Shown here: positions 1 to 64,000 of the stretch, piece after piece
Layout of the letters: the number at the start of each line of letters is the position of its first letter
Numbering within the stretch: the stretch's first letter is position 1
DNA from: Beggiatoa leptomitoformis
GTDB lineage: Bacteria; Pseudomonadota; Gammaproteobacteria; Beggiatoales; Beggiatoaceae
Assembly (NCBI RefSeq): GCF_001305575.3
Contig: NZ_CP012373.2
Span: forward strand, 1,612,001 to 1,676,000
DNA: 64,000 nucleotides
Direction: 5' to 3'
Translations under genes and position numbers: made by a program
The notes under the pieces: generated by a model
What the model saw: the letters and a program-made list of their open reading frames with translations, nothing else
Database searches by the model: none
What the model was told of the DNA's origin: nothing

Positions 1-1
1 G

Positions 2-1066
2 TTTAGAACGATTTTTAATAATTCGGACTTTGTTAATAAAAATGTGATTGCGAAAGAGATTGAAAAGGTCATTTTAGCGTTGACTTCTCGCTCGTTCAGT
101 CGGCATGACTTTTTGAAGAGTTTAGACCGTTTTTACATCGCAATTGAAGAAACTGCAAGTACGATTCATGCGTATGGGCGTAAACAGGACTTTTTGAATG
201 CGGTGTATGAGAACTTTTTCCAAGGTTTTGCGGTTAAAGTGGCAGACACGCATGGCATTGTGTACACCCCGCAGCCGATTGTGGATTTTATGGTGAATTC
301 GGTGCAAGAAATCTTGAAACAGGAGTTTAATCAAGATTTGTCTAGCGAAGGTGTGCATGTGCTTGACCCGTTTACGGGGACGGGGAATTTTATTCTGCGG
401 GTAATGCAGGAAGTGGACGCGCTGAATTTAGAGCGTAAATATCGTAAAGAATTGCATTGCAATGAAATTATGCTGTTGCCGTATTACATCGCGAGCATGA
501 ATATTGAACATGCGTATTATGAGCGCAGTCAGCAATATGAGCCGTTTTCTGGCATTTGTTTGGTGGATACTTTTGAGTTGTCTGAGCCAAAACAACAGGG
601 TTTTAATTTCTTTGTCCCTGAAAACACGGAGCGGGTGAATGCTCAGAAGGCTGCGCCTATTTTCGTGATTATGGGCAATCCGCCGTATAACGTGGGGCAA
701 TCGGATGAAAATGATAATAATAAGAATCGGAAATATCCACATCTTGATAGTTTAATTACTGATAATTATGCAAAGTTTTCAAAAGCAACTAATAAAAACT
801 CTTTATCGGATGCGTATGTGAAAGCTTTTATGTGGGCGACAGAACGCTTGCAAAATCAGAAAAGTGGCATTATTGCGTTTGTGACGAATAGCGGCTTTTT
901 GGATGGAATTGCGGCGGATGGAATGCGTCAGTATCTCGAAGAACATTTTGATGATATTCATATTTTCGATTTGGGTGGAAACTCGAGAAAAAGCGATGAT
1001 GATTTAGGGAATGTCTTCGGCATTCGTGTCGGGGTTGCAGTCACAATTTTGGTGAAAAAGGGGTAA
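2..1066 (+). CDS. Type ISP restriction-modification enzyme, methyltransferase part (5' end outside window, interrupted at 3' end)
   Basis: The reading frame is open from the window edge, so the N-terminus (in this family a nuclease and helicase region) lies upstream; the GTG at 44 is not needed as a start. What is visible is an N6-adenine methyltransferase domain: the SAM-binding motif DPFTGTG is coded near 365-385 and the catalytic NPPY motif near 677-688. Type ISP enzymes are single polypeptides of about 1,500 residues with nuclease, helicase, methylase and target-recognition domains. Here the frame stops at 1066, in the last strands of the methylase fold, and the target-recognition part resumes at 1673 after a toxin-antitoxin pair. 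Both parts are in the same phase. The antitoxin ATG lies 2 nt after the stop, so the cluster is probably co-translated. Whether the split enzyme still works cannot be read from sequence. Confidence 0.85.
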   Translation, partial: FRTIFNNSDFVNKNVIAKEIEKVILALTSRSFSRHDFLKSLDRFYIAIEETASTIHAYGRKQDFLNAVYENFFQGFAVKVADTHGIVYTPQPIVDFMVNSVQEILKQEFNQDLSSEGVHVLDPFTGTGNFILRVMQEVDALNLERKYRKELHCNEIMLLPYYIASMNIEHAYYERSQQYEPFSGICLVDTFELSEPKQQGFNFFVPENTERVNAQKAAPIFVIMGNPPYNVGQSDENDNNKNRKYPHLDSLITDNYAKFSKATNKNSLSDAYVKAFMWATERLQNQKSGIIAFVTNSGFLDGIAADGMRQYLEEHFDDIHIFDLGGNSRKSDDDLGNVFGIRVGVAVTILVKKG

Positions 1067-1068
1067 TT

Positions 1069-1299
1069 ATGCAAGCTTTTCAATTAACTTCACATGTCAG
1101 TCCTGAAGGGCTTTTGCAGATTCAACTGCCTGCGGATTTGGCAAATCAGGATGTTGAAATTGTATTAACGATTCAACCTAAAATAGCGCAAAATGCGGCT
1201 AAATTAAGCGAGTCGCCATTATTTGGTTTGTGGCGTGACCGCCCTGAATGTGAGGATGTGCAGGCTTTTGTAGATAATTTACGAACAGGGCGTTTTTAA
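1069..1299 (+). CDS. VapB-type antitoxin
   Basis: This 76-residue protein has the usual layout of an antitoxin paired with a PIN toxin: an N-terminal beta-rich stretch with AbrB-like character and a C-terminal toxin-binding tail of the form LFGLWRDRPE followed by FVDNLRTGRF. That tail is common in antitoxins of PIN-domain toxins, where it wraps the toxin active site. The ATG starts 2 nt after the stop of the upstream methyltransferase fragment, and the stop overlaps the toxin start as TAATG. The order antitoxin then toxin is typical, but the position inside a restriction-modification gene is not. No separate promoter is evident, so expression probably depends on the restriction gene transcript. 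Confidence 0.85.
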   Translation: MQAFQLTSHVSPEGLLQIQLPADLANQDVEIVLTIQPKIAQNAAKLSESPLFGLWRDRPECEDVQAFVDNLRTGRF

Positions 1300-1676
1300 T
1301 GTTGGTTGATACTGATGTGATTATTTGGTTTTTGCGGGGCAATCAGCTTGCAGAAGCGCGTTTAAATCAAATCCATAAACTTAGATTATCGGTGATTAGT
1401 TATATGGAATTGGTGCAAGGTATGAGAAATAAACAGGAATTACAGGCTTTGCAAAAAACAGTGCAGTTATTTCAATGGCAGATTTTGCCTGTGGATGATG
1501 CCATTTGTCAGCTTGCGGTGCGTTATGTGGAAAATTATAGTCTAAGTCATGCTATGCGTTTAGCCGATGCGTTGATTGCAGCAACGGCGGTATATTATGG
1601 GCTTATCTTGTTGAGTGCTAACGATAAACATTATTCTGTGCTTTCGGATTTGAAATTAGAAGTTTTTCGCCCATGA
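1299..1676 (+). CDS. vapC: VapC-type PIN-domain ribonuclease toxin
   Basis: This 125-residue protein is a single PIN domain. The four acidic residues expected in the metal-binding active site are all present: D4 in the MLVDTDVIIW start, E37 in the SYMELVQG helix, D90 in RLADALIAA and D109 in LSANDKHY. VapC toxins are Mg-dependent endoribonucleases that cut tRNA or rRNA and are held inactive by VapB. The start overlaps the antitoxin stop by one base, and the stop overlaps the next ATG (1673) as ATGA, so the toxin is tied by overlap to genes on both sides. Intact active-site residues argue that the toxin is functional. Confidence 0.9.
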   Translation: MLVDTDVIIWFLRGNQLAEARLNQIHKLRLSVISYMELVQGMRNKQELQALQKTVQLFQWQILPVDDAICQLAVRYVENYSLSHAMRLADALIAATAVYYGLILLSANDKHYSVLSDLKLEVFRP

Positions 1677-3004
1677 ATACTAAAAAAGCTAAAATCTATT
1701 ATTCCCGTATTCCAATGGGCTTGAATAAAGCACAAAAATTACAGTTTCTGGAAGAAAAGAAGCATATCTTTAATGTGGGCTTAGAACGGATTATTCCTGA
1801 TGCTAAAAACAATTGGCTTACTGCGGGCTTAGAAAATGATTTTGATACTTTTGCGCCCATCGGCTCAAAAGAAGGCAAAGTCAGTAAACAAACAGAAGGG
1901 GTTATTTTTAAACTGTATGGGCGAGGCATTGCAACCAGTCGTGATGTGTGGGCGTATAATTTCAATCGTGACGAACTTGCTAAAAATATGCGTTTAACGA
2001 TAGAAAACTATAATGAGCATGTTTTTAGATATTCTCGCTTAGTTGAAAAGCCTGAAATTGATAGTTTTGTGACTTATGATGATCAAAAACTGAGTTGGAG
2101 TCGAGATTTAAAATTAGACTTGAAACGCGGTAAATTTGCTGAGTTTTTACCTGAAAAAATGAGAACTTCTTTATATCGCCCTTTCACAAAAAGAGTCTTA
2201 TTTTTCGACCGTATTATGAATGAAGAAGTTTATCAATTCCCCAGCATTTTCCCAACTTCTGAAACTGAACAAGAAAATCGAGTGATTGGAATGAATGGAT
2301 TAGGTTTAGAAAAACCTTTTTCTGTTTTGATGTTTAAAATAATTCCTGATTTAAATATGATTAGCCCCGGCGCAGGCGGTACACAATGTTTCCCCTTCTA
2401 CATTTACGACGAAGCAGGCAACCATCGCCAAGAAAATATCACCGACTGGGCATTAAAAGACTATCAAGCCCACTATGCTGATGAAAATATTGGTAAATGG
2501 GATATATTCTATTATGTGTATGGCGTACTGCATCATCAAGGCTATCGCGACAAATACGCCGCCAACTTAAAGCGCGAACTCCCCAGAATTCCCAAACTCA
2601 AAGACTTCTGGAAACTCAGCCACGCAGGCAAACAGCTTGCAGAACTGCATTTAAACTACGAAACCCAAAAAGAATTCCCGCTCAAGATTGAAACCCATGA
2701 TGTTCTGGATTGGCGGGTTGAGAAAATGCGTTTTAATAAAGAAAAAACCGCGATTAAATACAACGACAGCCTGACATTAAGCGGCATTCCGCCCGAAGCA
2801 TTGGAATATAAATTGGGCAACCGTTCTGCCTTAGATTGGATTATTGACCAGTATCAAATCAGCACCGACAAGCGCAGCGGCATCAGCAACGACCCGAACA
2901 ACCTCGACGAGCCGCAATATATCGTGAAATTAATCCGCAGAATCGTGACGGTGAGTGTGGAAACGGTTGGGATGGTGAAGGAAATTAGTGCGTGTGAGTT
3001 ATAG
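1673..3004 (+). CDS. Type ISP restriction-modification enzyme, C-terminal target-recognition part (separated by VapBC)
   Basis: The 443 residues match the C-terminal half of type ISP enzymes: the last methylase strand and target-recognition domain. The family-typical ending is visible (a WRVEKMRF segment, an IPPEALEYKLGNRSALDWII segment, a KRSGISNDPNN segment). The first residues after the ATG (KKAKIYYSRIP) continue the strand broken off at 1066, and the phase is the same as the upstream fragment, so removing the toxin-antitoxin segment would leave one continuous frame. The ATG overlaps the toxin stop (ATGA). It could be translated by re-initiation and complement the upstream part in trans, or be the remnant of a broken enzyme; absence of stops over 1.3 kb favours the former or a recent event. 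Confidence 0.85.
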   Translation: MNTKKAKIYYSRIPMGLNKAQKLQFLEEKKHIFNVGLERIIPDAKNNWLTAGLENDFDTFAPIGSKEGKVSKQTEGVIFKLYGRGIATSRDVWAYNFNRDELAKNMRLTIENYNEHVFRYSRLVEKPEIDSFVTYDDQKLSWSRDLKLDLKRGKFAEFLPEKMRTSLYRPFTKRVLFFDRIMNEEVYQFPSIFPTSETEQENRVIGMNGLGLEKPFSVLMFKIIPDLNMISPGAGGTQCFPFYIYDEAGNHRQENITDWALKDYQAHYADENIGKWDIFYYVYGVLHHQGYRDKYAANLKRELPRIPKLKDFWKLSHAGKQLAELHLNYETQKEFPLKIETHDVLDWRVEKMRFNKEKTAIKYNDSLTLSGIPPEALEYKLGNRSALDWIIDQYQISTDKRSGISNDPNNLDEPQYIVKLIRRIVTVSVETVGMVKEISACEL

Positions 3005-3345
3005 GTTGCGCGCTTACTCCCCCTTTGAAAAAGGAGGCTGGGGGGATTTAAGCTAGAGGTTAAGAATTTGCCAAAAGTTCCAAAACTTTCCTCGTTCCCA
3101 CGCTCCAGCGTGGGAATGCAGATTGCGTCGCTCCAGCGGCGCGTGGTACAAGTTAAAAAACACTGAGATTAGTATGCTCGTTACCAAGTTTCACTTGGTA
3201 ATACCTACTCACCAAGTTCTGCTTGGCTTGTACTTGAACGCATCAATCTTAAGTCTGCTTGTATTCGGCAAGCAGAGCTTGGTAACGAGCAATTCATCGA
3301 TTTAGGCAGTAAATTATCACAACATTTTCTAAGTCAGACAATCTT
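3005..3345. repeat. Cluster of palindromic repeats in an otherwise gene-free spacer
   Basis: No gene is supported here. Three repeat types sit in a row. A palindrome starting CTCGTTCCCACGCT lies at 3091-3118 and is seen again at 43575-43604. A second short palindrome (GCGTCGCT / AGCGGCGC) follows at about 3125-3142. A third element at 3176-3290 is bounded by a perfect 13-bp inverted repeat (GCTCGTTACCAAG / CTTGGTAACGAGC) and contains further AACCAAGTT/ACTTGGT-type hairpins. A fragment with CCCCCTTTGAAAAAGG at about 3019-3034 also looks like a dispersed repeat. They resemble REP or MITE-like non-coding elements. Confidence 0.75.
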
Positions 3346-4728
3346 TTACAAAACTTGTGAGGCAAAATCGGCGAGCCGTGAGCGTTCACCGCGTTGGAGG
3401 GTGATGTGTCCGCCATGTTGCCATGGTTTAAAGCGGTCAACGACATAAGTTAGCCCTGATGTCGTTTCGGATAAGTAAGGGGTATCAATTTGGGCAATAT
3501 TGCCTAAACAAACGATTTTTGTACCGGGCCCTGCACGGGTAATGAAGGTTTTCATTTGTTTTGAGGTTAGATTTTGCGCCTCGTCTAAAATGATAAAGCG
3601 GTTTAAAAAGGTACGACCGCGCATAAAATTTAAAGAGCGAATTTTAATCCGTGTGTTAAGTAGATCTTCTGTTGCTGCCCGTCCCCATTCGCCACCTTGT
3701 GTTGGGTTAAGCACTTCTAAATTATCCATTAATGCGCCCATCCATGGGGTCATTTTTTCCTCTTCCGTACCGGGTAAAAAGCCTATGTCTTCACCGACAG
3801 GAATAGTAACGCGGGTGATGATTATTTCTCTGTAGCGTTGTTGGTCTAGGGTTTGAGCAAGTCCTGCTGCAAGTGCAAGTAGGGTTTTGCCCGTGCCTGC
3901 TGTGCCTAGCAGGGAAACAAAATCAACTTCGCTATCCATTAGTAAATTTAGTGCAAAATTTTGTTCGCGATTACGGGCATTAATTCCCCATACATTGTGA
4001 CGGGCTTCAGTAAAATCACGGACTAGTTCAATAGTCGCTTGGTTATCATCCACTTTACGCACAATCGCTTCAAACTTATCATGTTCCGCAGGGTTATAAA
4101 TAAATTGGTTTGGATACCAATCAGGAACGTCATCACCCGTGACTTTGTAATAGGTGCGTCCTTGTTCTTGCCATGAAGCTAATGATTTGCTGTGGGTTTC
4201 CCAAAAATTATCCGCTAAGGCGAGTTCTCCTGTGTAGAGTAAATCTACATCATCTAACACTTTATCGTTGGTGTAGTCTTCGGTTTTAATGGCTAATACA
4301 TGGGCTTTAATGCGTAAATTAATGTCTTTAGAAACTAAGGTGACTTCGCATTGTAAATCTGCTTTTTGTAATGCCATCGCAAGACTTAAAATGCTGTTAT
4401 CAGGGGTATTTCCCGGTAGTGTTGAGGGGAGCGGTTCGTTAGGTAGCAGTTGGGTTTGAAAAAACAAACGTCCTGCTTTTGTGGCTTTATTGGTTGTGGG
4501 TAGTGGAATGCCTTCTTCAATATTCCCGTCAATATTTTGCATCAATTCATCTAAAAAACGGCTTACTTGGCGCACGTTGCGGGCAACTTCGGACATGCCC
4601 TTTTTTCCTGCATCTAGCTCTTCTAAAACGACCATCGGCAAGTAAACTGCGTGTTCTTCAAAGCGAAAAATGGCGGTTGGGTCGTGCATTAAAACATTTG
4701 TATCTAAAATAAAAAGGCGTTTTTTCAT
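3346..4728 (-). CDS. PhoH family ATPase with N-terminal PIN domain
   Basis: This 460-residue protein has a PIN nuclease domain (about 1-150) with the expected acidic residues D9, E36/E37, D110 and D135, followed by a PhoH-type ATPase (about 240-460) with a Walker A GTAGTGKT at 275-282 and a Walker B FIILDEAQ near 370. PhoH2-type PIN-PhoH proteins are described as RNA helicase/ribonucleases; the cellular role in proteobacteria is not settled. Length is normal for the family. The gene stands alone, divergent from tsaC across about 230 bp, and its 3' end faces the repeat cluster. Confidence 0.9.
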   Translation of the reverse strand: MKKRLFILDTNVLMHDPTAIFRFEEHAVYLPMVVLEELDAGKKGMSEVARNVRQVSRFLDELMQNIDGNIEEGIPLPTTNKATKAGRLFFQTQLLPNEPLPSTLPGNTPDNSILSLAMALQKADLQCEVTLVSKDINLRIKAHVLAIKTEDYTNDKVLDDVDLLYTGELALADNFWETHSKSLASWQEQGRTYYKVTGDDVPDWYPNQFIYNPAEHDKFEAIVRKVDDNQATIELVRDFTEARHNVWGINARNREQNFALNLLMDSEVDFVSLLGTAGTGKTLLALAAGLAQTLDQQRYREIIITRVTIPVGEDIGFLPGTEEEKMTPWMGALMDNLEVLNPTQGGEWGRAATEDLLNTRIKIRSLNFMRGRTFLNRFIILDEAQNLTSKQMKTFITRAGPGTKIVCLGNIAQIDTPYLSETTSGLTYVVDRFKPWQHGGHITLQRGERSRLADFASQVL

Positions 4729-4960
4729 AGGAATTATAATTTTTGACGCTTAAATGCGGGGGTGATGCCCATTAGATAAGGGCGAATTTATGTCTCAAAT
4801 AGTTCTGAGAGAAAAGCATGGGGTATTATACGCCAGAAGTTATCCCTCAGTTTGTGCAAGTTTGTTATAGTAATGTGTCATAAATAGCAGGATATTATGT
4901 TTTTAATGGGTTGAATTTATTCAGATATTTAGTCTATTTTTATTTAGGTGAGTTAATATT

Positions 4961-6440
<1,480 letters not shown>

Positions 6441-6655
6441 CCTAAGTTAAGTTATTTGCTTTATTCTGTTAGTTTATTAACAAAATAGCGTGTTTTAATA
6501 CAAATTGTCTGTCTTCACACTTAAAAGGTAAAAAACTAAATAATTGATTATTTAATTAAAAATAACCTATTTTAGGGTTGGTATTATTGATGCACTGCAC
6601 TAGAAATATCTAATTAAGTTATTTCGCAGCAACAATAATTGTAAGGGGTTATAAC

Positions 6656-8119
6656 ATGAAGTTATTTCGTTTTAGTGGTGGTATTCATCCAGAGGGACGT
6701 AAACACGCCACCACGGATAAACCAATTCAAAAAATGCCCATGCCTCATCGGCTTTATGTCCCCTTACAACAACATGTTGGCGCACCCGCAGAACCACAGG
6801 TAAAAGTCGGCGAACATGTCCTAAAAGGACAACTGCTGGCACATAGTCAAGGGATGATTTCAGCCCCTGTACATTCTCCAACCTCTGGAATTATCGTAGA
6901 AATTGGCGATTTTACCGCACCTCATCCATCAGGATTACCTGTTAGAACTATCATTATCGAATCGGATGGTGAAGACCGTTGGATGACAGATTTACACCCA
7001 GCAGAAGACCCTTTACGAATGCCGCCTGATGAAGTGGCCGCACGTGTTGGAATGGCGGGCATTGTTGGAATGGGAGGGGCGACCTTCCCCGCATCAGTTA
7101 AGCTCAAACAAAGCCTGAAAAATAAAGTACATACTTTTATTGTGAATGGAAGCGAGTGTGAGCCTTATCTGACTTGTGACGACCGTCTAATGCAGGAGCG
7201 AGCAGAACAACTGATTGATGGCACAAGAATTGTGCTACATGCAGCACAAGTTGCACAAGCCTATATAGCGGTTGAAGACAATAAGCCTGCCGCGATTGAG
7301 GCATTAACAAAAGCATGTCGTCATATTACAACGATTAAAGTCGTTGCCGTGCCGTCATTGTATCCAATGGGGTCAGCACAGCATTTAATTAAAACCGTTA
7401 CAGGACAAGAAGTTCCCGCAGATGGGCGCAGTTCAGACATTGGCTTACTGGTGCATAACGTCGGTACAGTTTATGCCATTCATCGCGCCTTGCGTCATGG
7501 AGAACCCTTGATTTCGCGGGTTATTACCGTTGGCGGTGGCGCGGTAACAGAACCTATCAATGTAGAAGTCCCTATCGGTGCGTTAGTATCTGATGTATTA
7601 GCATTTTGTGGTGGTTTAAAACAATCACCTGCGCGTTTATTGGTAGGTGGCCCGATGATGGGGCAGATTTTACCAACAACCGCAACGCCTGTTGTTAAAG
7701 GCACTAATGGCATTGTGGCATTAACGGCTGAAGAAATTACCCAAGAACAAACCATGCCTTGTATCCGTTGTGGTAGTTGTGTAACCGCATGTCCTTGTGG
7801 TTTACTGCCTTTACAGATGGCTGCATTTTCTAAAGCAGGCAATTTTGATAAGGTTGATGAGTTGGGCTTAGTTGATTGTATTAGTTGCGGTAGTTGCTCT
7901 TATGTTTGCCCGTCACATATTCCCTTAGTGCATTATTTTAATTATGCAAAAGGCGAATTATTAGCCCGCGAATTGCAAAAGCACAAGGCGCAAGAACATC
8001 GTCGTTTAGTTGATCAGCGTAAAGAGCGTTTAGACAGAGAAATTGCCGCAAAAGCCGCTGCGGCTGCTAAACGTAAAGCAGATGCAGAGAAGAAAAAGAA
8101 AGTCGTAACAGAAGCCTAA
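6656..8119 (+). CDS. rnfC: RnfC/RsxC-like electron transport complex subunit
   Basis: The 487-residue protein has the RnfC layout: an N-terminal barrel-sandwich segment, a central NADH-dehydrogenase 51 kDa-like region containing GMGGATFP and a VNGSECEPYLTCD segment, then two 4Fe-4S motifs with CIRCGSCVTACP near residue 371 and CISCGSCSYVCP near residue 406, and an Ala/Lys-rich tail that is probably coiled coil. RnfC is the NADH-oxidising peripheral subunit of the Rnf/Rsx membrane complex that couples NADH and ferredoxin redox to ion movement. Unusually, no rnfA, B, D, G or E is adjacent: hemF lies upstream and a convergent gene downstream. A good RBS (AAGGGG) precedes the ATG. The remaining subunits must be elsewhere if the complex exists. 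Confidence 0.9.
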   Translation: MKLFRFSGGIHPEGRKHATTDKPIQKMPMPHRLYVPLQQHVGAPAEPQVKVGEHVLKGQLLAHSQGMISAPVHSPTSGIIVEIGDFTAPHPSGLPVRTIIIESDGEDRWMTDLHPAEDPLRMPPDEVAARVGMAGIVGMGGATFPASVKLKQSLKNKVHTFIVNGSECEPYLTCDDRLMQERAEQLIDGTRIVLHAAQVAQAYIAVEDNKPAAIEALTKACRHITTIKVVAVPSLYPMGSAQHLIKTVTGQEVPADGRSSDIGLLVHNVGTVYAIHRALRHGEPLISRVITVGGGAVTEPINVEVPIGALVSDVLAFCGGLKQSPARLLVGGPMMGQILPTTATPVVKGTNGIVALTAEEITQEQTMPCIRCGSCVTACPCGLLPLQMAAFSKAGNFDKVDELGLVDCISCGSCSYVCPSHIPLVHYFNYAKGELLARELQKHKAQEHRRLVDQRKERLDREIAAKAAAAAKRKADAEKKKKVVTEA

Positions 8120-8125
8120 CGGCTA

Positions 8126-8150
8126 CGGGTGCGAATTTTATTCGCACCCG
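8126..8150 (+). terminator. Terminator-like hairpin after rnfC
   Basis: A perfect 10-bp stem (CGGGTGCGAA / TTCGCACCCG) with a 5-nt loop lies just after the rnfC stop, between convergent genes. The following T-tract is weak, so it may act bidirectionally or as an mRNA 3'-end stabiliser. Confidence 0.7.
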
Positions 8151-8225
8151 ATTGATGTTTGTCTGAATTAAAACTAGCTGAATTTCTGGCATTAACAGCA
8201 AACACTTTTTAGGACTGCCTAGAAT

Positions 8226-9089
8226 TTATTCTGCTTTAACATCGGAAACATTCAAGGTTTTATATGTCAATACACCACGTTGCTCGGTGTTTAACAACTT
8301 CCCCGTTATGATTAGGGGTTTTCCTAAAAAATCATCCTTTTGTTCATCTAGGCGTTTGGGGTATTGTTTAAACAGGTAAATGGTGTTTGCTTCGGTTGTT
8401 GGAATCAGTGAAAAGCCGTCGGTATCGAATTCTAATTCGCCCCTAATGGTTAAGCCTTTATTCTCTGTAGATTTATCGGCGGATGTTTTCGTATCGGTCT
8501 CTTTTTTAGAATTGTTCGACGGTTTTTCGTTGCCATCAGATGAGGAATTGGCAGTTTTATTCGGTGGGTAGTCGCGTAGGTAGTTGCGAATATCCGCAAA
8601 GGTTTTATAACGGCTAATGGCTTTGCTGCTAACGCTGTCTAATTGCCAACCTGTTGCCTGACTGGTAAATAATACGTTGTTATAGTTGGTATTTCCAACT
8701 TTGGTACGGCATTGACTCACCATAATAATATCGGTTTGCCCATCATTATTTACCTCTTCAAATCCTACGGCTAGTAAATTACAACCTGCATTAAACGCAT
8801 CTGTATTGGAAATATCAAAGCGATGTAATAGCTTGCCTTCGCTGGTTGTTAGTAAAAAGTAGGTTTTTTCTTTTTTCGGTTCACGAACAGTTAAAAAGCA
8901 GGTATCACCCAATAATGGTAAGGTTAAAGAAAAAGTTTGTTCTTTAACAAGTTGTGTTCCTGTGTAAATGGGTTCAAATACATCACTGCTTGTATCTCGA
9001 CACTGTTGGTGGTCTTTATTAACATAAGCTGCATTTGCAATAGGCGTAATGAAAAAAGACAAAATAATGAGTGTAAAAAATTGTTTCAT
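8226..9089 (-). CDS. Secreted hypothetical protein with a VCBS-like motif
   Basis: I chose the ATG at 9089 because it places a clean signal peptide (MKQFFTLIILSFFITPIANA) at the N-terminus; the frame is open 10 codons further. The mature protein of about 265 residues contains an FG-GAP/VCBS-like segment (EEVNNDGQTDIIMV) of the kind found in beta-propeller blades, a Ser/Lys/Asn-rich low-complexity linker around the middle, and a C-terminal domain that I do not recognise. Function is unknown. It lies 60 bp downstream of a lipoprotein gene on the same strand, so both may form one envelope operon. Confidence 0.7.
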   Translation of the reverse strand: MKQFFTLIILSFFITPIANAAYVNKDHQQCRDTSSDVFEPIYTGTQLVKEQTFSLTLPLLGDTCFLTVREPKKEKTYFLLTTSEGKLLHRFDISNTDAFNAGCNLLAVGFEEVNNDGQTDIIMVSQCRTKVGNTNYNNVLFTSQATGWQLDSVSSKAISRYKTFADIRNYLRDYPPNKTANSSSDGNEKPSNNSKKETDTKTSADKSTENKGLTIRGELEFDTDGFSLIPTTEANTIYLFKQYPKRLDEQKDDFLGKPLIITGKLLNTEQRGVLTYKTLNVSDVKAE

Positions 9090-9149
9090 AAATAATTTTT
9101 CCCTTTCTAAAAAAGGCATAAAGACATTGAAGTGTCTTTATGCATCGGT

Positions 9150-9716
9150 TTAATCAAATACGGAAAGTACCCGTCCAACATCTTGTAATGGTCCTAATGG
9201 GTTTTTGCGATCTTCGTATTCTAAAATGTGTGGTTCGCCACTCCAGAGTTTATAAACGACTAAATCTTCTTGTAATACAAGGAGTGCTTGAAATCGCCAG
9301 CCTGTAATTTTGGTTTGACGACGAAAATTTAGTACGTCTAATATCACGTTGCCATAACGTTTGCTATTGCGTTCTATCGGAATCATTTCATAGCCTTGAC
9401 ATTTTTCTTTCATTGCTAGGCAAGACCGAATTGCGTCGGGTAAGTCTGCAAGCGTAATGGAGGAATTGGGAATAAAGCGTTGAACTAAATCCAAATAGTT
9501 AAGTAACTTGACGTTTGGCGTAACAAAAGGCTCTATGCCTAGTTTTTTTAGCTTATCGACAGTCGTTACCATGGGTTCTACATTATCAAAGCTGATTTTA
9601 ACTTCATCAAATGATTGCCAAGGCGTTTGAATGGTCGTGTTTACTTCGGGAAGTAATCCGCTACATCCCGCCAACCAAAATATAATGCTGATTATCAATA
9701 ATTTTTTTAATAGCAT
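9150..9716 (-). CDS. Hypothetical lipoprotein
   Basis: A 188-residue protein with a lipoprotein signal (hydrophobic IISIIFWLAGC, predicted lipidated Cys at 18) and no recognised domain. The mature part mentions a conserved-looking DLVQRFIPNSSITLADLPDAIR region and a C-terminal VVYKLWSGEPHI segment. The residue after Cys is Ser, which under the usual rule favours the outer membrane. It precedes the secreted protein gene at 8226-9089 and probably shares its promoter. Function not known. Confidence 0.75.
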   Translation of the reverse strand: MLLKKLLIISIIFWLAGCSGLLPEVNTTIQTPWQSFDEVKISFDNVEPMVTTVDKLKKLGIEPFVTPNVKLLNYLDLVQRFIPNSSITLADLPDAIRSCLAMKEKCQGYEMIPIERNSKRYGNVILDVLNFRRQTKITGWRFQALLVLQEDLVVYKLWSGEPHILEYEDRKNPLGPLQDVGRVLSVFD

Positions 9717-10113
9717 TGTTTGTGCGTCCTAAGATATTTTCTAAATGAACCATACAGCAAATAATATACCTTTTTTGCTTATCTTTTCGTATCATACCGC
9801 ACAGAATGTCTCTTATGTGTTGAAAAATATGCGTGTGTAGGTATTTGGCTGAGTAGTAAGGGGTAAGGCTCAGTAAGAAAGGAAAGTGAATATAATCCGT
9901 TTGGATAATTTTTAGCGGGGGAAACGTGGTAATAATTAAGATGGTTGTAAAAAAGAGGTCTATTGTCTTTTAATGAGGGGTGTCTCAGTCAGAGCCTATC
10001 GATACAATTGCATGAGTTGTAATCATTTTTAAGCAATAGATGGTTTTGTGCATTCTGATTGAGACAGGTTTTTATTTTTAGTTTTAAAACAAATGGATGG
10101 AAAAATTTTGTAT
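9717..10113. other. Gene-free spacer with a long inverted repeat
   Basis: No gene is supported in these roughly 400 bp. The right part holds an inverted repeat TGTCTCAGTCAGA (9981-9993) and TCTGATTGAGACA (10054-10066), 12 of 13 positions pairing, with a smaller hairpin (ACAA..TTGT, about 10004-10020) inside and a T-rich run (10069-10079) after it. It could be a small mobile repeat, a structured RNA or a 3' structure for the Sir2 gene. Confidence 0.5.
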
Positions 10114-10875
10114 TTACGGGCTTATCGCCCGCCAAATTTCATCTAGTGTATCCGCTGCTCCACGGGCGATTTTGTAGCGGACTGCATGAGAGACTTCTGT
10201 GCGTCCGGGATTTATTTCTACGGTGGGAATGCCTAAAGAACGAGCGGCTAAAACGGGTTGGGCAATGTAGGGGAAAACGCTGGTTGTGCCAATGCTAAAG
10301 ACTAAATCAATGCCATTTTCTAATATTTGGTATAGTCGGTGTAGTGCGGATTCTGGAAGCATTTCACCAAAAAGAACGACATCAGGACGAATCAAACCGC
10401 CGCATTTTGGACAACTGGGTGGAAACCCGCTTAATTCTGTGTAGTCAGTAACGATAAGTTTGTGCATACATTTTATGCAGTGTAAATCATATACGCGTCC
10501 GTGTATTTCAATAACTTGTTTATTACCCGCTAGGCGGTGAAAACCATCAATATTTTGGGTTAATACCCATGTTTCGGGTTTAGCGCGTTCTATTTCGGCA
10601 ATAACGGCGTGTCCGCGATTGAATGATGCACCACGACAGGATTTTTCTATTTCTAGTAGATACTTCCATGTAATTTCGGGTTTACGCAGTAGCATATCAC
10701 CAGATAGGGCGACTTCTATGGGCATGTTATCGTGGGTTAATTTGCCATCGTATAAGCCACCAATCCCGCGATAGGTCGGTAAACCAGAATCTGCCGACAT
10801 CCCCGCACCTGTAATGAAGAGAATGCGTTGTGCTTGTTTGAGATGTTGGGTAACTTCTTTTAAAAGTGCATCCAT
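10114..10875 (-). CDS. Sir2 family NAD-dependent protein deacetylase/deacylase
   Basis: This 253-residue protein shows the sirtuin core: NAD-binding GAGMSADSGLPTYRG near residue 22, the TQNIDGFH motif near residue 105, the catalytic-His segment IEIHG, and a zinc ribbon with two CxxC pairs (CIKCMHK and CPKCGG). A VFSIGTTS segment contributes to the Rossmann part. Sirtuins remove acyl groups from lysine while cleaving NAD. The Tyr/Arg pair that marks desuccinylases such as CobB is not evident, so acyl specificity is open. The gene is alone on its strand between a spacer and the bamC operon. Confidence 0.92.
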   Translation of the reverse strand: MDALLKEVTQHLKQAQRILFITGAGMSADSGLPTYRGIGGLYDGKLTHDNMPIEVALSGDMLLRKPEITWKYLLEIEKSCRGASFNRGHAVIAEIERAKPETWVLTQNIDGFHRLAGNKQVIEIHGRVYDLHCIKCMHKLIVTDYTELSGFPPSCPKCGGLIRPDVVLFGEMLPESALHRLYQILENGIDLVFSIGTTSVFPYIAQPVLAARSLGIPTVEINPGRTEVSHAVRYKIARGAADTLDEIWRAISP

Positions 10876-10964
10876 AATTGAGTATTTTTAGATGATTAGC
10901 TGATTGAATAGAGTTTTTATTCTATCAGTAGATGGAATGGGTATTTATCTGTAAATCAGGGGTA

Positions 10965-10988
10965 AAGGGGCGCATAGAATCGCCCCTT
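10965..10988 (-). terminator. Hairpin downstream of bamC
   Basis: A perfect stem AAGGGGCG / CGCCCCTT with an 8-nt loop lies 11 bp beyond the bamC stop and before the Sir2 gene start. It is a plausible terminator of the dapA-bamC operon. Confidence 0.65.
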
Positions 10989-10998
10989 ATTTTAAAGA

Positions 10999-12171
10999 TT
11001 AGCGCAGTTGGTCACGCAATAGGGACAGAATTTGTTCTGCCGTTTTGCTGTTTTCTAAGCTGCCTTTTTTGTTTAACACGGCTATACGGGTGTTATCTTT
11101 GTCAGACATGAGGAAAATTAGGTATTCTTGGGTGGGTGTTTGGGTGCTGCTGCCCCAACCAAAGATGGTATCTAATAAGCTCTTATCTTGCGCAACTTGG
11201 GTTGCATCAGCATAACGAATGAGGTAAACACGGTTGGTTTTGTCGCGTTTATCTACACTAAATCCAATGCGGTCTAATGCGATGCCTGTGTCTCGCCATG
11301 TGGTGTCAAAGTCGGATTTAACCAGTAAGTTTAAACCGTCTGCTTGTTGTTGCAGTTCTGCTTTTGTTGTTGGCGTTGTCGAGGTGGTTTGTTGTGCTGT
11401 AAAGGTTGTTGCGAATTTGTCTTGCACACCAAAGTAAACGAGCATCCGTTTAAGAATTTCATTTTCTAGCTCTTTGTTGGAGGGTTCGGATAGCCAAATT
11501 AAGGGTTGCCAAACATAGTCATCACCAACGCGTACTCGTTTTGTGCCTTGATGGCTTACATAGAGTTCGGTCATGTCAGCATTGCGTTCTAAGCGCATTC
11601 TGTAGCGGTTGCGGGTGGAGGTGCTGCTGTCTTCTATCCATTTGGTTTGTAACACGCCTAATGCAGGTGCATCTAGTTCTAATTCAAAGTTATTTTTTAG
11701 CCAGAATTGTCGTGCAACTGTCCAAATTTGTTCGGGTGTGGCATGAATAGCCAGCCATTGGCTGTTACCATCGCGTTTTACTTCAATTTCATTCAGTTCA
11801 GGCAATACAACCACATTGGATTGTTTAACCGTTTTATCTAGGTCAACAACGGGTGGTTTGTCGCGTGGTGCGGGCATTGCTGTTGTGTGTGTTACTGCAC
11901 TGCTGTTGAGTTGTCCTGTTGGTACGGGCGGTTTGCCGCTGTCATAGTCAGAACGGGTGGTGGTTTTGGGGGTGACGTTAGGAATCAACAGCTCATCAGT
12001 AATACTGGGGTCGGTGATGGTGGGGGGATATTCTAACGCTGGAATGGTTGCACTTTCTTTGTATTGGTCGCGGTTGTCAGGCAAGGAGCGGTCAATTTTT
12101 TCAAATATACCGCATCCTGTTAGCGTACCGCAGAGTAATAGCCAGCTAACTTTAGTGAACTGATATGACAT
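10999..12171 (-). CDS. bamC: BamC outer membrane assembly lipoprotein
   Basis: A 390-residue protein with a lipobox (LLLCGTLTGC, Cys at about 20) and the family-typical first segment (FEKIDRSLPDNRDQYKES) that in BamC binds BamD. A Pro/Thr-rich stretch follows, then two helix-grip domains (about 130-240 and 270-390). BamC is an accessory subunit of the beta-barrel assembly machine on the outer membrane. The gene lies downstream of dapA on the same strand, as in Escherichia coli, except that another lipoprotein gene sits between. Length is slightly above the usual 340-345 owing to the low-complexity part. Confidence 0.88.
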   Translation of the reverse strand: MSYQFTKVSWLLLCGTLTGCGIFEKIDRSLPDNRDQYKESATIPALEYPPTITDPSITDELLIPNVTPKTTTRSDYDSGKPPVPTGQLNSSAVTHTTAMPAPRDKPPVVDLDKTVKQSNVVVLPELNEIEVKRDGNSQWLAIHATPEQIWTVARQFWLKNNFELELDAPALGVLQTKWIEDSSTSTRNRYRMRLERNADMTELYVSHQGTKRVRVGDDYVWQPLIWLSEPSNKELENEILKRMLVYFGVQDKFATTFTAQQTTSTTPTTKAELQQQADGLNLLVKSDFDTTWRDTGIALDRIGFSVDKRDKTNRVYLIRYADATQVAQDKSLLDTIFGWGSSTQTPTQEYLIFLMSDKDNTRIAVLNKKGSLENSKTAEQILSLLRDQLR

Positions 12172-12242
12172 AGTCAGACCTTAAGCAATGGAGATTTGGG
12201 TGATGCAATGGCGTGTTGAAGGACGGCGGTAATATATCATCG

Positions 12243-12674
12243 TCATTGAGTTTTAAATCCACCTGTGCCGAGAGTTCCTTTTTTAGGTGTTCCTAACGGT
12301 TCTAGGGAAATCGGTTTGTCTAGTGGAGTTTCTGTTAGATTTTCATCGGTTGATTCTGTTGTGCTGTCATCCACTGCTGCCTCAGGCGAGGTTGTCGACT
12401 TTGGCGTAGGCATTGCCTTTGCGGGGGAGGATAGGTGTAAATCAGTAACAGGTGCTGTTGTAACTGCAGCCGTGGATTTTTTGGGTGTTGCTTGTTGTGT
12501 ATTTGCGTTGTTGTTGGCTAAGTTGCTAGAAACAGTCAACGGTTGCATCGTTTTGCCACCTTCAAAACTGGGATTATCAACCCATGATTTATCAAGAAAA
12601 GGCACGACGATGCTACAGCCTGCTGAGAATCCAACCGTTACTGATAGCGTGATAATGTTTATCAACCGCTTCAT
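12243..12674 (-). CDS. Small hypothetical lipoprotein in the dapA-bamC operon
   Basis: A 143-residue protein with a lipoprotein signal (VGFSAGC, Cys at about 20). The mature part is almost entirely low complexity, rich in Thr, Ser, Pro, Ala and Asn, without a recognisable domain, and so is probably disordered in the periplasm. It lies between dapA and bamC, about 70 bp upstream of bamC. An opposite-strand frame of similar length exists but has no features of a real protein. Confidence 0.65.
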   Translation of the reverse strand: MKRLINIITLSVTVGFSAGCSIVVPFLDKSWVDNPSFEGGKTMQPLTVSSNLANNNANTQQATPKKSTAAVTTAPVTDLHLSSPAKAMPTPKSTTSPEAAVDDSTTESTDENLTETPLDKPISLEPLGTPKKGTLGTGGFKTQ

Positions 12675-12729
12675 GTGTTTTGACCCATTAATTTAAGGTG
12701 GTAAAGAGTTGCGTGTATGGTGTTTAGAA

Positions 12730-12756
12730 GGGTGGTTAATCGGTTATTAATCACCC
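12730..12756 (-). terminator. Hairpin between dapA and the downstream lipoprotein gene
   Basis: A near-perfect 11-bp stem (GGGTGGTTAAT / ATTAATCACCC, one G-T pair) sits 19 bp after the dapA stop. The T-tract is on the plus-strand side, so for dapA it is more likely a partial terminator or processing site than a full stop. Confidence 0.5.
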
Positions 12757-12774
12757 TTTTTATTTTAACAGGGT

Positions 12775-13650
12775 TTATTGTACGCCTGCCGCCTGCATCG
12801 CTTGTTTTAGCACGGTGTGGTATTTTTCGGAAAGCGGTGTGAGGGGTAAACGAATACCATCACCAATCAAGCCCATTTGTTGGACTGCCCATTTTACGGG
12901 GATTGGATTGGCTTCAACAAATAAATCGGTGTGTAATTTTTGTAGGCGTTGGTTGATTGCATCAGCACCTGCTCTATCGCCATTAAGGGCTTTCATGCAC
13001 ATGTCGTGCATCAGTTTAGGGGCGACATTTGCGGTTACGGAAATTGTGCCTTTCATGCCGCGTAAAATCGCTTCCATGACGGTATTGTCATCACCACTGT
13101 AGATAACAAATTGATCACTCGCAAACGCAATCAGTTCATCAACACGCTTTAAATCGCCTAAGGCTTCTTTAATGCCGATGATGTTATCAATCACAGATAG
13201 GCGTTTTACCGTCTCGGGTAACATGTCACATGCTGTGCGTCCGGGGACATTGTAAAGAATTTGTGGAATATCGACACTCTCGGCAATTTTACGGTAGTGA
13301 CGATATAAACCTTCTTGTGTGGGTTTGTTGTAGTAGGGTGTCACCAACAAACAAGCGTCCGCGCCCGCTTTTTTCGCACATTCCGTTAGTTCTATCGCTT
13401 CTGCCGTAGAATTAGACCCTGTTCCCCCAATAACGGGAATACGTCCTTTAGCCATTTCTACAACATGACGGATTACTTCACAATTTTCTGCATGAGATAA
13501 AGTGGCAGATTCACCCGTTGTACCTGCTGCAACAATCGCATCAGTTTGGTTTTCAATGTGGAATTCCACTAAACGGCGTAAGGCTTCAATATCTAGCGTG
13601 CCATCAGTGTGCATAGGGGTGACAAGTGCCACCATACTGCCTTGAAACAT
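12775..13650 (-). CDS. dapA: 4-hydroxy-tetrahydrodipicolinate synthase
   Basis: This 291-residue protein has normal DapA length and motifs: GTTGES (pyruvate-binding Thr pair) near residue 43, YNVPGRT with the catalytic Tyr near 133, and IIGIKEA with the Schiff-base Lys near 161. It condenses pyruvate with aspartate semialdehyde at the start of the diaminopimelate/lysine branch and so feeds peptidoglycan. It is the first gene of a dapA-lipoprotein-bamC cluster. Confidence 0.96.
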   Translation of the reverse strand: MFQGSMVALVTPMHTDGTLDIEALRRLVEFHIENQTDAIVAAGTTGESATLSHAENCEVIRHVVEMAKGRIPVIGGTGSNSTAEAIELTECAKKAGADACLLVTPYYNKPTQEGLYRHYRKIAESVDIPQILYNVPGRTACDMLPETVKRLSVIDNIIGIKEALGDLKRVDELIAFASDQFVIYSGDDNTVMEAILRGMKGTISVTANVAPKLMHDMCMKALNGDRAGADAINQRLQKLHTDLFVEANPIPVKWAVQQMGLIGDGIRLPLTPLSEKYHTVLKQAMQAAGVQ

Positions 13651-13947
13651 GAGATGACTCCCTCAGTCAAAATTCAATCACGGAATAAACGATTCATAGT
13701 ACGTATGTTGTAAAGTGATCACAAGTAGTGGGGTAATATTTTCTGGCAATTCTTTCAAGATGGGGTAAGAAATAGTAGTACATAAGGGATATGAATAAAT
13801 AATAGGTAAATTAGCAGGTAAGCCTGCTTATCAAAAGAGGTACTTACTTATCTTAATCATGGATGTCTTTAACATAGCCTAGCGGTTTTTCTACTGTTAC
13901 AATAAGGCTTCAATTCAAGTTTATTTGGTTTTCAACCCTTATTCCCG

Positions 13948-14568
13948 ATGTCTAGAAGCAAAAGTAGTAGTACATGGTTGCAAGAACACCATGCTGATAT
14001 GTATGTAAAGCGCGCTCAAGTGGAAGGCTATCGTTCCCGTGCGGTTTATAAACTTGCCCAGTTAGATGAAAAAGATAAACTCTTTCGTCATGGGATGACT
14101 GTTATCGATTTAGGTGCAGCCCCCGGTGGCTGGTCACAATGGCTTAAATTACGTTTTGGTGATCAAGTTAGGGTTTTTGCCCTCGATATTCTTGATATGG
14201 AACCCTTATCTGGCGTTAACTTTATTCAAGGCGATTTTCGAGAACAATCCGTGCTGGATGCCCTACTTGTCCAACTTGGCGATCACAAGGCTGATCTTGT
14301 AATGTCTGATATGTCACCCAATATCACAGGCATTAAGGCGGTAGATCAACCCAGTACTATGTTGCTCGCCGAATTAGCGCGGGATTTAGCATTGCAAGTC
14401 TTAGCCAAGAACGGACATTTTCTCGCTAAAATATTTCAAGGCGAAGGCTTTGATGCATTTGTGAAAGATTTACGCCAACATTTTAAACAAGTAGTCATTC
14501 GTAAACCTGACGCATCACGCGCCCGTTCCCCAGAAATTTACGTACTCGCAAAGTGTTATACTGCTTAA
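13948..14568 (+). CDS. rlmE: 23S rRNA (uridine-2'-O)-methyltransferase RlmE
   Basis: A 206-residue protein (usual length about 209) with the SAM motif DLGAAPGGWSQW near residue 54, the MSDMSPN motif near 120 and the catalytic K-D-K-E set (YRSRAVYKL, SDMSP, FLAKIFQGE, KPDASRARSPEIY). RlmE methylates U2552 of 23S rRNA late in 50S assembly. ftsH follows after 42 bp, the conserved rlmE-ftsH arrangement. Confidence 0.96.
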   Translation: MSRSKSSSTWLQEHHADMYVKRAQVEGYRSRAVYKLAQLDEKDKLFRHGMTVIDLGAAPGGWSQWLKLRFGDQVRVFALDILDMEPLSGVNFIQGDFREQSVLDALLVQLGDHKADLVMSDMSPNITGIKAVDQPSTMLLAELARDLALQVLAKNGHFLAKIFQGEGFDAFVKDLRQHFKQVVIRKPDASRARSPEIYVLAKCYTA

Positions 14569-14610
14569 TTATTATTTTTTATTTGTTTGTAGTCTAAAAG
14601 AGGCAAGTCA

Positions 14611-16554
14611 ATGAACGACATGGCAAAAAACCTCCTACTCTGGGTTGTTATAGCCCTAGTGTTGATGATGGTGTTTAATAATTTTGGTCCACGCACCGTC
14701 AGCGCACAGGCAATGGAATATTCAGAGTTTATTAGGAAAGTCCAACAAAACCAAGTAACAAGAGTCGTTATAGAAGGACGGACGATTAAAGGCTCAAGTG
14801 CTGATGGGCAAAGTTTCACGACCTATAATCCCGGTGATGATGGTTTAATCAATGACTTGCTTAAACACCAAGTGCAAATCGACTCTCGTGCGCCCGAACA
14901 ACAATCACTGCTGATGCAAATATTCATCTCATGGTTTCCCATGTTGTTGTTATTTGGCATTCTTATTTTCTTCATGCGTCAAATGCAAGGTGGTGGTGGA
15001 CGTGGGGCATTGTCTTTTGGCAAAAGTCGCGCACGTTTGATTGAAGAAGACCAAATTAAAGTAACCTTTGCAGATGTTGCAGGGGTGGAAGAAGCGAAAG
15101 AAGAAGTTTCTGAACTGGTCGATTTTCTCCGTGATCCGGGCAAGTTTCAAAACTTAGGCGGTAAAATTCCACGCGGTGTTTTAATGGTCGGCTCACCCGG
15201 TACAGGAAAAACACTATTAGCCCGCGCTATTGCAGGCGAGGCAAAAGTCCCTTTCTTCACGATTTCGGGTTCTGATTTCGTAGAAATGTTTGTCGGGGTT
15301 GGTGCGTCACGGGTACGCGACATGTTCGAGCAAGCGAAAAAACATGCGCCATGTATCATCTTTATTGATGAAATTGATGCGGTTGGTCGACATCGTGGTG
15401 CAGGTTTAGGCGGTGGGCATGATGAACGGGAACAAACTTTAAACCAATTGCTAGTTGAAATGGATGGTTTTGAAGGGACTGAAGGCGTTATCGTGATTGC
15501 TGCAACGAACCGCCCTGATGTATTAGACCCCGCGTTATTACGTCCGGGACGTTTTGACCGTCAAGTGGTTGTTCCTTTACCTGATATTCGTGGACGTGAG
15601 CAAATTCTTAAAGTTCACATGCGCAAAGTGCCTATTTCTGAAGATGTTGTGCCTAGTTTAATCGCCCGTGGCACGCCCGGTTTTTCGGGGGCGGATTTGG
15701 CTAATCTCGTGAATGAAGCGGCACTGTTTGCTGCACGTGCTAATAAGCGATTAGTTGAAATGGATGACTTTGAAAAAGCGAAAGATAAAGTCATGATGGG
15801 GGCAGAACGTCGCTCTATGGTCATGAGTGAAGATGAAAAACGCTTAACTGCTTATCATGAGGCAGGACACGCCATTGTTGGGCGACTAGTGCCTGAACAT
15901 GACCCTGTGTACAAAGTGTCGATTATTCCGCGTGGTCGTGCGTTGGGTGTTACTTTCTTTTTACCCGAAGCTGACCGTTATAGTGCGAGTAAACAACGTT
16001 TAGAAAGCCAAATTTCTAGTTTATTTGGTGGACGGATTGCCGAAGAGTTAGTATTTGGGTCTGATTATGTAACAACAGGCGCATCTAATGATATTCACCG
16101 TGCAACGGAATTATCACGCAAGATGGTTACCAAATGGGGTTTATCCGAACGGATGGGGCCTTTAACCTATGGTGATGAAAGTGGAGAGGTTTTCTTAGGT
16201 CACACAGTGACACAACATAAAATGATGTCGGATGAAACCGCACATATTATTGATGAAGAAATTCGCTCTTTCATTGATCGTAATTATGAACGGGCAAAGA
16301 AAATTCTGACGGATAACACCGTGATTCTGCATAAGATGGCAGAGGCATTGATAAAGTATGAAACTATTGATGCAGAACAAATCGACGCGTTGATGATAGG
16401 ACAAGAACCTAATCCCCCCAAAGATTGGGACGACCGTGGTAGCCGTAATAATAGACAAAAACCGGGTTCATCTGATGGAGAAGCAGGCTCTAATGTTTCT
16501 TTACACCCAAAAGAACCTGATAGTCCTATTGGTGGCCCTGCTAGCTTGCATTAA
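14611..16554 (+). CDS. ftsH: ATP-dependent zinc metalloprotease FtsH
   Basis: A 647-residue membrane protease. Two transmembrane segments flank a small periplasmic domain (about 4-24 and 97-118), then come the AAA domain with Walker A GSPGTGKT near residue 193, Walker [12 protein letters not shown], the second region of homology [16 protein letters not shown], and the zinc protease motif HEAGH near 416. FtsH degrades unassembled membrane proteins and short-lived regulators and controls lipid A synthesis in related bacteria. The tail is Gly/Ser/Pro-rich. A preceding RBS (AGAGGCAAG) fits the ATG at 14611. Confidence 0.97.
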
Positions 16555-16575
16555 ACCTTAGTTATATATTGATTT

Positions 16576-16606
16576 AACGGATAACATCGCATCGGTGTTA
16601 TCCGTT
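16576..16606 (+). terminator. Terminator between ftsH and the convergent ParB-like gene
   Basis: Perfect 11-bp stem AACGGATAACA / TGTTATCCGTT followed by TT, located 22 bp after the ftsH stop. It can serve both convergent genes. Confidence 0.7.
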
Positions 16607-16617
16607 TTGCTGTAAGC

Positions 16618-17655
16618 CTACTTTAATTCTGCCTTGAGTTTGTTCAACTGCGCTTTTCCCATCCCTTTGTGTGTTGTTTCACTTTTAATGGTTTGTATAT
16701 CTGCAACCGTTTGAAAGGGACGTGCTTTTAATAGCGCGTCTATCATATCCCCTTGTATTTTTAACCGTGCTAAATAAATCTGTAAGTCTTTGTCAGGCAG
16801 TGCATTCAGCTTATTCAGAAAGGCTTCTTCTTCAGGGTCTAATGCAATACTTGCTTTTGTGGATTTAGCAGGTTTTTTGGGTGTTTTTTCTGCTTTAACG
16901 GGTATTGTGGGAATAATTTCGCTAACAACGGGGATTTCTACCGATTTTGGTGTGATTGCGGGGGTTGTTTTTACCGTGCGTTCTGATTTTTTACCCGTTT
17001 TTTCTACTGTTACGGGTGTAGAATCGGTTTTTACGGGCAATGTTTGTACTGTTTTTCTGGTTGTTTTTGGTTTTTTTGGCGGTGGTGTGGTAGCAATTAG
17101 TTCAGTTGTTGGCTGAATAGGTTCGGGTGTGGTGCTAACAACGGGTATTTCTGCTTGTAAGGGTGTTATTTCAGGGTTAGGTGTTGGGAATGTCGCTATG
17201 GGCGGTGCTAACATTGCTAATGTTGTTTGTAATTGTTGAATTTCAACGGTAAACAGGTGAGCCAGTTTGTCTAACTGTGCAAGGTGTTGCGTTGCTTGTG
17301 CAAATCTTTCTGCATTAACAGATGTGGCTGGCGTGGTCATAGATTTTTTTCTAAACAGGCTTATTTGTTGCAAAATAGTTTCTTCTGTTTCTGCTTCAAT
17401 AATATAAGCATTAATCGTTTCCCCACGACTTAAGTCTAATTCTCGACTTCTCAGGGCGGCATAATATTCTAAATGCCCTTCAACGATAGTGTAATGTTCC
17501 ATCCCTTCTCTGCGTAATATTAGAGGGTTAATAACTCCTTCAATGTGTAGAATTAAGTGCGCGCCCGCTTCTATGTCCGCCGCAGAAAAGGTATCGCGTG
17601 GTAGGGTGCAGTGAATATTTTTTACTAACACAATGGCGGGTGATAATTTGCTCAT
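16618..17655 (-). CDS. ParB-like protein with helix-hairpin-helix-like C-terminus
   Basis: A 345-residue protein in three parts. The N-terminal 110 residues resemble the ParB/Spo0J nuclease-like fold (FSAADIEAGAHLI, GVINPLILRR, YTIVEGHLEYYAALRSRE), although the ParB GxRR core is replaced by EGHLEYY. The middle (about 165-260) is a low-complexity Lys/Thr/Pro-rich linker. The last 70 residues (ARPFQTVADIQTIK, HKGMGKAQLNKLKAEL) look like a helix-hairpin-helix DNA-binding module. The start codon directly abuts the stop of the upstream nuclease-ParA gene, so both are surely one operon and probably one system. No parS-like site was found by eye. Whether it binds CTP like true ParB is doubtful given the altered motif. 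Confidence 0.65.
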   Translation of the reverse strand: MSKLSPAIVLVKNIHCTLPRDTFSAADIEAGAHLILHIEGVINPLILRREGMEHYTIVEGHLEYYAALRSRELDLSRGETINAYIIEAETEETILQQISLFRKKSMTTPATSVNAERFAQATQHLAQLDKLAHLFTVEIQQLQTTLAMLAPPIATFPTPNPEITPLQAEIPVVSTTPEPIQPTTELIATTPPPKKPKTTRKTVQTLPVKTDSTPVTVEKTGKKSERTVKTTPAITPKSVEIPVVSEIIPTIPVKAEKTPKKPAKSTKASIALDPEEEAFLNKLNALPDKDLQIYLARLKIQGDMIDALLKARPFQTVADIQTIKSETTHKGMGKAQLNKLKAELK

Positions 17656-18978
17656 TTACGCTAAGCCTATTTGTTGACAAACGAAAGCAGCGAGTTTTTC
17701 AAATTCCTCCACTGATTTGGATTTTGGATTGAAATCAAATACTGAGCGTGGGTCAGCAACTTCCATGTTGCCAATTTCTAAGACTTGTTCTACACATTTG
17801 GCAAGGTCATCCCGTTCATAAATAACAAGGTCTTTCAATACGTTAATGTTATAACGACTTTCTACCGTTTTCATGCGGTTTTGCAGGGTACTTTGTCCAA
17901 ATTTGGCATGGGGAGAAATTTTACTGGGCAATACGCCAAGAATTTGAATGGGTTGACGGTTCATGAATGCACGAAAATCATTAATTTCTTTAACAAAGGT
18001 TTTTACATTTTCTAAGCCTTCGTTAGCAAACGGTTTTAAGTCAGAGGGAATCAGTAAATAATCTGTCGTAATCAACGCAACTCGAGCGTATAAATTGAGT
18101 GATGGCGGGGTATCGATGATAACGACATCGTAGTCATTTTGAACGGCTGCTAATTTTTTAATCAGGATTATTTTGCTGTAATCCAGTTGATTTAATTCGT
18201 TTTCGTATTTCATTAAATGAATGTGGGAAGGAATCACACCGATCTGATGACTGGTAAAACGCGATTGTCTAACTGCTTCGGGAATGGAAAATAAATCGCT
18301 ATGACGAAGAACATGATAGATATTACAGTCTTTTAGCGTGTCTTTTTCTTCATCACCCCAATTGACTAAACCTGTTGCAAAGGTAGTATTGGCTTGGCTA
18401 TCTAAATCAATAACTAGCACTCTTTTCCCTTGTTTACTTAGCGTTGCAGCGAGGTTAATAACAGTCGTGGTTTTACCAACCCCACCTTTATTGTGATAAA
18501 CGGCAATCACTTTCATCGGTTGTTTGTCCTTGTGTGGATTAAATTGCGGAGTAAGATTTTCTTTCCCGATTAGGGCTTTTATTTGTTCAATGTGGTTTTC
18601 AATATCGCGTCCAAGACAGCAAAAAACGAGATTAATGGTAGTGGCTGTTTTTTCATAGATTCTAAGTTCTCTACCGTTAGTTAGCAAGCCATATTTTGTA
18701 TTAATCTCAAGCATATATTGCTTTAGTTGTTCGATATGGTCGTTTAGGTTTTTTTGGGGGTGTTTTGCCTCAATAATGACGCTGTTTGTCAAATCTGTTT
18801 GCTGATTTGCAATGGCGAGAAAGTCTAAACGAAAGCGATTAACCGTTTTTTCTTGTCGCCACATATCTATTTGATAACCTAATGCGGGGAGTAAATAGCT
18901 GACAATCAGTTTACTTTCTACTTCGCGTTCATTTTGGCAATAGAGGGGGTTAAAAATGAGGTTGGCTCGGTCATTCAA
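17656..18978 (-). CDS. HsdR N-terminal-like nuclease domain fused to ParA ATPase
   Basis: A 440-residue two-domain protein. Residues 1-140 match the N-terminal domain of type I restriction HsdR (PD-(D/E)XK fold): E21, D52 in RFRLDFLAI, E70-A-K72 in VIIEAKHP, Q84 in the following helix and the family-typical GLLTNGRELRIYE segment at 97-109. Residues 155-440 are a ParA/MinD-type ATPase with deviant Walker A KGGVGKTT (164-171), VLVIDLDSQAN and VIIDTPPSLN. ParA proteins dimerise on ATP and bind DNA cooperatively. The next gene encodes a ParB-like protein with zero spacing. The nuclease residues look intact. Possible roles are plasmid-like or chromosomal partitioning, or a defence function; I infer the pair acts together but cannot tell which. 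Confidence 0.8.
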   Translation of the reverse strand: MNDRANLIFNPLYCQNEREVESKLIVSYLLPALGYQIDMWRQEKTVNRFRLDFLAIANQQTDLTNSVIIEAKHPQKNLNDHIEQLKQYMLEINTKYGLLTNGRELRIYEKTATTINLVFCCLGRDIENHIEQIKALIGKENLTPQFNPHKDKQPMKVIAVYHNKGGVGKTTTVINLAATLSKQGKRVLVIDLDSQANTTFATGLVNWGDEEKDTLKDCNIYHVLRHSDLFSIPEAVRQSRFTSHQIGVIPSHIHLMKYENELNQLDYSKIILIKKLAAVQNDYDVVIIDTPPSLNLYARVALITTDYLLIPSDLKPFANEGLENVKTFVKEINDFRAFMNRQPIQILGVLPSKISPHAKFGQSTLQNRMKTVESRYNINVLKDLVIYERDDLAKCVEQVLEIGNMEVADPRSVFDFNPKSKSVEEFEKLAAFVCQQIGLA

Positions 18979-19021
18979 TTTTTATTGACCTTATTGAAAG
19001 GGGGAATGTCATAATTAAAGA

Positions 19022-19049
19022 AAGGGCGTGGCGTGGCGAGTACGCCCTT
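19022..19049 (-). terminator. Rho-independent terminator of the sigma-54 activator gene
   Basis: Stem AAGGGCGT / ACGCCCTT; read on the minus strand it is followed by TTTCTTTAATT. It separates the response regulator gene from the nuclease-ParA gene. Confidence 0.75.
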
Positions 19050-19077
19050 GTTTGATTTAGCTGAAAGTAAGGTTTTT

Positions 19078-20508
19078 TTATTGTAAATGGATATTTTCGC
19101 CTCTTTTACTGTTTTCCTTTTCTTCTTCCTGATTTTTTAAATAGCGTAATGGGTCTATAGCATATTCACGTAGCAAGTTTTTAAAATCATCAGGTTCACA
19201 TCCTGCAATGTGTGCTGCATGAAGTGTGTCTCCTGCCACCATATTCATCACGCGTTGCAAATAGTTTTTATCAAATTCTTTACGGGCTTGAGTAAGGGTT
19301 TGAAATTTAGTTTCACTGTCACGTAAGGCTTGTTTTACCAGCGAAAGGGGGATAATGGGGGATGCGCAGAGAACACTACATTGTTCAACCACGTTCTGTA
19401 GTTGGCGAACATTACCCGGCCATGATAGGTCGATAATATATTCCATTGCTTCAGGGGAAAAACGTGGCACTTGTTCAACGGCTTCACGCTGGGCTTGTTT
19501 GGTCAGGAAATAGTCGATTAGCAGGGAAATATCTTCGCGTCGTTGCGATAAAGGCGGTAAATAGAGCGGAATGACATTTAAGCGGTAAAATAAATCTTCA
19601 CGGAATTCGCCTCGTCTTACAGAGGCTTCTAAATCGTGGTGAGTTGCGGAAATAATTCGTACATCAACCGTAACACTGTTGACAGCTCCCACGGATTTAA
19701 CTTGTCCATCTTGTAGCGTACGTAATAACTTTACTTGTAAATTAGCAGGCATATCACCGATTTCATCTAAAAATAAAGTACCGCCATTTGCCGCTTGAAA
19801 CAGTCCTAAGTTTTTACGTACTGCGCCTGTAAATGCACCTTTTTCATGTCCAAAGAGTTCGGATTCTAAGAGCTGTTCGGACAAGGCACCACAATTAATC
19901 GCTAAAAATACTTGGTCTTTACGAGGGCTTGCGCGGTGAATTGCACGGGCGAGCAGTTCTTTACCCGTACCAGTTGCTCCACCAATAAAAACATTGCTTC
20001 GGGTTTTTGCCACTCGATGCGCTTGCTTAAGCATATTGGACATAATGGCACTGCGGTGAATAATTTCTGGGGCAAATTCTGACGCTTCTTCTCTGTTTGC
20101 AGTGCCTACATGGGTTAATGCAGCTTGTACACAGCGGAAAAGGTCTTCAGGGTCCACAGGTTTAGTTAAAAACTCGAAAACACCTTGATGCGTTGCACGG
20201 ACAGCATCAGAAATTTGCGCGCTACCACTTAACATGATAACGGGTAATATGGTGTTATAATCTTGAATTTGTTTTAATAAAGCAATGCCGTCCATGCCAT
20301 CCATGCGTAAATCGGTGACGACTAAATGGGGACGGAAAAGGGGGAGTTCTAACACGGCTTTTTCACCACTTTCAACGGTGGCAACTTCATAACCTGCATC
20401 TTCTAGCCAAGCGGACATGAGGGTTAAAATGAAAGCGTCGTCATCAACTAATAAAATACGCAGTGGACGAGCTTCTTCTTCTGCAAGTGGAGTGGGGTTA
20501 TCTGACAT
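19078..20508 (-). CDS. glrR: Sigma-54-dependent response regulator, GlrR/QseF-like
   Basis: A 476-residue protein: receiver domain (about 14-130; phospho-acceptor in VVTDLRMDGMDG, FLTKPVD with the conserved Lys), AAA+ domain (about 150-380) with Walker A GATGTGKE and the sigma-54 contact motif ESELFGHEKGAFTGA, Walker B GGTLFLDEIGDMP, and a short C-terminal DNA-binding region (FDKNYLQRVMNMVAGDTLHA) of the GlrR type rather than a standard Fis helix-turn-helix. It activates RNA polymerase with sigma-54 after phosphorylation. No histidine kinase is adjacent, so the partner GlrK/QseE-like kinase must be elsewhere. The GAFTGA loop is intact. Confidence 0.88.
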   Translation of the reverse strand: MSDNPTPLAEEEARPLRILLVDDDAFILTLMSAWLEDAGYEVATVESGEKAVLELPLFRPHLVVTDLRMDGMDGIALLKQIQDYNTILPVIMLSGSAQISDAVRATHQGVFEFLTKPVDPEDLFRCVQAALTHVGTANREEASEFAPEIIHRSAIMSNMLKQAHRVAKTRSNVFIGGATGTGKELLARAIHRASPRKDQVFLAINCGALSEQLLESELFGHEKGAFTGAVRKNLGLFQAANGGTLFLDEIGDMPANLQVKLLRTLQDGQVKSVGAVNSVTVDVRIISATHHDLEASVRRGEFREDLFYRLNVIPLYLPPLSQRREDISLLIDYFLTKQAQREAVEQVPRFSPEAMEYIIDLSWPGNVRQLQNVVEQCSVLCASPIIPLSLVKQALRDSETKFQTLTQARKEFDKNYLQRVMNMVAGDTLHAAHIAGCEPDDFKNLLREYAIDPLRYLKNQEEEKENSKRGENIHLQ

Positions 20509-20568
20509 GCTTAACGGATTCCTTAGCGTTCGTGCAATAATTATTCGGACTTATGATTTGCAGATAGT

Positions 20569-20590
20569 GAACTTTCTTTTTAGAAAGTTC
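20569..20590. promoter_or_regulatory. Inverted repeat upstream of the sigma-54 activator gene
   Basis: GAACTTTC and GAAAGTTC, perfect 8-bp arms separated by 6 nt, lie 60 bp upstream of the regulator start in a 290-bp spacer. It may be an operator or a transcript hairpin; nothing else is recognisable in this spacer. Confidence 0.4.
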
Positions 20591-20800
20591 AAAGGTTTGA
20601 GCAAATTGTTTAGTAAAAATTATCATGGTCTTATACTATTTTAAGATAGCTTTTTACTGTATGGATGTGTTGCTTTAGTCTTTATTCAAAGGTGTTATAG
20701 AATACGTAGAATTGGTAAGCATCCAAATGCTTTATTTTAGCGGTTTATTTGGATAATCAGCCAATCTATTCATGCCTATCGATATTACGTCAAATTTGAA

Positions 20801-22435
20801 TCAATCAATAATCGCTTCTAATGAGGTCGCAACGACTTGATTATGCCCGCGTCGCTTCGCTTCTTGTACTGATTTTTCAGCCGCTTGCAATATATCTCGT
20901 TCACTATTTCCATCCTCGCAGTGTAAGTGTCCGGGATAATAGGCAATACCAACACTGAGCGTGAGCGGTAGTGAGACACCGTTAATTTTAACATTGCTAT
21001 TGGCAATTTCTTCTACTAAATGTTCAAGCACTTGTTGTGCAGAAAGCATATCCGCATCGTTTAAGGCGATAACAAAGCGGTCGCCTTGATAGTGTCCTAA
21101 TAAATCGCCACGACGAAACCGTTGTCGTAAGAGTTTAGCAACTTGCTTGATTATATTATTACCCGTCCAATGACCATATTTTTGAATAATTTGTTTAAAA
21201 TTATCTATGTCTAGCATAGCAAGTGCAATAGGGCTGCCTGAACGTTCTGCATTGGCAATATTGGAGAGTAACCGATTGCGAAACATATCCGCGTTAAACA
21301 AATGGGTTAACCCATCATAGGCTAACAATGTTTCCAGACGGTGAGCATGTTGAATACGGGTCAAGAGATAGTTGACTAAATAATCAGGGTCAATAGAAAG
21401 CCGTAAACAGCCATCGCCATTAATAAGCAGAGAATGCAAATCGGCTTCAGGCATTTCTTCATCCGTTAGGAACACAATCGGTATGGTTAAATAAACTTCT
21501 TCTTGGCGAATCAGTGTAGCAAGATGTATCCCTTGTTCTATGTCATTATGCAGGTTAATCAATAGTAAATGTGGCTTAAATGTAATTAGCATATCTATCA
21601 TTTCGCTTGCGGTATTGGTGATTTGCAGATGTAAATAAGCCGCACGCAGAGCAAGATGATAGGGTTGTTGTGTATCTTCGGGTTCTTCAAGTAAAAGAAC
21701 ACGATAGTTGATGGAGTGGGCTATTGATAACTGCTCAAAGGTTGTTTGCACATTAATGGGTGTAATGGGTTTGGGCAAATAATGTATTGCACCCGCCGCA
21801 ATCGCATGGAGGCGACTGCTCACACTATCTTGATAAGAGATGAAAAAACAGGGTATTTTTGTTAAAAAATGGGTTTTAAGCAACGTGCCAATTTGCGCAA
21901 GCGATGCGGTTGTCAGTTCGTCCATTAAGATAACATCTGGTTTTATAAGGTGGATATGTTGAATTAACCCGTTCATATCTTGACACCAAATAATATGATA
22001 TCCCATATTTTCTATTTGTTTTACAAAGGTTTCATTCTCTATACTTTTATTATCTATGTACAGAATATGCTTAAGCGCGGGCGGGGAAATAAGTGATGTT
22101 GATGAGGGCAAAGAATCTGTATTCTGTTGTTCTGCATAAATTGTTAATAAATCACATAACCGTTTTAAACTTGAATATAAATCTGCTTTATCCTCAATAA
22201 TGTCTGCTTGTAAATGCTGTTCAACGGCATGTGCAATTGCACTAATGTCGGCAAAACCATAAACACTTGCCCCCATCAAACGCAATACAATCTGTTGCAA
22301 CTTTTCTACTGCCTCTCCTTGCCAACCTTGTTGCTCCGCTAATAGCATATTATTAATTAAATCAGTTCGTTTATCTGTTACTGAAAGTAAGAATAACTGT
22401 TGCAATTGGCTTTGTTGCACTGGAACATGAGACAT
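20801..22435 (-). CDS. Two-receiver GGDEF protein with degenerate catalytic motif
   Basis: I use the ATG at 22435, which follows a good RBS (AAGGTAG, 5 nt); the frame is open 28 codons further. The 544-residue product has an N-terminal helical region resembling a degenerate Hpt domain, a receiver-like domain with a possible acceptor Asp in VILMDEL and Lys in LPKPI, a second receiver-like domain in which that Asp position reads LLLINLH, and a GGDEF domain. The catalytic signature is QGDRF (450-454) instead of GG(D/E)EF, while the RxxD inhibitory-site motif (RRGD, 441-444) is intact. Diguanylate cyclase activity is therefore doubtful and a c-di-GMP sensing role is plausible. It resembles PleD in architecture. 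Confidence 0.85.
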   Translation of the reverse strand: MSHVPVQQSQLQQLFLLSVTDKRTDLINNMLLAEQQGWQGEAVEKLQQIVLRLMGASVYGFADISAIAHAVEQHLQADIIEDKADLYSSLKRLCDLLTIYAEQQNTDSLPSSTSLISPPALKHILYIDNKSIENETFVKQIENMGYHIIWCQDMNGLIQHIHLIKPDVILMDELTTASLAQIGTLLKTHFLTKIPCFFISYQDSVSSRLHAIAAGAIHYLPKPITPINVQTTFEQLSIAHSINYRVLLLEEPEDTQQPYHLALRAAYLHLQITNTASEMIDMLITFKPHLLLINLHNDIEQGIHLATLIRQEEVYLTIPIVFLTDEEMPEADLHSLLINGDGCLRLSIDPDYLVNYLLTRIQHAHRLETLLAYDGLTHLFNADMFRNRLLSNIANAERSGSPIALAMLDIDNFKQIIQKYGHWTGNNIIKQVAKLLRQRFRRGDLLGHYQGDRFVIALNDADMLSAQQVLEHLVEEIANSNVKINGVSLPLTLSVGIAYYPGHLHCEDGNSERDILQAAEKSVQEAKRRGHNQVVATSLEAIID

Positions 22436-22723
22436 AAATTCTACCTTGTGATGTTTCACCGTCAAACTGACGACGCGCTTTATATTGTTATTCTGGTCAT
22501 AATGGTAGTAAATAAGCAAAGAATGTTTTAAATATAGAATATTTATCTTTATTTATCACAAAACAGTTATCTGCATTTATATAAATTGCGCTCATATTGT
22601 TGCCCCCCGTTGTGCCAAACAAATCAGGACAAACACAATGGCTTATATCCCTATGGATAGCTTACTAATCTTAAGCTACACTTTCGCTATTAATCCTTAA
22701 GACCTATTTTTAGGAGCAATTTT

Positions 22724-25723
22724 ATGCGTTTTACTCGTACTTTACTATTTGGCGCACTCTCTCTTGTGGTGAGTATGCCAAGCCTAGCATGGCAAGTTAG
22801 CGTTGAAAAACAAGATGACCATTCACAAGTTACCGTTAGCAATACCGAAAAATTCAAAAATAAAACGGTTTATCTAACATGGGTGGATGTAGATACGACA
22901 GCCACAGACATGTTTTTATCTTGGACAGTGAGCGATGGTTGGAAAAAAGGACTCTTCCCTATTGCGGATACGCCTATGGATATTGAACCCTTTACAACCC
23001 AAGCCTTAACTGATTTAGATGCAATTTGTCCTGACAATCACCGCTGTTTTGTCGCCCTTGTTGCAACTAAACCCAATGCAAATCCATTAGATAATACCCA
23101 ATGGGATGCAACATCGATTCTCCCCCTTACAACACAAGCAGGCTATCTCCGCTTACCGGGGCAACGCTTTTTTTTATCACCCAATATCGCTATCGCTAAC
23201 ACGGATACTGCTGGCACAACCACCAGCCTGCCAGCCAGTGAAGGATTAGGCACAAGCAGCACGGAAAAACCTGATATTTTCAAAGTTATTGGAAAAAAAG
23301 TACTTTACGCCAATGCTCAAGCACACAAACTGCAACTGATAGACATCAGCGACCCAGCACAACCCCGTTTAACAGGTGAATTAGAACTGGCAGGAACACC
23401 GCGTGAAATCTATCTCTTTGATGATAAAATTGTCCTCTTACAAACGGTAACAACTGAAACAGGAAGAACACAAGTTCTTGTTGCCCAACAAAACAGCAGT
23501 GGCGGATTAGAAATAAACACCCGTTTGGAATTAGATGGTAGTTTTCTTAAATCGCGCCGTCGTAATGACACTATTTACGCAATCACACAAATACCCAAAA
23601 GTTTAACCAGTCTAACAACGTGTGCGGATTGTGGCAGTCCTGTGGGCTTACAACTGATGGCCTTGCGCTTTACAAATGGCACATTAGAAATCGTCAAACG
23701 CACAGAATTAGTGGGCAATTCTCCCAATGTGGCTATTTTCGCCGATCACTTAGTTGTAACCAATTTCAACTCCGACAATTGGCAAGAATCACTGATTCAA
23801 GTCTATGAATTAGATGATGCTGTCAACCCATTAAAAGCCTTGCCAGCCCTCACTATTGCAGGAAGAATTCCCTCAGAATTTCATGTTGATGTTACTAATC
23901 AACAGCTCCGTGTTGTTTTTGGTAGTCCATTTAACCTGAGCGAAGCAGGCAGTACATTGGCAATTTACGCATTACCCAGCCTACAACTGCTTGGTAAAAT
24001 TGATAAAATTGCACCTAATGAATCACTATTTGCAACCCGTTTCACCAGTGATCGCGCCTACATTGTCACCTATAAACAACAAGACCCTTTATGGGTTATA
24101 GATTTAAGTGACCCAAGTAATCCGAGTATTTTAGGAAAACTAGAAATTCCCGGTTGGTCAGAAAAACTTTTTTTCCATGACAACTTACTACTAAGTATTG
24201 GCATCCATGATGTACCTGAAATAGGGGAAACAAGTCAAGCTGTTAGACGTGCTGCATTAAGTCTATTTGATGTCAGCAACCCCACAAAACCACAACTGAT
24301 TAATCGCCTTGTTCCACTGGTTAACCAAGCCGCATGGAGCTATTCCCAAGCCTTACAAGACGAACAGGCATTATTGCTAAACTGGGATGGCGCACTGACT
24401 GCCTTACCAATTGAATCATGGGGTAATGCTGTAGGCAGTTACTTACAAATCGCCTCCCTAGCTAATAAACAACTCACTGATAAAGGTCTTGTTTCTAGCC
24501 CTGTACAACTATTACGCAGCACACCCATAGATACCGACAAATTAGTTGCTTTAGGCGACCAAGCCTTACTAACCATCCAATGGGGAACAGATAAACCCAA
24601 AGTATTAGGTGAGTTAGAATTAGCAACCAATATTCAATGGATAAAGGCAAGCACAGGACAGCTCTTTGCAGGTGGATATGGCAAGAATGGCTACAGCCGT
24701 TTCTACCAATTTTCCCCCACTGACCTGAACAAACCCACACAACGCTGGTCATTACCACACGGCTATAACAACATAAGCCTAGATGGAAAAACCGCCGTTT
24801 TCTTTAACTACAGCCCACTCACGGTGCAAACGGTCAACACAGAAAACAACGTGATTAGCCCCGCATGGACACTAGAACAAAACCTTGTTCAAGACGATAC
24901 CCCGTATTGGATAGAACGCAGCACACCATTCACCCAAGACGGTCGCTTCTACCTTGCAGAAAAACGTACCTATTCACCTGTTTCTCTTGCTGATACAACG
25001 ATAAAGCCTGACAATACAACAACTGAAGCGATGCAATGGCAATTACACACATGGCAACTTACCGGCGAAAAACCGACTGAAGCAACAACATTTTCCATTC
25101 CCGGTCGCCCGATTACTTTTGCAGGTACTCAACTGCTCATTACACAAGAATCCACAACCAACAATCGCCTATTACTCAACCAAGTTCGTTTATCGGCTGA
25201 CAGCGCGAAACTCATCAGCAGTCGAGAATTAGCTTGCGCCCCCTATTCACAAATCCTTGTAACGACAGAATCGTTATATATCAAATGCGAAACGCCATAC
25301 AATGCGGAAATTTATTATCCGATGACTACCACAATGGCAGACACCGCCAGCAGTGAAGGTAGTAGCACGCCCGTAACAGAAGAATCGCCCCCCCAAACAC
25401 AAATTTTAAAAGTCAGCTTACAAGCGAATTTTGCTGACGAAGGTTCATGGATATTTGAAGGCTATCAAAAACTGCAAGCCGCTTACGCTGACAAAGTGCT
25501 AATTGGCGACATATGGAACTATGCCTATACAGACATTATGTCAAGCAGCTCGATGCCATTTTATCAATCCGCCGTTTGCACCGTGTACCAACTCACCGCC
25601 AACAACAAACCCACAGCCCTAAAAGAAACCGAGTGCATTAGTGGTGATGCTGTTAGCATGACCAATAATAGCCTCTGGTTTGCAAAAGGGTTTGAAGGCT
25701 TGGTTGAAGTTAAATTAGACTAA
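22724..25723 (+). CDS. Large secreted beta-propeller protein
   Basis: A 999-residue protein with a signal peptide (cleavage after MPSLA, about residue 22). The body has repeated blades of the form LIDISDPAQPRLTGELELAG (about 200) and WVIDLSDPSNPSILGKLEIPG (about 460), the pattern of the secreted beta-propeller family PF09826 and LVIVD-type repeats. A CxxC (TTCADCGS) occurs near residue 305. Probably exported to the periplasm or beyond. Function is unknown; such proteins are usually binding scaffolds. A strong RBS (TAGGAG) precedes the ATG. It stands alone, with a hairpin after the stop. Confidence 0.8.
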   Translation: MRFTRTLLFGALSLVVSMPSLAWQVSVEKQDDHSQVTVSNTEKFKNKTVYLTWVDVDTTATDMFLSWTVSDGWKKGLFPIADTPMDIEPFTTQALTDLDAICPDNHRCFVALVATKPNANPLDNTQWDATSILPLTTQAGYLRLPGQRFFLSPNIAIANTDTAGTTTSLPASEGLGTSSTEKPDIFKVIGKKVLYANAQAHKLQLIDISDPAQPRLTGELELAGTPREIYLFDDKIVLLQTVTTETGRTQVLVAQQNSSGGLEINTRLELDGSFLKSRRRNDTIYAITQIPKSLTSLTTCADCGSPVGLQLMALRFTNGTLEIVKRTELVGNSPNVAIFADHLVVTNFNSDNWQESLIQVYELDDAVNPLKALPALTIAGRIPSEFHVDVTNQQLRVVFGSPFNLSEAGSTLAIYALPSLQLLGKIDKIAPNESLFATRFTSDRAYIVTYKQQDPLWVIDLSDPSNPSILGKLEIPGWSEKLFFHDNLLLSIGIHDVPEIGETSQAVRRAALSLFDVSNPTKPQLINRLVPLVNQAAWSYSQALQDEQALLLNWDGALTALPIESWGNAVGSYLQIASLANKQLTDKGLVSSPVQLLRSTPIDTDKLVALGDQALLTIQWGTDKPKVLGELELATNIQWIKASTGQLFAGGYGKNGYSRFYQFSPTDLNKPTQRWSLPHGYNNISLDGKTAVFFNYSPLTVQTVNTENNVISPAWTLEQNLVQDDTPYWIERSTPFTQDGRFYLAEKRTYSPVSLADTTIKPDNTTTEAMQWQLHTWQLTGEKPTEATTFSIPGRPITFAGTQLLITQESTTNNRLLLNQVRLSADSAKLISSRELACAPYSQILVTTESLYIKCETPYNAEIYYPMTTTMADTASSEGSSTPVTEESPPQTQILKVSLQANFADEGSWIFEGYQKLQAAYADKVLIGDIWNYAYTDIMSSSSMPFYQSAVCTVYQLTANNKPTALKETECISGDAVSMTNNSLWFAKGFEGLVEVKLD

Positions 25724-25760
25724 AAAAATATTATTCTTTCCCTAAAACAGCATTAAAATC

Positions 25761-25790
25761 CTGCCTCTAAATTCTATGATTTAGAGGCAG
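25761..25790 (+). terminator. Hairpin after the beta-propeller gene
   Basis: Perfect 12-bp stem CTGCCTCTAAAT / ATTTAGAGGCAG with a 6-nt loop, 38 bp after the stop. There is no long T-run, so efficiency is uncertain. Confidence 0.65.
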
Positions 25791-25822
25791 ATAGATTTAA
25801 AAAATATAAAATCGAGTTCCCC

Positions 25823-26143
25823 ATGCCCCCCACTAAATCCCCCACATATACCCGCATTTGGTCGGTTGTTCAACAAATTCCCATAGGAAAAATAGCTACC
25901 TACGGACAAATTGCCCGATTAGCAGGGTTTCCACGCCAAGCACGCCTAGTCGGCTATGCGTTACACCATCTCCCGCCACACAGTGAAATCCCTTGGTTTC
26001 GTGTTTTAAATGCACAAGGAAAAATCTCTTTTCCCCCCGAGAGCGATTTGTATTTATGGCAGAAACACTGTTTAGAGGCAGAAGGCATTATTTTTTGGCA
26101 AGAAAAAGTCAATTTACAACAATTTACTTGGCAAACCGAATAG
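25823..26143 (+). CDS. Alkyltransferase-like (ATL) protein, MGMT family
   Basis: A 106-residue protein with the DNA-binding half of O6-alkylguanine-DNA alkyltransferase: a GKIATYGQIARLAG helix-turn-helix, the Arg-finger region RLVGYALHH, and PWFRVLNAQGKIS where the repair enzyme has PCHRV. The methyl-accepting Cys is thus Trp, the hallmark of ATL proteins, which flag O6-alkylguanine for nucleotide excision repair rather than removing the alkyl group. The length fits the family (100-115). Convergent with the NUDIX gene. Confidence 0.9.
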   Translation: MPPTKSPTYTRIWSVVQQIPIGKIATYGQIARLAGFPRQARLVGYALHHLPPHSEIPWFRVLNAQGKISFPPESDLYLWQKHCLEAEGIIFWQEKVNLQQFTWQTE

Positions 26144-26211
26144 ACATGACACCCTGAGAATTAAGTATTTTTTACTGTTCAATCCTGATTAATATAACGC
26201 GCCCTTTAGCT

Positions 26212-26724
26212 TTATGATGATTTAGATAACTTACTCCAAATTATTCTAAAAATAGGCGTAAATGCCAGACTTTCCCGCTGTATCCATTCCGCCACAAACG
26301 CAGGTGTAAACCATCCCGCTTGAGCAATTTCTACACGGTCTGGCACAGGTATTTGTGTTGTAATACACTTATAAACAAAACAAAATTCATTAGTTGTTAT
26401 AGGGCTTGCATCCAACTTAAATAAAGCCTCTAACGGTTCTACAACCTGCAATTCCTCCCCTAACTCCCGTTGGGCCGCCTGCAAATAATCTTCCCCTGCA
26501 TCCACATGGCCAGCGGCTGAAGAATCCCAACAATTGGGAAAACTACTTTTTTGTGAACTGCGTTGCTGTAAATAAATATCACCTTGCAGATTAAACACTA
26601 AAATATGCACTGCCCGATGACATAACCCTAAACGATGCACATCCGTGCGTAACTGACAATCGATAACCTTGTCTTGTGCATCCACAACATCCAAATACTC
26701 AGGGGGAAGCGAGGGAGAAATCAT
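26212..26724 (-). CDS. NUDIX hydrolase (YfcD-like)
   Basis: A 170-residue NUDIX protein. The Nudix box is nearly canonical, GHVDAGEDYLQAAQRELGEE, starting near residue 65; the Gly after the second Glu pair is replaced. The N-terminal EYLDVVDAQDKVI and an HRAVHILVFN segment match the YfcD / isopentenyl-diphosphate-isomerase-like subgroup. Substrate is not predictable from sequence. It is divergent from the YhaN-like gene, the two sharing about 135 bp of upstream DNA. Confidence 0.88.
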   Translation of the reverse strand: MISPSLPPEYLDVVDAQDKVIDCQLRTDVHRLGLCHRAVHILVFNLQGDIYLQQRSSQKSSFPNCWDSSAAGHVDAGEDYLQAAQRELGEELQVVEPLEALFKLDASPITTNEFCFVYKCITTQIPVPDRVEIAQAGWFTPAFVAEWIQRESLAFTPIFRIIWSKLSKSS

Positions 26725-26858
26725 TATATTTTGACCTCATTTTGCTTTTTCTAAGCGAAAAACCTGCAAAATTATTGCTAATTTGTAAAAAGTATGCTGT
26801 ATTTTGCAATAGAACCCGTGCGAAAATCTATTTGCACTTACCAAATATCACGATAATC

Positions 26859-29800
26859 ATGAAACTTTTGCATCTTAATCTTGCTGCTTTTGGACGTTTT
26901 ACCAATAAATCCTTAGATTTCTCTGCGACAGATACAAATTTTCATGTCATCTATGGCACGAATGAGGCGGGTAAAAGTACCACACGTCGCGCCTTGACAC
27001 ATTGGCTATTTGGCATTCCTGAACGCACGGGCGATGCCTATCTACACGCCCCCGACCAATTGCGGATTGGCGGCAAGTTGCGGAATATGTCAGGAGAAGA
27101 ATTATTATTTTATCGGCGCAAAGGACGCAAAAATACCCTGCTCGACTGGCAGATGAACCCCTTAGCCGAAGACAGTTTATTGCCTTTTTTAAACGGCATG
27201 ACAGAAGCCCGTTTTACCGCCTTATTTTGTTTTGACCATGAATGTTTACGTCAAGGTGGAGAAGATTTACTACAGGGCGGTGGTGATGTTGGCGAAAGTT
27301 TATTTGAAGCAGGAACAGGCAGTTTAAAACTACGCGAATTACTAACCGAATTAGACCGTGAAGCTGACGAATTATTCAAAGCCCGTGCAAGCAAGCCCCG
27401 CTTGAACCAAACGATTAAAGCCTACAAAGAAGCCTGCTCACGCATGAAAGACTGCTCATTATCCGCAACCCGCTGGGCAGAACAAGCCAAATCCCTAGAC
27501 GAAGCCTATATTCAACATCAGCTTTTAAGTGAAAAGTTACGCGCCCTACGCGCCGAGCAACACCGCCTCACCCGCATCCAACGCACTCGCCCCTTATTAC
27601 ATCGTCATCAAGACGTGACTCAACAACTAGACCCGTTACGAGCGGTTATTACCCTCGCAGATGACGCAGCAACGCGACGGATTCAAGCCAACTTAACCCT
27701 CAATACCGCACTCGCCCAAGAAAAACAAGTGCGTCAAACCATTGCAGAATTACAAGCACAAGCGGAAAGCCTAATTATTCCCGACGCGCTACTCACACAT
27801 AAAGACACGATTTACAACTTACGTGAACGATTAGGAAGTCATCAAAAAGCCGCCCGCGATTTACCCGGTGTGCGCACTGAAATGCGCACAATAGAAGCAG
27901 AAGCACAAATGTTATTACGGCGGATTTACCCACAACTGACATTAAGCGATGTGCCAACCCTATTTATCAGCAATCCACAACGGGAACGCCTAAAACAACT
28001 CGCTGATGCTTACCCCGCCTTGCGTGAAAAACAGGCCAGTTTGCAAGACCGACTAGAAAAAATTCAACAACAGTTAATTCAACAAAAAAATGTATTAGAC
28101 GGTTTAGCCCTCCCCCCCGATTTAAGTGAATTAAAAGCGGCGTTAGGACGTGCGTTAAAACAAGGCGATTTAGAAGAAAGTTTAGCGAAAGAAGATAAAG
28201 AAGTACGTTTATTAACGGTTAAAGCCGATATTGGCTTGAAACAACTAGGATTATGGACAGGCAATTTAGCCCTATTAGAACAAGTTGCACTCCCCCCCAC
28301 AGAACGGGTCGAACAATTTGACCGCCGATTTAAAGAAGTAGAAAACGACCGGCAACGGGTAAAAGAAAAACTGCTAGAAACTCGGCAACGGGTCAGCTCT
28401 GCAACCCAAAAAATCAACGCATTACAATGGGCAGGTGAAATTCCAACCGAAGCCGATTTACACAAAGCTCGAGATGTACGCCAACAACGTTGGCAATCAT
28501 TAAAACACGCACAAGCCACTGCTGAGATGTATCACACCTTTGAGGATACAGTACAACAAGCCGATGATATTGCTGACCGTTTACGCCGCGAAGCGCACCG
28601 CGTTGCCGAACTCGCCGCCCTCATGGCAGAACAACAAAATGCCCAGCGCGAACAAGAACAACAAGCCAAAAAATGGCACGGATTAAATGACCAGCTTGCA
28701 GCTTTAACAACCGAATGGGAAACCGTGTGGCAAGCGTTAGGCATTAAACCATATTTACCCGCTGAAATGCGGAGCTGGTTAAATGATTGTCAGCAATTGC
28801 GCCAACAAGCTGAGTTACTGCGTGAACGTCGCCAACATTTAGAAGTAAAACAAGAGCTAATTGCCAATTTATGTCAATCCTTGACCCAAGCCTTAGTTAA
28901 ATTACCACAAAATAGCTTACCACTAAGCCGTTTAGCCGATTTAATCGAACAAGCGCAAGCCTGCATTGCCGAAATAACGGATTTACAACACCATCGTGAT
29001 GATTTAGAAAGACAAATTCGTAATCAAACCGCAGAACAACAACGCTTAGAATCCAGCCATTATCAAGCGACAGACGCACTAAAAACATGGCAAGCCGATT
29101 GGACAAAAGCCCTTTTGCCCTTGCAATTACCTTTCGACACCGCACCTGATACAGCCCGTAATGTGTTGGATAGTTTAGAACAAATATTAAATAAAATTGA
29201 TAAAATCAGCAGTTTACGCAGACGTATAGAACGTATGGATGAAGATGCGGATGTTTTCCGTCATGATGTCGAGCGCGTGGTACAGAACTTAACCCCTGAA
29301 TTATTTAATGAACCTGTAGAACAAAGCGTGCCGATGTTATCCAACCGTGTCAGCCAAGCAGAACGTGAACTCACTCGTTTTGAACAACTACAACAGCGAT
29401 TACACAGCGAAAATGAACGACTGCACAAAATTGTCGATTCTGTCCAAACCACACAAGCCCAATTGCAAGCCTTATTGACGCAGGCCCATTGCCACGATTT
29501 AAAATCCTTAGAAATTGCCGAACAAGCCTCAGCGAAAAAACAAATGTTACAACGGCAACTACACGAAGTAGAACAACAGCTTACAGAACAAGGAGAAGGC
29601 TTATCTTTATTAGATTTAGCGCGTGCCGCAGATGCAGTGGAAGTTGAACAACTGACAGAACAACTGGAAAATTGCACCGCTCAGATTCAAACCTTAGAAA
29701 AAGAACGTTCAGAATGGGACCAGAAAATTGGTGAATTGCGTTTATTACTAAAACAAATGGATGGCAACGCCGACGCAGCACGTGCGGCAGATGAGGCACA

Positions 29801-30326
29801 ATTAGCCCTAGCAGAAATGCAAGAATTAAGCGAGCGTTACACACACATTTATTTAGCCGCCAGTGTGTTACGCAAATCAATAGAACGCTATCGTGAACAA
29901 CATCAAGCCCCTTTATTACAACGGGCTAGCGAATTATTCGAGCGTTTAACGCTGGGTAATTTTCAAGGCTTACAAGTTGGTTTTCATGGGCAAACTGACC
30001 AACCAATTTTATTAGGCTTGCGCCAGTTAAACCGTGAAGGCATCGCCACCACAGGAATGAGCGATGGCACACGTGACCAACTTTATTTAGCTTTGCGCTT
30101 AGCCAGTATTGAACGATATTTAACTAAACAATCCATCATGCCATTAATAGTTGACGATATTTTATTAAATTTTGATGATGACCGCTCATTAGCAACTTTA
30201 AGCGTATTAAATGAAGTTGCCAAACACACCCAAGTATTATTTTTCACTCATCATCGACGCTTGGTAGAATTGGCACAAACGGCTGTAGAAGGCGTAATGG
30301 TGCATGAAATGAAGGATGTGGCGTAG
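26859..30326 (+). CDS. YhaN-like SMC/RecF-type ATPase
   Basis: From the ATG at 26859 the product is 1,155 residues; the frame is open upstream into the NUDIX spacer, but the conserved start MKLLHLNLAAFGRF fixes this codon. The head is an ABC ATPase: Walker A GTNEAGKST (33-41), then about 900 residues of coiled coil rich in Gln/Glu/Leu, then the signature GMSDGTRDQLYLALR and Walker B LIVDDILLNFDD close to the C-terminus. This is the YhaN/SbcC-like family thought to work in DNA repair with a YhaO/SbcD-type nuclease. No such nuclease gene is adjacent here. The gene is followed by carbonic anhydrase. Confidence 0.87.
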   Translation: MKLLHLNLAAFGRFTNKSLDFSATDTNFHVIYGTNEAGKSTTRRALTHWLFGIPERTGDAYLHAPDQLRIGGKLRNMSGEELLFYRRKGRKNTLLDWQMNPLAEDSLLPFLNGMTEARFTALFCFDHECLRQGGEDLLQGGGDVGESLFEAGTGSLKLRELLTELDREADELFKARASKPRLNQTIKAYKEACSRMKDCSLSATRWAEQAKSLDEAYIQHQLLSEKLRALRAEQHRLTRIQRTRPLLHRHQDVTQQLDPLRAVITLADDAATRRIQANLTLNTALAQEKQVRQTIAELQAQAESLIIPDALLTHKDTIYNLRERLGSHQKAARDLPGVRTEMRTIEAEAQMLLRRIYPQLTLSDVPTLFISNPQRERLKQLADAYPALREKQASLQDRLEKIQQQLIQQKNVLDGLALPPDLSELKAALGRALKQGDLEESLAKEDKEVRLLTVKADIGLKQLGLWTGNLALLEQVALPPTERVEQFDRRFKEVENDRQRVKEKLLETRQRVSSATQKINALQWAGEIPTEADLHKARDVRQQRWQSLKHAQATAEMYHTFEDTVQQADDIADRLRREAHRVAELAALMAEQQNAQREQEQQAKKWHGLNDQLAALTTEWETVWQALGIKPYLPAEMRSWLNDCQQLRQQAELLRERRQHLEVKQELIANLCQSLTQALVKLPQNSLPLSRLADLIEQAQACIAEITDLQHHRDDLERQIRNQTAEQQRLESSHYQATDALKTWQADWTKALLPLQLPFDTAPDTARNVLDSLEQILNKIDKISSLRRRIERMDEDADVFRHDVERVVQNLTPELFNEPVEQSVPMLSNRVSQAERELTRFEQLQQRLHSENERLHKIVDSVQTTQAQLQALLTQAHCHDLKSLEIAEQASAKKQMLQRQLHEVEQQLTEQGEGLSLLDLARAADAVEVEQLTEQLENCTAQIQTLEKERSEWDQKIGELRLLLKQMDGNADAARAADEAQLALAEMQELSERYTHIYLAASVLRKSIERYREQHQAPLLQRASELFERLTLGNFQGLQVGFHGQTDQPILLGLRQLNREGIATTGMSDGTRDQLYLALRLASIERYLTKQSIMPLIVDDILLNFDDDRSLATLSVLNEVAKHTQVLFFTHHRRLVELAQTAVEGVMVHEMKDVA

Positions 30327-30424
30327 TGTTTGTTAGTAACTGTATTGAATAGACCAAGTTAGACAACACTTGTTTAGTGTGTTCTATTTTAAGCTTTTTG
30401 TTTTTTTCTTAGGTTATTTATCTT

Positions 30425-31054
30425 ATGGAACTTAAAGATGTTTTTAAAAACAATGAAAAATGGATAGCTGATAAATTAGCAGCCGACCCAGATTATTTTA
30501 ATAAACTCTCACAAGGTCAAAATCCTGACATTCTTTATATTGGCTGTTCTGACAGTCGTGTGACGGCTGAAGAGTTAATGGGCGTGCAACCGGGTGAGGT
30601 TTTTATTCATAGAAATATCGCTAATATGGTGATTAGTATCGATGTTAATGTCATGTCGGTTTTAAATTATGCGATTAAACATCTAAAAGTAAATCATGTT
30701 GTTGTTTGTGGACATTATTGTTGTGGTGGGGTTAAGGCTGCAATGCAGTCAAAAGATTTGGGCATTTTAAATCCTTGGTTACGCAATGTTCGCGATGTGT
30801 ATCGGTTACATAAAAAAGAATTAAATGCCATTTTAAATGAGGATAATCGTTATAACCGTTTGATTGAATTAAATGTGCAGGAACAATGTATTAATTTAAT
30901 TAAAACGGCTGCCGTGCAACAAGCCCATAAAGAAAGAGGCTTAAAAGTGCATGGATGGGTTTTTGATATTTACACGGGTAAACTCATTGATTTAAAAATT
31001 GATTTTGATAGAATTTTAAAAGATATTATGGAAATTTATGATTTAGGGATGTAG
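30425..31054 (+). CDS. can: Beta-carbonic anhydrase
   Basis: A 209-residue protein aligning by eye with Escherichia coli Can along its whole length. Zinc ligands are visible: Cys and Asp in YIGCSDSRV (about 38-46) and His/Cys in VCGHYCCGG (about 97-105). It interconverts CO2 and bicarbonate in the cytosol, supplying bicarbonate for carboxylations. It precedes an MBL-fold hydrolase by 46 bp, probably a shared transcript. Confidence 0.94.
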   Translation: MELKDVFKNNEKWIADKLAADPDYFNKLSQGQNPDILYIGCSDSRVTAEELMGVQPGEVFIHRNIANMVISIDVNVMSVLNYAIKHLKVNHVVVCGHYCCGGVKAAMQSKDLGILNPWLRNVRDVYRLHKKELNAILNEDNRYNRLIELNVQEQCINLIKTAAVQQAHKERGLKVHGWVFDIYTGKLIDLKIDFDRILKDIMEIYDLGM

Positions 31055-31100
31055 TGTTTGCAATGCAACCTTTTATCTAATACTAACAGGAGTATTTTTT

Positions 31101-31793
31101 GTGATAGCGGAAAAACCTTTTTCAATTACTGCACTTGAACTTGGACCGATGGAAAATTTTATTTATTTAATCCATGACCATGCAACAAATCGTGCTGCTG
31201 TCGTTGACCCCGCATGGGATGTGCCTGCCATTATTGCAGCGGCTGAAGCACAAGACGTACAAATTACGGATGTGTTATTAACCCATAGTCATATTGACCA
31301 TATTAATGGATTGACTGAGTTATTAAAGGTTTATGATGCACAAATTCATTTATTGAAATCTGAAGCGCAGTTTTGGGGAAAATATCTGGATTTACCAACA
31401 TTGCATCACGGTGGTGATGTTGTGAAGGTGGGGAAAACCGAGATTGATATTTGGCACACACCGGGACATACACCGGGTTCTGCTTGTTTTCATTTGGCGG
31501 GTAATGTGCTGACGGGTGACACCTTATTTGTGTTTGGCTGTGGGCGATGTGATTTAAAAGGCGGAAATCCTGAAGAAATGTTTAATACATTAAAGCATAT
31601 AGGGACTGCGTTATCGGCTGATACGATTATCCATCCGGGACATAATTATGCACAAAATCCAACCTCAACCATCGCCGAGCAATTAGTGGGGAATCCTTTT
31701 ATGCACTTTGACCGTGTTAATGATTTTGTTGATTATAGAATGAATATTCACGATAAAATCAGAGATATACCTTATGAAGCCGTGCGTCGATAA
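31101..31793 (+). CDS. MBL-fold metallo-hydrolase (glyoxalase II-like)
   Basis: A 230-residue metallo-beta-lactamase-fold protein. The start is GTG at 31101 with an AGGAG RBS. The metal motif is THSHIDH near residue 69, followed by TPGHTPGS, GDTLFVFGCGRCDLKGG and HPGHNYAQNP. It resembles hydroxyacylglutathione hydrolase and related thiolester or persulfide-processing enzymes; motif I reads IDH where GloB often reads WDH. In a sulfur-oxidising host a persulfide-related substrate is possible, but this is speculation. It follows carbonic anhydrase on the same strand. Confidence 0.85.
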   Translation: MIAEKPFSITALELGPMENFIYLIHDHATNRAAVVDPAWDVPAIIAAAEAQDVQITDVLLTHSHIDHINGLTELLKVYDAQIHLLKSEAQFWGKYLDLPTLHHGGDVVKVGKTEIDIWHTPGHTPGSACFHLAGNVLTGDTLFVFGCGRCDLKGGNPEEMFNTLKHIGTALSADTIIHPGHNYAQNPTSTIAEQLVGNPFMHFDRVNDFVDYRMNIHDKIRDIPYEAVRR

Positions 31794-31813
31794 GTATTGT
31801 TATAAAAAGGGGC

Positions 31814-31870
31814 TGAATCAGGATTTTCAGCATTATTTAATATTCTGAAAAGCTGATGAATTCTGATTCA
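31814..31870. terminator. Branched hairpin between convergent genes
   Basis: Outer arms TGAATCAG (31814-31821) and CTGATTCA (31863-31870) enclose inner complementary ATTTTCAG / CTGAAAA segments. The structure lies between the MBL gene and the DUF3131 operon and can end transcripts from both sides. Confidence 0.5.
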
Positions 31871-31878
31871 ACACATTT

Positions 31879-33276
31879 TTATGGTTTTTTTGTACAGACA
31901 TCACGGGTTTGCGGAAAGCAGTAGGGAGGACGTTTAAATTCATCGGCAAGCAATACATCAATATAAGTTTGTTTTCCAACGGGTTTATATAATTTCCCTA
32001 CTTTTTTATAAAATAGCGATTCTAAAACGGTTGCGTTGGTTGCGCTGGTAAATGTTCGTTCATGCCCGCCTGTTTGTTCATAGCGTCCTTCGTACCAACC
32101 TTTATCACCTTGATACATCGTCTTAATAAGATTCATGAGTGCATCGGTATAAGGTGTTTTCCACAAAGCCCATAGACCAAAAGTTGCACGGGTTGATACG
32201 AGCGCGAGGTGTGGCAGGTAATTGCCTTCTGTATCCAAGGTATTCCATGCAAAGCCACCTGCAAAAATGCTGTCTTGTACAAAATAGGGTGCGAAACCAA
32301 TGGCATGGTCAGTACGTGCAGTAAAAATTTTGTCTTTTGCATAACGTTCTGCTTGTACTGCATAAATATTGCGTGCGCTATCTGCCATAAAGCTATCGGT
32401 GTAATACGTTGGTGTGCTTTGTGTGTCGTCGGTTTTGTCCCAATTAAGCTCTAATCCATGAAGTAAATAAGGCATACTCACAACGGGCGAGTAATTACCA
32501 ACTCGTCTTGGGTCGCGTGAATCATAAATAATATCAATGCCTAAAATATTTTTTACTGCATAGGGAACTTGGGTTTTATAAGTTTCAAATCCCCAAATTT
32601 GGTAGCCCGTTTGTGCATATTCGGTATAGCCAATGCGGGTATCATCGTACAGTTTTGCCGCTTGTTGTTCATCTTTGTATGCGCCTGAGATATTTCCACA
32701 ATCATCAACAATTTCGCAGAAATGCCAGCGCAGCACGGCTTTGTCAACATATTCGCTATATTGGGGTAAACGGGTTTTTAGGATGTGTAACCAAATGAGT
32801 AAACGCCCAATATCTACGGCTGACCAGCCAATATTGTCGGGTTCATTGGCGTAGTTGGTCATATTACCTTGACTGGCATGATATAACTTGTTGGGCAGTT
32901 TTCCAAAAGCAAGGTCTAGGCGATTGAGAAAATTGAGTAGCGTTGAAATGCGCTGGTCAAACACGTAGTCATTGATAAGCTTTAATTCTTTTGCGGCAAG
33001 GGTAGCGGCAATGGTATCGGCAATATCCCATAAACTTGCGGAGGGATAACCATCTTTAGTATTGACCATGCCCGTTGCAGGGTTATAGTTATTTTCAAAG
33101 TATAACCATGCAATTTTTGCCCATTGTTGTTCTTCTTCGGTTAAATCGCCGTGTCGCCCTTGATAAAAAATAGGCGAGGTTGATAGATTTTCCGCGCCAC
33201 GGTGTAAGCTACGCACAAGAACACCACAACTATTGAGCAGGCAAAAACAACTTAAAAAGAGAAAAACCCGTTTCAT
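31879..33276 (-). CDS. DUF3131 lipoprotein, paralogue 3 of a tandem set
   Basis: A 465-residue protein with a lipoprotein-type signal (CFCLLNSCG). The mature part carries the DUF3131 pattern: AWLYFENNYNPATGMVNTKDGYPSASLWDIAD near residue 58, then IGWSAVDIGRLLIWL, the DSRDPR and VSMPYLLHGLELNWD blocks and a WYEGRYE C-terminal block. The fold is predicted to be an alpha/alpha-toroid like glycoside-active proteins, which suggests carbohydrate binding or processing at the cell surface; no activity is proven from sequence. Last gene of a three-paralogue operon, 42 bp after the preceding one. Confidence 0.85.
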   Translation of the reverse strand: MKRVFLFLSCFCLLNSCGVLVRSLHRGAENLSTSPIFYQGRHGDLTEEEQQWAKIAWLYFENNYNPATGMVNTKDGYPSASLWDIADTIAATLAAKELKLINDYVFDQRISTLLNFLNRLDLAFGKLPNKLYHASQGNMTNYANEPDNIGWSAVDIGRLLIWLHILKTRLPQYSEYVDKAVLRWHFCEIVDDCGNISGAYKDEQQAAKLYDDTRIGYTEYAQTGYQIWGFETYKTQVPYAVKNILGIDIIYDSRDPRRVGNYSPVVSMPYLLHGLELNWDKTDDTQSTPTYYTDSFMADSARNIYAVQAERYAKDKIFTARTDHAIGFAPYFVQDSIFAGGFAWNTLDTEGNYLPHLALVSTRATFGLWALWKTPYTDALMNLIKTMYQGDKGWYEGRYEQTGGHERTFTSATNATVLESLFYKKVGKLYKPVGKQTYIDVLLADEFKRPPYCFPQTRDVCTKKP

Positions 33277-33318
33277 AGGTGGTCACAATCCTATTATGCT
33301 TGGTGGCGGAGTGGGTTG

Positions 33319-34746
33319 TTAATGTCCTGTTAAACATTGTTTTCCAACTTTTTCTGCATCCGTTTTTAAGGTTTTTTCCCACAGTCCTTCTGGCGGATTT
33401 TGCAGTGCATCAAATGCTAATAAATGCCCCATTGTTTTATAAAGTAATCCTTCTAGCATGATGCCGTTATTATTTGAGGTAAATGTTTGAATAACGCCTC
33501 TGCCATCTTCATAAACCCCTTCATAAAAACCTTTGGTTGGGTCATGTTTTTCTGCAATAAAATTAAAGAGACTATTGGTATAAGGGGTATCCCAAACAGC
33601 CCATAATCCCAGCGCGCCCTTTAATGCTACGGCGGAAAATTGCGGAACGTTTTTTCCTGTTTCTGTAATCGTGTTCCAAGGGAATCCATCCGTGTAGATA
33701 GTGTCGTACACAAAATAGGGGTCGCTGTCTAGTTGGTGTTCTGTGCGTGCGGTGAAAATGCCTGTCTGCCGATAGCGGGCTTCTTGTACAGCATAAACCC
33801 GTTTAGCAAAATCAAGCATGAAAGTATCCGTATGTTGGGCATTTACGGGTGATTTTGGAATAATGGTATTCCAGTTAAGTTCTAGTGCATCTAATACATA
33901 ACTTTCTGTCACCACATAATTATGAGCCACTAACTCGCGCGGGTCTCGGCTATCATAAGGAATATCAATATCATATATACTAACCGTTTTATAGGGTTCT
34001 ACTTTGCTGGCTTGTGGGGTTTTAAATCCCCATAGTTGAAAACCCTTTGCGGCATATTCTTCGTAGCCTAAGCGACCTTCCTGTACATACACCGTTTGTT
34101 GTTGGTCATTTAAGTGCGCACCAAACATCATGCCGTTTTTGTCTATCATATTGCAGAAATTCCAACGTAAGACAAAACTATCGATAAGGTCGGCGTATTT
34201 GGGAGCGGGATAGCGTAATTTAATAATTTTAAAAAGAATTAGCATTCTACCCAAATCTAACGCAGAAAATCCAATTTCTCCCGGTTGATTGGCATAATTT
34301 ACTTTTTCGGTGGTTTGTGTGTGATATACCTTGTTAGGCAATTCGCCACGAAATAAGTCGAGTTTACTCAAGGTTGTTAATAACGTGGTTAGACGGTCAT
34401 CAAATTCTGTCGCGTCTATTAAATCCAGCATCTGTGCTGCCATTAATCCGCCTAAATAAGACCCTGCGTCCCACATCGTCACTGAAGGATAATCTTGTAC
34501 AGCATTGACAAACCCTGTTTTTGCTTGGTAATTATTTTCAAAATATCGCCATGCAATTTGTGCCATTTGCCGTTCTTTTGCGGTTAAGGGCGCGGGCTTA
34601 CGAAATTCAGTTGCATGTTGTAGTGCGTCTTGCGTAATGCTACTGCTATGGGTTGGTAATGGACTTGGTACAGGCTCGCTAGGAGAATAAATATTGTTAC
34701 AAGCCACTAAAAATAAACTGTTAAATATCAAAAGAAAATAACGCAT
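33319..34746 (-). CDS. DUF3131 lipoprotein, paralogue 2 of a tandem set
   Basis: A 475-residue lipoprotein (signal MRYFLLIFNSLFLVACNN, Cys at 16). It shares all DUF3131 blocks with its neighbours: AWRYFENNYQAKTGFVNAVQ, YPSVTMWDAGSYLGGL, IGFSALDLGRMLILF, DSRDPRELVAHNYVVTESYVLDALELNW and GFYEGVYEDGRG. Gene spacing to paralogue 1 is 37 bp. The N-terminal anchor differs in kind from paralogue 1, suggesting the same catalytic or binding fold placed at different membranes. Confidence 0.87.
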   Translation of the reverse strand: MRYFLLIFNSLFLVACNNIYSPSEPVPSPLPTHSSSITQDALQHATEFRKPAPLTAKERQMAQIAWRYFENNYQAKTGFVNAVQDYPSVTMWDAGSYLGGLMAAQMLDLIDATEFDDRLTTLLTTLSKLDLFRGELPNKVYHTQTTEKVNYANQPGEIGFSALDLGRMLILFKIIKLRYPAPKYADLIDSFVLRWNFCNMIDKNGMMFGAHLNDQQQTVYVQEGRLGYEEYAAKGFQLWGFKTPQASKVEPYKTVSIYDIDIPYDSRDPRELVAHNYVVTESYVLDALELNWNTIIPKSPVNAQHTDTFMLDFAKRVYAVQEARYRQTGIFTARTEHQLDSDPYFVYDTIYTDGFPWNTITETGKNVPQFSAVALKGALGLWAVWDTPYTNSLFNFIAEKHDPTKGFYEGVYEDGRGVIQTFTSNNNGIMLEGLLYKTMGHLLAFDALQNPPEGLWEKTLKTDAEKVGKQCLTGH

Positions 34747-34783
34747 AGTAATTTATTCAGTCGGAGAAAAGAGAAATGAAAAA

Positions 34784-36091
34784 CTATCGAAGTTTTACCA
34801 ACTTTCCTGCACGTTGATAATTTAAACTTTCTAAAATAATGGCATTTGTATTAGCCGTAAGGGCTTTATTCGGTTGTTGACTGTGTTCGTATAATCCTGC
34901 ATACCAGCCGCGTTCTTTATCATATAAGCCGGTCACTGTTGCCATTAAACGTGCGGTGTAATCTGTTTCATATAAGGCATTCCAACCAAAAACGGCTTTA
35001 ACACTGAGGGATTTAAATTGACTTGCATCTTCTCCCTTATCTGTCAAGGTGTTCCAAAACTTTCCGCTACTAAAAATTGTGTTATATACAAAGTAAGGGG
35101 GTTCATCGATGTGGTCTTCGCTCACGGCAGTTAAAATATTAGTATTTTTAAAGCGTTCTGCCTGTGCCTGATAAACACGATATGCGAATTCAGCCGATGT
35201 TTGGTCCCAACCGAACTCTAACCCGTCTAAGATATAGGATTCACTAACAACATAATTATGCGCATCATATTGGTCGGGTGTGCGATTATCGGTTGGAATA
35301 TCTATATGATAAACTGATAAAAACTTAAGAAAATTAACATAATTCGCAGCAGTACCCACATCTAAACCTAATAATAATAATGATTTAGCTGCATATTGTT
35401 CGTAGCCTAATCGTCCTTCTTGCACATAATGAGTATCGCCTGCGCTATTCACGATAGCCCCCATCATTTGCCCATTGTGTACCAGTGCAGAAAAATCAAA
35501 GCGTCGCATAACAGATTGAATAGCAATAGTATGTTGTGGATATTGCCATACTAAGATATTAAACGGGACTAATAAACGGGCGATATCAATTGCTGACCAA
35601 CCGATGCCGCGAGCAATGGGATGATTATTGTAATCCGTCATTTCCAATGTTAGCGTATTATATGATTTATTAGGTAGTTTATTATCAAATAAGGGCATTC
35701 TTGCCAAACTGGTTAATAAAAGGGAAACCCGCTGGTCAAAACTAAAGGGGGAAATAATTTCCAATTGACGCGCACTGATTAATGCCATTAGATAGGAAGC
35801 AGTATCCCACATTGTGGTTGAAGGGTATTTATCCGCAGAATTAACCAATCCTGTCTGTGCCTGATAGTTTTTCTCAAAATACTGCCAAGCAATTTGTGCT
35901 TGCTCAATCTGAACCGTGCTTAATGCCTGTGATACACGTAAAGGATAATTAGCTTCTTTAGGAATATTCAAGGGATTATGCAGGGTACTATCTAACATAT
36001 TAAGACGCTCCACGATAAAAAAAGAAACCAATAAAGCAATGATAAAAACAATGTGGCTACGCGCTCGAACTAAGCCTTCTTTAAAAGTCAT
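34784..36091 (-). CDS. DUF3131 membrane-anchored protein, paralogue 1 of a tandem set
   Basis: A 435-residue protein with one N-terminal transmembrane segment (IVFIIALLVSFFIVERL, about 14-30) and no lipobox, so anchored in the inner membrane with the domain in the periplasm. DUF3131 blocks: AWQYFEKNYQAQTGLVNSAD, YPSTTMWDTASYLMALI, IGWSAIDIARLLVPF, VVSESYILDGLEFGWD and GWYAGLYEHS. First gene of the three-paralogue operon, divergent from the membrane protein gene at 36300. Confidence 0.87.
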   Translation of the reverse strand: MTFKEGLVRARSHIVFIIALLVSFFIVERLNMLDSTLHNPLNIPKEANYPLRVSQALSTVQIEQAQIAWQYFEKNYQAQTGLVNSADKYPSTTMWDTASYLMALISARQLEIISPFSFDQRVSLLLTSLARMPLFDNKLPNKSYNTLTLEMTDYNNHPIARGIGWSAIDIARLLVPFNILVWQYPQHTIAIQSVMRRFDFSALVHNGQMMGAIVNSAGDTHYVQEGRLGYEQYAAKSLLLLGLDVGTAANYVNFLKFLSVYHIDIPTDNRTPDQYDAHNYVVSESYILDGLEFGWDQTSAEFAYRVYQAQAERFKNTNILTAVSEDHIDEPPYFVYNTIFSSGKFWNTLTDKGEDASQFKSLSVKAVFGWNALYETDYTARLMATVTGLYDKERGWYAGLYEHSQQPNKALTANTNAIILESLNYQRAGKLVKLR

Positions 36092-36261
36092 TTGTGCTTC
36101 CCTAAATCAGTACAACGAGATTGAACTATGCCATTTTTAAATAATAAAGAAAATCAACAGTATTTTTATATAGCGTATATTCAACGCTACTTCTAAAACA
36201 TATTCAATATAATATGCTTAATTGCATCAACTCGGTGTTTAAATAATCATTTTTCAATTTA

Positions 36262-36278
36262 ACTTTACAATGCAAAGT
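36262..36278. promoter_or_regulatory. Operator-like palindrome, copy 1
   Basis: On the minus strand the 17-nt core reads ACTTTGCATTGTAAAGT, an imperfect dyad (ACTTT..AAAGT). The same core with two changes occurs at 37439-37455 ahead of the next operon. It lies 21 nt upstream of the membrane protein start and ahead of the winged-helix regulator gene, so it is probably that regulator's binding site. Confidence 0.65.
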
Positions 36279-36299
36279 AATTACGTTATCGTTATTTTC

Positions 36300-36896
36300 A
36301 TGGAAATTGACAAAGCCCTAAACCAATTGGCAGAAATTCACGCCCATCTATCCCGCACAGAATTTTATCGTGGATTGCGGGCGTTGCCTGTTGCACTCAC
36401 CGCCTTTAGCGCATTATTTGCAGCCGCATTACAATCAATTTGGTTAGACAAAAATCCTTATTATTTTCTTATGCTTTGGGTTAGTGTGGCGATTGTCAAT
36501 ATCTTGCTCACGCTGGGGTTGCTTGCGCACCGTTACTACCATCATCAAACCGTATTAGCCCGTGAAAAAGACCATGCAATGTTTTTACAATTTGCCCCGA
36601 CTCTCTTTGCGGGTGGCTTAGTCAGTTTAGTTGCTGGGCAGGTGGGGGAAGAGCTAATCCGCTACTTACCGGCCCTGTGGTGTTTAATTTTTGGACTCGG
36701 TGTATTTGCGTGTCGTCCTTACCTACCGTTTAAAATTTTTTGGGCGGGTACATACTACTTGTTTGCAGCAACGCTTCTTTTTATGCAAGCAACAACAGGC
36801 GATAGTTTACAGCCATTTAGCATGGGTTTAGCATTTGGTATTGGGCAATTATGTATTGCAGGGATTCTCTATTGGGATTTAGAGCGTCACAGCTAA
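36300..36896 (+). CDS. Hypothetical multi-pass membrane protein
   Basis: The ATG at 36300 is preferred (198 residues); the upstream in-frame ATG at 36270 lies inside the operator-like palindrome. After a short amphipathic N-terminus (IDKALNQLAEIHAHL) there are about five hydrophobic segments, for example ALPVALTAFSALFAAAL, FLMLWVSVAIVNILLTLGLL, YLPALWCLIFGLGVFA and AFGIGQLCIAGILYW. No known domain. It is followed after 16 bp by the winged-helix regulator, a pairing common in many bacteria whose role is not known to me. It may be a signal-sensing or effector partner of the regulator. Confidence 0.75.
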   Translation: MEIDKALNQLAEIHAHLSRTEFYRGLRALPVALTAFSALFAAALQSIWLDKNPYYFLMLWVSVAIVNILLTLGLLAHRYYHHQTVLAREKDHAMFLQFAPTLFAGGLVSLVAGQVGEELIRYLPALWCLIFGLGVFACRPYLPFKIFWAGTYYLFAATLLFMQATTGDSLQPFSMGLAFGIGQLCIAGILYWDLERHS

Positions 36897-36912
36897 CACA
36901 GGTTATTCCGTT

Positions 36913-37284
36913 ATGACAGCAGATAAACAAACAGGTCGTTATGCCTATGATGGCTTAGACCGCATCATGCACGAAAAAGCCCGTTTGGGAATTTTAACCT
37001 CACTTTTAACCCAAAAAGAGGGGATTTTATTTAATGATTTAAAAGTATTATGTACGCTAACGGATGGCAATTTAAGCCGCCATCTTAAAGCCCTAGAAGA
37101 AGAAGGCTTGGTTAATCTTGATAAAAGTTTTCAAAACAACCGACCTCAAACCCTCTGTTATTTAACACCAACAGGACGACAACGGTTTTTAGCCTATATT
37201 CAAGAATTAGAACGTGTTATTAAAGATACTGAATTAGCTGCAAAACAGCTCACAAATGAAAATGGGGATAGCATTGTCGCCTAA
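36913..37284 (+). CDS. Winged-helix transcriptional regulator (HTH_34 type)
   Basis: A 123-residue protein that is essentially one winged-helix domain: HEKARLGILTSLL, LFNDLKVLCTLTDGNLSRHLKALEEEGLVNLDKSF, TLCYLTPTGRQRFLAYIQEL, then a helical tail likely used for dimerisation. Such proteins are small MarR/ArsR-like repressors. It is co-transcribed with the preceding membrane protein, and a perfect rho-independent terminator follows directly. The shared palindromes at 36262 and 37439 are the likely operators, making it an autoregulator that also controls the following operon. Confidence 0.87.
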   Translation: MTADKQTGRYAYDGLDRIMHEKARLGILTSLLTQKEGILFNDLKVLCTLTDGNLSRHLKALEEEGLVNLDKSFQNNRPQTLCYLTPTGRQRFLAYIQELERVIKDTELAAKQLTNENGDSIVA

Positions 37285-37313
37285 AACCGCTTGTACTTAT
37301 CGCGGTTTTTTTA
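37283..37313 (+). terminator. Rho-independent terminator after the winged-helix regulator
   Basis: Stem AAAACCGC / GCGGTTTT with an 11-nt loop and a run of T afterwards, overlapping the end of the regulator gene. It separates the regulator operon from the DUF2236 operon. Confidence 0.85.
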
Positions 37314-37438
37314 ACCCTTAATAACTTTGTTATACAAAGGTTAAATAATGCGCACATTTTAGTTTATTAAGCAATAAATGTGTCAATCAGACTATATGCA
37401 ATAAGTCTCCCTATTATCGTCTTTTATTTTAATTATTT

Positions 37439-37455
37439 ACTTTGCAATATAAAGT
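37439..37455. promoter_or_regulatory. Operator-like palindrome, copy 2
   Basis: Core ACTTTGCAATATAAAGT, matching copy 1 (read on the opposite strand) at 15 of 17 positions and with the same ACTTT..AAAGT arms. It ends 8 nt before the DUF2236 start codon, so a bound protein would block transcription or ribosome access. Confidence 0.65.
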
Positions 37456-37463
37456 TATCTACT

Positions 37464-38246
37464 ATGCAAAACGACTATTTTGGCAGTGATATAACCCGTA
37501 AGATTTGGGGAGATATAGAGAATATTCTCTTGATTTATGTTGGTACAGCGGCTGAATTCCCATTGATTCATGAAAATCACTGGTTGTTCAAAAATTTAAC
37601 CTTTACCCAAAATCCCCAACAACGCTTTGTAAATACCTTTTTATACAACCAAACCCTGTTTTTTTCTCCTAAACAACAAGTCCCCCAAATGCTGATTGCT
37701 ATTCGTGCTATTCATCAGCGTTTAGAAGCTAGGCAAGAAACCAGTATTTCTAATCATGCTTTTATCGAAGTCTTAAGCATGTTAGTTGAATATGGTATTC
37801 AAGGTTATCAGTATTTACATAGAACTACCTTAAATTCAAGTGAAATAGAAGCGTATTATCAAGATATACACGTTATTGCTCAGGGAATGCAAATTAAAGA
37901 TTTTCCGCCAACTTATGCAACATTTTGTGAATATCGCGCACAACACATACAAACACAACTAACCAAAAACCTCTATACCACTAAATTTTATAATATTTAT
38001 CAACAAGATTTAGGAAAATGGCGTTATTGGATATTGTGCCAATTTCAAGCCTATTTTGTTGCCCCAGCAATTAGTCAACGGCTTGAATTACATCGTCATC
38101 CACTTTTTTACCTTGGTTATTGGGCTTATCCCTATCTTCGCTGTGCGTGGTTATTAGGGCTAATTTTGCGATTATTGGTAAAACCCGATGTTGTTACCGC
38201 TTTAACCGCGTTTAAACACATGGCTCAACCAAAGCATCGTTTTTGA
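37464..38246 (+). CDS. DUF2236 / MpaB-like oxygenase family protein
   Basis: I use the ATG at 37464 (260 residues); the open frame upstream runs through the operator. The product resembles the MpaB/latex-clearing protein family (DUF2236): an all-helical protein with LIYVGTAAEFPLIHENHWLF, NPQQRFVNTFLYNQTLFF and IRAIHQRLEAR, where the Arg/Thr and His correspond to positions conserved in haem-binding members. C-terminal hydrophobic segments (LGYWAYPYLRCAWLLGLILRLL in two parts) suggest membrane contact. Family members oxidise rubber or act in toxin synthesis, but most are uncharacterised. Followed by a di-iron ferritin-like gene after 11 bp. Confidence 0.7.
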   Translation: MQNDYFGSDITRKIWGDIENILLIYVGTAAEFPLIHENHWLFKNLTFTQNPQQRFVNTFLYNQTLFFSPKQQVPQMLIAIRAIHQRLEARQETSISNHAFIEVLSMLVEYGIQGYQYLHRTTLNSSEIEAYYQDIHVIAQGMQIKDFPPTYATFCEYRAQHIQTQLTKNLYTTKFYNIYQQDLGKWRYWILCQFQAYFVAPAISQRLELHRHPLFYLGYWAYPYLRCAWLLGLILRLLVKPDVVTALTAFKHMAQPKHRF

Positions 38247-38257
38247 GGATATTTATT

Positions 38258-39019
38258 ATGTTCAATAAAATACATTCACAAACTTGGTTAAAATATTTCA
38301 TCAGCAACCAAAAAACCCCACAACAAATTGATTGGTATCTACCTGATAATCTATCCGCAGAACAGCAAGCAGTGATTCAACAATCGCTTCAAGCCTTTCA
38401 ACGAGTAGAATATTCTGAAGGAAAAAATCTATTACACTTTGCAAAACAATATGCAGCAGAACAACAAGATGAGGATTATGTTTCTGCAATAGTCTTATTT
38501 ATTCGTGAAGAGCAACGCCATGCACACTTATTGGCAACCTATATGAAAAAATGGGGCATCCCAACGGTTAAACATCATTTTTTAGACAACGCATTTCGGG
38601 GGTTACGTCGTCGGTTTAATTTACGTTTTTCTATTAGGGTGTTACAAGCCGCAGAGATGACTGCCGAAGTGTATTACACCGCATTATCTCGAAGCACTTC
38701 TTCTGTTTTATTAAAAACAATTTGTGCCGATATTTTGCAGGATGAACGCGCGCATTTACGGTTTCATGCGGAGCAGTTAGTGATAATGGATTGGGAAAAA
38801 GGCGTATTAGGTCGGCTCAGTGGAAATTTATTGCAAAAACTATTGTTTTATCCCACGATATTAGTCATTTGGCTTGGCTATGCAGATACTTTTCGGGCGG
38901 GTGGGTATGATTTTTCACGTTATATCGCGCATTGCCAGTGGGTTTTGTATCAAGGCTTAAATTATATGAATGCGTATTATGCACAATTAGATAAGCCATT
39001 AGAAAAATTGGCTTTTTAA
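38258..39019 (+). CDS. Di-iron ferritin-like protein
   Basis: From the ATG at 38258 (RBS GAGGAT) the product has 253 residues. It has the four-helix di-iron carboxylate set: a Glu in RVEYSEGKNLL, ExxH in EEQRHAHLL, a Glu in AAEMTAEVYY and ExxH in DERAHLRFH. These motifs fit ferritin-like oxidases/hydroxylases rather than storage ferritins, because of the long C-terminal extension with a hydrophobic stretch (LLFYPTILVIWLGY). Co-transcribed with the DUF2236 gene. I infer a two-component oxidative system, for instance acting on lipids, controlled by the palindrome-binding regulator. Confidence 0.78.
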   Translation: MFNKIHSQTWLKYFISNQKTPQQIDWYLPDNLSAEQQAVIQQSLQAFQRVEYSEGKNLLHFAKQYAAEQQDEDYVSAIVLFIREEQRHAHLLATYMKKWGIPTVKHHFLDNAFRGLRRRFNLRFSIRVLQAAEMTAEVYYTALSRSTSSVLLKTICADILQDERAHLRFHAEQLVIMDWEKGVLGRLSGNLLQKLLFYPTILVIWLGYADTFRAGGYDFSRYIAHCQWVLYQGLNYMNAYYAQLDKPLEKLAF

Positions 39020-39045
39020 TGCATATCTCTCTCGCAAAACGCGCA

Positions 39046-39077
39046 CGGATACCACCCGTTTGCAACAGTGGTATCCG
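39046..39077. terminator. Bidirectional terminator between ferritin-like and patatin genes
   Basis: Perfect 10-bp stem CGGATACCAC / GTGGTATCCG with a 12-nt loop between the convergent genes. Confidence 0.75.
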
Positions 39078-39090
39078 CGTTATATCAGAC

Positions 39091-41343
39091 TTAAAACAAA
39101 TTACCCAGCGAAATTAAGAAGCGTACACTTCCCCCCTCTGTGTAGCCCGTCCCAAATAACACCATGCCTAATGGGCTATCCCAAACAACCGCGCCTAGTC
39201 CGCCAAAGAGTAAATCATTTAATTTGACATCTTCAAGTTTATCCCACGCATTCCCCGCATGGAGTGAGGTTAATAAGCGTACATCACCCGGTAAATATTG
39301 TTGTAAAGCCGCTGTTTTAAATAATCCACCCACTTTAAGCACTAATGCGTGCTGTCCACCAATATCACCTTCAGGATAACCTGCTAATAAGTTAATCCCA
39401 CCCGCGCTAAAACTATCATAAGAAGGTGCTTCTGAACGTAGGGTAGAATCAAAATTAATATCGGTCATAAGTGTTGCTTGGTCGCCAATCGGTAAATGTT
39501 GGCGGAAATACAAGGATACTTTTTGATAATCTTCATCTGACCCTAAAGATTCCTCAAAGGCGTATCCTATCAAGCGAATTTTCGTACCTTTTAGGGAAAA
39601 AACACGATCGTCCAAACTGTCATAACCCACATCAACCACAATGCCTGTCCGTTGAAAATGTCCAACAGGCAGTTCCTCAGAATTTCCTATACGCAATTTA
39701 TAAGATAAATCATCGTGTTGCAATCCAAGTTTTGCAACGGCGACGTTGCCAAAATTCATCCCAACATTGCCACCCAGTCTTAAACCACTGATGTCGTACT
39801 CACCAATCCCTTGTTGTTGTTTGAAGATAGAGGGAAAGGTTCTAATCCAACTGGCATAAGGTTCAACAAAGAAACGTTGTTTATAATCTAGGGGTTGATA
39901 GAACTGGGTTAAAAAACTATAGCTCGTACCCACTGCTAATTCATTAATCCATTCGCCACCTAACGCATTTATATTTAAGCGTTCATGACGAATTAAAAGA
40001 TTAAAATCCGTTTTTGCATCAAAGGTTGTGGAGGCATTAATTCCAAAACGTACATAATCCGCCCCCCAACTTTTTTCTTTTACCTCAAAAGAAATTTCAT
40101 CTTCCCCTTGCGCATTTTTTTCCACTTTATAAAAAACTTGTTCAAATTCATTGAGTGACATGATGCGGCGGGTAACATGTTCTATCTGTTCTTTAGTAAC
40201 CGCTTGTCCTACCAAGCCTTCCGCCTTTGCCATCAGAATATGGCTATCTGTGCGTTTATTGCCCGTAAAATGAATAGCAACAGGTTTAATCACATCTTTA
40301 AAAGGGATAAATTTTGTTGCCCGCACACGCAGTGCTGATTTATATTTTTCATATTCTTCAGGGCTTAAGGCAAGAGAGGATAACATGGTTTTCTTTTTCA
40401 TCGTTGCTTCATAGCCTTTTGCGATTAACCCTGCGGCTTTAGCAAAATCAGTCGCGCCATATTCAGCAATGTCAGGAATAATAACCATATCTGCATCTTT
40501 CATGGCTTTACGACTATTTTGAATTAAAGAAACATAAAGCGATTGTTTTGCAACAGTTAAAAAAGAACTATTTGCTTCTATTTGTTCCAATGGGGTTTCA
40601 ATATTAACGGCAATAACAATATTTGCCCCCATTTGTCTAACAACATCCGTTGGAATATTATCTAAAATTCCGCCATCTACTAGCACTCTGCCATCAATTT
40701 CAACGGGTGAAAAGGCAAACGGTACGGCCATAGAAGCGCGTAGTGCAAGGGCTAAATCACCTTTTTCTAATAAAACGGCCTCACCTGAGTTTAAATCGGT
40801 TGCAACCGCCTTAAAAGGAATGGGTAATTGGTCAAAATGATCAACGTTAATACCCTGTGTCATATAACGTAAGTTTAAAAATAAATCTTGCGCACCAATA
40901 AAACCACTGGGTACAGAAAGCCCATGCGCCCCAACACCTGCTTCTAAGTTAAATAAACGGCGTTGATTTTGTTTTTCTCTATAGGTTAATTGCTCTCGGT
41001 CTGGTTCACTGCGAAACATGCCTGCCCAATTGATTTCATAAGCCGCCTTATCTAAATCATTTGTGGTTAAACCGCTTGCATATAAACCACCGACAACACT
41101 CCCCATGCTCGTACCTGCAATATAATCAATAGGAACATGAAGTTCTTCTAGTGCCTTTAATACACCAATATGTGCCATACCACGCGCTCCTCCACCTGAT
41201 AAAGCAATGCCTATTTTGGGGTGGGGTGGTGCTGTTGACGATGCAACAGAGGCAGAGGATTCTGCCGCAAGCGTTGTTTGTCCTAACCCCGCACACAACA
41301 AACAGAGGTAAATAATACGGTTGCAGACACGAATTACTGTCAT
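39091..41343 (-). CDS. PlpD-type patatin-like phospholipase (type Vd autotransporter)
   Basis: The ATG at 41343 follows AAGGA by 8 nt; a TTG five codons upstream is less likely. The 750-residue product has a signal peptide (ending TTLA), a patatin domain (about 45-310) with oxyanion motif GGGARGMAHIG, nucleophile GTSMG and catalytic Asp in VDGGILDN, then a POTRA-like domain (about 345-420) and a C-terminal outer-membrane barrel of the surface-antigen type ending in F. In PlpD/FplA the barrel displays or releases a secreted lipase. All catalytic residues are present. Confidence 0.9.
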   Translation of the reverse strand: MTVIRVCNRIIYLCLLCAGLGQTTLAAESSASVASSTAPPHPKIGIALSGGGARGMAHIGVLKALEELHVPIDYIAGTSMGSVVGGLYASGLTTNDLDKAAYEINWAGMFRSEPDREQLTYREKQNQRRLFNLEAGVGAHGLSVPSGFIGAQDLFLNLRYMTQGINVDHFDQLPIPFKAVATDLNSGEAVLLEKGDLALALRASMAVPFAFSPVEIDGRVLVDGGILDNIPTDVVRQMGANIVIAVNIETPLEQIEANSSFLTVAKQSLYVSLIQNSRKAMKDADMVIIPDIAEYGATDFAKAAGLIAKGYEATMKKKTMLSSLALSPEEYEKYKSALRVRATKFIPFKDVIKPVAIHFTGNKRTDSHILMAKAEGLVGQAVTKEQIEHVTRRIMSLNEFEQVFYKVEKNAQGEDEISFEVKEKSWGADYVRFGINASTTFDAKTDFNLLIRHERLNINALGGEWINELAVGTSYSFLTQFYQPLDYKQRFFVEPYASWIRTFPSIFKQQQGIGEYDISGLRLGGNVGMNFGNVAVAKLGLQHDDLSYKLRIGNSEELPVGHFQRTGIVVDVGYDSLDDRVFSLKGTKIRLIGYAFEESLGSDEDYQKVSLYFRQHLPIGDQATLMTDINFDSTLRSEAPSYDSFSAGGINLLAGYPEGDIGGQHALVLKVGGLFKTAALQQYLPGDVRLLTSLHAGNAWDKLEDVKLNDLLFGGLGAVVWDSPLGMVLFGTGYTEGGSVRFLISLGNLF

Positions 41344-41735
41344 TTCAATATCCTTCAAACACTCACGAGTGAATAAGACAACATTTTAAATTAAGGGGTA
41401 ATTCTCTCATTCACCAAAGATGCCATTGCGTGATGACATAACACAAATTAACTTTATGATTCTACCTGATTGATAAATTCAAGAGAGGCAACTGATAAAT
41501 GGTATTGATAGTAAAGGAAGTAGTTACTAAAGAGTGATTACTATATCACGACAGATATTCAGGGCGAGAGAGGCACTATTTATTTCTAAATAGAAATTCT
41601 TACAATAAGAAAGGATATATAAAAATCATTATCTGAATCAGGCTATTGAGAATAAACAGGATTAAAAAACCCTGACTTTCTGTCAATCCTAAATCAGATA
41701 AGTTTCGCATTCATCTTAAATCTAAATTTGTACGA
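41344..41735. other. Spacer without recognisable features
   Basis: About 390 AT-rich bases upstream of the patatin gene and downstream of der's stop. I find no ORF with protein character, no tRNA and no strong hairpin. It presumably contains the patatin promoter. Confidence 0.5.
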
Positions 41736-43130
41736 CTACTTACTCCGACGGACAAAACGCATTAATCGCTGTCTTTTTTTCGCTTGATGTGCCGTTAATG
41801 GATTCTTGCGTCCTTGATACGGATTTTCACCTTGTTTAAATTCAATCTTAATAGGTGTTCCTTGTAAATCAAAGGTATCCCGAAAGAAATGAATTAAATA
41901 CCGTCTATATGCATCAGGAACGGATTCTACTTGCGAACCATGAATGACGAACAAAGGCGGATGTTGTCCCCCTTGATGAATATAACGCATTTTAATCCGT
42001 CTGCCGTGAGATAAAGGCGGGGGATTACGTGTAAGCGCATCTTTTAAAACGTCATTTAGCAAAGGCGTACTTACATGTTTATGAGCAGCCGTCCATGCAA
42101 TATCGACCGATTTATACAAATGCCCAACACCCGTACCATGCAAAGCGGAAATAAAATGAATTTCTGCAAAATCAATAAAATGTAATTTGCGACTCAGATT
42201 ATAACGCACTTGCTCACGTTCAGATTGCGTTAAACCATCCCATTTATTCACGGCAATAATCAATGCTCGCCCGCTGTCTAACACGTTTCCTAATAAGTTC
42301 GCGTCTTGGTCGGTCATTCCCTCACGTGCATCGATAATCATAATGACAACGTGCGCGGCTTCTACGGCTTGCAATGCTTTTAATACGCTATACTTTTCAA
42401 TAACATCTGCAATTTTTGCGCGTCTTCTGACACCTGCTGTGTCAATCAACGTATATTTTTGCCCATCCCGTTCAAATGGAATAAAAATGCTATCACGAGT
42501 TGTTCCCGGTTGGTCATAAGCAATAACGCGCTCATACCCTAAAATCCGATTAACCAGTGTTGATTTTCCTACATTAGGACGACCAACAATCGCAATTTTA
42601 ATACCCGCCGCTTCCGCATCCTCATCCGCTTCCTCATCTGGGGAAAAATCCTCCAACACTGACTCCATCAGAGCCTCTACGCCGCGCTGATGACTGGCTG
42701 AAATGCTATGAACAGGATTAAACCCTAAGCGATGAAAATCGACATTAACAAGTTCAGATTGCATCCCCTCAGTTTTATTAATAACGAGATGAATTGGCGT
42801 ATTAAAACCGCGCAATTTTTGTGCAATCATCTCATCAATAGCGGTTAAACCCTCTCGCCCATCCACTACAAATAATACCCTGTCTGCTTCTTGGATTGCT
42901 TGCAACGCCTGTTGTGTAATGCGTGTCGCAATGCCATCACTGGCATCTGTCAAACCACCCGTATCAACCAGTAAATACGGCATACTACCGATTTTACCGC
43001 GTCCTATTTTACGGTCACGGGTCAAGCCCGCTTGTTCAGCCACAAGCGCATCACGGCTTTTGGTTAAGACGTTGAACAACGTGGATTTACCGACATTAGG
43101 ACGACCCACAATGGCAATGGTTGGTAGCAT
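41736..43130 (-). CDS. der: Ribosome biogenesis GTPase Der (EngA)
   Basis: A 464-residue protein with the diagnostic pair of GTPase domains: GRPNVGKST near residue 8 and again near 183, DTAG/VDTGG G3 motifs, NKTE and NKWD G4 motifs, and a C-terminal KH-like domain. Der is essential for 50S subunit assembly. A short acidic linker (DEEADEDAEA) joins the G domains. bamB, which often neighbours der in gammaproteobacteria, is absent on both sides. Confidence 0.96.
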   Translation of the reverse strand: MLPTIAIVGRPNVGKSTLFNVLTKSRDALVAEQAGLTRDRKIGRGKIGSMPYLLVDTGGLTDASDGIATRITQQALQAIQEADRVLFVVDGREGLTAIDEMIAQKLRGFNTPIHLVINKTEGMQSELVNVDFHRLGFNPVHSISASHQRGVEALMESVLEDFSPDEEADEDAEAAGIKIAIVGRPNVGKSTLVNRILGYERVIAYDQPGTTRDSIFIPFERDGQKYTLIDTAGVRRRAKIADVIEKYSVLKALQAVEAAHVVIMIIDAREGMTDQDANLLGNVLDSGRALIIAVNKWDGLTQSEREQVRYNLSRKLHFIDFAEIHFISALHGTGVGHLYKSVDIAWTAAHKHVSTPLLNDVLKDALTRNPPPLSHGRRIKMRYIHQGGQHPPLFVIHGSQVESVPDAYRRYLIHFFRDTFDLQGTPIKIEFKQGENPYQGRKNPLTAHQAKKRQRLMRFVRRSK

Positions 43131-43377
43131 GAAAACTCTCTAAAAAACGTAAGGTAATTTAATAATGGGAAAGCACGGGGAAATTTTTAGATAGCTAATT
43201 GATTAGCGTGGTGTGGTATAAAAATAATACTTTAACCGAGCATTATACCCGATTTTACATTTTTCTTCTATCAATCTCTGCATTCTTCCTACGGTAGCAA
43301 TTTATAGGTAGAACCAAATTGCTGGATAATTTATTCGCTGAGAAACGAGTGTAAATATTGCTGAAAAAACATTAATC

Positions 43378-43664
43378 TATATAGCTAACGCACTTTAAAA
43401 TGATTATTGTAGGGTGGAATAGGCGCAAGCCGTATTCCACAACAGTGCAAGCTTTCTGCATAAACTCAGCTATTTTTGGCGTTTTATGGTGGAATACGCT
43501 ACGCTATTCCACCCTACATTAACCTGAGTTCGGGATAAGAAATAGGGAAAAATTAATAAATTTAATTGGTTTATCTCGTTCCCACGCTCCAGCGTGGGAA
43601 CGAGAATTTCTTATCCCGAACTCAGGTTACATTAAGCTGCTTTTTAAGTTGCGTTAGCTATATT
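43378..43664. repeat. Nested inverted-repeat elements (MITE-like)
   Basis: The outer arms share ATATAGCTAACGCA (left 43378-43400, right 43641-43664, on the opposite strand). Inside lie two further units. Unit A, 43409-43517, has perfect 14-bp ends GTAGGGTGGAATAG / CTATTCCACCCTAC and inner complementary GTATTCCAC / GTGGAATAC. Unit B, 43521-43628, has perfect 23-bp ends beginning AACCTGAGTTCGGG and is flanked by ACATT at 43516-43520 and 43629-43633, a probable target duplication. Unit B itself contains a 30-nt palindrome. No coding capacity. Confidence 0.85.
43575..43604. repeat. Dispersed palindrome beginning CTCGTTCCCACGCT
   Basis: A near-perfect 30-nt palindrome (arms CTCGTTCCCACGCT and AGCGTGGGAACGAG around CC). 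It sits in the centre of inverted-repeat unit B and recurs in degraded form at 3091-3118. Confidence 0.85.
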
Positions 43665-43714
43665 AAGATACAAAAGTCTTGCTAATCCCGCAAATGCTGA
43701 TGATGCAGATAAAA

Positions 43715-43750
43715 AAAGCCCTCATACTTTACAACAGGTATGAGGGCTTT
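43715..43750 (-). terminator. Rho-independent terminator of icd
   Basis: Perfect 13-bp stem AAAGCCCTCATAC / GTATGAGGGCTTT. Read on the minus strand it is followed by seven T, 56 bp beyond the icd stop. Confidence 0.88.
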
Positions 43751-43805
43751 ATTTTTCAATCACACGTTTTTAAAGGCTTGTGTTAAATCTGAAGAATCAA
43801 CGGCT

Positions 43806-45569
43806 TTATTCTGGAATCCAACCGAATTCTTCAACGGTGCGGAATACATCAGTATCGCTAACAATCCCAATCGGCGCGCCGTCTTTTTCAACCACAACGC
43901 GACGAATATTATTGTCAGTCATGATGCTAACACAATCATGTAAAGACGTATCTACAGGCACCATTTGCAACGGCTTGGTGGTGACTTCAGACACTTTAAC
44001 GCTGGCAGGGGAACGATTGGCGTGAATGATTTTTGTCAACACGTCTTTTTGCGTCATAATGCCCCAGTTGCCATTCGCATCAGGCTTAACAATTAAGCTA
44101 CTGATGTGATGTTTACGCATTAAGTGCATCGCTTCTTCAACAACCGTGCTACCGTCAATAGACACTAAGTTAGCAATCATGATGTCGCCAACGGTATGGG
44201 GTGTGCGTCCAGAAGCAACCATTGCCGCTTGCGGGTCAGCAACCCGTTTGTCTTCGCGTTCTTTACGTTCTTGCTCAACGGCTTGACGACGTTGATGACG
44301 TAATTCTTCAAAGTTGGCAGTGCCTTGAATTTGCGCAATTAAGGCATCACCAAAACCGCTGGTAGATACTTCAACCGCACCATCCATCTGACGGGCAAAG
44401 TCATAAGTTACTACTTTTTGTTCAATAACTTGTGGGTAGGCAAGGGTGATTAAATCAGCCGCTTCTTTCCAGCCCAAGTATTCCAACATCATCACGCCAC
44501 TGAATAATAATGAACCGGGATTCACTTTATCCAAATTAGCGTATTTAGGCGCAGTGCCATGTGTCGCTTCAAAAACAGCAACGTGGTCGCTGATATTCGC
44601 ACCGGGGGCGATACCAACACCACCCACTTCAGCAGCGATTGCGTCAGATAAGTAGTCACCATTTAAGTTCATGGTGGCAAGCACATCGAACTCGTCAGGA
44701 CGTAACAGCATTAATTGGAAAATAATGTCGGCAATACGGTCTTTAATGACGATTTTGCCTTCTGGCTGTTTGCCACCAAATTTGCTGTATAACTCTTCTT
44801 CAGTAATGGTGTAATCGCTAAACTCTTCACGCGCGACTTCATAACCCCAGTTACGGAATGCACCTTCGGTGTATTTCATAATATTGCCTTTGTGTACCAG
44901 CGTGACACTTTCACGATGGTTATCAATGGCATATTGAATGGCTTTACGGACTAAGCGTTTGCTAGCAAAAGGACTAATGGGTTTAATTCCCAGACCGCAA
45001 TCATCGAAGAATTTTGCTTTCATTTCTTCTCTGAGGAATTTTTCCACTTTACGCATTTCAGGTGAACCTGATTGGTATTCAATCCCTGCGTAAACGTCTT
45101 CAGTATTTTCGCGGAAAATGATGACATCAACCAATTCAGGATGACGTAAAGGAGAGGGAACGCCTTCATAATAGCGAACAGGGCGCACGCAAGAATATAA
45201 GTCTAAATCTTGACGTAAGGCAACGTTCAAAGAACGGAAACCACCGCCAACAGGGGTAGTCAAGGGTCCTTTGATGGAAACAACTAAATCTTGTAATAAA
45301 TCACGGGTTGCATTTGGAAAAATATTGCCGTCATACATCTGGGCGGCTTTTTCCCCCATGAATAATTCCATCCAATGAATCTTACGTTTTCCACCGTAGG
45401 CTTTTTCTACAGCAGCATCCCAAACACGTAAGCAAGCCTTTGTAATATCAGGACCGATACCATCCCCTTCAATGTAACCCAGAATTGGATTATCGGGTAC
45501 TACCATTTTATTGTCTTTAATTGTAATTTTTTGACCGTTTACAGGTAAGGTCAGCGTTGGAGCTGGCAT
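43806..45569 (-). CDS. icd: NADP-type isocitrate dehydrogenase fused to a CBS domain pair
   Basis: A 587-residue fusion. Residues 1 to about 420 are an Escherichia coli-type isocitrate dehydrogenase: [11 protein letters not shown], the substrate and regulatory-Ser loop [27 protein letters not shown], and [16 protein letters not shown], where Lys-Tyr specify NADP. A charged helical linker ([10 protein letters not shown]) leads to two CBS motifs (454-587). CBS pairs bind adenine nucleotides and gate the activity of attached domains, so this TCA-cycle enzyme may be controlled allosterically by AMP/ATP or a related ligand, instead of or besides phosphorylation. Usual length without CBS is about 416. 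Confidence 0.93.
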
Positions 45570-45884
45570 AGTTCCTCCGTTAGGGTTAAGGCATAGACAG
45601 GGTGAGAAAACATTTTTGAAGCCTAATAGTTTAATATATAACCTTATAAAATCGTATCCATAAATAATATTTATTTTGCAATGGCATATTGATTATACAA
45701 CTATATTCTATTTTTTAATTGGTTATATTTATTATGCGGTATTTTTACCCCATGTGTAATGAATATATTCATTATTATTAGACTTAAAATAAAGTAGTTA
45801 GCATTTATTTTTATAAAACACTAGATAAACCAACTAATTGAACTTATTAATAGTGTAGTTAGATAACCTAATTGGAGAACAAAA
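45570..45884. promoter_or_regulatory. Divergent promoter region with an 18-nt palindrome
   Basis: AT-rich spacer between icd and the DUF2333 gene. It contains a perfect palindrome TAATGAATATATTCATTA at 45757-45774 that may be an operator. No ORF or RNA gene is evident. Confidence 0.5.
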
Positions 45885-46925
45885 ATGACGGATTCAGTGC
45901 CTACTACAGAGAAAATAGGGTGGTTTCAGTGGTTTTTAAACTGGGGATATATTGGGCGGGGTATAGGGGTTTTATGCTTTATTATCATTTTGCTTTTTAT
46001 CCTGAGTATTTTTTGGAGTACAGAACCTGCGCCTTTTGATGTAGAAGCCGTTGCAAAAGAATACGCAACTAATCATAAGGAAACGATTGTAACGGGCTAT
46101 ATTAGCACTTATACCCTAATGGAAATTGCACGGCGTGGGCTATTAGACAAGGCAGGGGGTTATTTAAGTAACGACAAATTACCGCCTAGCGTGTTCATGG
46201 ATAATATCCCTAATTGGGAATTTGGTGTATTACAACAAGTTCGTGATTTTAGCCAAGTTATGCGAAATAATTTTAGTCGCTCACGCACAGGTGGGCAAGA
46301 AAATGCAGAATTAGCCACTGCACAACCAAAGTTTAACGTCGATAATATGTCGTGGATGTTTCCAGCAGCAGAGAGTGAATATCGCTCAGGAATTAACGCA
46401 TTAGATAAATATCTGCACAAACTCACCGATGCAAAAAAATCCGAGCAATTCTCTGCACGGGCGGATAGTTTGCGACTATGGTTAGATACAGTGACATTAC
46501 GCTTGGGTAATTTATCGCAACGCCTAAGCTCTAGTGTGGGCGAGTCCCGCTTAAATATTGAACTCGCAGGCGACCCAAAAGGACAAAGCACAGCACCACA
46601 ACTTGCTAGTTCAAAAGAAAAAACGCCTTGGGTGGAAATTGACGATGTATTCTTTGAAGCACGTGGCACAAGTTGGGCATTGATTCATTTGTTAAAAGCC
46701 ATAGAATTTGATTTTAAAGATATTTTAGAATCAAAAAATGCAACGCCTCTGTTGCGTCAAGCAATAAAAGAGCTAGAAGCCACTCAAAAATCTGTTTGGA
46801 GTCCTATGATTTTAAATGGTTCTGAGTTTGGCTTGTTTGCGAATCATTCTCTGGTCATGTCTTCTTATATTTCCAGAGCGCAAGCGATTATCAGCGAACT
46901 GCGGGAATTAATGCCCCAAGGTTAA
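45885..46925 (+). CDS. DUF2333 family inner membrane protein
   Basis: A 346-residue protein with one N-terminal transmembrane segment (GVLCFIIILLFILSIFW, about 29-45) and a periplasmic helical domain of the DUF2333 family: a GYISTYTLMEIARRGLLDKAGG segment, an NWEFGVLQQVRDFSQVMRN segment and an ARGTSWALIHLLKAIEFDF segment. Function is unknown; it is widespread in gammaproteobacteria. A good RBS (GGAG) precedes the ATG. A terminator-like hairpin follows. Confidence 0.85.
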   Translation: MTDSVPTTEKIGWFQWFLNWGYIGRGIGVLCFIIILLFILSIFWSTEPAPFDVEAVAKEYATNHKETIVTGYISTYTLMEIARRGLLDKAGGYLSNDKLPPSVFMDNIPNWEFGVLQQVRDFSQVMRNNFSRSRTGGQENAELATAQPKFNVDNMSWMFPAAESEYRSGINALDKYLHKLTDAKKSEQFSARADSLRLWLDTVTLRLGNLSQRLSSSVGESRLNIELAGDPKGQSTAPQLASSKEKTPWVEIDDVFFEARGTSWALIHLLKAIEFDFKDILESKNATPLLRQAIKELEATQKSVWSPMILNGSEFGLFANHSLVMSSYISRAQAIISELRELMPQG

Positions 46926-46931
46926 ATATTT

Positions 46932-46964
46932 AATACCCTGTTTATGCAAATAAATGGGGTATTT
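46932..46964 (+). terminator. Terminator after the DUF2333 gene
   Basis: Stem AATACCC..TTTAT / ATAAA..GGGTATT with a short loop and TTTTG following. It lies between the DUF2333 and ParA-type genes. Confidence 0.65.
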
Positions 46965-46990
46965 TGCTGTCAAAAAGCGGAGGAAATGCC

Positions 46991-47620
46991 ATGATAACCG
47001 TCATCGGCAACTTAAAAGGTGGTTCAGGAAAAAGCACGATTACGTTTAATCTTGCATTGTGGTTATTACAAGCGGGTAACTCGGTGATTACTTACGATTT
47101 AGACCCACAATGTACTTTGAGTGATGCGATACAAGTGCGTAGAGAAGAAGCACATGAACCTGCACTGACTGTCAGCACACGTTATGCCAAACTCGAAAAA
47201 GAAGACCATAACGCAGAAATTCTTGTGGATGTTAGCGCGGCCAACATGGTCGGCATGAAAAAAGCGTTATCGATGGCTAATCGCATCATTATTCCTGTTT
47301 GTCCAAGTCAAGCAGATTTATGGTCAACACAACGATTTCTCCTCATTATTGCAAGCCTTATCAATACTAACCGCCCCCCACCTGCCGTTATTGCCTTTAT
47401 TAATCGGGCAGATACAAATACAGCTATTCGTGAAACAGAAGAAACAGAAAGTGCATTGTGTACTTTGCAAGGGATTAGTGTTTTAAAAAAACGCTTATGT
47501 CAACGCACGGTTTATCGTCGTTCTTTTAGCGAAGGTTTAGCCGTTTATGAATTAGAACCCCATTCCAAAGGTGCGCAAGAATTTGAAGCCTTCGCACAAA
47601 CCATTACTAAAACACATTGA
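46991..47620 (+). CDS. ParA/MinD-type ATPase
   Basis: The ATG at 46991 has a strong RBS (GGAGG) and starts directly with the conserved [16 protein letters not shown]; a TTG/ATG further up adds nine unlikely residues. The 209-residue product has the deviant Walker A KGGSGKST (9-16), [10 protein letters not shown] and [14 protein letters not shown]. It is a short ParA-like ATPase of the type that positions plasmids or protein complexes. No ParB gene is adjacent; glutaryl-CoA dehydrogenase follows after 13 bp, which does not suggest a function. Confidence 0.85.
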
Positions 47621-47633
47621 TTTAATAACAATA

Positions 47634-48824
47634 ATGAACACAAACGCCACCAAAGCGCAATTCCAATGGATAGACCCGTTATTATTAGACGCACAACTCA
47701 GCACTGAAGAGCGTTTAATCCGTGATACGACACAGGATTATTGCCAACGTGCCTTAATGCCTCGCGTCTTACTTGCCAACCGTCATGAACAATTTGACCG
47801 TGAAATTCTGCGCGAAATGGGCGCGTTAGGTCTGTTAGGTTGCACATTACCCCCACAATATGGCTGTGCTGGACTGAATTATATTAGCTATGGTTTGATA
47901 GCCCGTGAAGTTGAACGGGTTGATTCTGGCTATCGTTCAGTGATGAGCGTGCAATCCAGTTTAGTCATGTATCCCATTTATGCTTATGGCACAGAAGCGC
48001 AACGCACCCGCTATTTACCTGCGTTAGCCAGTGGTGAATGGGTTGGTTGTTTCGCCCTGACCGAACCCGATAGTGGCTCAGACCCTGCCAGTATAAACAG
48101 TCGAGCGCGAGCAGTTTCTGGTGGTTACTTGTTAAATGGTGCAAAAACATGGATTACCAGCGCGCCCATTGCCGATATATTGCTTGTCTGGGCAAAAGAT
48201 GAAACGGGTGTGTTACGCGGATTTATCTTAGAACGCAATATGCAAGGCTTATCCACACCAACGATTGCGGGTAAATTCTCCCTACGTGCTTCACCAACGG
48301 GCGAAGTCGTCATGAATGATGTATTTGTTCCGACAGAAAATGTATTAGTTGACGCAACAGGATTAAAAGCCCCGTTTACCTGTCTTAACCTAGCCCGTTA
48401 TGGGATTGCATGGGGAACGATGGGGGCAGCAGAATTTTGCTGGCACGCTGCTAGACAATACGTTTTAGACCGTCAACAATTCAATCGTCCGCTGGCGGCT
48501 AATCAGCTTATTCAGAAAAAATTAGTCGATATGCAAACAGAAATTACGCTTGGATTACAAGCCTGTTTACGCATGGGACAATTGATGGAAATGGGGCAAT
48601 GCGCCCCCGAAATTGTCTCATTACTAAAGCGCAATAACAGCGGTAAAGCCTTAGACATTGCCCGCGTTGCACGCGACATGCACGGCGGCAATGGTGTTTC
48701 GGACGAATATCATGTTATTCGCCATGTTATGAACTTAGAAGCCGTGAATACTTATGAAGGAACGCATGATATACATGCACTTATACTAGGACGCGCTCAA
48801 ACGGGCATTCAAGCCTTTGCCTAA
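47634..48824 (+). CDS. gcdH: Glutaryl-CoA dehydrogenase-like acyl-CoA dehydrogenase
   Basis: From the ATG at 47634 the product has 396 residues. It matches Gcd[21 protein letters not shown], the [20 protein letters not shown] segment, the FAD motif [11 protein letters not shown], and the catalytic-base Glu in [17 protein letters not shown]. GcdH oxidises and decarboxylates glutaryl-CoA to crotonyl-CoA in lysine/tryptophan breakdown, passing electrons to ETF. No other glutarate-pathway gene is adjacent, but a thioesterase is convergent. Confidence 0.92.
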
Positions 48825-48861
48825 GCAAGGCTGAAAATAATGCAATTGCCTCTTTTGGCTT

Positions 48862-49287
48862 TTATCCACCACGACGAATATAGCTTAATGTATGATGCGT
48901 TAATAATTCTCCGTGCAAATTCATACATTTTGCTGTTCCAAAAATAATTCGTCCGCCAACCTTGATTAATTTGGCCTTACAGAGAAAATCCTCTTCTTTC
49001 GCCCCTTTTAAAAAAGCGGTCGTCATCTCAGATGTAACCGACATTTCGGCATCTCGCAGTTTAGTTAAAATTGCAAACCACATGGCGGCATCTGCCGCCG
49101 CCATGTATAAAGGACCACTGACAACACCGCCCGGTCTTTCAAACGCATGATTAAAAGGCACGCGCAGAACACAAACACCTTCACTAACCGAATCAACTTG
49201 AAATCCATAGACATGTAAAAATGGTTTTTCGTCGATAATCCGCTGTAATTCTTCTTTATTTAATCCAGAAAGCGGTGTATGTGTCAT
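48862..49287 (-). CDS. PaaI-like hotdog thioesterase
   Basis: The ATG at 49287 with RBS GAGAGG gives a 141-residue hotdog protein; the frame is open further but the added residues are not conserved-looking. The PaaI/YiiD pattern is visible: HAFERPGGVVSGPLYMAAADAAMWFAI with the catalytic-region Gly-Gly and Asp, then SEMTTAFLKGAKEEDFLCKA. It probably hydrolyses an acyl-CoA; substrate unknown. It converges on gcdH. Confidence 0.82.
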   Translation of the reverse strand: MTHTPLSGLNKEELQRIIDEKPFLHVYGFQVDSVSEGVCVLRVPFNHAFERPGGVVSGPLYMAAADAAMWFAILTKLRDAEMSVTSEMTTAFLKGAKEEDFLCKAKLIKVGGRIIFGTAKCMNLHGELLTHHTLSYIRRGG

Positions 49288-49554
49288 GATTAAGTCCTCT
49301 CTATTTATGCGTGATGACGCAAGCTCGATTGAAATGTTCAAACAGAATCTTAACAACTTAAAAGACAAACCCGTAGATAGCGAAAAGACCACTTTCACAA
49401 TGAAAACAGATAACCTCGCTTGAAGTGCGGGTATCCATACTATTTTTAAATCGTGCTTTTAAATTCTGATTTAGACAATCTTTCATCAGGAAAATGATTT
49501 ATCATTGGCCTCCTTAAGCACTAGCAAGATTTTAAATAACCATAGCTCGATATT

Positions 49555-51093
49555 ATGCCAACCGATTTAAACGAAATTGAAAAAAAACTGTGGGCAACCG
49601 CTGACCAAATGTGGGCAAATACGGGGTTAAGACCGAATGAATACGCCGCGCCCGTTTTAGGAATGATTTTTTTACGCTATGCCGAAAAACGCTTTAATGA
49701 TGCACATCAACAATTAGAAACAACCATTGTTAGCGCACGGCGGGGGATTTCTAAAGAATCTTATCAGCGGTTAGGCGTTATTTATTTAACAGAAACCGCG
49801 CGCTTTTCTCATCTCTTAAATTTGCCAGAAGGGGAAAATATCGGTAAAGCCCTTGATGAGGCAATGTTGTCGATTGAAGCGGAAAACGACGAGTTAGCAG
49901 GCGCATTACCGCATAATTATCAACGGATTCCCAACACTGTTTTAATAGAAATGTTAAAGCTCTTGTCGCCTTTAAATATTGATGGGGACGCATTCGGGCG
50001 GATTTATGAATATTTCATGGGCAGTTTTGCCATGAAAACCATGCAGAAGGGCGGAGAGTTCTACACGCCTGCAAGTTTGGTGCGCTTAATTGTTGAAATT
50101 ATAGAGCCTTATCATGGACGGATTTTTGACCCTGCGTGTGGTTCTGGGGGTATGTTTGTACATAGCGCAAATTTTGTGCGTAATCATCAGAAAAATCCAA
50201 CGAATGAGTTAAGCATTTTTGGAGTGGAGAAAGTCGCGGAAACCTTGCGCATGGCGAAGTTGAATCTGGCAATTCATGGCTTATCAGGCGATATTCGCGA
50301 AGCAAACACTTATTATGATGACCCGCATGATTCATTGGGACGGTTTGATTTTGTGATGGCAAACCCACCGTTTAATCAAAGCGGGGTTGATAGGGAACGG
50401 GTTAAAAATTCGCGGTTTGGGTTTGGTGTGCCAACCACAGATAATGCTAATTATTTATGGATTCAGTTATTTGCAACAACTTTGAATGAAACAGGGCGGG
50501 CGGGTTTTGTGATGGCAAACTCGGCGAGTGATGCGCGGGGTTCTGAATTGGAGATTCGCAAGACTTTGATTAATTCGGGTGTTGTTGATGTGATGGTGGC
50601 GACCAGTTCAAATATGTTTTATACCGTGACCTTGCCAAGCACTTTGTGGTTTTTTGATAAAGGTAAAGTGAAAACGGCGCGTAAGGATTCGGTGTTGTTT
50701 ATTGATGCTCGGCATATTTTCCGCCAGATTGACCGCGCGCATCGGGATTTTACGGATGCGCAAATTGAGTATTTAGCGAATATTGTCCGTTTGTATCGGG
50801 GCGAGGCGGTGGAAACCGTGGCGGGCAGTGAGGCGTTATTGTTGGAGCAATTCCCCACGCGTGAGTATCAGGATGTGGCGGGTTTGTGTAAGGTGGCGAC
50901 GGTTGCGGAGATTGAGGCGCAGGGCTGGAGTTTGAATGCAGGGCGGTATGTGGGCGTTGCGGAACGGGTCGCGGATGAGTTTGATTTTAAGGAGCGGTTG
51001 GAGGAATTAAACGAGGAGTTGGAAGTGTTGAATGCGGAGGCGCGGGAGTTAGAGGGGAAAATAGCGTTGAATATTGCGGGGTTGTTGGGATAG
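49555..51093 (+). CDS. hsdM: Type I restriction-modification methyltransferase subunit
   Basis: A 512-residue HsdM. The helical N-terminal domain (about 1-145) is followed by an N6-adenine methylase domain with motif [12 protein letters not shown] near residue 194 and catalytic NPPFNQSG near residue 274. A C-terminal coiled segment ([18 protein letters not shown]) fits the HsdS-binding tail. Two HsdM join one HsdS to methylate a bipartite site. First gene of hsdM-hsdS-hsdR. Confidence 0.95.
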
Positions 51094-51167
51094 TTCAAAA
51101 AATCGTAGGGTGGGCATTGCCTTAACCTGCTTTATACTTAATTAAAAACTGATAATAAAAGCAACTT

Positions 51168-52430
51168 ATGTTAGATAAACAAGAAATGCAAAAAGAATGG
51201 CAATCAAATAAGATCGAAGAACTTTGTCTGAAAATAACGAGCGGAGGAACACCAAGTAGAAAGAATCCAAGCTTTTATGAAAATGGTACGATTAATTGGA
51301 TAAAAACAGGGGAGTTAAAAGATTGGTACATTAACTCAAGCTCTGAGAAGATTACCCTTGAAGCTATTGATAAATCATCAGCTAAAATTTTTCCTTCAAA
51401 AACAGTTTTATTAGCTATGTATGGAGATGGTAGAACAATAGGTAGTTTAGGAATACTTAAACATTCTGCTGCTACTAACCAAGCATGTTGTGCCATGATA
51501 CTTGATGAAACTAAATGTATTCCCCTATTTTTGTTTTATTCATTGATGTTTAATCGAGAAAAATTAATTAGTCTTGCATTAGGTGGCTCTCAGCGAAATC
51601 TTAACGCAAAAACTATTCGTAATTTTACGATAAAAACTCCTAGTATTCCCACACAACAAAAAATCGCCTCGATTCTCTCTGCTTATGATGACCTTATCGA
51701 AAACAACACACGGCGGATTCAGATTTTAGAAGAGATGGCACGGCGGATTTATGAAGAGTGGTTTGTACACTTTCGCTTTCCTAATCATGAAAATATCAAA
51801 TTGGTTGAAAGTGAGCTGGGGTTGATTCCTGAAGGGTGGGAGGTTGTTGCTCTTCAATCTTTGTATGAAACCGCATCAGGTGGAACTCCAAGTAGAAAAA
51901 ATCCTGCTTTTTTTGATGGCAATATAAACTGGGTAAAAACACAAGAGCTTAATGATGGATTCATTTTTGAAACCAATGAAAAGATAACTGAAGAAGGATT
52001 GAAAAGTTCATCAGCAAAACTTTTTCAAAAGGAAACCGTGCTCGTTGCAATGTATGGAGCAACCATTGGAGCATTAGGAATCCTTGATTTTCCTAGCACA
52101 ACTAATCAGGCATGTTGTGCGATTATTTCGAGTAAAAAGTTCTTCGGTTTCGAGTATGCATTTTTGACTCTTCTGGTAAGGAGAACAGAACTTATTGAGT
52201 TAAGAGCTGGGGCAGCTCAACAAAATATAAATCAGATTACTGTCAAAAACTTTAGGATGTTAAAACCTAATTTAACTACACTATCGTTATTTAATGAAAT
52301 TGCAAACCCAATTTTAAAACAAGTGCGTATTTTACAGAAAAAAAACAATATACTCCGCAAAATCCGCGACCTCCTCCTGCCTAAACTCATATCAGGCGAA
52401 ATCGACGTAAGCGAGTTTCCCGACCCTTAA
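51168..52430 (+). CDS. hsdS: Type I restriction-modification specificity subunit
   Basis: A 420-residue HsdS with two target-recognition domains and two conserved helical regions. The domains are clearly related to each other: each begins SGGTPSRKNP (about residues 25 and 238), continues with INWIKTGEL / INWVKTQEL, KITLEAIDKSSAKIF / KITEEGLKSSSAKLF and AATNQACCAMI / STTNQACCAII. This predicts two half-sites of the same or near-same sequence. The central helix contains YEEWFVHFRFPNHE. Intact, no internal stop. hsdR follows after 17 bp. Confidence 0.95.
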   Translation: MLDKQEMQKEWQSNKIEELCLKITSGGTPSRKNPSFYENGTINWIKTGELKDWYINSSSEKITLEAIDKSSAKIFPSKTVLLAMYGDGRTIGSLGILKHSAATNQACCAMILDETKCIPLFLFYSLMFNREKLISLALGGSQRNLNAKTIRNFTIKTPSIPTQQKIASILSAYDDLIENNTRRIQILEEMARRIYEEWFVHFRFPNHENIKLVESELGLIPEGWEVVALQSLYETASGGTPSRKNPAFFDGNINWVKTQELNDGFIFETNEKITEEGLKSSSAKLFQKETVLVAMYGATIGALGILDFPSTTNQACCAIISSKKFFGFEYAFLTLLVRRTELIELRAGAAQQNINQITVKNFRMLKPNLTTLSLFNEIANPILKQVRILQKKNNILRKIRDLLLPKLISGEIDVSEFPDP

Positions 52431-52447
52431 CCCCGCGTAAAACCACC

Positions 52448-55400
52448 ATGCGTAACAACGACTATTCCGAAAACACCCTGATAGAACAACCTGCTATCCA
52501 AATTTTCCAGCAATTAGGCTGGAAAACTGCCAATTTATTCAAAGAAGACCCCAACAACCCCAAAGAACGCAAACACCAGCGCGAAGTCATCCTTACCCCA
52601 CGCCTCCGCGCCAGCCTACAAAAACTTAACCCCAATCTACCCGACATCGCCTACACCCAAGCCATCGAAGAACTCACCCGCGACCGTTCCTTGATGATAC
52701 CCATCAACGCCAACCAAAATTTTTATGAATGCCTAAAAAACGGCGTAAAAGTCAGCTTCAAAAATCCACAAGGACAAGACACCCACGAAACCCTAAAAAT
52801 CATCGATTGGAACAACCCCCGCAATAATGATTTCTTCCTCGTCTCCCAACTCTGGATAAAAGGCGAACTCTACACCCGCCGTCCTGACCTTATCGGCTTT
52901 ATCAACGGTCTCCCACTATTATTTATCGAACTCAAATCAGTTACCCAACCCCTAGAAAACGCTTACAAAGACAACCTACGCGATTACAAAACCGCAATTC
53001 CACAACTATTTATCCCCAACGCCATCATTCTACTATCCAACGGTAGCCAAACCCGCATCGGCACACTCAGCGCGTCATGGGAACAATTTTTTAACTGGGA
53101 AAAAATCAGCGAAGCCCCAAGCCCCTATAAAACCTCTTTAGAAACCGCCCTGCATGGCATCTGCACCCCTGAAAATATATTAGATATTATTGAAAATTTT
53201 ACCGTTTTTGAAACAGGACATAACGGATTAATCAAAAAAATAGCCAAAAATCACCAATATTTAGGCGTTAATGAAGCCGTGCAAGCAGTGGCAAACAGCG
53301 AAGACAATCAAGGCAAACTCGGCGTTTTTTGGCACACACAAGGCAGTGGCAAAAGTTTATCCATGGTATTTTTTACCCAAAAAGTTTTACGAAAACTCAA
53401 AGGCAATTGGACATTTTTAATCATCACCGACCGCCAAGAATTAGACGAACAAATTTATAAAACCTTTGTCCACACCAACGCAATCACCAAAGAAGCCAAA
53501 ACCCAAGCCAACAGCGGCGAACATTTAAAACAATTACTCCAAGAAGATCACCGCTATATATTCTCATTAATTCAAAAATTTAGAACCGAAACAGGCGCGA
53601 CTTATCCCAAACTCTCCGACCGCCACGACATTATTGTCATTACCGACGAAGCACACCGTAGCCAATACGACACGCTAGCGTTAAACATGCGAAACGCATT
53701 GCCTAACGCCGCATTTATTGGCTTTACAGGCACGCCGTTAATTCAAGATGAAGAACAACGCACCCGCGAAGTCTTTGGCGACTATGTCTCTATTTATAAT
53801 TTTCGCCAATCTATCCATGATAAAGCCACCGTCCCGCTTTACTATGAAAACCGTATTCCAGAGCTACAACTGAGCAATGAAAACTTTAACGCAGAAATAG
53901 AGAATATTTTAGAAGCGGCGATATTAGACGAAAATCAAGAAAAATGCTTAGAAAAAGAACTTTCACAAACTTATCACTTGATAACCCGCGATGCACGCCT
54001 AGAAGTGATTGCAAAAGACGTGGTCGAACATTTCTGCGGACGTGGCTATCAAGGCAAAGCAATGATGATTTGCATCGACAAAGCAACCGCCGTGAAAATG
54101 TACGATAAAGTACAAAAATATTGGCAACAACGCCTTAAAACTGCGGATAAACAACAAACTGCTGAGATGCAAACGGTAGAAATGGCGGTGATTGTTTCGC
54201 AATCGCAAAGTGAAATTGAAGAGCTAAAACAGAAAGGCGTGGATATAATCCCACACCGCAAACGTATGACAACGGAAAATTTAGATGAACGCTTTAAAAA
54301 TCCAGCGGATAATCTGCGCTTTGTCTTTGTCTGCGCGATGTGGATAACGGGCTTTGATGTGCCCAGTTGTTCAACGATTTATTTAGACAAACCCATGCGT
54401 AATCATACGCTCATGCAAACCATCGCCCGCGCTAATCGAGTGACGCAGGGTAAAGTCGCGGGCCTAATTGTGGATTATGTCGGCGTATTTAAAAACTTAC
54501 AACAAGCCCTTGCCATTTATGCCGCGCCATCAGCGGACATGATTAACGGCTTTATCGATAATCCGATAGAAGATAAACAAGCCTTAGTTACTGAATTACA
54601 AAGCTTATTAACTGACGCAAAAAACTTTTGCCAAACGCGAGGCGTAAATATTCAAGCCATTCAACAAGCGCAACGGTTGGATAAAGTGCGATTAATTGAT
54701 GATGCGGTCGAATGCTTATTAAAAAATGAGGAAGAGAAAAAGCTATTTATCTTAAAAACACAAGAAATTAGCCGTATTTTTAAAGCCATTTTACCCGATA
54801 AACTCGCCAGTGCCATACAACCAGATACCAGCGTATTAGTGGTTTTAGCGCAGAAAATCCAATCTTTAACCCCTAGCATCTCGGTTGATGGGGTTTTACA
54901 AGAAATTAATCATTTATTGGATAAATCGGTGCGTGTTGAAGAATATCAAATAAAACCTGAAAAAAATCTTTTAAATTTAAGCGAATTAGATTTCGATGCG
55001 CTTGCCCAGCAATTCAAATCTTCTCCGCATCAACGCACAAACATAGAAAGCTTACGGACGCAATTACAGCAAAAATTAACCACCTTATTAAATCAAAATC
55101 ACGCTAGACGCGACTATCAAACGCATTTTGAACGCTTGATTGATGACTATAACGCAGGCAGTCAAAATTTAACGCAATTTTTTGAGCTGTTATTAACCTT
55201 TGCAAAAACGTTATCAGAAGAAGAAAAACGCCATATTCGCGAGGGCTTAACCGAAGAGGAATTAGCTTTATTTGATATTCTGCAAGAACCCAATCTAACC
55301 CCACAAGAACAAGCACAAATCAAAAAAGGCGCGAAAGCGTTATTAGCAAGGTTAAAACGGGAAAAATTAATATTAGATTGGCAGACAAAACAAAGCGTGC

Positions 55401-55525
55401 GCGCTGAAATAAAAGTAACGATTGAAGAAGTTTTAGATAACTACCTACCTGAACCAACTTACACCCGCGCTCTATTTCGTACAAAATGCGAACAGACTTA
55501 TCAACATGTTTATAGTGTTTGGTAG
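52448..55525 (+). CDS. hsdR: Type I restriction endonuclease subunit
   Basis: A 1,025-residue HsdR. N-terminal nuclease motif: D147 in RRPDLIGF and E161-L-K163 in LLFIELKSV. Helicase motor: Walker A WHTQGSGKS near residue 298, IITDEAHRSQYD, the FTGTPL motif III and VRFVFVCAMWITGFDVPS-type motif V/VI region around residue 620. C-terminal helices bind the methylase. It translocates DNA and cuts distant from unmethylated sites. All catalytic residues are in place, so the operon looks functional. Confidence 0.95.
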   Translation: MRNNDYSENTLIEQPAIQIFQQLGWKTANLFKEDPNNPKERKHQREVILTPRLRASLQKLNPNLPDIAYTQAIEELTRDRSLMIPINANQNFYECLKNGVKVSFKNPQGQDTHETLKIIDWNNPRNNDFFLVSQLWIKGELYTRRPDLIGFINGLPLLFIELKSVTQPLENAYKDNLRDYKTAIPQLFIPNAIILLSNGSQTRIGTLSASWEQFFNWEKISEAPSPYKTSLETALHGICTPENILDIIENFTVFETGHNGLIKKIAKNHQYLGVNEAVQAVANSEDNQGKLGVFWHTQGSGKSLSMVFFTQKVLRKLKGNWTFLIITDRQELDEQIYKTFVHTNAITKEAKTQANSGEHLKQLLQEDHRYIFSLIQKFRTETGATYPKLSDRHDIIVITDEAHRSQYDTLALNMRNALPNAAFIGFTGTPLIQDEEQRTREVFGDYVSIYNFRQSIHDKATVPLYYENRIPELQLSNENFNAEIENILEAAILDENQEKCLEKELSQTYHLITRDARLEVIAKDVVEHFCGRGYQGKAMMICIDKATAVKMYDKVQKYWQQRLKTADKQQTAEMQTVEMAVIVSQSQSEIEELKQKGVDIIPHRKRMTTENLDERFKNPADNLRFVFVCAMWITGFDVPSCSTIYLDKPMRNHTLMQTIARANRVTQGKVAGLIVDYVGVFKNLQQALAIYAAPSADMINGFIDNPIEDKQALVTELQSLLTDAKNFCQTRGVNIQAIQQAQRLDKVRLIDDAVECLLKNEEEKKLFILKTQEISRIFKAILPDKLASAIQPDTSVLVVLAQKIQSLTPSISVDGVLQEINHLLDKSVRVEEYQIKPEKNLLNLSELDFDALAQQFKSSPHQRTNIESLRTQLQQKLTTLLNQNHARRDYQTHFERLIDDYNAGSQNLTQFFELLLTFAKTLSEEEKRHIREGLTEEELALFDILQEPNLTPQEQAQIKKGAKALLARLKREKLILDWQTKQSVRAEIKVTIEEVLDNYLPEPTYTRALFRTKCEQTYQHVYSVW

Positions 55526-55866
55526 CAACCAGACTTTCTAGGTTTTATGTACGTCTTTTAAAAATGGACAATTCCATAAAATTTCCTATTTTTTCCTGTT
55601 TTTTAGACATGTGTTTGTGATGTAAATCATTGTAACGGGAATGTTACACACTGTCTTTTCATTGTCACACCTGCGTGACGACTTTCAAGGTTTACCTAAT
55701 TGGTTTTTACTGATTGATTATAAAATTTAATTTAAACCCAAATTTTTTCTTATAGTTATATCGTTTGGCATTCATATTGCTCTTCCCCCTACGGCTTGTT
55801 CAACATTAAGGTCTGAAGCCGTTGGACAATATAAAGTTACAACTATGTTGTTAAAAGGAGTATAGA
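55526..55866. promoter_or_regulatory. Upstream region of the alcohol dehydrogenase cluster
   Basis: Gene-free region holding a perfect 6-bp dyad TGTAACGGGAATGTTACA at 55631-55648 (spacing 6, like TyrR-box or CRP-type sites) and a second inverted repeat GTCAC..GTGAC at 55664-55679. Either may bind a regulator of the cluster. Identity of that regulator is not determinable. Confidence 0.55.
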
Positions 55867-57669
55867 GTGAAACAGTCTGCCATTAATAAAACCCTTCGCT
55901 ATTGTATCAACGGAATATTGCTTACAGGCACGATGGCTGTTGGTACGTCCGCCGTCTTTGCAAAGCCTGTGACGGAAGAAGATATTGCCAATGATGCAAA
56001 AACAGTCAATCAAGTTGTCACTTATGGTTTAGGGACACAAGGACAACGGTTTAGCCCTTTAACGACCGTAAATAAAGAAACGGTTGGCGACTTAGTTCCT
56101 GCATGGTCTTTCTCCTATGGTGGGGAAAAACAACGCGGTCAACAAGCGCAACCGCTGATACATGACGGTAAGATTTTTGTGACCGCTTCTTATTCACGTT
56201 TATTTGCTATTGATGAGGCAACTGGTAGAGAGCTATGGGAATATGAACATCGTTTACCCGATGGAATTATGCCCTGTTGCGATGTGATTAATCGTGGCGC
56301 GGCACTTTATGATAACTTGGTTATTTTCGGTACGTTAAACGCTGAATTAGTTGCTTTAGATAAAGATACAGGTAAGCGTGTTTGGAAAGAAGTTTTAGGG
56401 GATTATAAAGCAGGTTATTCTTTTACAGCCGCACCAACCATTGTGAAAAATATGATTATCACAGGGATTTCGGGCGGTGAATTTGGTGTTGTGGGTAAAG
56501 TAGAAGCCCGTGATGCGAAAACAGGAAAGCTGATTTGGACCCGTCCTACGATTCAAGGACACATGGGTTATTTAAATGGTAAGGAAAATGGGATAACAGG
56601 CGGCGATTTGCCCATGTCTTGGGAAGGCGACATGTGGAAAACAGGTGGCGGCGCACCTTGGTTAGGTGGGACATACGACCCTGAAACCAACTTGTTATTT
56701 TACGGCACAGGCAATCCCTCTCCTTGGAATGCACATACCCGCCCGGGGGATAATTTATTCAGTGCTTCTACCCTTGCGATTGACCCTGACACAGGGGTTA
56801 TTAAATGGTTTTATCAAACCACACCGCATGATGGTTGGGATTATGATGGCGTAAATGAGTTTATTCCTTTTGACCTTGAAAAAGATGGCAAAATCATCAA
56901 AGCAGGGGCAAAAGCCGACCGTAATGGCTTCTTCTATGTGTTAGACCGCACGAATGGTAAGTTGATTAATGCAACCCCGTTTGTTACACAAATCGGTTGG
57001 GCAAAAAGTATTAATTTAGAAACGGGTAAACCTGTAGAAACAGGCAATCGTCCCGGTAATCCAGCCGATGCCAAAGGCGATAGTAAAAAAGGGGAAGCTG
57101 TTTTTGCAGCACCTTCTTTCTTAGGCGGTAAAAACTGGATGCCCATGGCATATAGCCCTATCACCAAATTATTCTATGTGCCTGCTAACGAGTGGAGCAT
57201 GGATTTATGGAATGAACCCATTACCTATAAAAAAGGTTCTGCGTATTTAGGGGCGGGTTTTACGGTTAAGTTATTGCATGACGATTATATCGGTGCATTA
57301 CGCGCAATTGATCCACAAACGGGTAAGATTAAGTGGGAATACAAGAACACCGCGCCTATGTGGGGAGGTGTGTTGACAACCGCTGGTGGATTGGTCTTTA
57401 CAGGCACGCCTGAAGGGTATTTAAAAGCCTTTGATGCCGATAATGGACAAGAATTGTGGTCATTCCAAACAGGTTCAGGGGTTATTGGTATGCCTGTTAC
57501 ATGGGAAACAAATGGCGAACAATATATTGCTGTGAACTCTGGTTGGGGTGGTGCTGTGCCTTTATGGGGCGGTGAAGTAGCGAAGAAAATCAAAGATTTC
57601 AACCAAGGAGGCAGTTTATGGGTGTTTAAAATCCATAAACCTGCAAGTGCAAAGACGGCACAAAAATAA
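55867..57669 (+). CDS. PQQ-dependent alcohol dehydrogenase, lanthanide type (XoxF/PedH-like)
   Basis: A 600-residue quinoprotein with a signal peptide (ending SAVFA) and an eight-bladed propeller with repeated LWEYEH / TGKRVWKE-type W motifs. The vicinal disulfide Cys pair is C137-C138. The catalytic Asp and the extra Asp that marks lanthanide enzymes are both present (D325-Y326-D327 in [10 protein letters not shown]), where Ca-dependent MxaF has Ala. The C-terminal half ([25 protein letters not shown]) is closer to ExaA/PedE/PedH alcohol dehydrogenases than to methanol dehydrogenases, so substrate may be methanol, ethanol or other short alcohols. Periplasmic; electrons go to the cytochrome coded next. 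Confidence 0.92.
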
Positions 57670-57711
57670 TCTGTTACGAATAATGTAGGTTATTTTTCAG
57701 TAGCAGAAATA

Positions 57712-57734
57712 GGCGGAAACCTTGGGTTTCCGCC
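57712..57734 (+). terminator. Hairpin between alcohol dehydrogenase and cytochrome c genes
   Basis: Perfect 10-bp stem GGCGGAAACC / GGTTTCCGCC with a 3-nt loop and no T-tract. It probably reduces read-through or protects the upstream message, so the enzyme exceeds the cytochrome. Confidence 0.65.
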
Positions 57735-57771
57735 TTGCTAAAATCGTTTATTGATGGAGTTATTATTTGTC

Positions 57772-58251
57772 ATGAAGAAGTTTGTTAAACCCTTAAAATT
57801 AGCCTTGTCTATTTGCTTATTTGTACCCACCCTGAGTTTTGCACATGGCGATGTTACCCCACAAAAGATTGATATTACGGGTTTACCGACTATCAAAGAA
57901 ATCAAACCTGATTTACCAGAAGGTGAGTGGCTGACCAGTAATCCTTACAAAGATACCGCTTCTACCGAAAGAGCAGTGAACATTGGTAAGCTCGCTTATG
58001 GACAAAACTGCGCAATGTGTCATGGTTTAGAAGTTGTTTCTGGTGGGATTGCGCCTGACTTACGTCGCTTAAGCCATGATGATGAAGGTAACGAATGGTT
58101 TGTTTACCGTGTTCGTGAGGGTTCTGTGCGTGATGGTCGCGTGTACATGCCTAAAATGGCAGAAAAATTAAGCCAAGAAGGTTTATGGGCGATTTGGACA
58201 TACATTGAAAGCGTTTGCCAAGAACCCGACCGTGCTGATTGTGTGAAGTAA
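57772..58251 (+). CDS. Cytochrome c, PedF/c550-like electron acceptor
   Basis: The ATG at 57772 gives a clean signal peptide (MKKFVKPLKLALSICLF, cleaved after SFA); 159 residues. One haem-binding CAMCH (80-84) with downstream YMPKM containing the likely Met ligand. The pattern GGIAPDLR and WFVYRVREGSVRDG matches PedF, the cytochrome of PQQ alcohol dehydrogenases in Pseudomonas. It accepts electrons from the upstream enzyme in the periplasm. The next gene starts 8 nt after the stop. Confidence 0.87.
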   Translation: MKKFVKPLKLALSICLFVPTLSFAHGDVTPQKIDITGLPTIKEIKPDLPEGEWLTSNPYKDTASTERAVNIGKLAYGQNCAMCHGLEVVSGGIAPDLRRLSHDDEGNEWFVYRVREGSVRDGRVYMPKMAEKLSQEGLWAIWTYIESVCQEPDRADCVK

Positions 58252-58258
58252 CTTAATC

Positions 58259-59119
58259 ATGTTAAAGCGTTTCTGGCTGTTTTTGAGCGTCATGTACCTA
58301 GTCTTATGCAGTTTGCCATTACATGCAGACACCTTAGAACGCATTAGAGAAAAAGGTACATTGCGTCTTGCCGTGTACAAAGATTTCCCCCCTTATTCCT
58401 ATACAGACAGCGGACAATTGACGGGTTTTGATGTAGAACTGGGGCGTGCAATTGCGGATAAATTGGGGTTAAGTGTTGATTACATGCTCGTTGTTGCCGA
58501 TGAAAACATGGATGATGATTTACGCAACGCGATTTGGAAAGGGCATTATTTGGGCGGTGGAACAGCAGATGTTATGCTGCGCGTGCCTTATGATAAGGCC
58601 TATGCAGAAAAAAATGATAAAGTAACCATTTTTTCACCTTATGCCCATGAAGAAATTGTCGTCGCCTACGACCCTGTTAAAATCCCTGCATTGTTTAACT
58701 TGCAAATTCTAGTTAATCATAAAGTTGGTGTAGAAACAGATAGTGTTGCTTCTTTTTTTCTCACAGGCATTATGGGTGGCGTATTAAATAAAAGTGTTAC
58801 CCATTATCTGAATTTTATGGATAGTGTCGATGACCTTAAAGCAGGAAAATTGTCTGCGGTGATGGGAATGCGTAGCCAAATTGAGAATCGGTTAGCCGAT
58901 AAAATCACTGATTTTAAAGTAGAATCTATTCCAATGCGTGGAATGAATAGCGCGTGGGATGTTGGATTTGCGGTAAAAGCGGACAATACTGAACTGGCTA
59001 AAGTAGTGACTGACACACTACAAGTGTTAATCAAGGATGGTTTATTAAAAACCTTATCTGCGAAATATCACGTCGCTTATGTAGAACCCGATGACAAACA
59101 GGTTTCTTTAAAACCTTAA
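58259..59119 (+). CDS. Periplasmic substrate-binding protein of the alcohol dehydrogenase cluster (XoxJ/PedG-like)
   Basis: A 286-residue protein with a signal peptide (ending PLHA) and the SBP_bac_3 fold: GTLRLAVYKDFPPYSY, GFDVELGRAIADKLG, and the long DVGFAVKADNTELAKVV segment. In XoxF clusters such a protein (XoxJ/MxaJ) is thought to help activate the enzyme, as it lies 8 nt after the cytochrome gene here. No ABC permease is adjacent, which supports this role over transport. Confidence 0.85.
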   Translation: MLKRFWLFLSVMYLVLCSLPLHADTLERIREKGTLRLAVYKDFPPYSYTDSGQLTGFDVELGRAIADKLGLSVDYMLVVADENMDDDLRNAIWKGHYLGGGTADVMLRVPYDKAYAEKNDKVTIFSPYAHEEIVVAYDPVKIPALFNLQILVNHKVGVETDSVASFFLTGIMGGVLNKSVTHYLNFMDSVDDLKAGKLSAVMGMRSQIENRLADKITDFKVESIPMRGMNSAWDVGFAVKADNTELAKVVTDTLQVLIKDGLLKTLSAKYHVAYVEPDDKQVSLKP

Positions 59120-59193
59120 CGCATCAAGCCTCCTACAATCTGATTTACATTTGAGTTCTCCGATGAGAATTATTTTCTCAACTCAACTTATAG

Positions 59194-59225
59194 GGTGCGT
59201 GACCTCGCGCACCTTCTTTTTATTT
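59194..59225 (+). terminator. Terminator or attenuator ahead of the tandem cytochrome gene
   Basis: Stem GGTGCG / CGCACC with an 8-nt loop, followed by TTCTTTTTATTT. It lies 75 nt after the binding-protein stop and only about 20 nt before the next start codon. Confidence 0.75.
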
Positions 59226-59242
59226 CTAAGGATAAAGAAACC

Positions 59243-60058
59243 ATGAAACTTTCACATTCTTTGTTGATTGGTTTAGTCGCGGCAAGCACCTGTTTATTCA
59301 CAGGAACGAGTATGGCGGCTGAAACGGATGAACAAACAGATATTTTATTACTGATTAGCCGTAGTGGTTGCCTAAACTGTCACGACTTAACCCCACAAGC
59401 AGCAAAAGCAACAGGTTCAATGCCGTTTGGTCCTCCCTATGTAGAAGTTGCCAAACGCTACAAAGATGACCCTAAAGCCTTTGACATGTTATTAACGACG
59501 GTTAAAAATGGTAGCAATCCGTATAAAAGTCATTGGAAAGATAAAGTCAGTGGCATCGCCATGCCTCCAATGGTTACGGTGACTGAAGAAAACGCAAAAC
59601 GCTTGCTAACTTGGATTTTATCGTTGGATGAGAAATCAGCGGCAGCAGCAGAAGCACAACTAGCAGGGCAGAAAATCCCCACGATAACCAATAAAACAGA
59701 AGATGAGAAAGAAATTTTACTGCTCATTAGTCACAGTGGCTGTTTAAATTGTCATGATTTAACACGGCAAACGGCTGCTAAAGAAAGTAATCCTATGCCG
59801 TTTGGCCCTCCTTATGTAGAAGTTGCTAAACGCTATAAAGATGACCCTAAAGCCTTTGAAATGCTGTTAAATACGGTAAAAAATGGCAGTAATCCGTATA
59901 AGAGCCATTGGAAAGATAAAGTGAGCGGTATTGCAATGCCACCCATGGTAACTGTGACAGAAGAAAATGCAAAACGCTTGCTGACTTGGATTTTATCATT
60001 AGATGATGAAAAGGCGAGCCATGCAGAAATGGTATTAGCAGGAAAGGAAAAGCCTTAA
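59243..60058 (+). CDS. Tandem-duplicated dihaem cytochrome c
   Basis: From the ATG at 59243 (RBS AAGGAT) the product has 271 residues with signal peptide (ending SMA). Two nearly identical modules of about 124 residues each carry one haem site: CLNCH at 43-47 and at 167-171, each with MPFGPPYVEVAKRYKDDP and IAMPPMVTVTEENAKRLL. The likely axial Met lies in AMPPM. The high identity points to recent duplication or conversion. It is downstream of the alcohol dehydrogenase cluster and may be another electron carrier, though it is separated by a terminator. Confidence 0.85.
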   Translation: MKLSHSLLIGLVAASTCLFTGTSMAAETDEQTDILLLISRSGCLNCHDLTPQAAKATGSMPFGPPYVEVAKRYKDDPKAFDMLLTTVKNGSNPYKSHWKDKVSGIAMPPMVTVTEENAKRLLTWILSLDEKSAAAAEAQLAGQKIPTITNKTEDEKEILLLISHSGCLNCHDLTRQTAAKESNPMPFGPPYVEVAKRYKDDPKAFEMLLNTVKNGSNPYKSHWKDKVSGIAMPPMVTVTEENAKRLLTWILSLDDEKASHAEMVLAGKEKP

Positions 60059-60070
60059 GCCGTTGAGTTT

Positions 60071-60100
60071 AAGATGCAGTGAGCATAAACACTGCATCTT
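60071..60100 (+). terminator. Hairpin after the tandem cytochrome gene
   Basis: Perfect 11-bp stem AAGATGCAGTG / CACTGCATCTT, located 12 bp after the stop. It may serve both convergent genes. Confidence 0.7.
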
Positions 60101-60249
60101 AATAACTTGGTATTGAAAAAGTATATTGTGTTACTGTTCTAACGTTCAATTTCTCAAAAAACGCTGATTTTTAGCGGTCATCCCAATATATCATTTTATA
60201 TTAACCCATAATAATACAATGGTTTTTATGAATGATGTATTCTACAAGT

Positions 60250-60681
60250 TCAAAGTGCATTACGTACTTTGATAATAATATCTAATCCTGCTGAACAAGT
60301 GCCTTTAGGCAGATTTGGAAAATATGCCAGACTTAAATCATCATTTTCTATATCGGTTAGTTCCCCTGAATCAATATTATAAAAATGTTGATGTGGCAGT
60401 GTGTTAGAATCATAAAACACTTTCGTTGGGTCAACAATAACTTGACGAATGAGTCCTTTTTCTACAAATAAACTCAATGTGTTATAAATAGTCGCTTTAG
60501 ATACGACAGGATTATCTTTATTTAATGTTTGCAACAGGTCATCGGCTGCAAAATGTTGATGGCGCGCCAAAATCAGCAACGCAATATCCACCCGTTGTTG
60601 TGTCGGTGTGATATGGTATTGACGCAATAATTCAATGGTTTGTTCTTTATTTATAACAGTATGACCAACATAAGTTTTCAT
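60250..60681 (-). CDS. Fur family transcriptional regulator (Irr/PerR-like)
   Basis: A 143-residue Fur-family protein. The winged-helix part carries HITPTQQRVDIALLILAR and KATIYNTLSLFVEKGLIRQV, and the dimerisation part HQHFYNIDSGELTDI. The structural-zinc CxxC pairs of Fur and Zur are absent (only one Cys near the end), pointing to the Irr or a zinc-poor PerR branch. Such regulators respond to haem, iron or peroxide. Its target is unknown; divergent upstream DNA holds a typical AT-rich promoter. No adjacent iron-uptake gene. Confidence 0.83.
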   Translation of the reverse strand: MKTYVGHTVINKEQTIELLRQYHITPTQQRVDIALLILARHQHFAADDLLQTLNKDNPVVSKATIYNTLSLFVEKGLIRQVIVDPTKVFYDSNTLPHQHFYNIDSGELTDIENDDLSLAYFPNLPKGTCSAGLDIIIKVRNAL

Positions 60682-60843
60682 GGCTTTTCATCTAGCTAAA
60701 ACAGTTATTCAAGGAGTATTTTATTTTGCTTTATGCTTACATTATAGCCAACATGCAATAATGGCAAGTGTTGATGTGATGAAGCCTCAAATCTCATGGC
60801 TGAAGTAACCATTTAGCTATCTTTATAACGACTATAAATGGGT

Positions 60844-61740
60844 TTATAAAGGACGTTTTTTAACCACAACTAAAGCAACACCAATAACGGTTAATGCCAT
60901 TCCACATAATGCGAATACACCTAATTTTTCGTCAAAGAGAATAAAGGCTTCTAATGCCGTTACAGGTGGCACAAGATAGAATAAACTGGCAACACGCGCC
61001 GCTGCTCCTTGTTTAATCAGTAGCATCAACAGACTGATTGCACCCAATGATAGCCCTAAGACTAACCAAGCCAATGCCAAAATAAATGATAAATTCCATG
61101 TTACGACCATTGTTTCTGTCGTAAAGGCAATAGCCCCTAAAACAACCGTAGCGGCAAGATATTGGATAAGTGTTCCACTAATCAGTTCCATCCCTGTACA
61201 AAAGCGTTTGTGATATACCGTACCCAGTGAAATGGAGAATAACGCCAGTGTTGCCCAAAAAATCGCGGTTATATCAAAATGAGCTGTATTCGGCGTAAAT
61301 CGCTCGCTGAGTACGAACGCAACCCCTAATAAACCTAAAAATAATCCTATCCATTGTAAGCGGGTGATGATTTCTCGCAGGAAAAAAGAGGCAGCAACAG
61401 CGGTTAGTAGTGGCTGTAACCCAACAATCAATGCTGCTAGACCTGAAGGCATTCCTATTTTTATTGCCGCAAAAACACCGCCTAAATAACCCGCATGAAC
61501 CAGTAACCCCGAAACAGCAACATGCCCAATTAGTTGTTTATCCGTTGGAAAAGATTGCCCCATTATTTGCAAAATAAGATAAAGCAAAAAGCTAACAGTA
61601 ATCAGCCGATAGAATAGAAAAGTAAAAGGCTCTGCGTAAGGCAAGCCATATTTTGCCCCAATAAAACCTGTACTCCAGAGTAGAACAAACACACTCGGCA
61701 TCAGCATCAACCAAAAGGTTTTGTTATTTGATAAATTCAC
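60844..61740 (-). CDS. EamA/DMT family transporter
   Basis: A 298-residue protein with about ten hydrophobic helices in two EamA repeats (about 10-150 and 160-295), for example GIGMPSGLAALIVGLQPLLTAVAASFF and GAAARVASLFYLVPPVTALEAFILF in two segments. DMT exporters move amino acids or metabolites; the substrate is not predictable. It is alone on its transcript. Confidence 0.88.
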   Translation of the reverse strand: MNLSNNKTFWLMLMPSVFVLLWSTGFIGAKYGLPYAEPFTFLFYRLITVSFLLYLILQIMGQSFPTDKQLIGHVAVSGLLVHAGYLGGVFAAIKIGMPSGLAALIVGLQPLLTAVAASFFLREIITRLQWIGLFLGLLGVAFVLSERFTPNTAHFDITAIFWATLALFSISLGTVYHKRFCTGMELISGTLIQYLAATVVLGAIAFTTETMVVTWNLSFILALAWLVLGLSLGAISLLMLLIKQGAAARVASLFYLVPPVTALEAFILFDEKLGVFALCGMALTVIGVALVVVKKRPL

Positions 61741-61853
61741 GAGTGATACTCAATTAGGAAAGAGGGAATAAAGAAATATGGCGAATATGACGGGAAAAAC
61801 TTGCGTATTTCATATCATTGAAAGAAATACACAAGTCATTTTATATTAAAGAC

Positions 61854-62261
61854 TTATGGGCATAATGGATTTAATTTAGGAATTGCCATCCGCAATGATG
61901 ACCATCCCATCCCTAAGTTTACTTTCTTGCTGGTTACCAGAACGACTAGGGAATTAGGTTTGTCAGGTATCACAATCATAAAGTGCATTGTGTTATCTGT
62001 TGTCATTTGTACTTCCTTAATCATGTGTTTTTTGGGGCTACCACGCATATTAGAAATCATGTCTTCAACGGCGGTTACTGTTCTTCCCCGAAACATATCA
62101 ACGGCAGCCGCCGCAACAGCATCTAAGTAGGATTGCGTAAAATAAGGCACATTATGAGATACGCCCAACAATAAACCACTATTCAAATCTACCACTGCAC
62201 AGCCTAATGCGCCATCCACATTTCTGACAATCTCACTACAAATATCATTGATATCTGCCAT
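61854..62261 (-). CDS. Roadblock/LC7-like protein
   Basis: A 135-residue protein preceded by RBS AGGAGA. The pattern of a beta-sheet strand with GALGCAVVDLNSGLLLG, a helix, then MHFMIVIPDKPNSLVVLVTSKKVNLGMGWSSLRMAI fits the roadblock/LC7 fold, which regulates small GTPases such as MglA in other bacteria. No GTPase gene is adjacent. Function is open. Confidence 0.65.
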   Translation of the reverse strand: MADINDICSEIVRNVDGALGCAVVDLNSGLLLGVSHNVPYFTQSYLDAVAAAAVDMFRGRTVTAVEDMISNMRGSPKKHMIKEVQMTTDNTMHFMIVIPDKPNSLVVLVTSKKVNLGMGWSSLRMAIPKLNPLCP

Positions 62262-62460
62262 TTTTTAATTCTCCTAGTAGCAATGTTGTTTTAATCCATA
62301 CCTGCATTATTTGCAGATAACTCTTCTCATACAAAAGAACTCACAAGCAAAACACTGACCAATTTTATTAATTTCTACAGAAGTGTCTATGCTTACATAT
62401 CTTTTGTGTGTAATGACCTCAGTTTGCATGTAAAAATAAAATACTTATCTCATTACAAAA

Positions 62461-63201
62461 TTACTGTGCATTAAGGGCTTGCCCTGTTATGCCACGACTA
62501 TCAGCACCCATCAAATACAAATAAGTCAGCATGATTTCTTCTGGCGTTTTTAACGTATTGGGGTCTTCAGCAGGAAAAGCCGCCGCCCGCATTCCTGTAC
62601 GGGTCGCACCGGGATTAATACTATTAACTCGAATAGCCGTATTTTCCACCAACTCATCAGCTAATATTTGCATTAATCCCTCAGTCGCAAATTTAGAAAC
62701 CGCATAAGCCCCCCAATAAGCCCGCCCTTTACGCCCAACACTAGACGATGTAAAAATAATAGACGCATCAGATGATTTTCTTAACAAGCCCAAACAAGCA
62801 CGTGTTAATAAAAAGGGCGCGTTTATATTAACCTGTATGACGTTATACCATAGATTAATATCATAATGTTCTATGGGTGCTAATGCGCCTAACAAACCTG
62901 CATTGTGTAAAATCCCATCTAACTGTCCAAACTCATTATTCAGTGTAGCGACCAAATCGGTATAATCTTTAGGGCTAGCACCTTCTAAATTCATCGGATA
63001 AATAGCAGGTTGTGGATAACCTGCTTGTTCAATTTCATCATAAACCGCTTCTAGCTTGCGTGTGGTACGCCCTAATAAAATCACTGTCGCGCCATACTGT
63101 GCAAACGTGCGCGCACTCGCTCGCCCAATTCCATCCCCCGCACCTGTGACCAACACAATGCGATTTTTAAGTAAATCGGGAGCAGGTTTGTAATCCATCA
63201 T
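62461..63201 (-). CDS. yciK: YciK family SDR oxidoreductase
   Basis: A 246-residue short-chain dehydrogenase matching Escherichia coli YciK along its length: NADP motif VTGAGDGIGRASA, LHNAGLLG, the catalytic Ser in FTSSSVGRKGRA, YAVSK with the catalytic Tyr and Lys, and the family-specific NPGATRTGMRAAAFPAEDP. Substrate unknown. It is the only gene on its transcript. Confidence 0.92.
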   Translation of the reverse strand: MMDYKPAPDLLKNRIVLVTGAGDGIGRASARTFAQYGATVILLGRTTRKLEAVYDEIEQAGYPQPAIYPMNLEGASPKDYTDLVATLNNEFGQLDGILHNAGLLGALAPIEHYDINLWYNVIQVNINAPFLLTRACLGLLRKSSDASIIFTSSSVGRKGRAYWGAYAVSKFATEGLMQILADELVENTAIRVNSINPGATRTGMRAAAFPAEDPNTLKTPEEIMLTYLYLMGADSRGITGQALNAQ

Positions 63202-63553
63202 ATAAACTGTCCTTTATTATTGATGACATTTGCATACAAAATAACTGATGTGCTATATAAACAACTCGCTTTCAGCACGTATGGTGTGATAGTTTACCAG
63301 TCTCTCTGCATTCGCTAAATGCCTATAGCATCACTTATTATCATCTTTTTGGGGTTCATTTCTAATAAAAAAACAAAATCCTGCTGAAAACTCGTTAAAA
63401 TATACCTGCCTACTGTTACAATGCACTCAGTATAATGCCACTGCTTACTGAAACTTTAATACAATTGGCTAGTCAATTTCCCCCGATTTACGCTACGCTA
63501 GCCACTTTCTCAAATACCTTGTTTAGCTCAAACACGGTCTGACACAAACCTAT
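63202..63553. other. Spacer between divergent genes yciK and the membrane sensor
   Basis: About 350 AT-rich bases with no ORF of protein character and no strong hairpin or tRNA. Promoters of both flanking genes are presumably here. Confidence 0.5.
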
Positions 63554-64000
63554 ATGGAAAATAAATTTTTCATCAGTTTACGCTTCCGTATGATAGCGAT
63601 GATATTGCTCGGCGTAGTTCCTCCTATGCTGATAGCCATACTCTTTGCCAGTTCGCAAGCGGCACAAATTATTCGGCAGGAAGCTAAAGAAAACCTGATG
63701 TTACGCGCCACCTCTTTAGCGGATAGCGTTACACGTTGGGATGAGATGAATGTCAAATCACTCATGACTTTAAGTCAAAATGCCGCGTTTACCACGATGG
63801 AAGCAGAAAAACAAATTTCCAGCCTTTCTGCGGTCTTTCGAGTCTATCCTGAAATTTATGGGACTGCTGTCGTTAAAAGTAATGGGTTAAATTTTACAAG
63901 TGGAACAGGTATCGTCCACCGTAACCCCATTAACTTAAGTCATCGAGAATGGTTTCAAGGCGCGTTAGAAGGCAATAACATCACCCGTAGCGCGCAAATT
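63554..64000 (+). CDS. Membrane sensor protein with a dCache-like domain, 3' truncated by the window
   Basis: The frame is open from the ATG at 63554 to the window end (149 codons). The N-terminus has a transmembrane segment (MIAMILLGVVPPMLIAILFA), then an extracytoplasmic sensing domain of the Cache type with helix SLADSVTRWDEMNVKSLMTL and a beta segment around INLSHREWFQGALEG, typical of dCache_1. The output domain, histidine kinase, GGDEF or chemoreceptor, lies beyond the window and cannot be named. Confidence 0.75.
   Translation, partial: MENKFFISLRFRMIAMILLGVVPPMLIAILFASSQAAQIIRQEAKENLMLRATSLADSVTRWDEMNVKSLMTLSQNAAFTTMEAEKQISSLSAVFRVYPEIYGTAVVKSNGLNFTSGTGIVHRNPINLSHREWFQGALEGNNITRSAQI

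Follow-up and report, generated by a model that had tools for sequence, protein, structure and literature searches.

What is a complete toxin–antitoxin (TA) pair doing in the middle of a restriction enzyme? In the window, that is, the whole 64,000-nt stretch of Beggiatoa leptomitoformis DNA analysed here, a restriction–modification (RM) gene is interrupted by an intact vapBC pair at the junction of its methylase and target-recognition parts, and all of these genes form one operon (Table 1). An earlier note on this DNA had described the pair as lying between the enzyme parts with junctions of 2 nt, TAATG and ATGA, and gene calls and coordinates agree: the N-terminal part of the enzyme ends with a TAA stop (1064-1066) and a 2-nt gap before vapB, vapB and vapC overlap as TAATG (1297-1301), and the gene for the specificity (S) subunit has an ATG of its own, which overlaps the vapC stop as ATGA. 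The same note had let the enzyme begin at position 44. This start is an artefact, since the N-terminal part is cut by the window edge; the real one lies 683 nt upstream of the window (L004:11318) and yields a full product of 582 aa. An assembly or sequencing artefact, in favour of which nothing was found, has a negligible probability: the window belongs to a complete genome assembled as one 4.27-Mb contig, and relatives with independent genomes show the same arrangement, so that the assembly error considered in the earlier note is very unlikely.

Table 1. Features of the interrupted RM operon in the window, and TA cassettes found in the slot of related loci
Feature	Coordinates	Strand	Description
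RM subunit, 3′ part	1-1066	+	354 of 582 codons; coupler end and N6-adenine methyltransferase
vapB antitoxin, 76 aa	1069-1299	+	84% identical orthologue at the same site in G025 (L040)
vapC toxin, PIN-domain RNase, 125 aa	1299-1676	+	PF01850, E = 2.4e-16
Specificity (S) subunit, target-recognition half, 443 aa	1673-3004	+	PF18135 Type_ISP_C, E = 3.6e-104
Slot (insert in place of a ~7-residue loop)	1064-1676	+	profile 1163/1166; DrdV 577/585
G024 slot			related antitoxin and different PIN toxin
G041 slot, first copy			VapB-PIN
G041 slot, second copy			HigA-like gene and DUF2971
G007 slot			UPF0175-PIN
Further cassettes (GTDB scan, Cyanobacteriota and Chloroflexota surveys)			RelB-RelE, DUF433-RelE, ParDE, HicBA, DUF433-DUF5615, DUF2281-PIN, DUF4258-MqsA

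The interrupted enzyme and its cassette

Which enzyme is interrupted? In Pfam searches, the first part matches ISP_coupler and N6_Mtase, vapC matches PIN, and the last part matches Type_ISP_C. The N-terminal part carries methyltransferase motifs I (DPFTGTGNF) and IV (GNPPY) and, in its pre-window portion, a PD-ExK nuclease motif (D...EAK; DG...WEAKD), recognised as a motif without a Pfam name. The closest solved protein (PDB 7lo5/7lvv, 1,029 aa) is DrdV, a type IIL enzyme (PMC11842806). To this protein the N half aligns over residues 24-577 and the C half over 585-1026, and on the PADLOC profile PDLC03597 the two parts map to 799-1163 and 1166-1639, near-contiguous stretches that leave nothing missing at the cut. 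The uninterrupted state, with which the earlier note had proposed a comparison, is defined by fused relatives and by an unsplit 1,030-aa paralogue in the same genome (N halves ~73% identical, C halves ~60%). On plasmids, the C half has its best matches at 37-40% identity, mostly in proteins annotated as type ISP enzymes.

Type ISP was also the label chosen in the earlier note, and it stands in part: coupler, MTase and target-recognition domain (TRD) are ISP-like, and the C-terminal specificity domain (PF18135) is present. However, the alignment with LlaBIII begins only at residue 743, which means that the ISP translocase is absent, and no helicase match was found in the 582-aa N half; nor is the enzyme a single polypeptide. 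The definition of type ISP (PMC3874165) excludes it despite the common coupler, MTase and TRD, and we rejected its membership on account of the missing translocase. Spread over two chains, it instead comprises nuclease, coupler, gamma-MTase and TRD in ~1,030 aa without a translocase, as type IIL/IIG enzymes do. Judged from its sequence, it is a DrdV-like type IIL/IIG enzyme, normally made as one chain of ~1,030 aa.

On one side of the slot lies the final beta-strand of the MTase, on the other the strand with which the S half begins. In an AlphaFold model of the fused paralogue (mean pLDDT 75.7; 81-88 near the junction), the cut falls in a predicted loop, a hairpin turn at 584-590, with strands 575-583 and 591-596 on either side. 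A separate S chain could thus dock by returning its first strand, probably to a place beside the last MTase strand. Type IIB enzymes offer a precedent, with both RM+S and single-chain RMS forms in nature and with BsaXI being active after mixing of RM and S (PMC11997821).

The inserted pair, whose vapC scores below the curated cut-off of the VapC models, is by its sequence a genuine VapBC. Its PIN toxin has the complete acidic quartet (D4, E37, D90 and D109), in agreement with the earlier note, and directly upstream lies the overlapping cognate antitoxin gene, whose product has a C-terminal motif (SPLFGLWRD...DVQAFVDNLRTGRF) that recurs in the antitoxins of VapC relatives encoded as free-standing pairs. 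A search for plasmid DNA related to the vapBC insert found none. In G025 (L040:7071-8589), the VapB orthologue sits at the slot without its VapC, and next in line are a 72-aa gene and one for a RhuM-Fic protein. A further antitoxin (L043, oriented 7312-7548) resembles that of the window (1069-1299) in its N-terminal part; the C-terminal, toxin-binding parts of the two differ, each being matched to a different PIN toxin, and it looks as if toxin and binding tail had been swapped together.

Two features of the surroundings may be recorded here. A little ahead of the RM gene, at L004:10819-11196 (~800-1180 nt upstream of the window), lies what looks, from sequence motifs only, like an IS630-type transposase remnant, and downstream of the operon (window 3070-3300) there are inverted-repeat-like 'cccacgctccagcgtggga' units, possibly a dispersed repeat.

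Recurrence of the split and contents of the slot

Is the window an isolated case? Among 164 loci with both sides of the junction visible (duplicates removed; a non-random sample of relatives of the window enzyme, partly MAG contigs, so that percentages are only indicative), 139 are fused, 23 are split with an insert and 2 have frameshifts; none is split with an empty slot. L110 and L222, taken up as split candidates, were rejected as junction frameshifts. The split cases span Pseudomonadota, Cyanobacteriota and Chloroflexota, with junction inserts of 0.46-2 kb. All but one of the 23 inserts are not IS elements, and ~18 of these 22 carry TA or TA-like genes, assigned by Pfam/NCBIfam profile or close homology (assignments are weaker for L046, where PIN falls below the cut-off, and for L071, L091 and L208, made by homology). 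Four inserts are without a recognised TA: L045 (an unclear case), L074 (GxxExxY nuclease), L125, L216 (HNH). In L210, one of the 23, the insert lies 30 aa into the S half and carries a transposase-like ORF on the opposite strand, the first 50 aa of which gave no Pfam match.

The TA families in the slot are many and unrelated, including VapBC, UPF0175-PIN, RelE, ParDE, HicAB, DUF433-DUF5615 and RhuM-Fic (see also Table 1). As a rough comparison, ~6 of 68 flanking ORFs are TA-like (Fisher p about 2e-10 versus the slot). Every slot TA gene is co-directional with the enzyme, and often the final slot gene runs 4 or 10 nt into the S gene. In the search for family relatives, several second halves turned up as free-standing ORFs of ~440 aa with the same start residue.

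The earlier note had asked for a second case of VapBC in the same gene position and had listed the lack of any other among the signs of a one-off broken gene. At least 22 other loci are split there, and the premise of a single case clearly fails. Since the same spot is split in several phyla and the TA pairs differ, we are dealing with a repeated, maintained design rather than with one broken gene.

Away from the junction, only six inserts were seen, three each in N and C halves; they hold transposases in L219, L216 and L225 and an in-frame DUF559 in L216, while those of L110 and L204 are small or without identified content. The DUF559-like protein of L216 (9401-11302) lies inside the target-recognition half with repeated PSPPAPLPQERGAR peptides on its flanks, and the N half of this locus is also broken, by a transposase. 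Specificity halves were in two cases seen with no RM half nearby: one is preceded by AbiEi-AbiEii (G019; L042, oriented 6478-9296), the other is that of G021 (L041, oriented 7634-8944). These lone halves are possibly mobile TA+S units or orphan S genes.

Cassette exchange and selection on the two halves

How do the cassettes come and go? A FastTree tree built from the MTase region shows at least 12 changes between split and fused states, their direction being unpolarised, and an all-split clade of 8 cyanobacterial sequences with five different TA types. Carriers of the split form include Limnofasciculus, Pseudanabaena and Cuspidothrix. L077 and L088 have N halves that are 95% identical at the DNA level up to the stop, and S genes that are homologous from the start codon; the cassettes in between differ. 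The same is true of L086 and L088 (N 88%). By these comparisons, near-identical enzymes carry different TA pairs and the slot cassettes are exchangeable. In L208 (reverse strand; oriented 9670-9848) and L071 (6636-6808), the last 173 bp of the N gene are present a second time, beside HicB/ParD-type genes; this duplicate looks like a trace of cassette exchange in which the gene end served for homologous recombination.

The earlier note had pointed out short A-rich matches on the two sides of the insert. These AAAAAG flanks are due to chance: the longest string common to both ends is 6 nt, and shuffled sequences average 5.4. At the insert ends of the 19 loci tested, no target-site duplication was found; both candidates, duplication and A-rich repeats, were thus set aside as being at chance level. 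That the two enzyme parts share a phase is correct, yet it carries no information, since this holds for only 8 of the 19 split loci that could be compared.

Across split pairs, dN/dS (NG86) ranges from 0.01 to 0.16 for the N half and from 0.13 to 0.54 for the S half, higher values being expected for a diversifying TRD. For the window genome (G000) and G025, which have VapB in common at the site, it amounts to 0.145 for N, 0.144 for VapB and 0.267 for S. Purifying selection while split is clearest in pairs that share their TA (L086/L091/L077, L004/L040 and L209/L215), and the low dN/dS could in part be older than some insertions. PD-ExK, motif I and motif IV are intact in the window copy and in most other complete split copies; in the divergent L046, L209 and L215, some of the motifs escaped the strict search patterns. 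Damaged split copies exist as well, namely L206 and L207 with truncated N genes, L216 with an IS, L077 with a stop and L208 with a broken TA. The split state is therefore not universally functional, and slots are not always maintained.

These values bear on whether the window copy itself could be a recent, one-off insertion that broke the enzyme, as the earlier note had allowed. This particular vapBC pair was seen complete at the site only here, and the unsplit paralogue in the genome could cover the function of a broken copy. Yet the recurrent split at the junction, the intactness of both window halves, and the VapB orthologue at the same site in G025, with its low dN/dS alongside those of the flanking halves, make a one-off break most improbable. 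For the family, recurrence and selection reject such an insertion; for the window copy, they make it unlikely. Reassembly of the enzyme from two chains, also proposed in the earlier note, finds indirect sequence support in the recurrence at the same loop, the intact motifs and the purifying selection when split. The two chains would re-associate and work as RM enzyme and methylase. We thus probably see a natural two-gene RM + S form of a DrdV-like enzyme, in which the loop between MTase and specificity parts is an exchangeable slot for coupled TA pairs.

Role of the slot and known systems

What does the TA pair do for its host operon? With both TA genes placed within the operon, antitoxin supply would be tied to the RM genes, and loss or silencing of these genes from either side might also remove it. 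Less certainly than the re-association of the chains, the TA pair may then serve the RM operon as a layer of addiction or back-up. Extended to the family, this would make the MTase/specificity loop of DrdV-like enzymes a dedicated TA slot, convergently used: single-chain enzymes would repeatedly turn into RM-[TA]-S, the embedded TA making the operon hard to lose or silence, with cassettes exchanged and the enzyme kept. We advance this extended reading tentatively, at somewhat less than even chances.

The data are consistent with addiction, and a passive account fits almost as well. TA modules are known to be selfish and mobile (PMC2701414). They may land everywhere, with the inter-domain loop as the only place that tolerates a stop and a restart, and persist there by their own addiction without any functional tie to restriction. 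That the TA families in the slot are mutually unrelated, that the predicted loop looks permissive, and that the slot also holds non-TA cargo (GxxExxY, HNH, DUF559, XisHI) all speak for such a safe harbour, which stays viable because a TA pair would also keep itself in the slot. Against it stand the strong over-representation of TA in the slot, the invariable co-direction with the enzyme and overlaps typical of coupled operons; moreover, no empty-slot split was seen, and a whole clade stays filled while the TA family changes. A purely passive slot is accordingly quite conceivable, without being the outcome we would expect. The enrichment of TA genes, their shared direction with the enzyme and the failure to find an empty slot favour a function; the few slots with non-TA cargo favour some passive component.

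Could the enzyme itself hold the toxin in check? In a guard of the PrrC kind, RM subunits or their activity would restrain the toxin, and phage anti-restriction proteins or lost methylation would release it, leading to abortive infection. Precedents exist in PrrC of EcoprrI (PMC3874165) and in DarTG2 within a type I RM operon (PMC12255303). Each slot TA, however, has an antitoxin gene of its own, and the toxins belong to many unrelated folds, which makes a shared physical restraint by the enzyme unlikely, and we regard a guard of this kind as doubtful.

TA genes adjoining or inside RM operons are already known, PrrC (PMC3874165) and DarTG2 (PMC12255303) being examples. In the open-licence PMC papers, we found neither TA within type ISP, IIG or IIL genes nor TA repeatedly splitting one catalytic polypeptide at one loop, with the family swapped and the enzyme under selection. 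The changes of state on the tree, 12 or more, represent natural replicates for asking whether TA modules guard other defence systems, and the slots offer natural split sites for the engineering of type IIL enzymes. The loci also suggest a route by which single-chain enzymes give rise to two-gene RM+S systems.

Compared to known systems, the window enzyme equals DrdV (7lo5/7lvv) in domain order and length, but DrdV is one chain, whereas here two genes enclose a TA cassette. With the type ISP enzymes LlaBIII and LlaGI it shares a homologous coupler, gamma-MTase and C-terminal specificity domain (PF22240, PF18135); these enzymes have an ATP-dependent translocase that is absent here, and ISP enzymes are by definition single polypeptides. 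BsaXI, a type IIB RM+S enzyme, likewise combines an RM chain with a separate specificity chain (PMC11997821), yet its S has two TRDs, while the window S has one, and its gene is separated from the RM gene by a TA operon. EcoprrI is reminiscent of the window in that its RM operon embeds a toxin gene (PMC3874165). PrrC, however, is a single latent nuclease in a multi-subunit type I operon, and slots of the window type hold complete TA pairs of many families within a normally single gene. CreTA guards of CRISPR-Cas similarly link an addiction module to a defence operon (PMC9458426), but are RNA-based and repressed by Cascade; for the window TA, any coupling of that sort would be conjectural. DarTG2 in the type I RM operon of the RptR island is likewise a complete TA pair between RM genes at a site proposed as a recombination hotspot (PMC12255303). 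There, the pair lies between hsdS and hsdR, which are separate genes already; in loci of the window type, the TA splits a single-chain enzyme.
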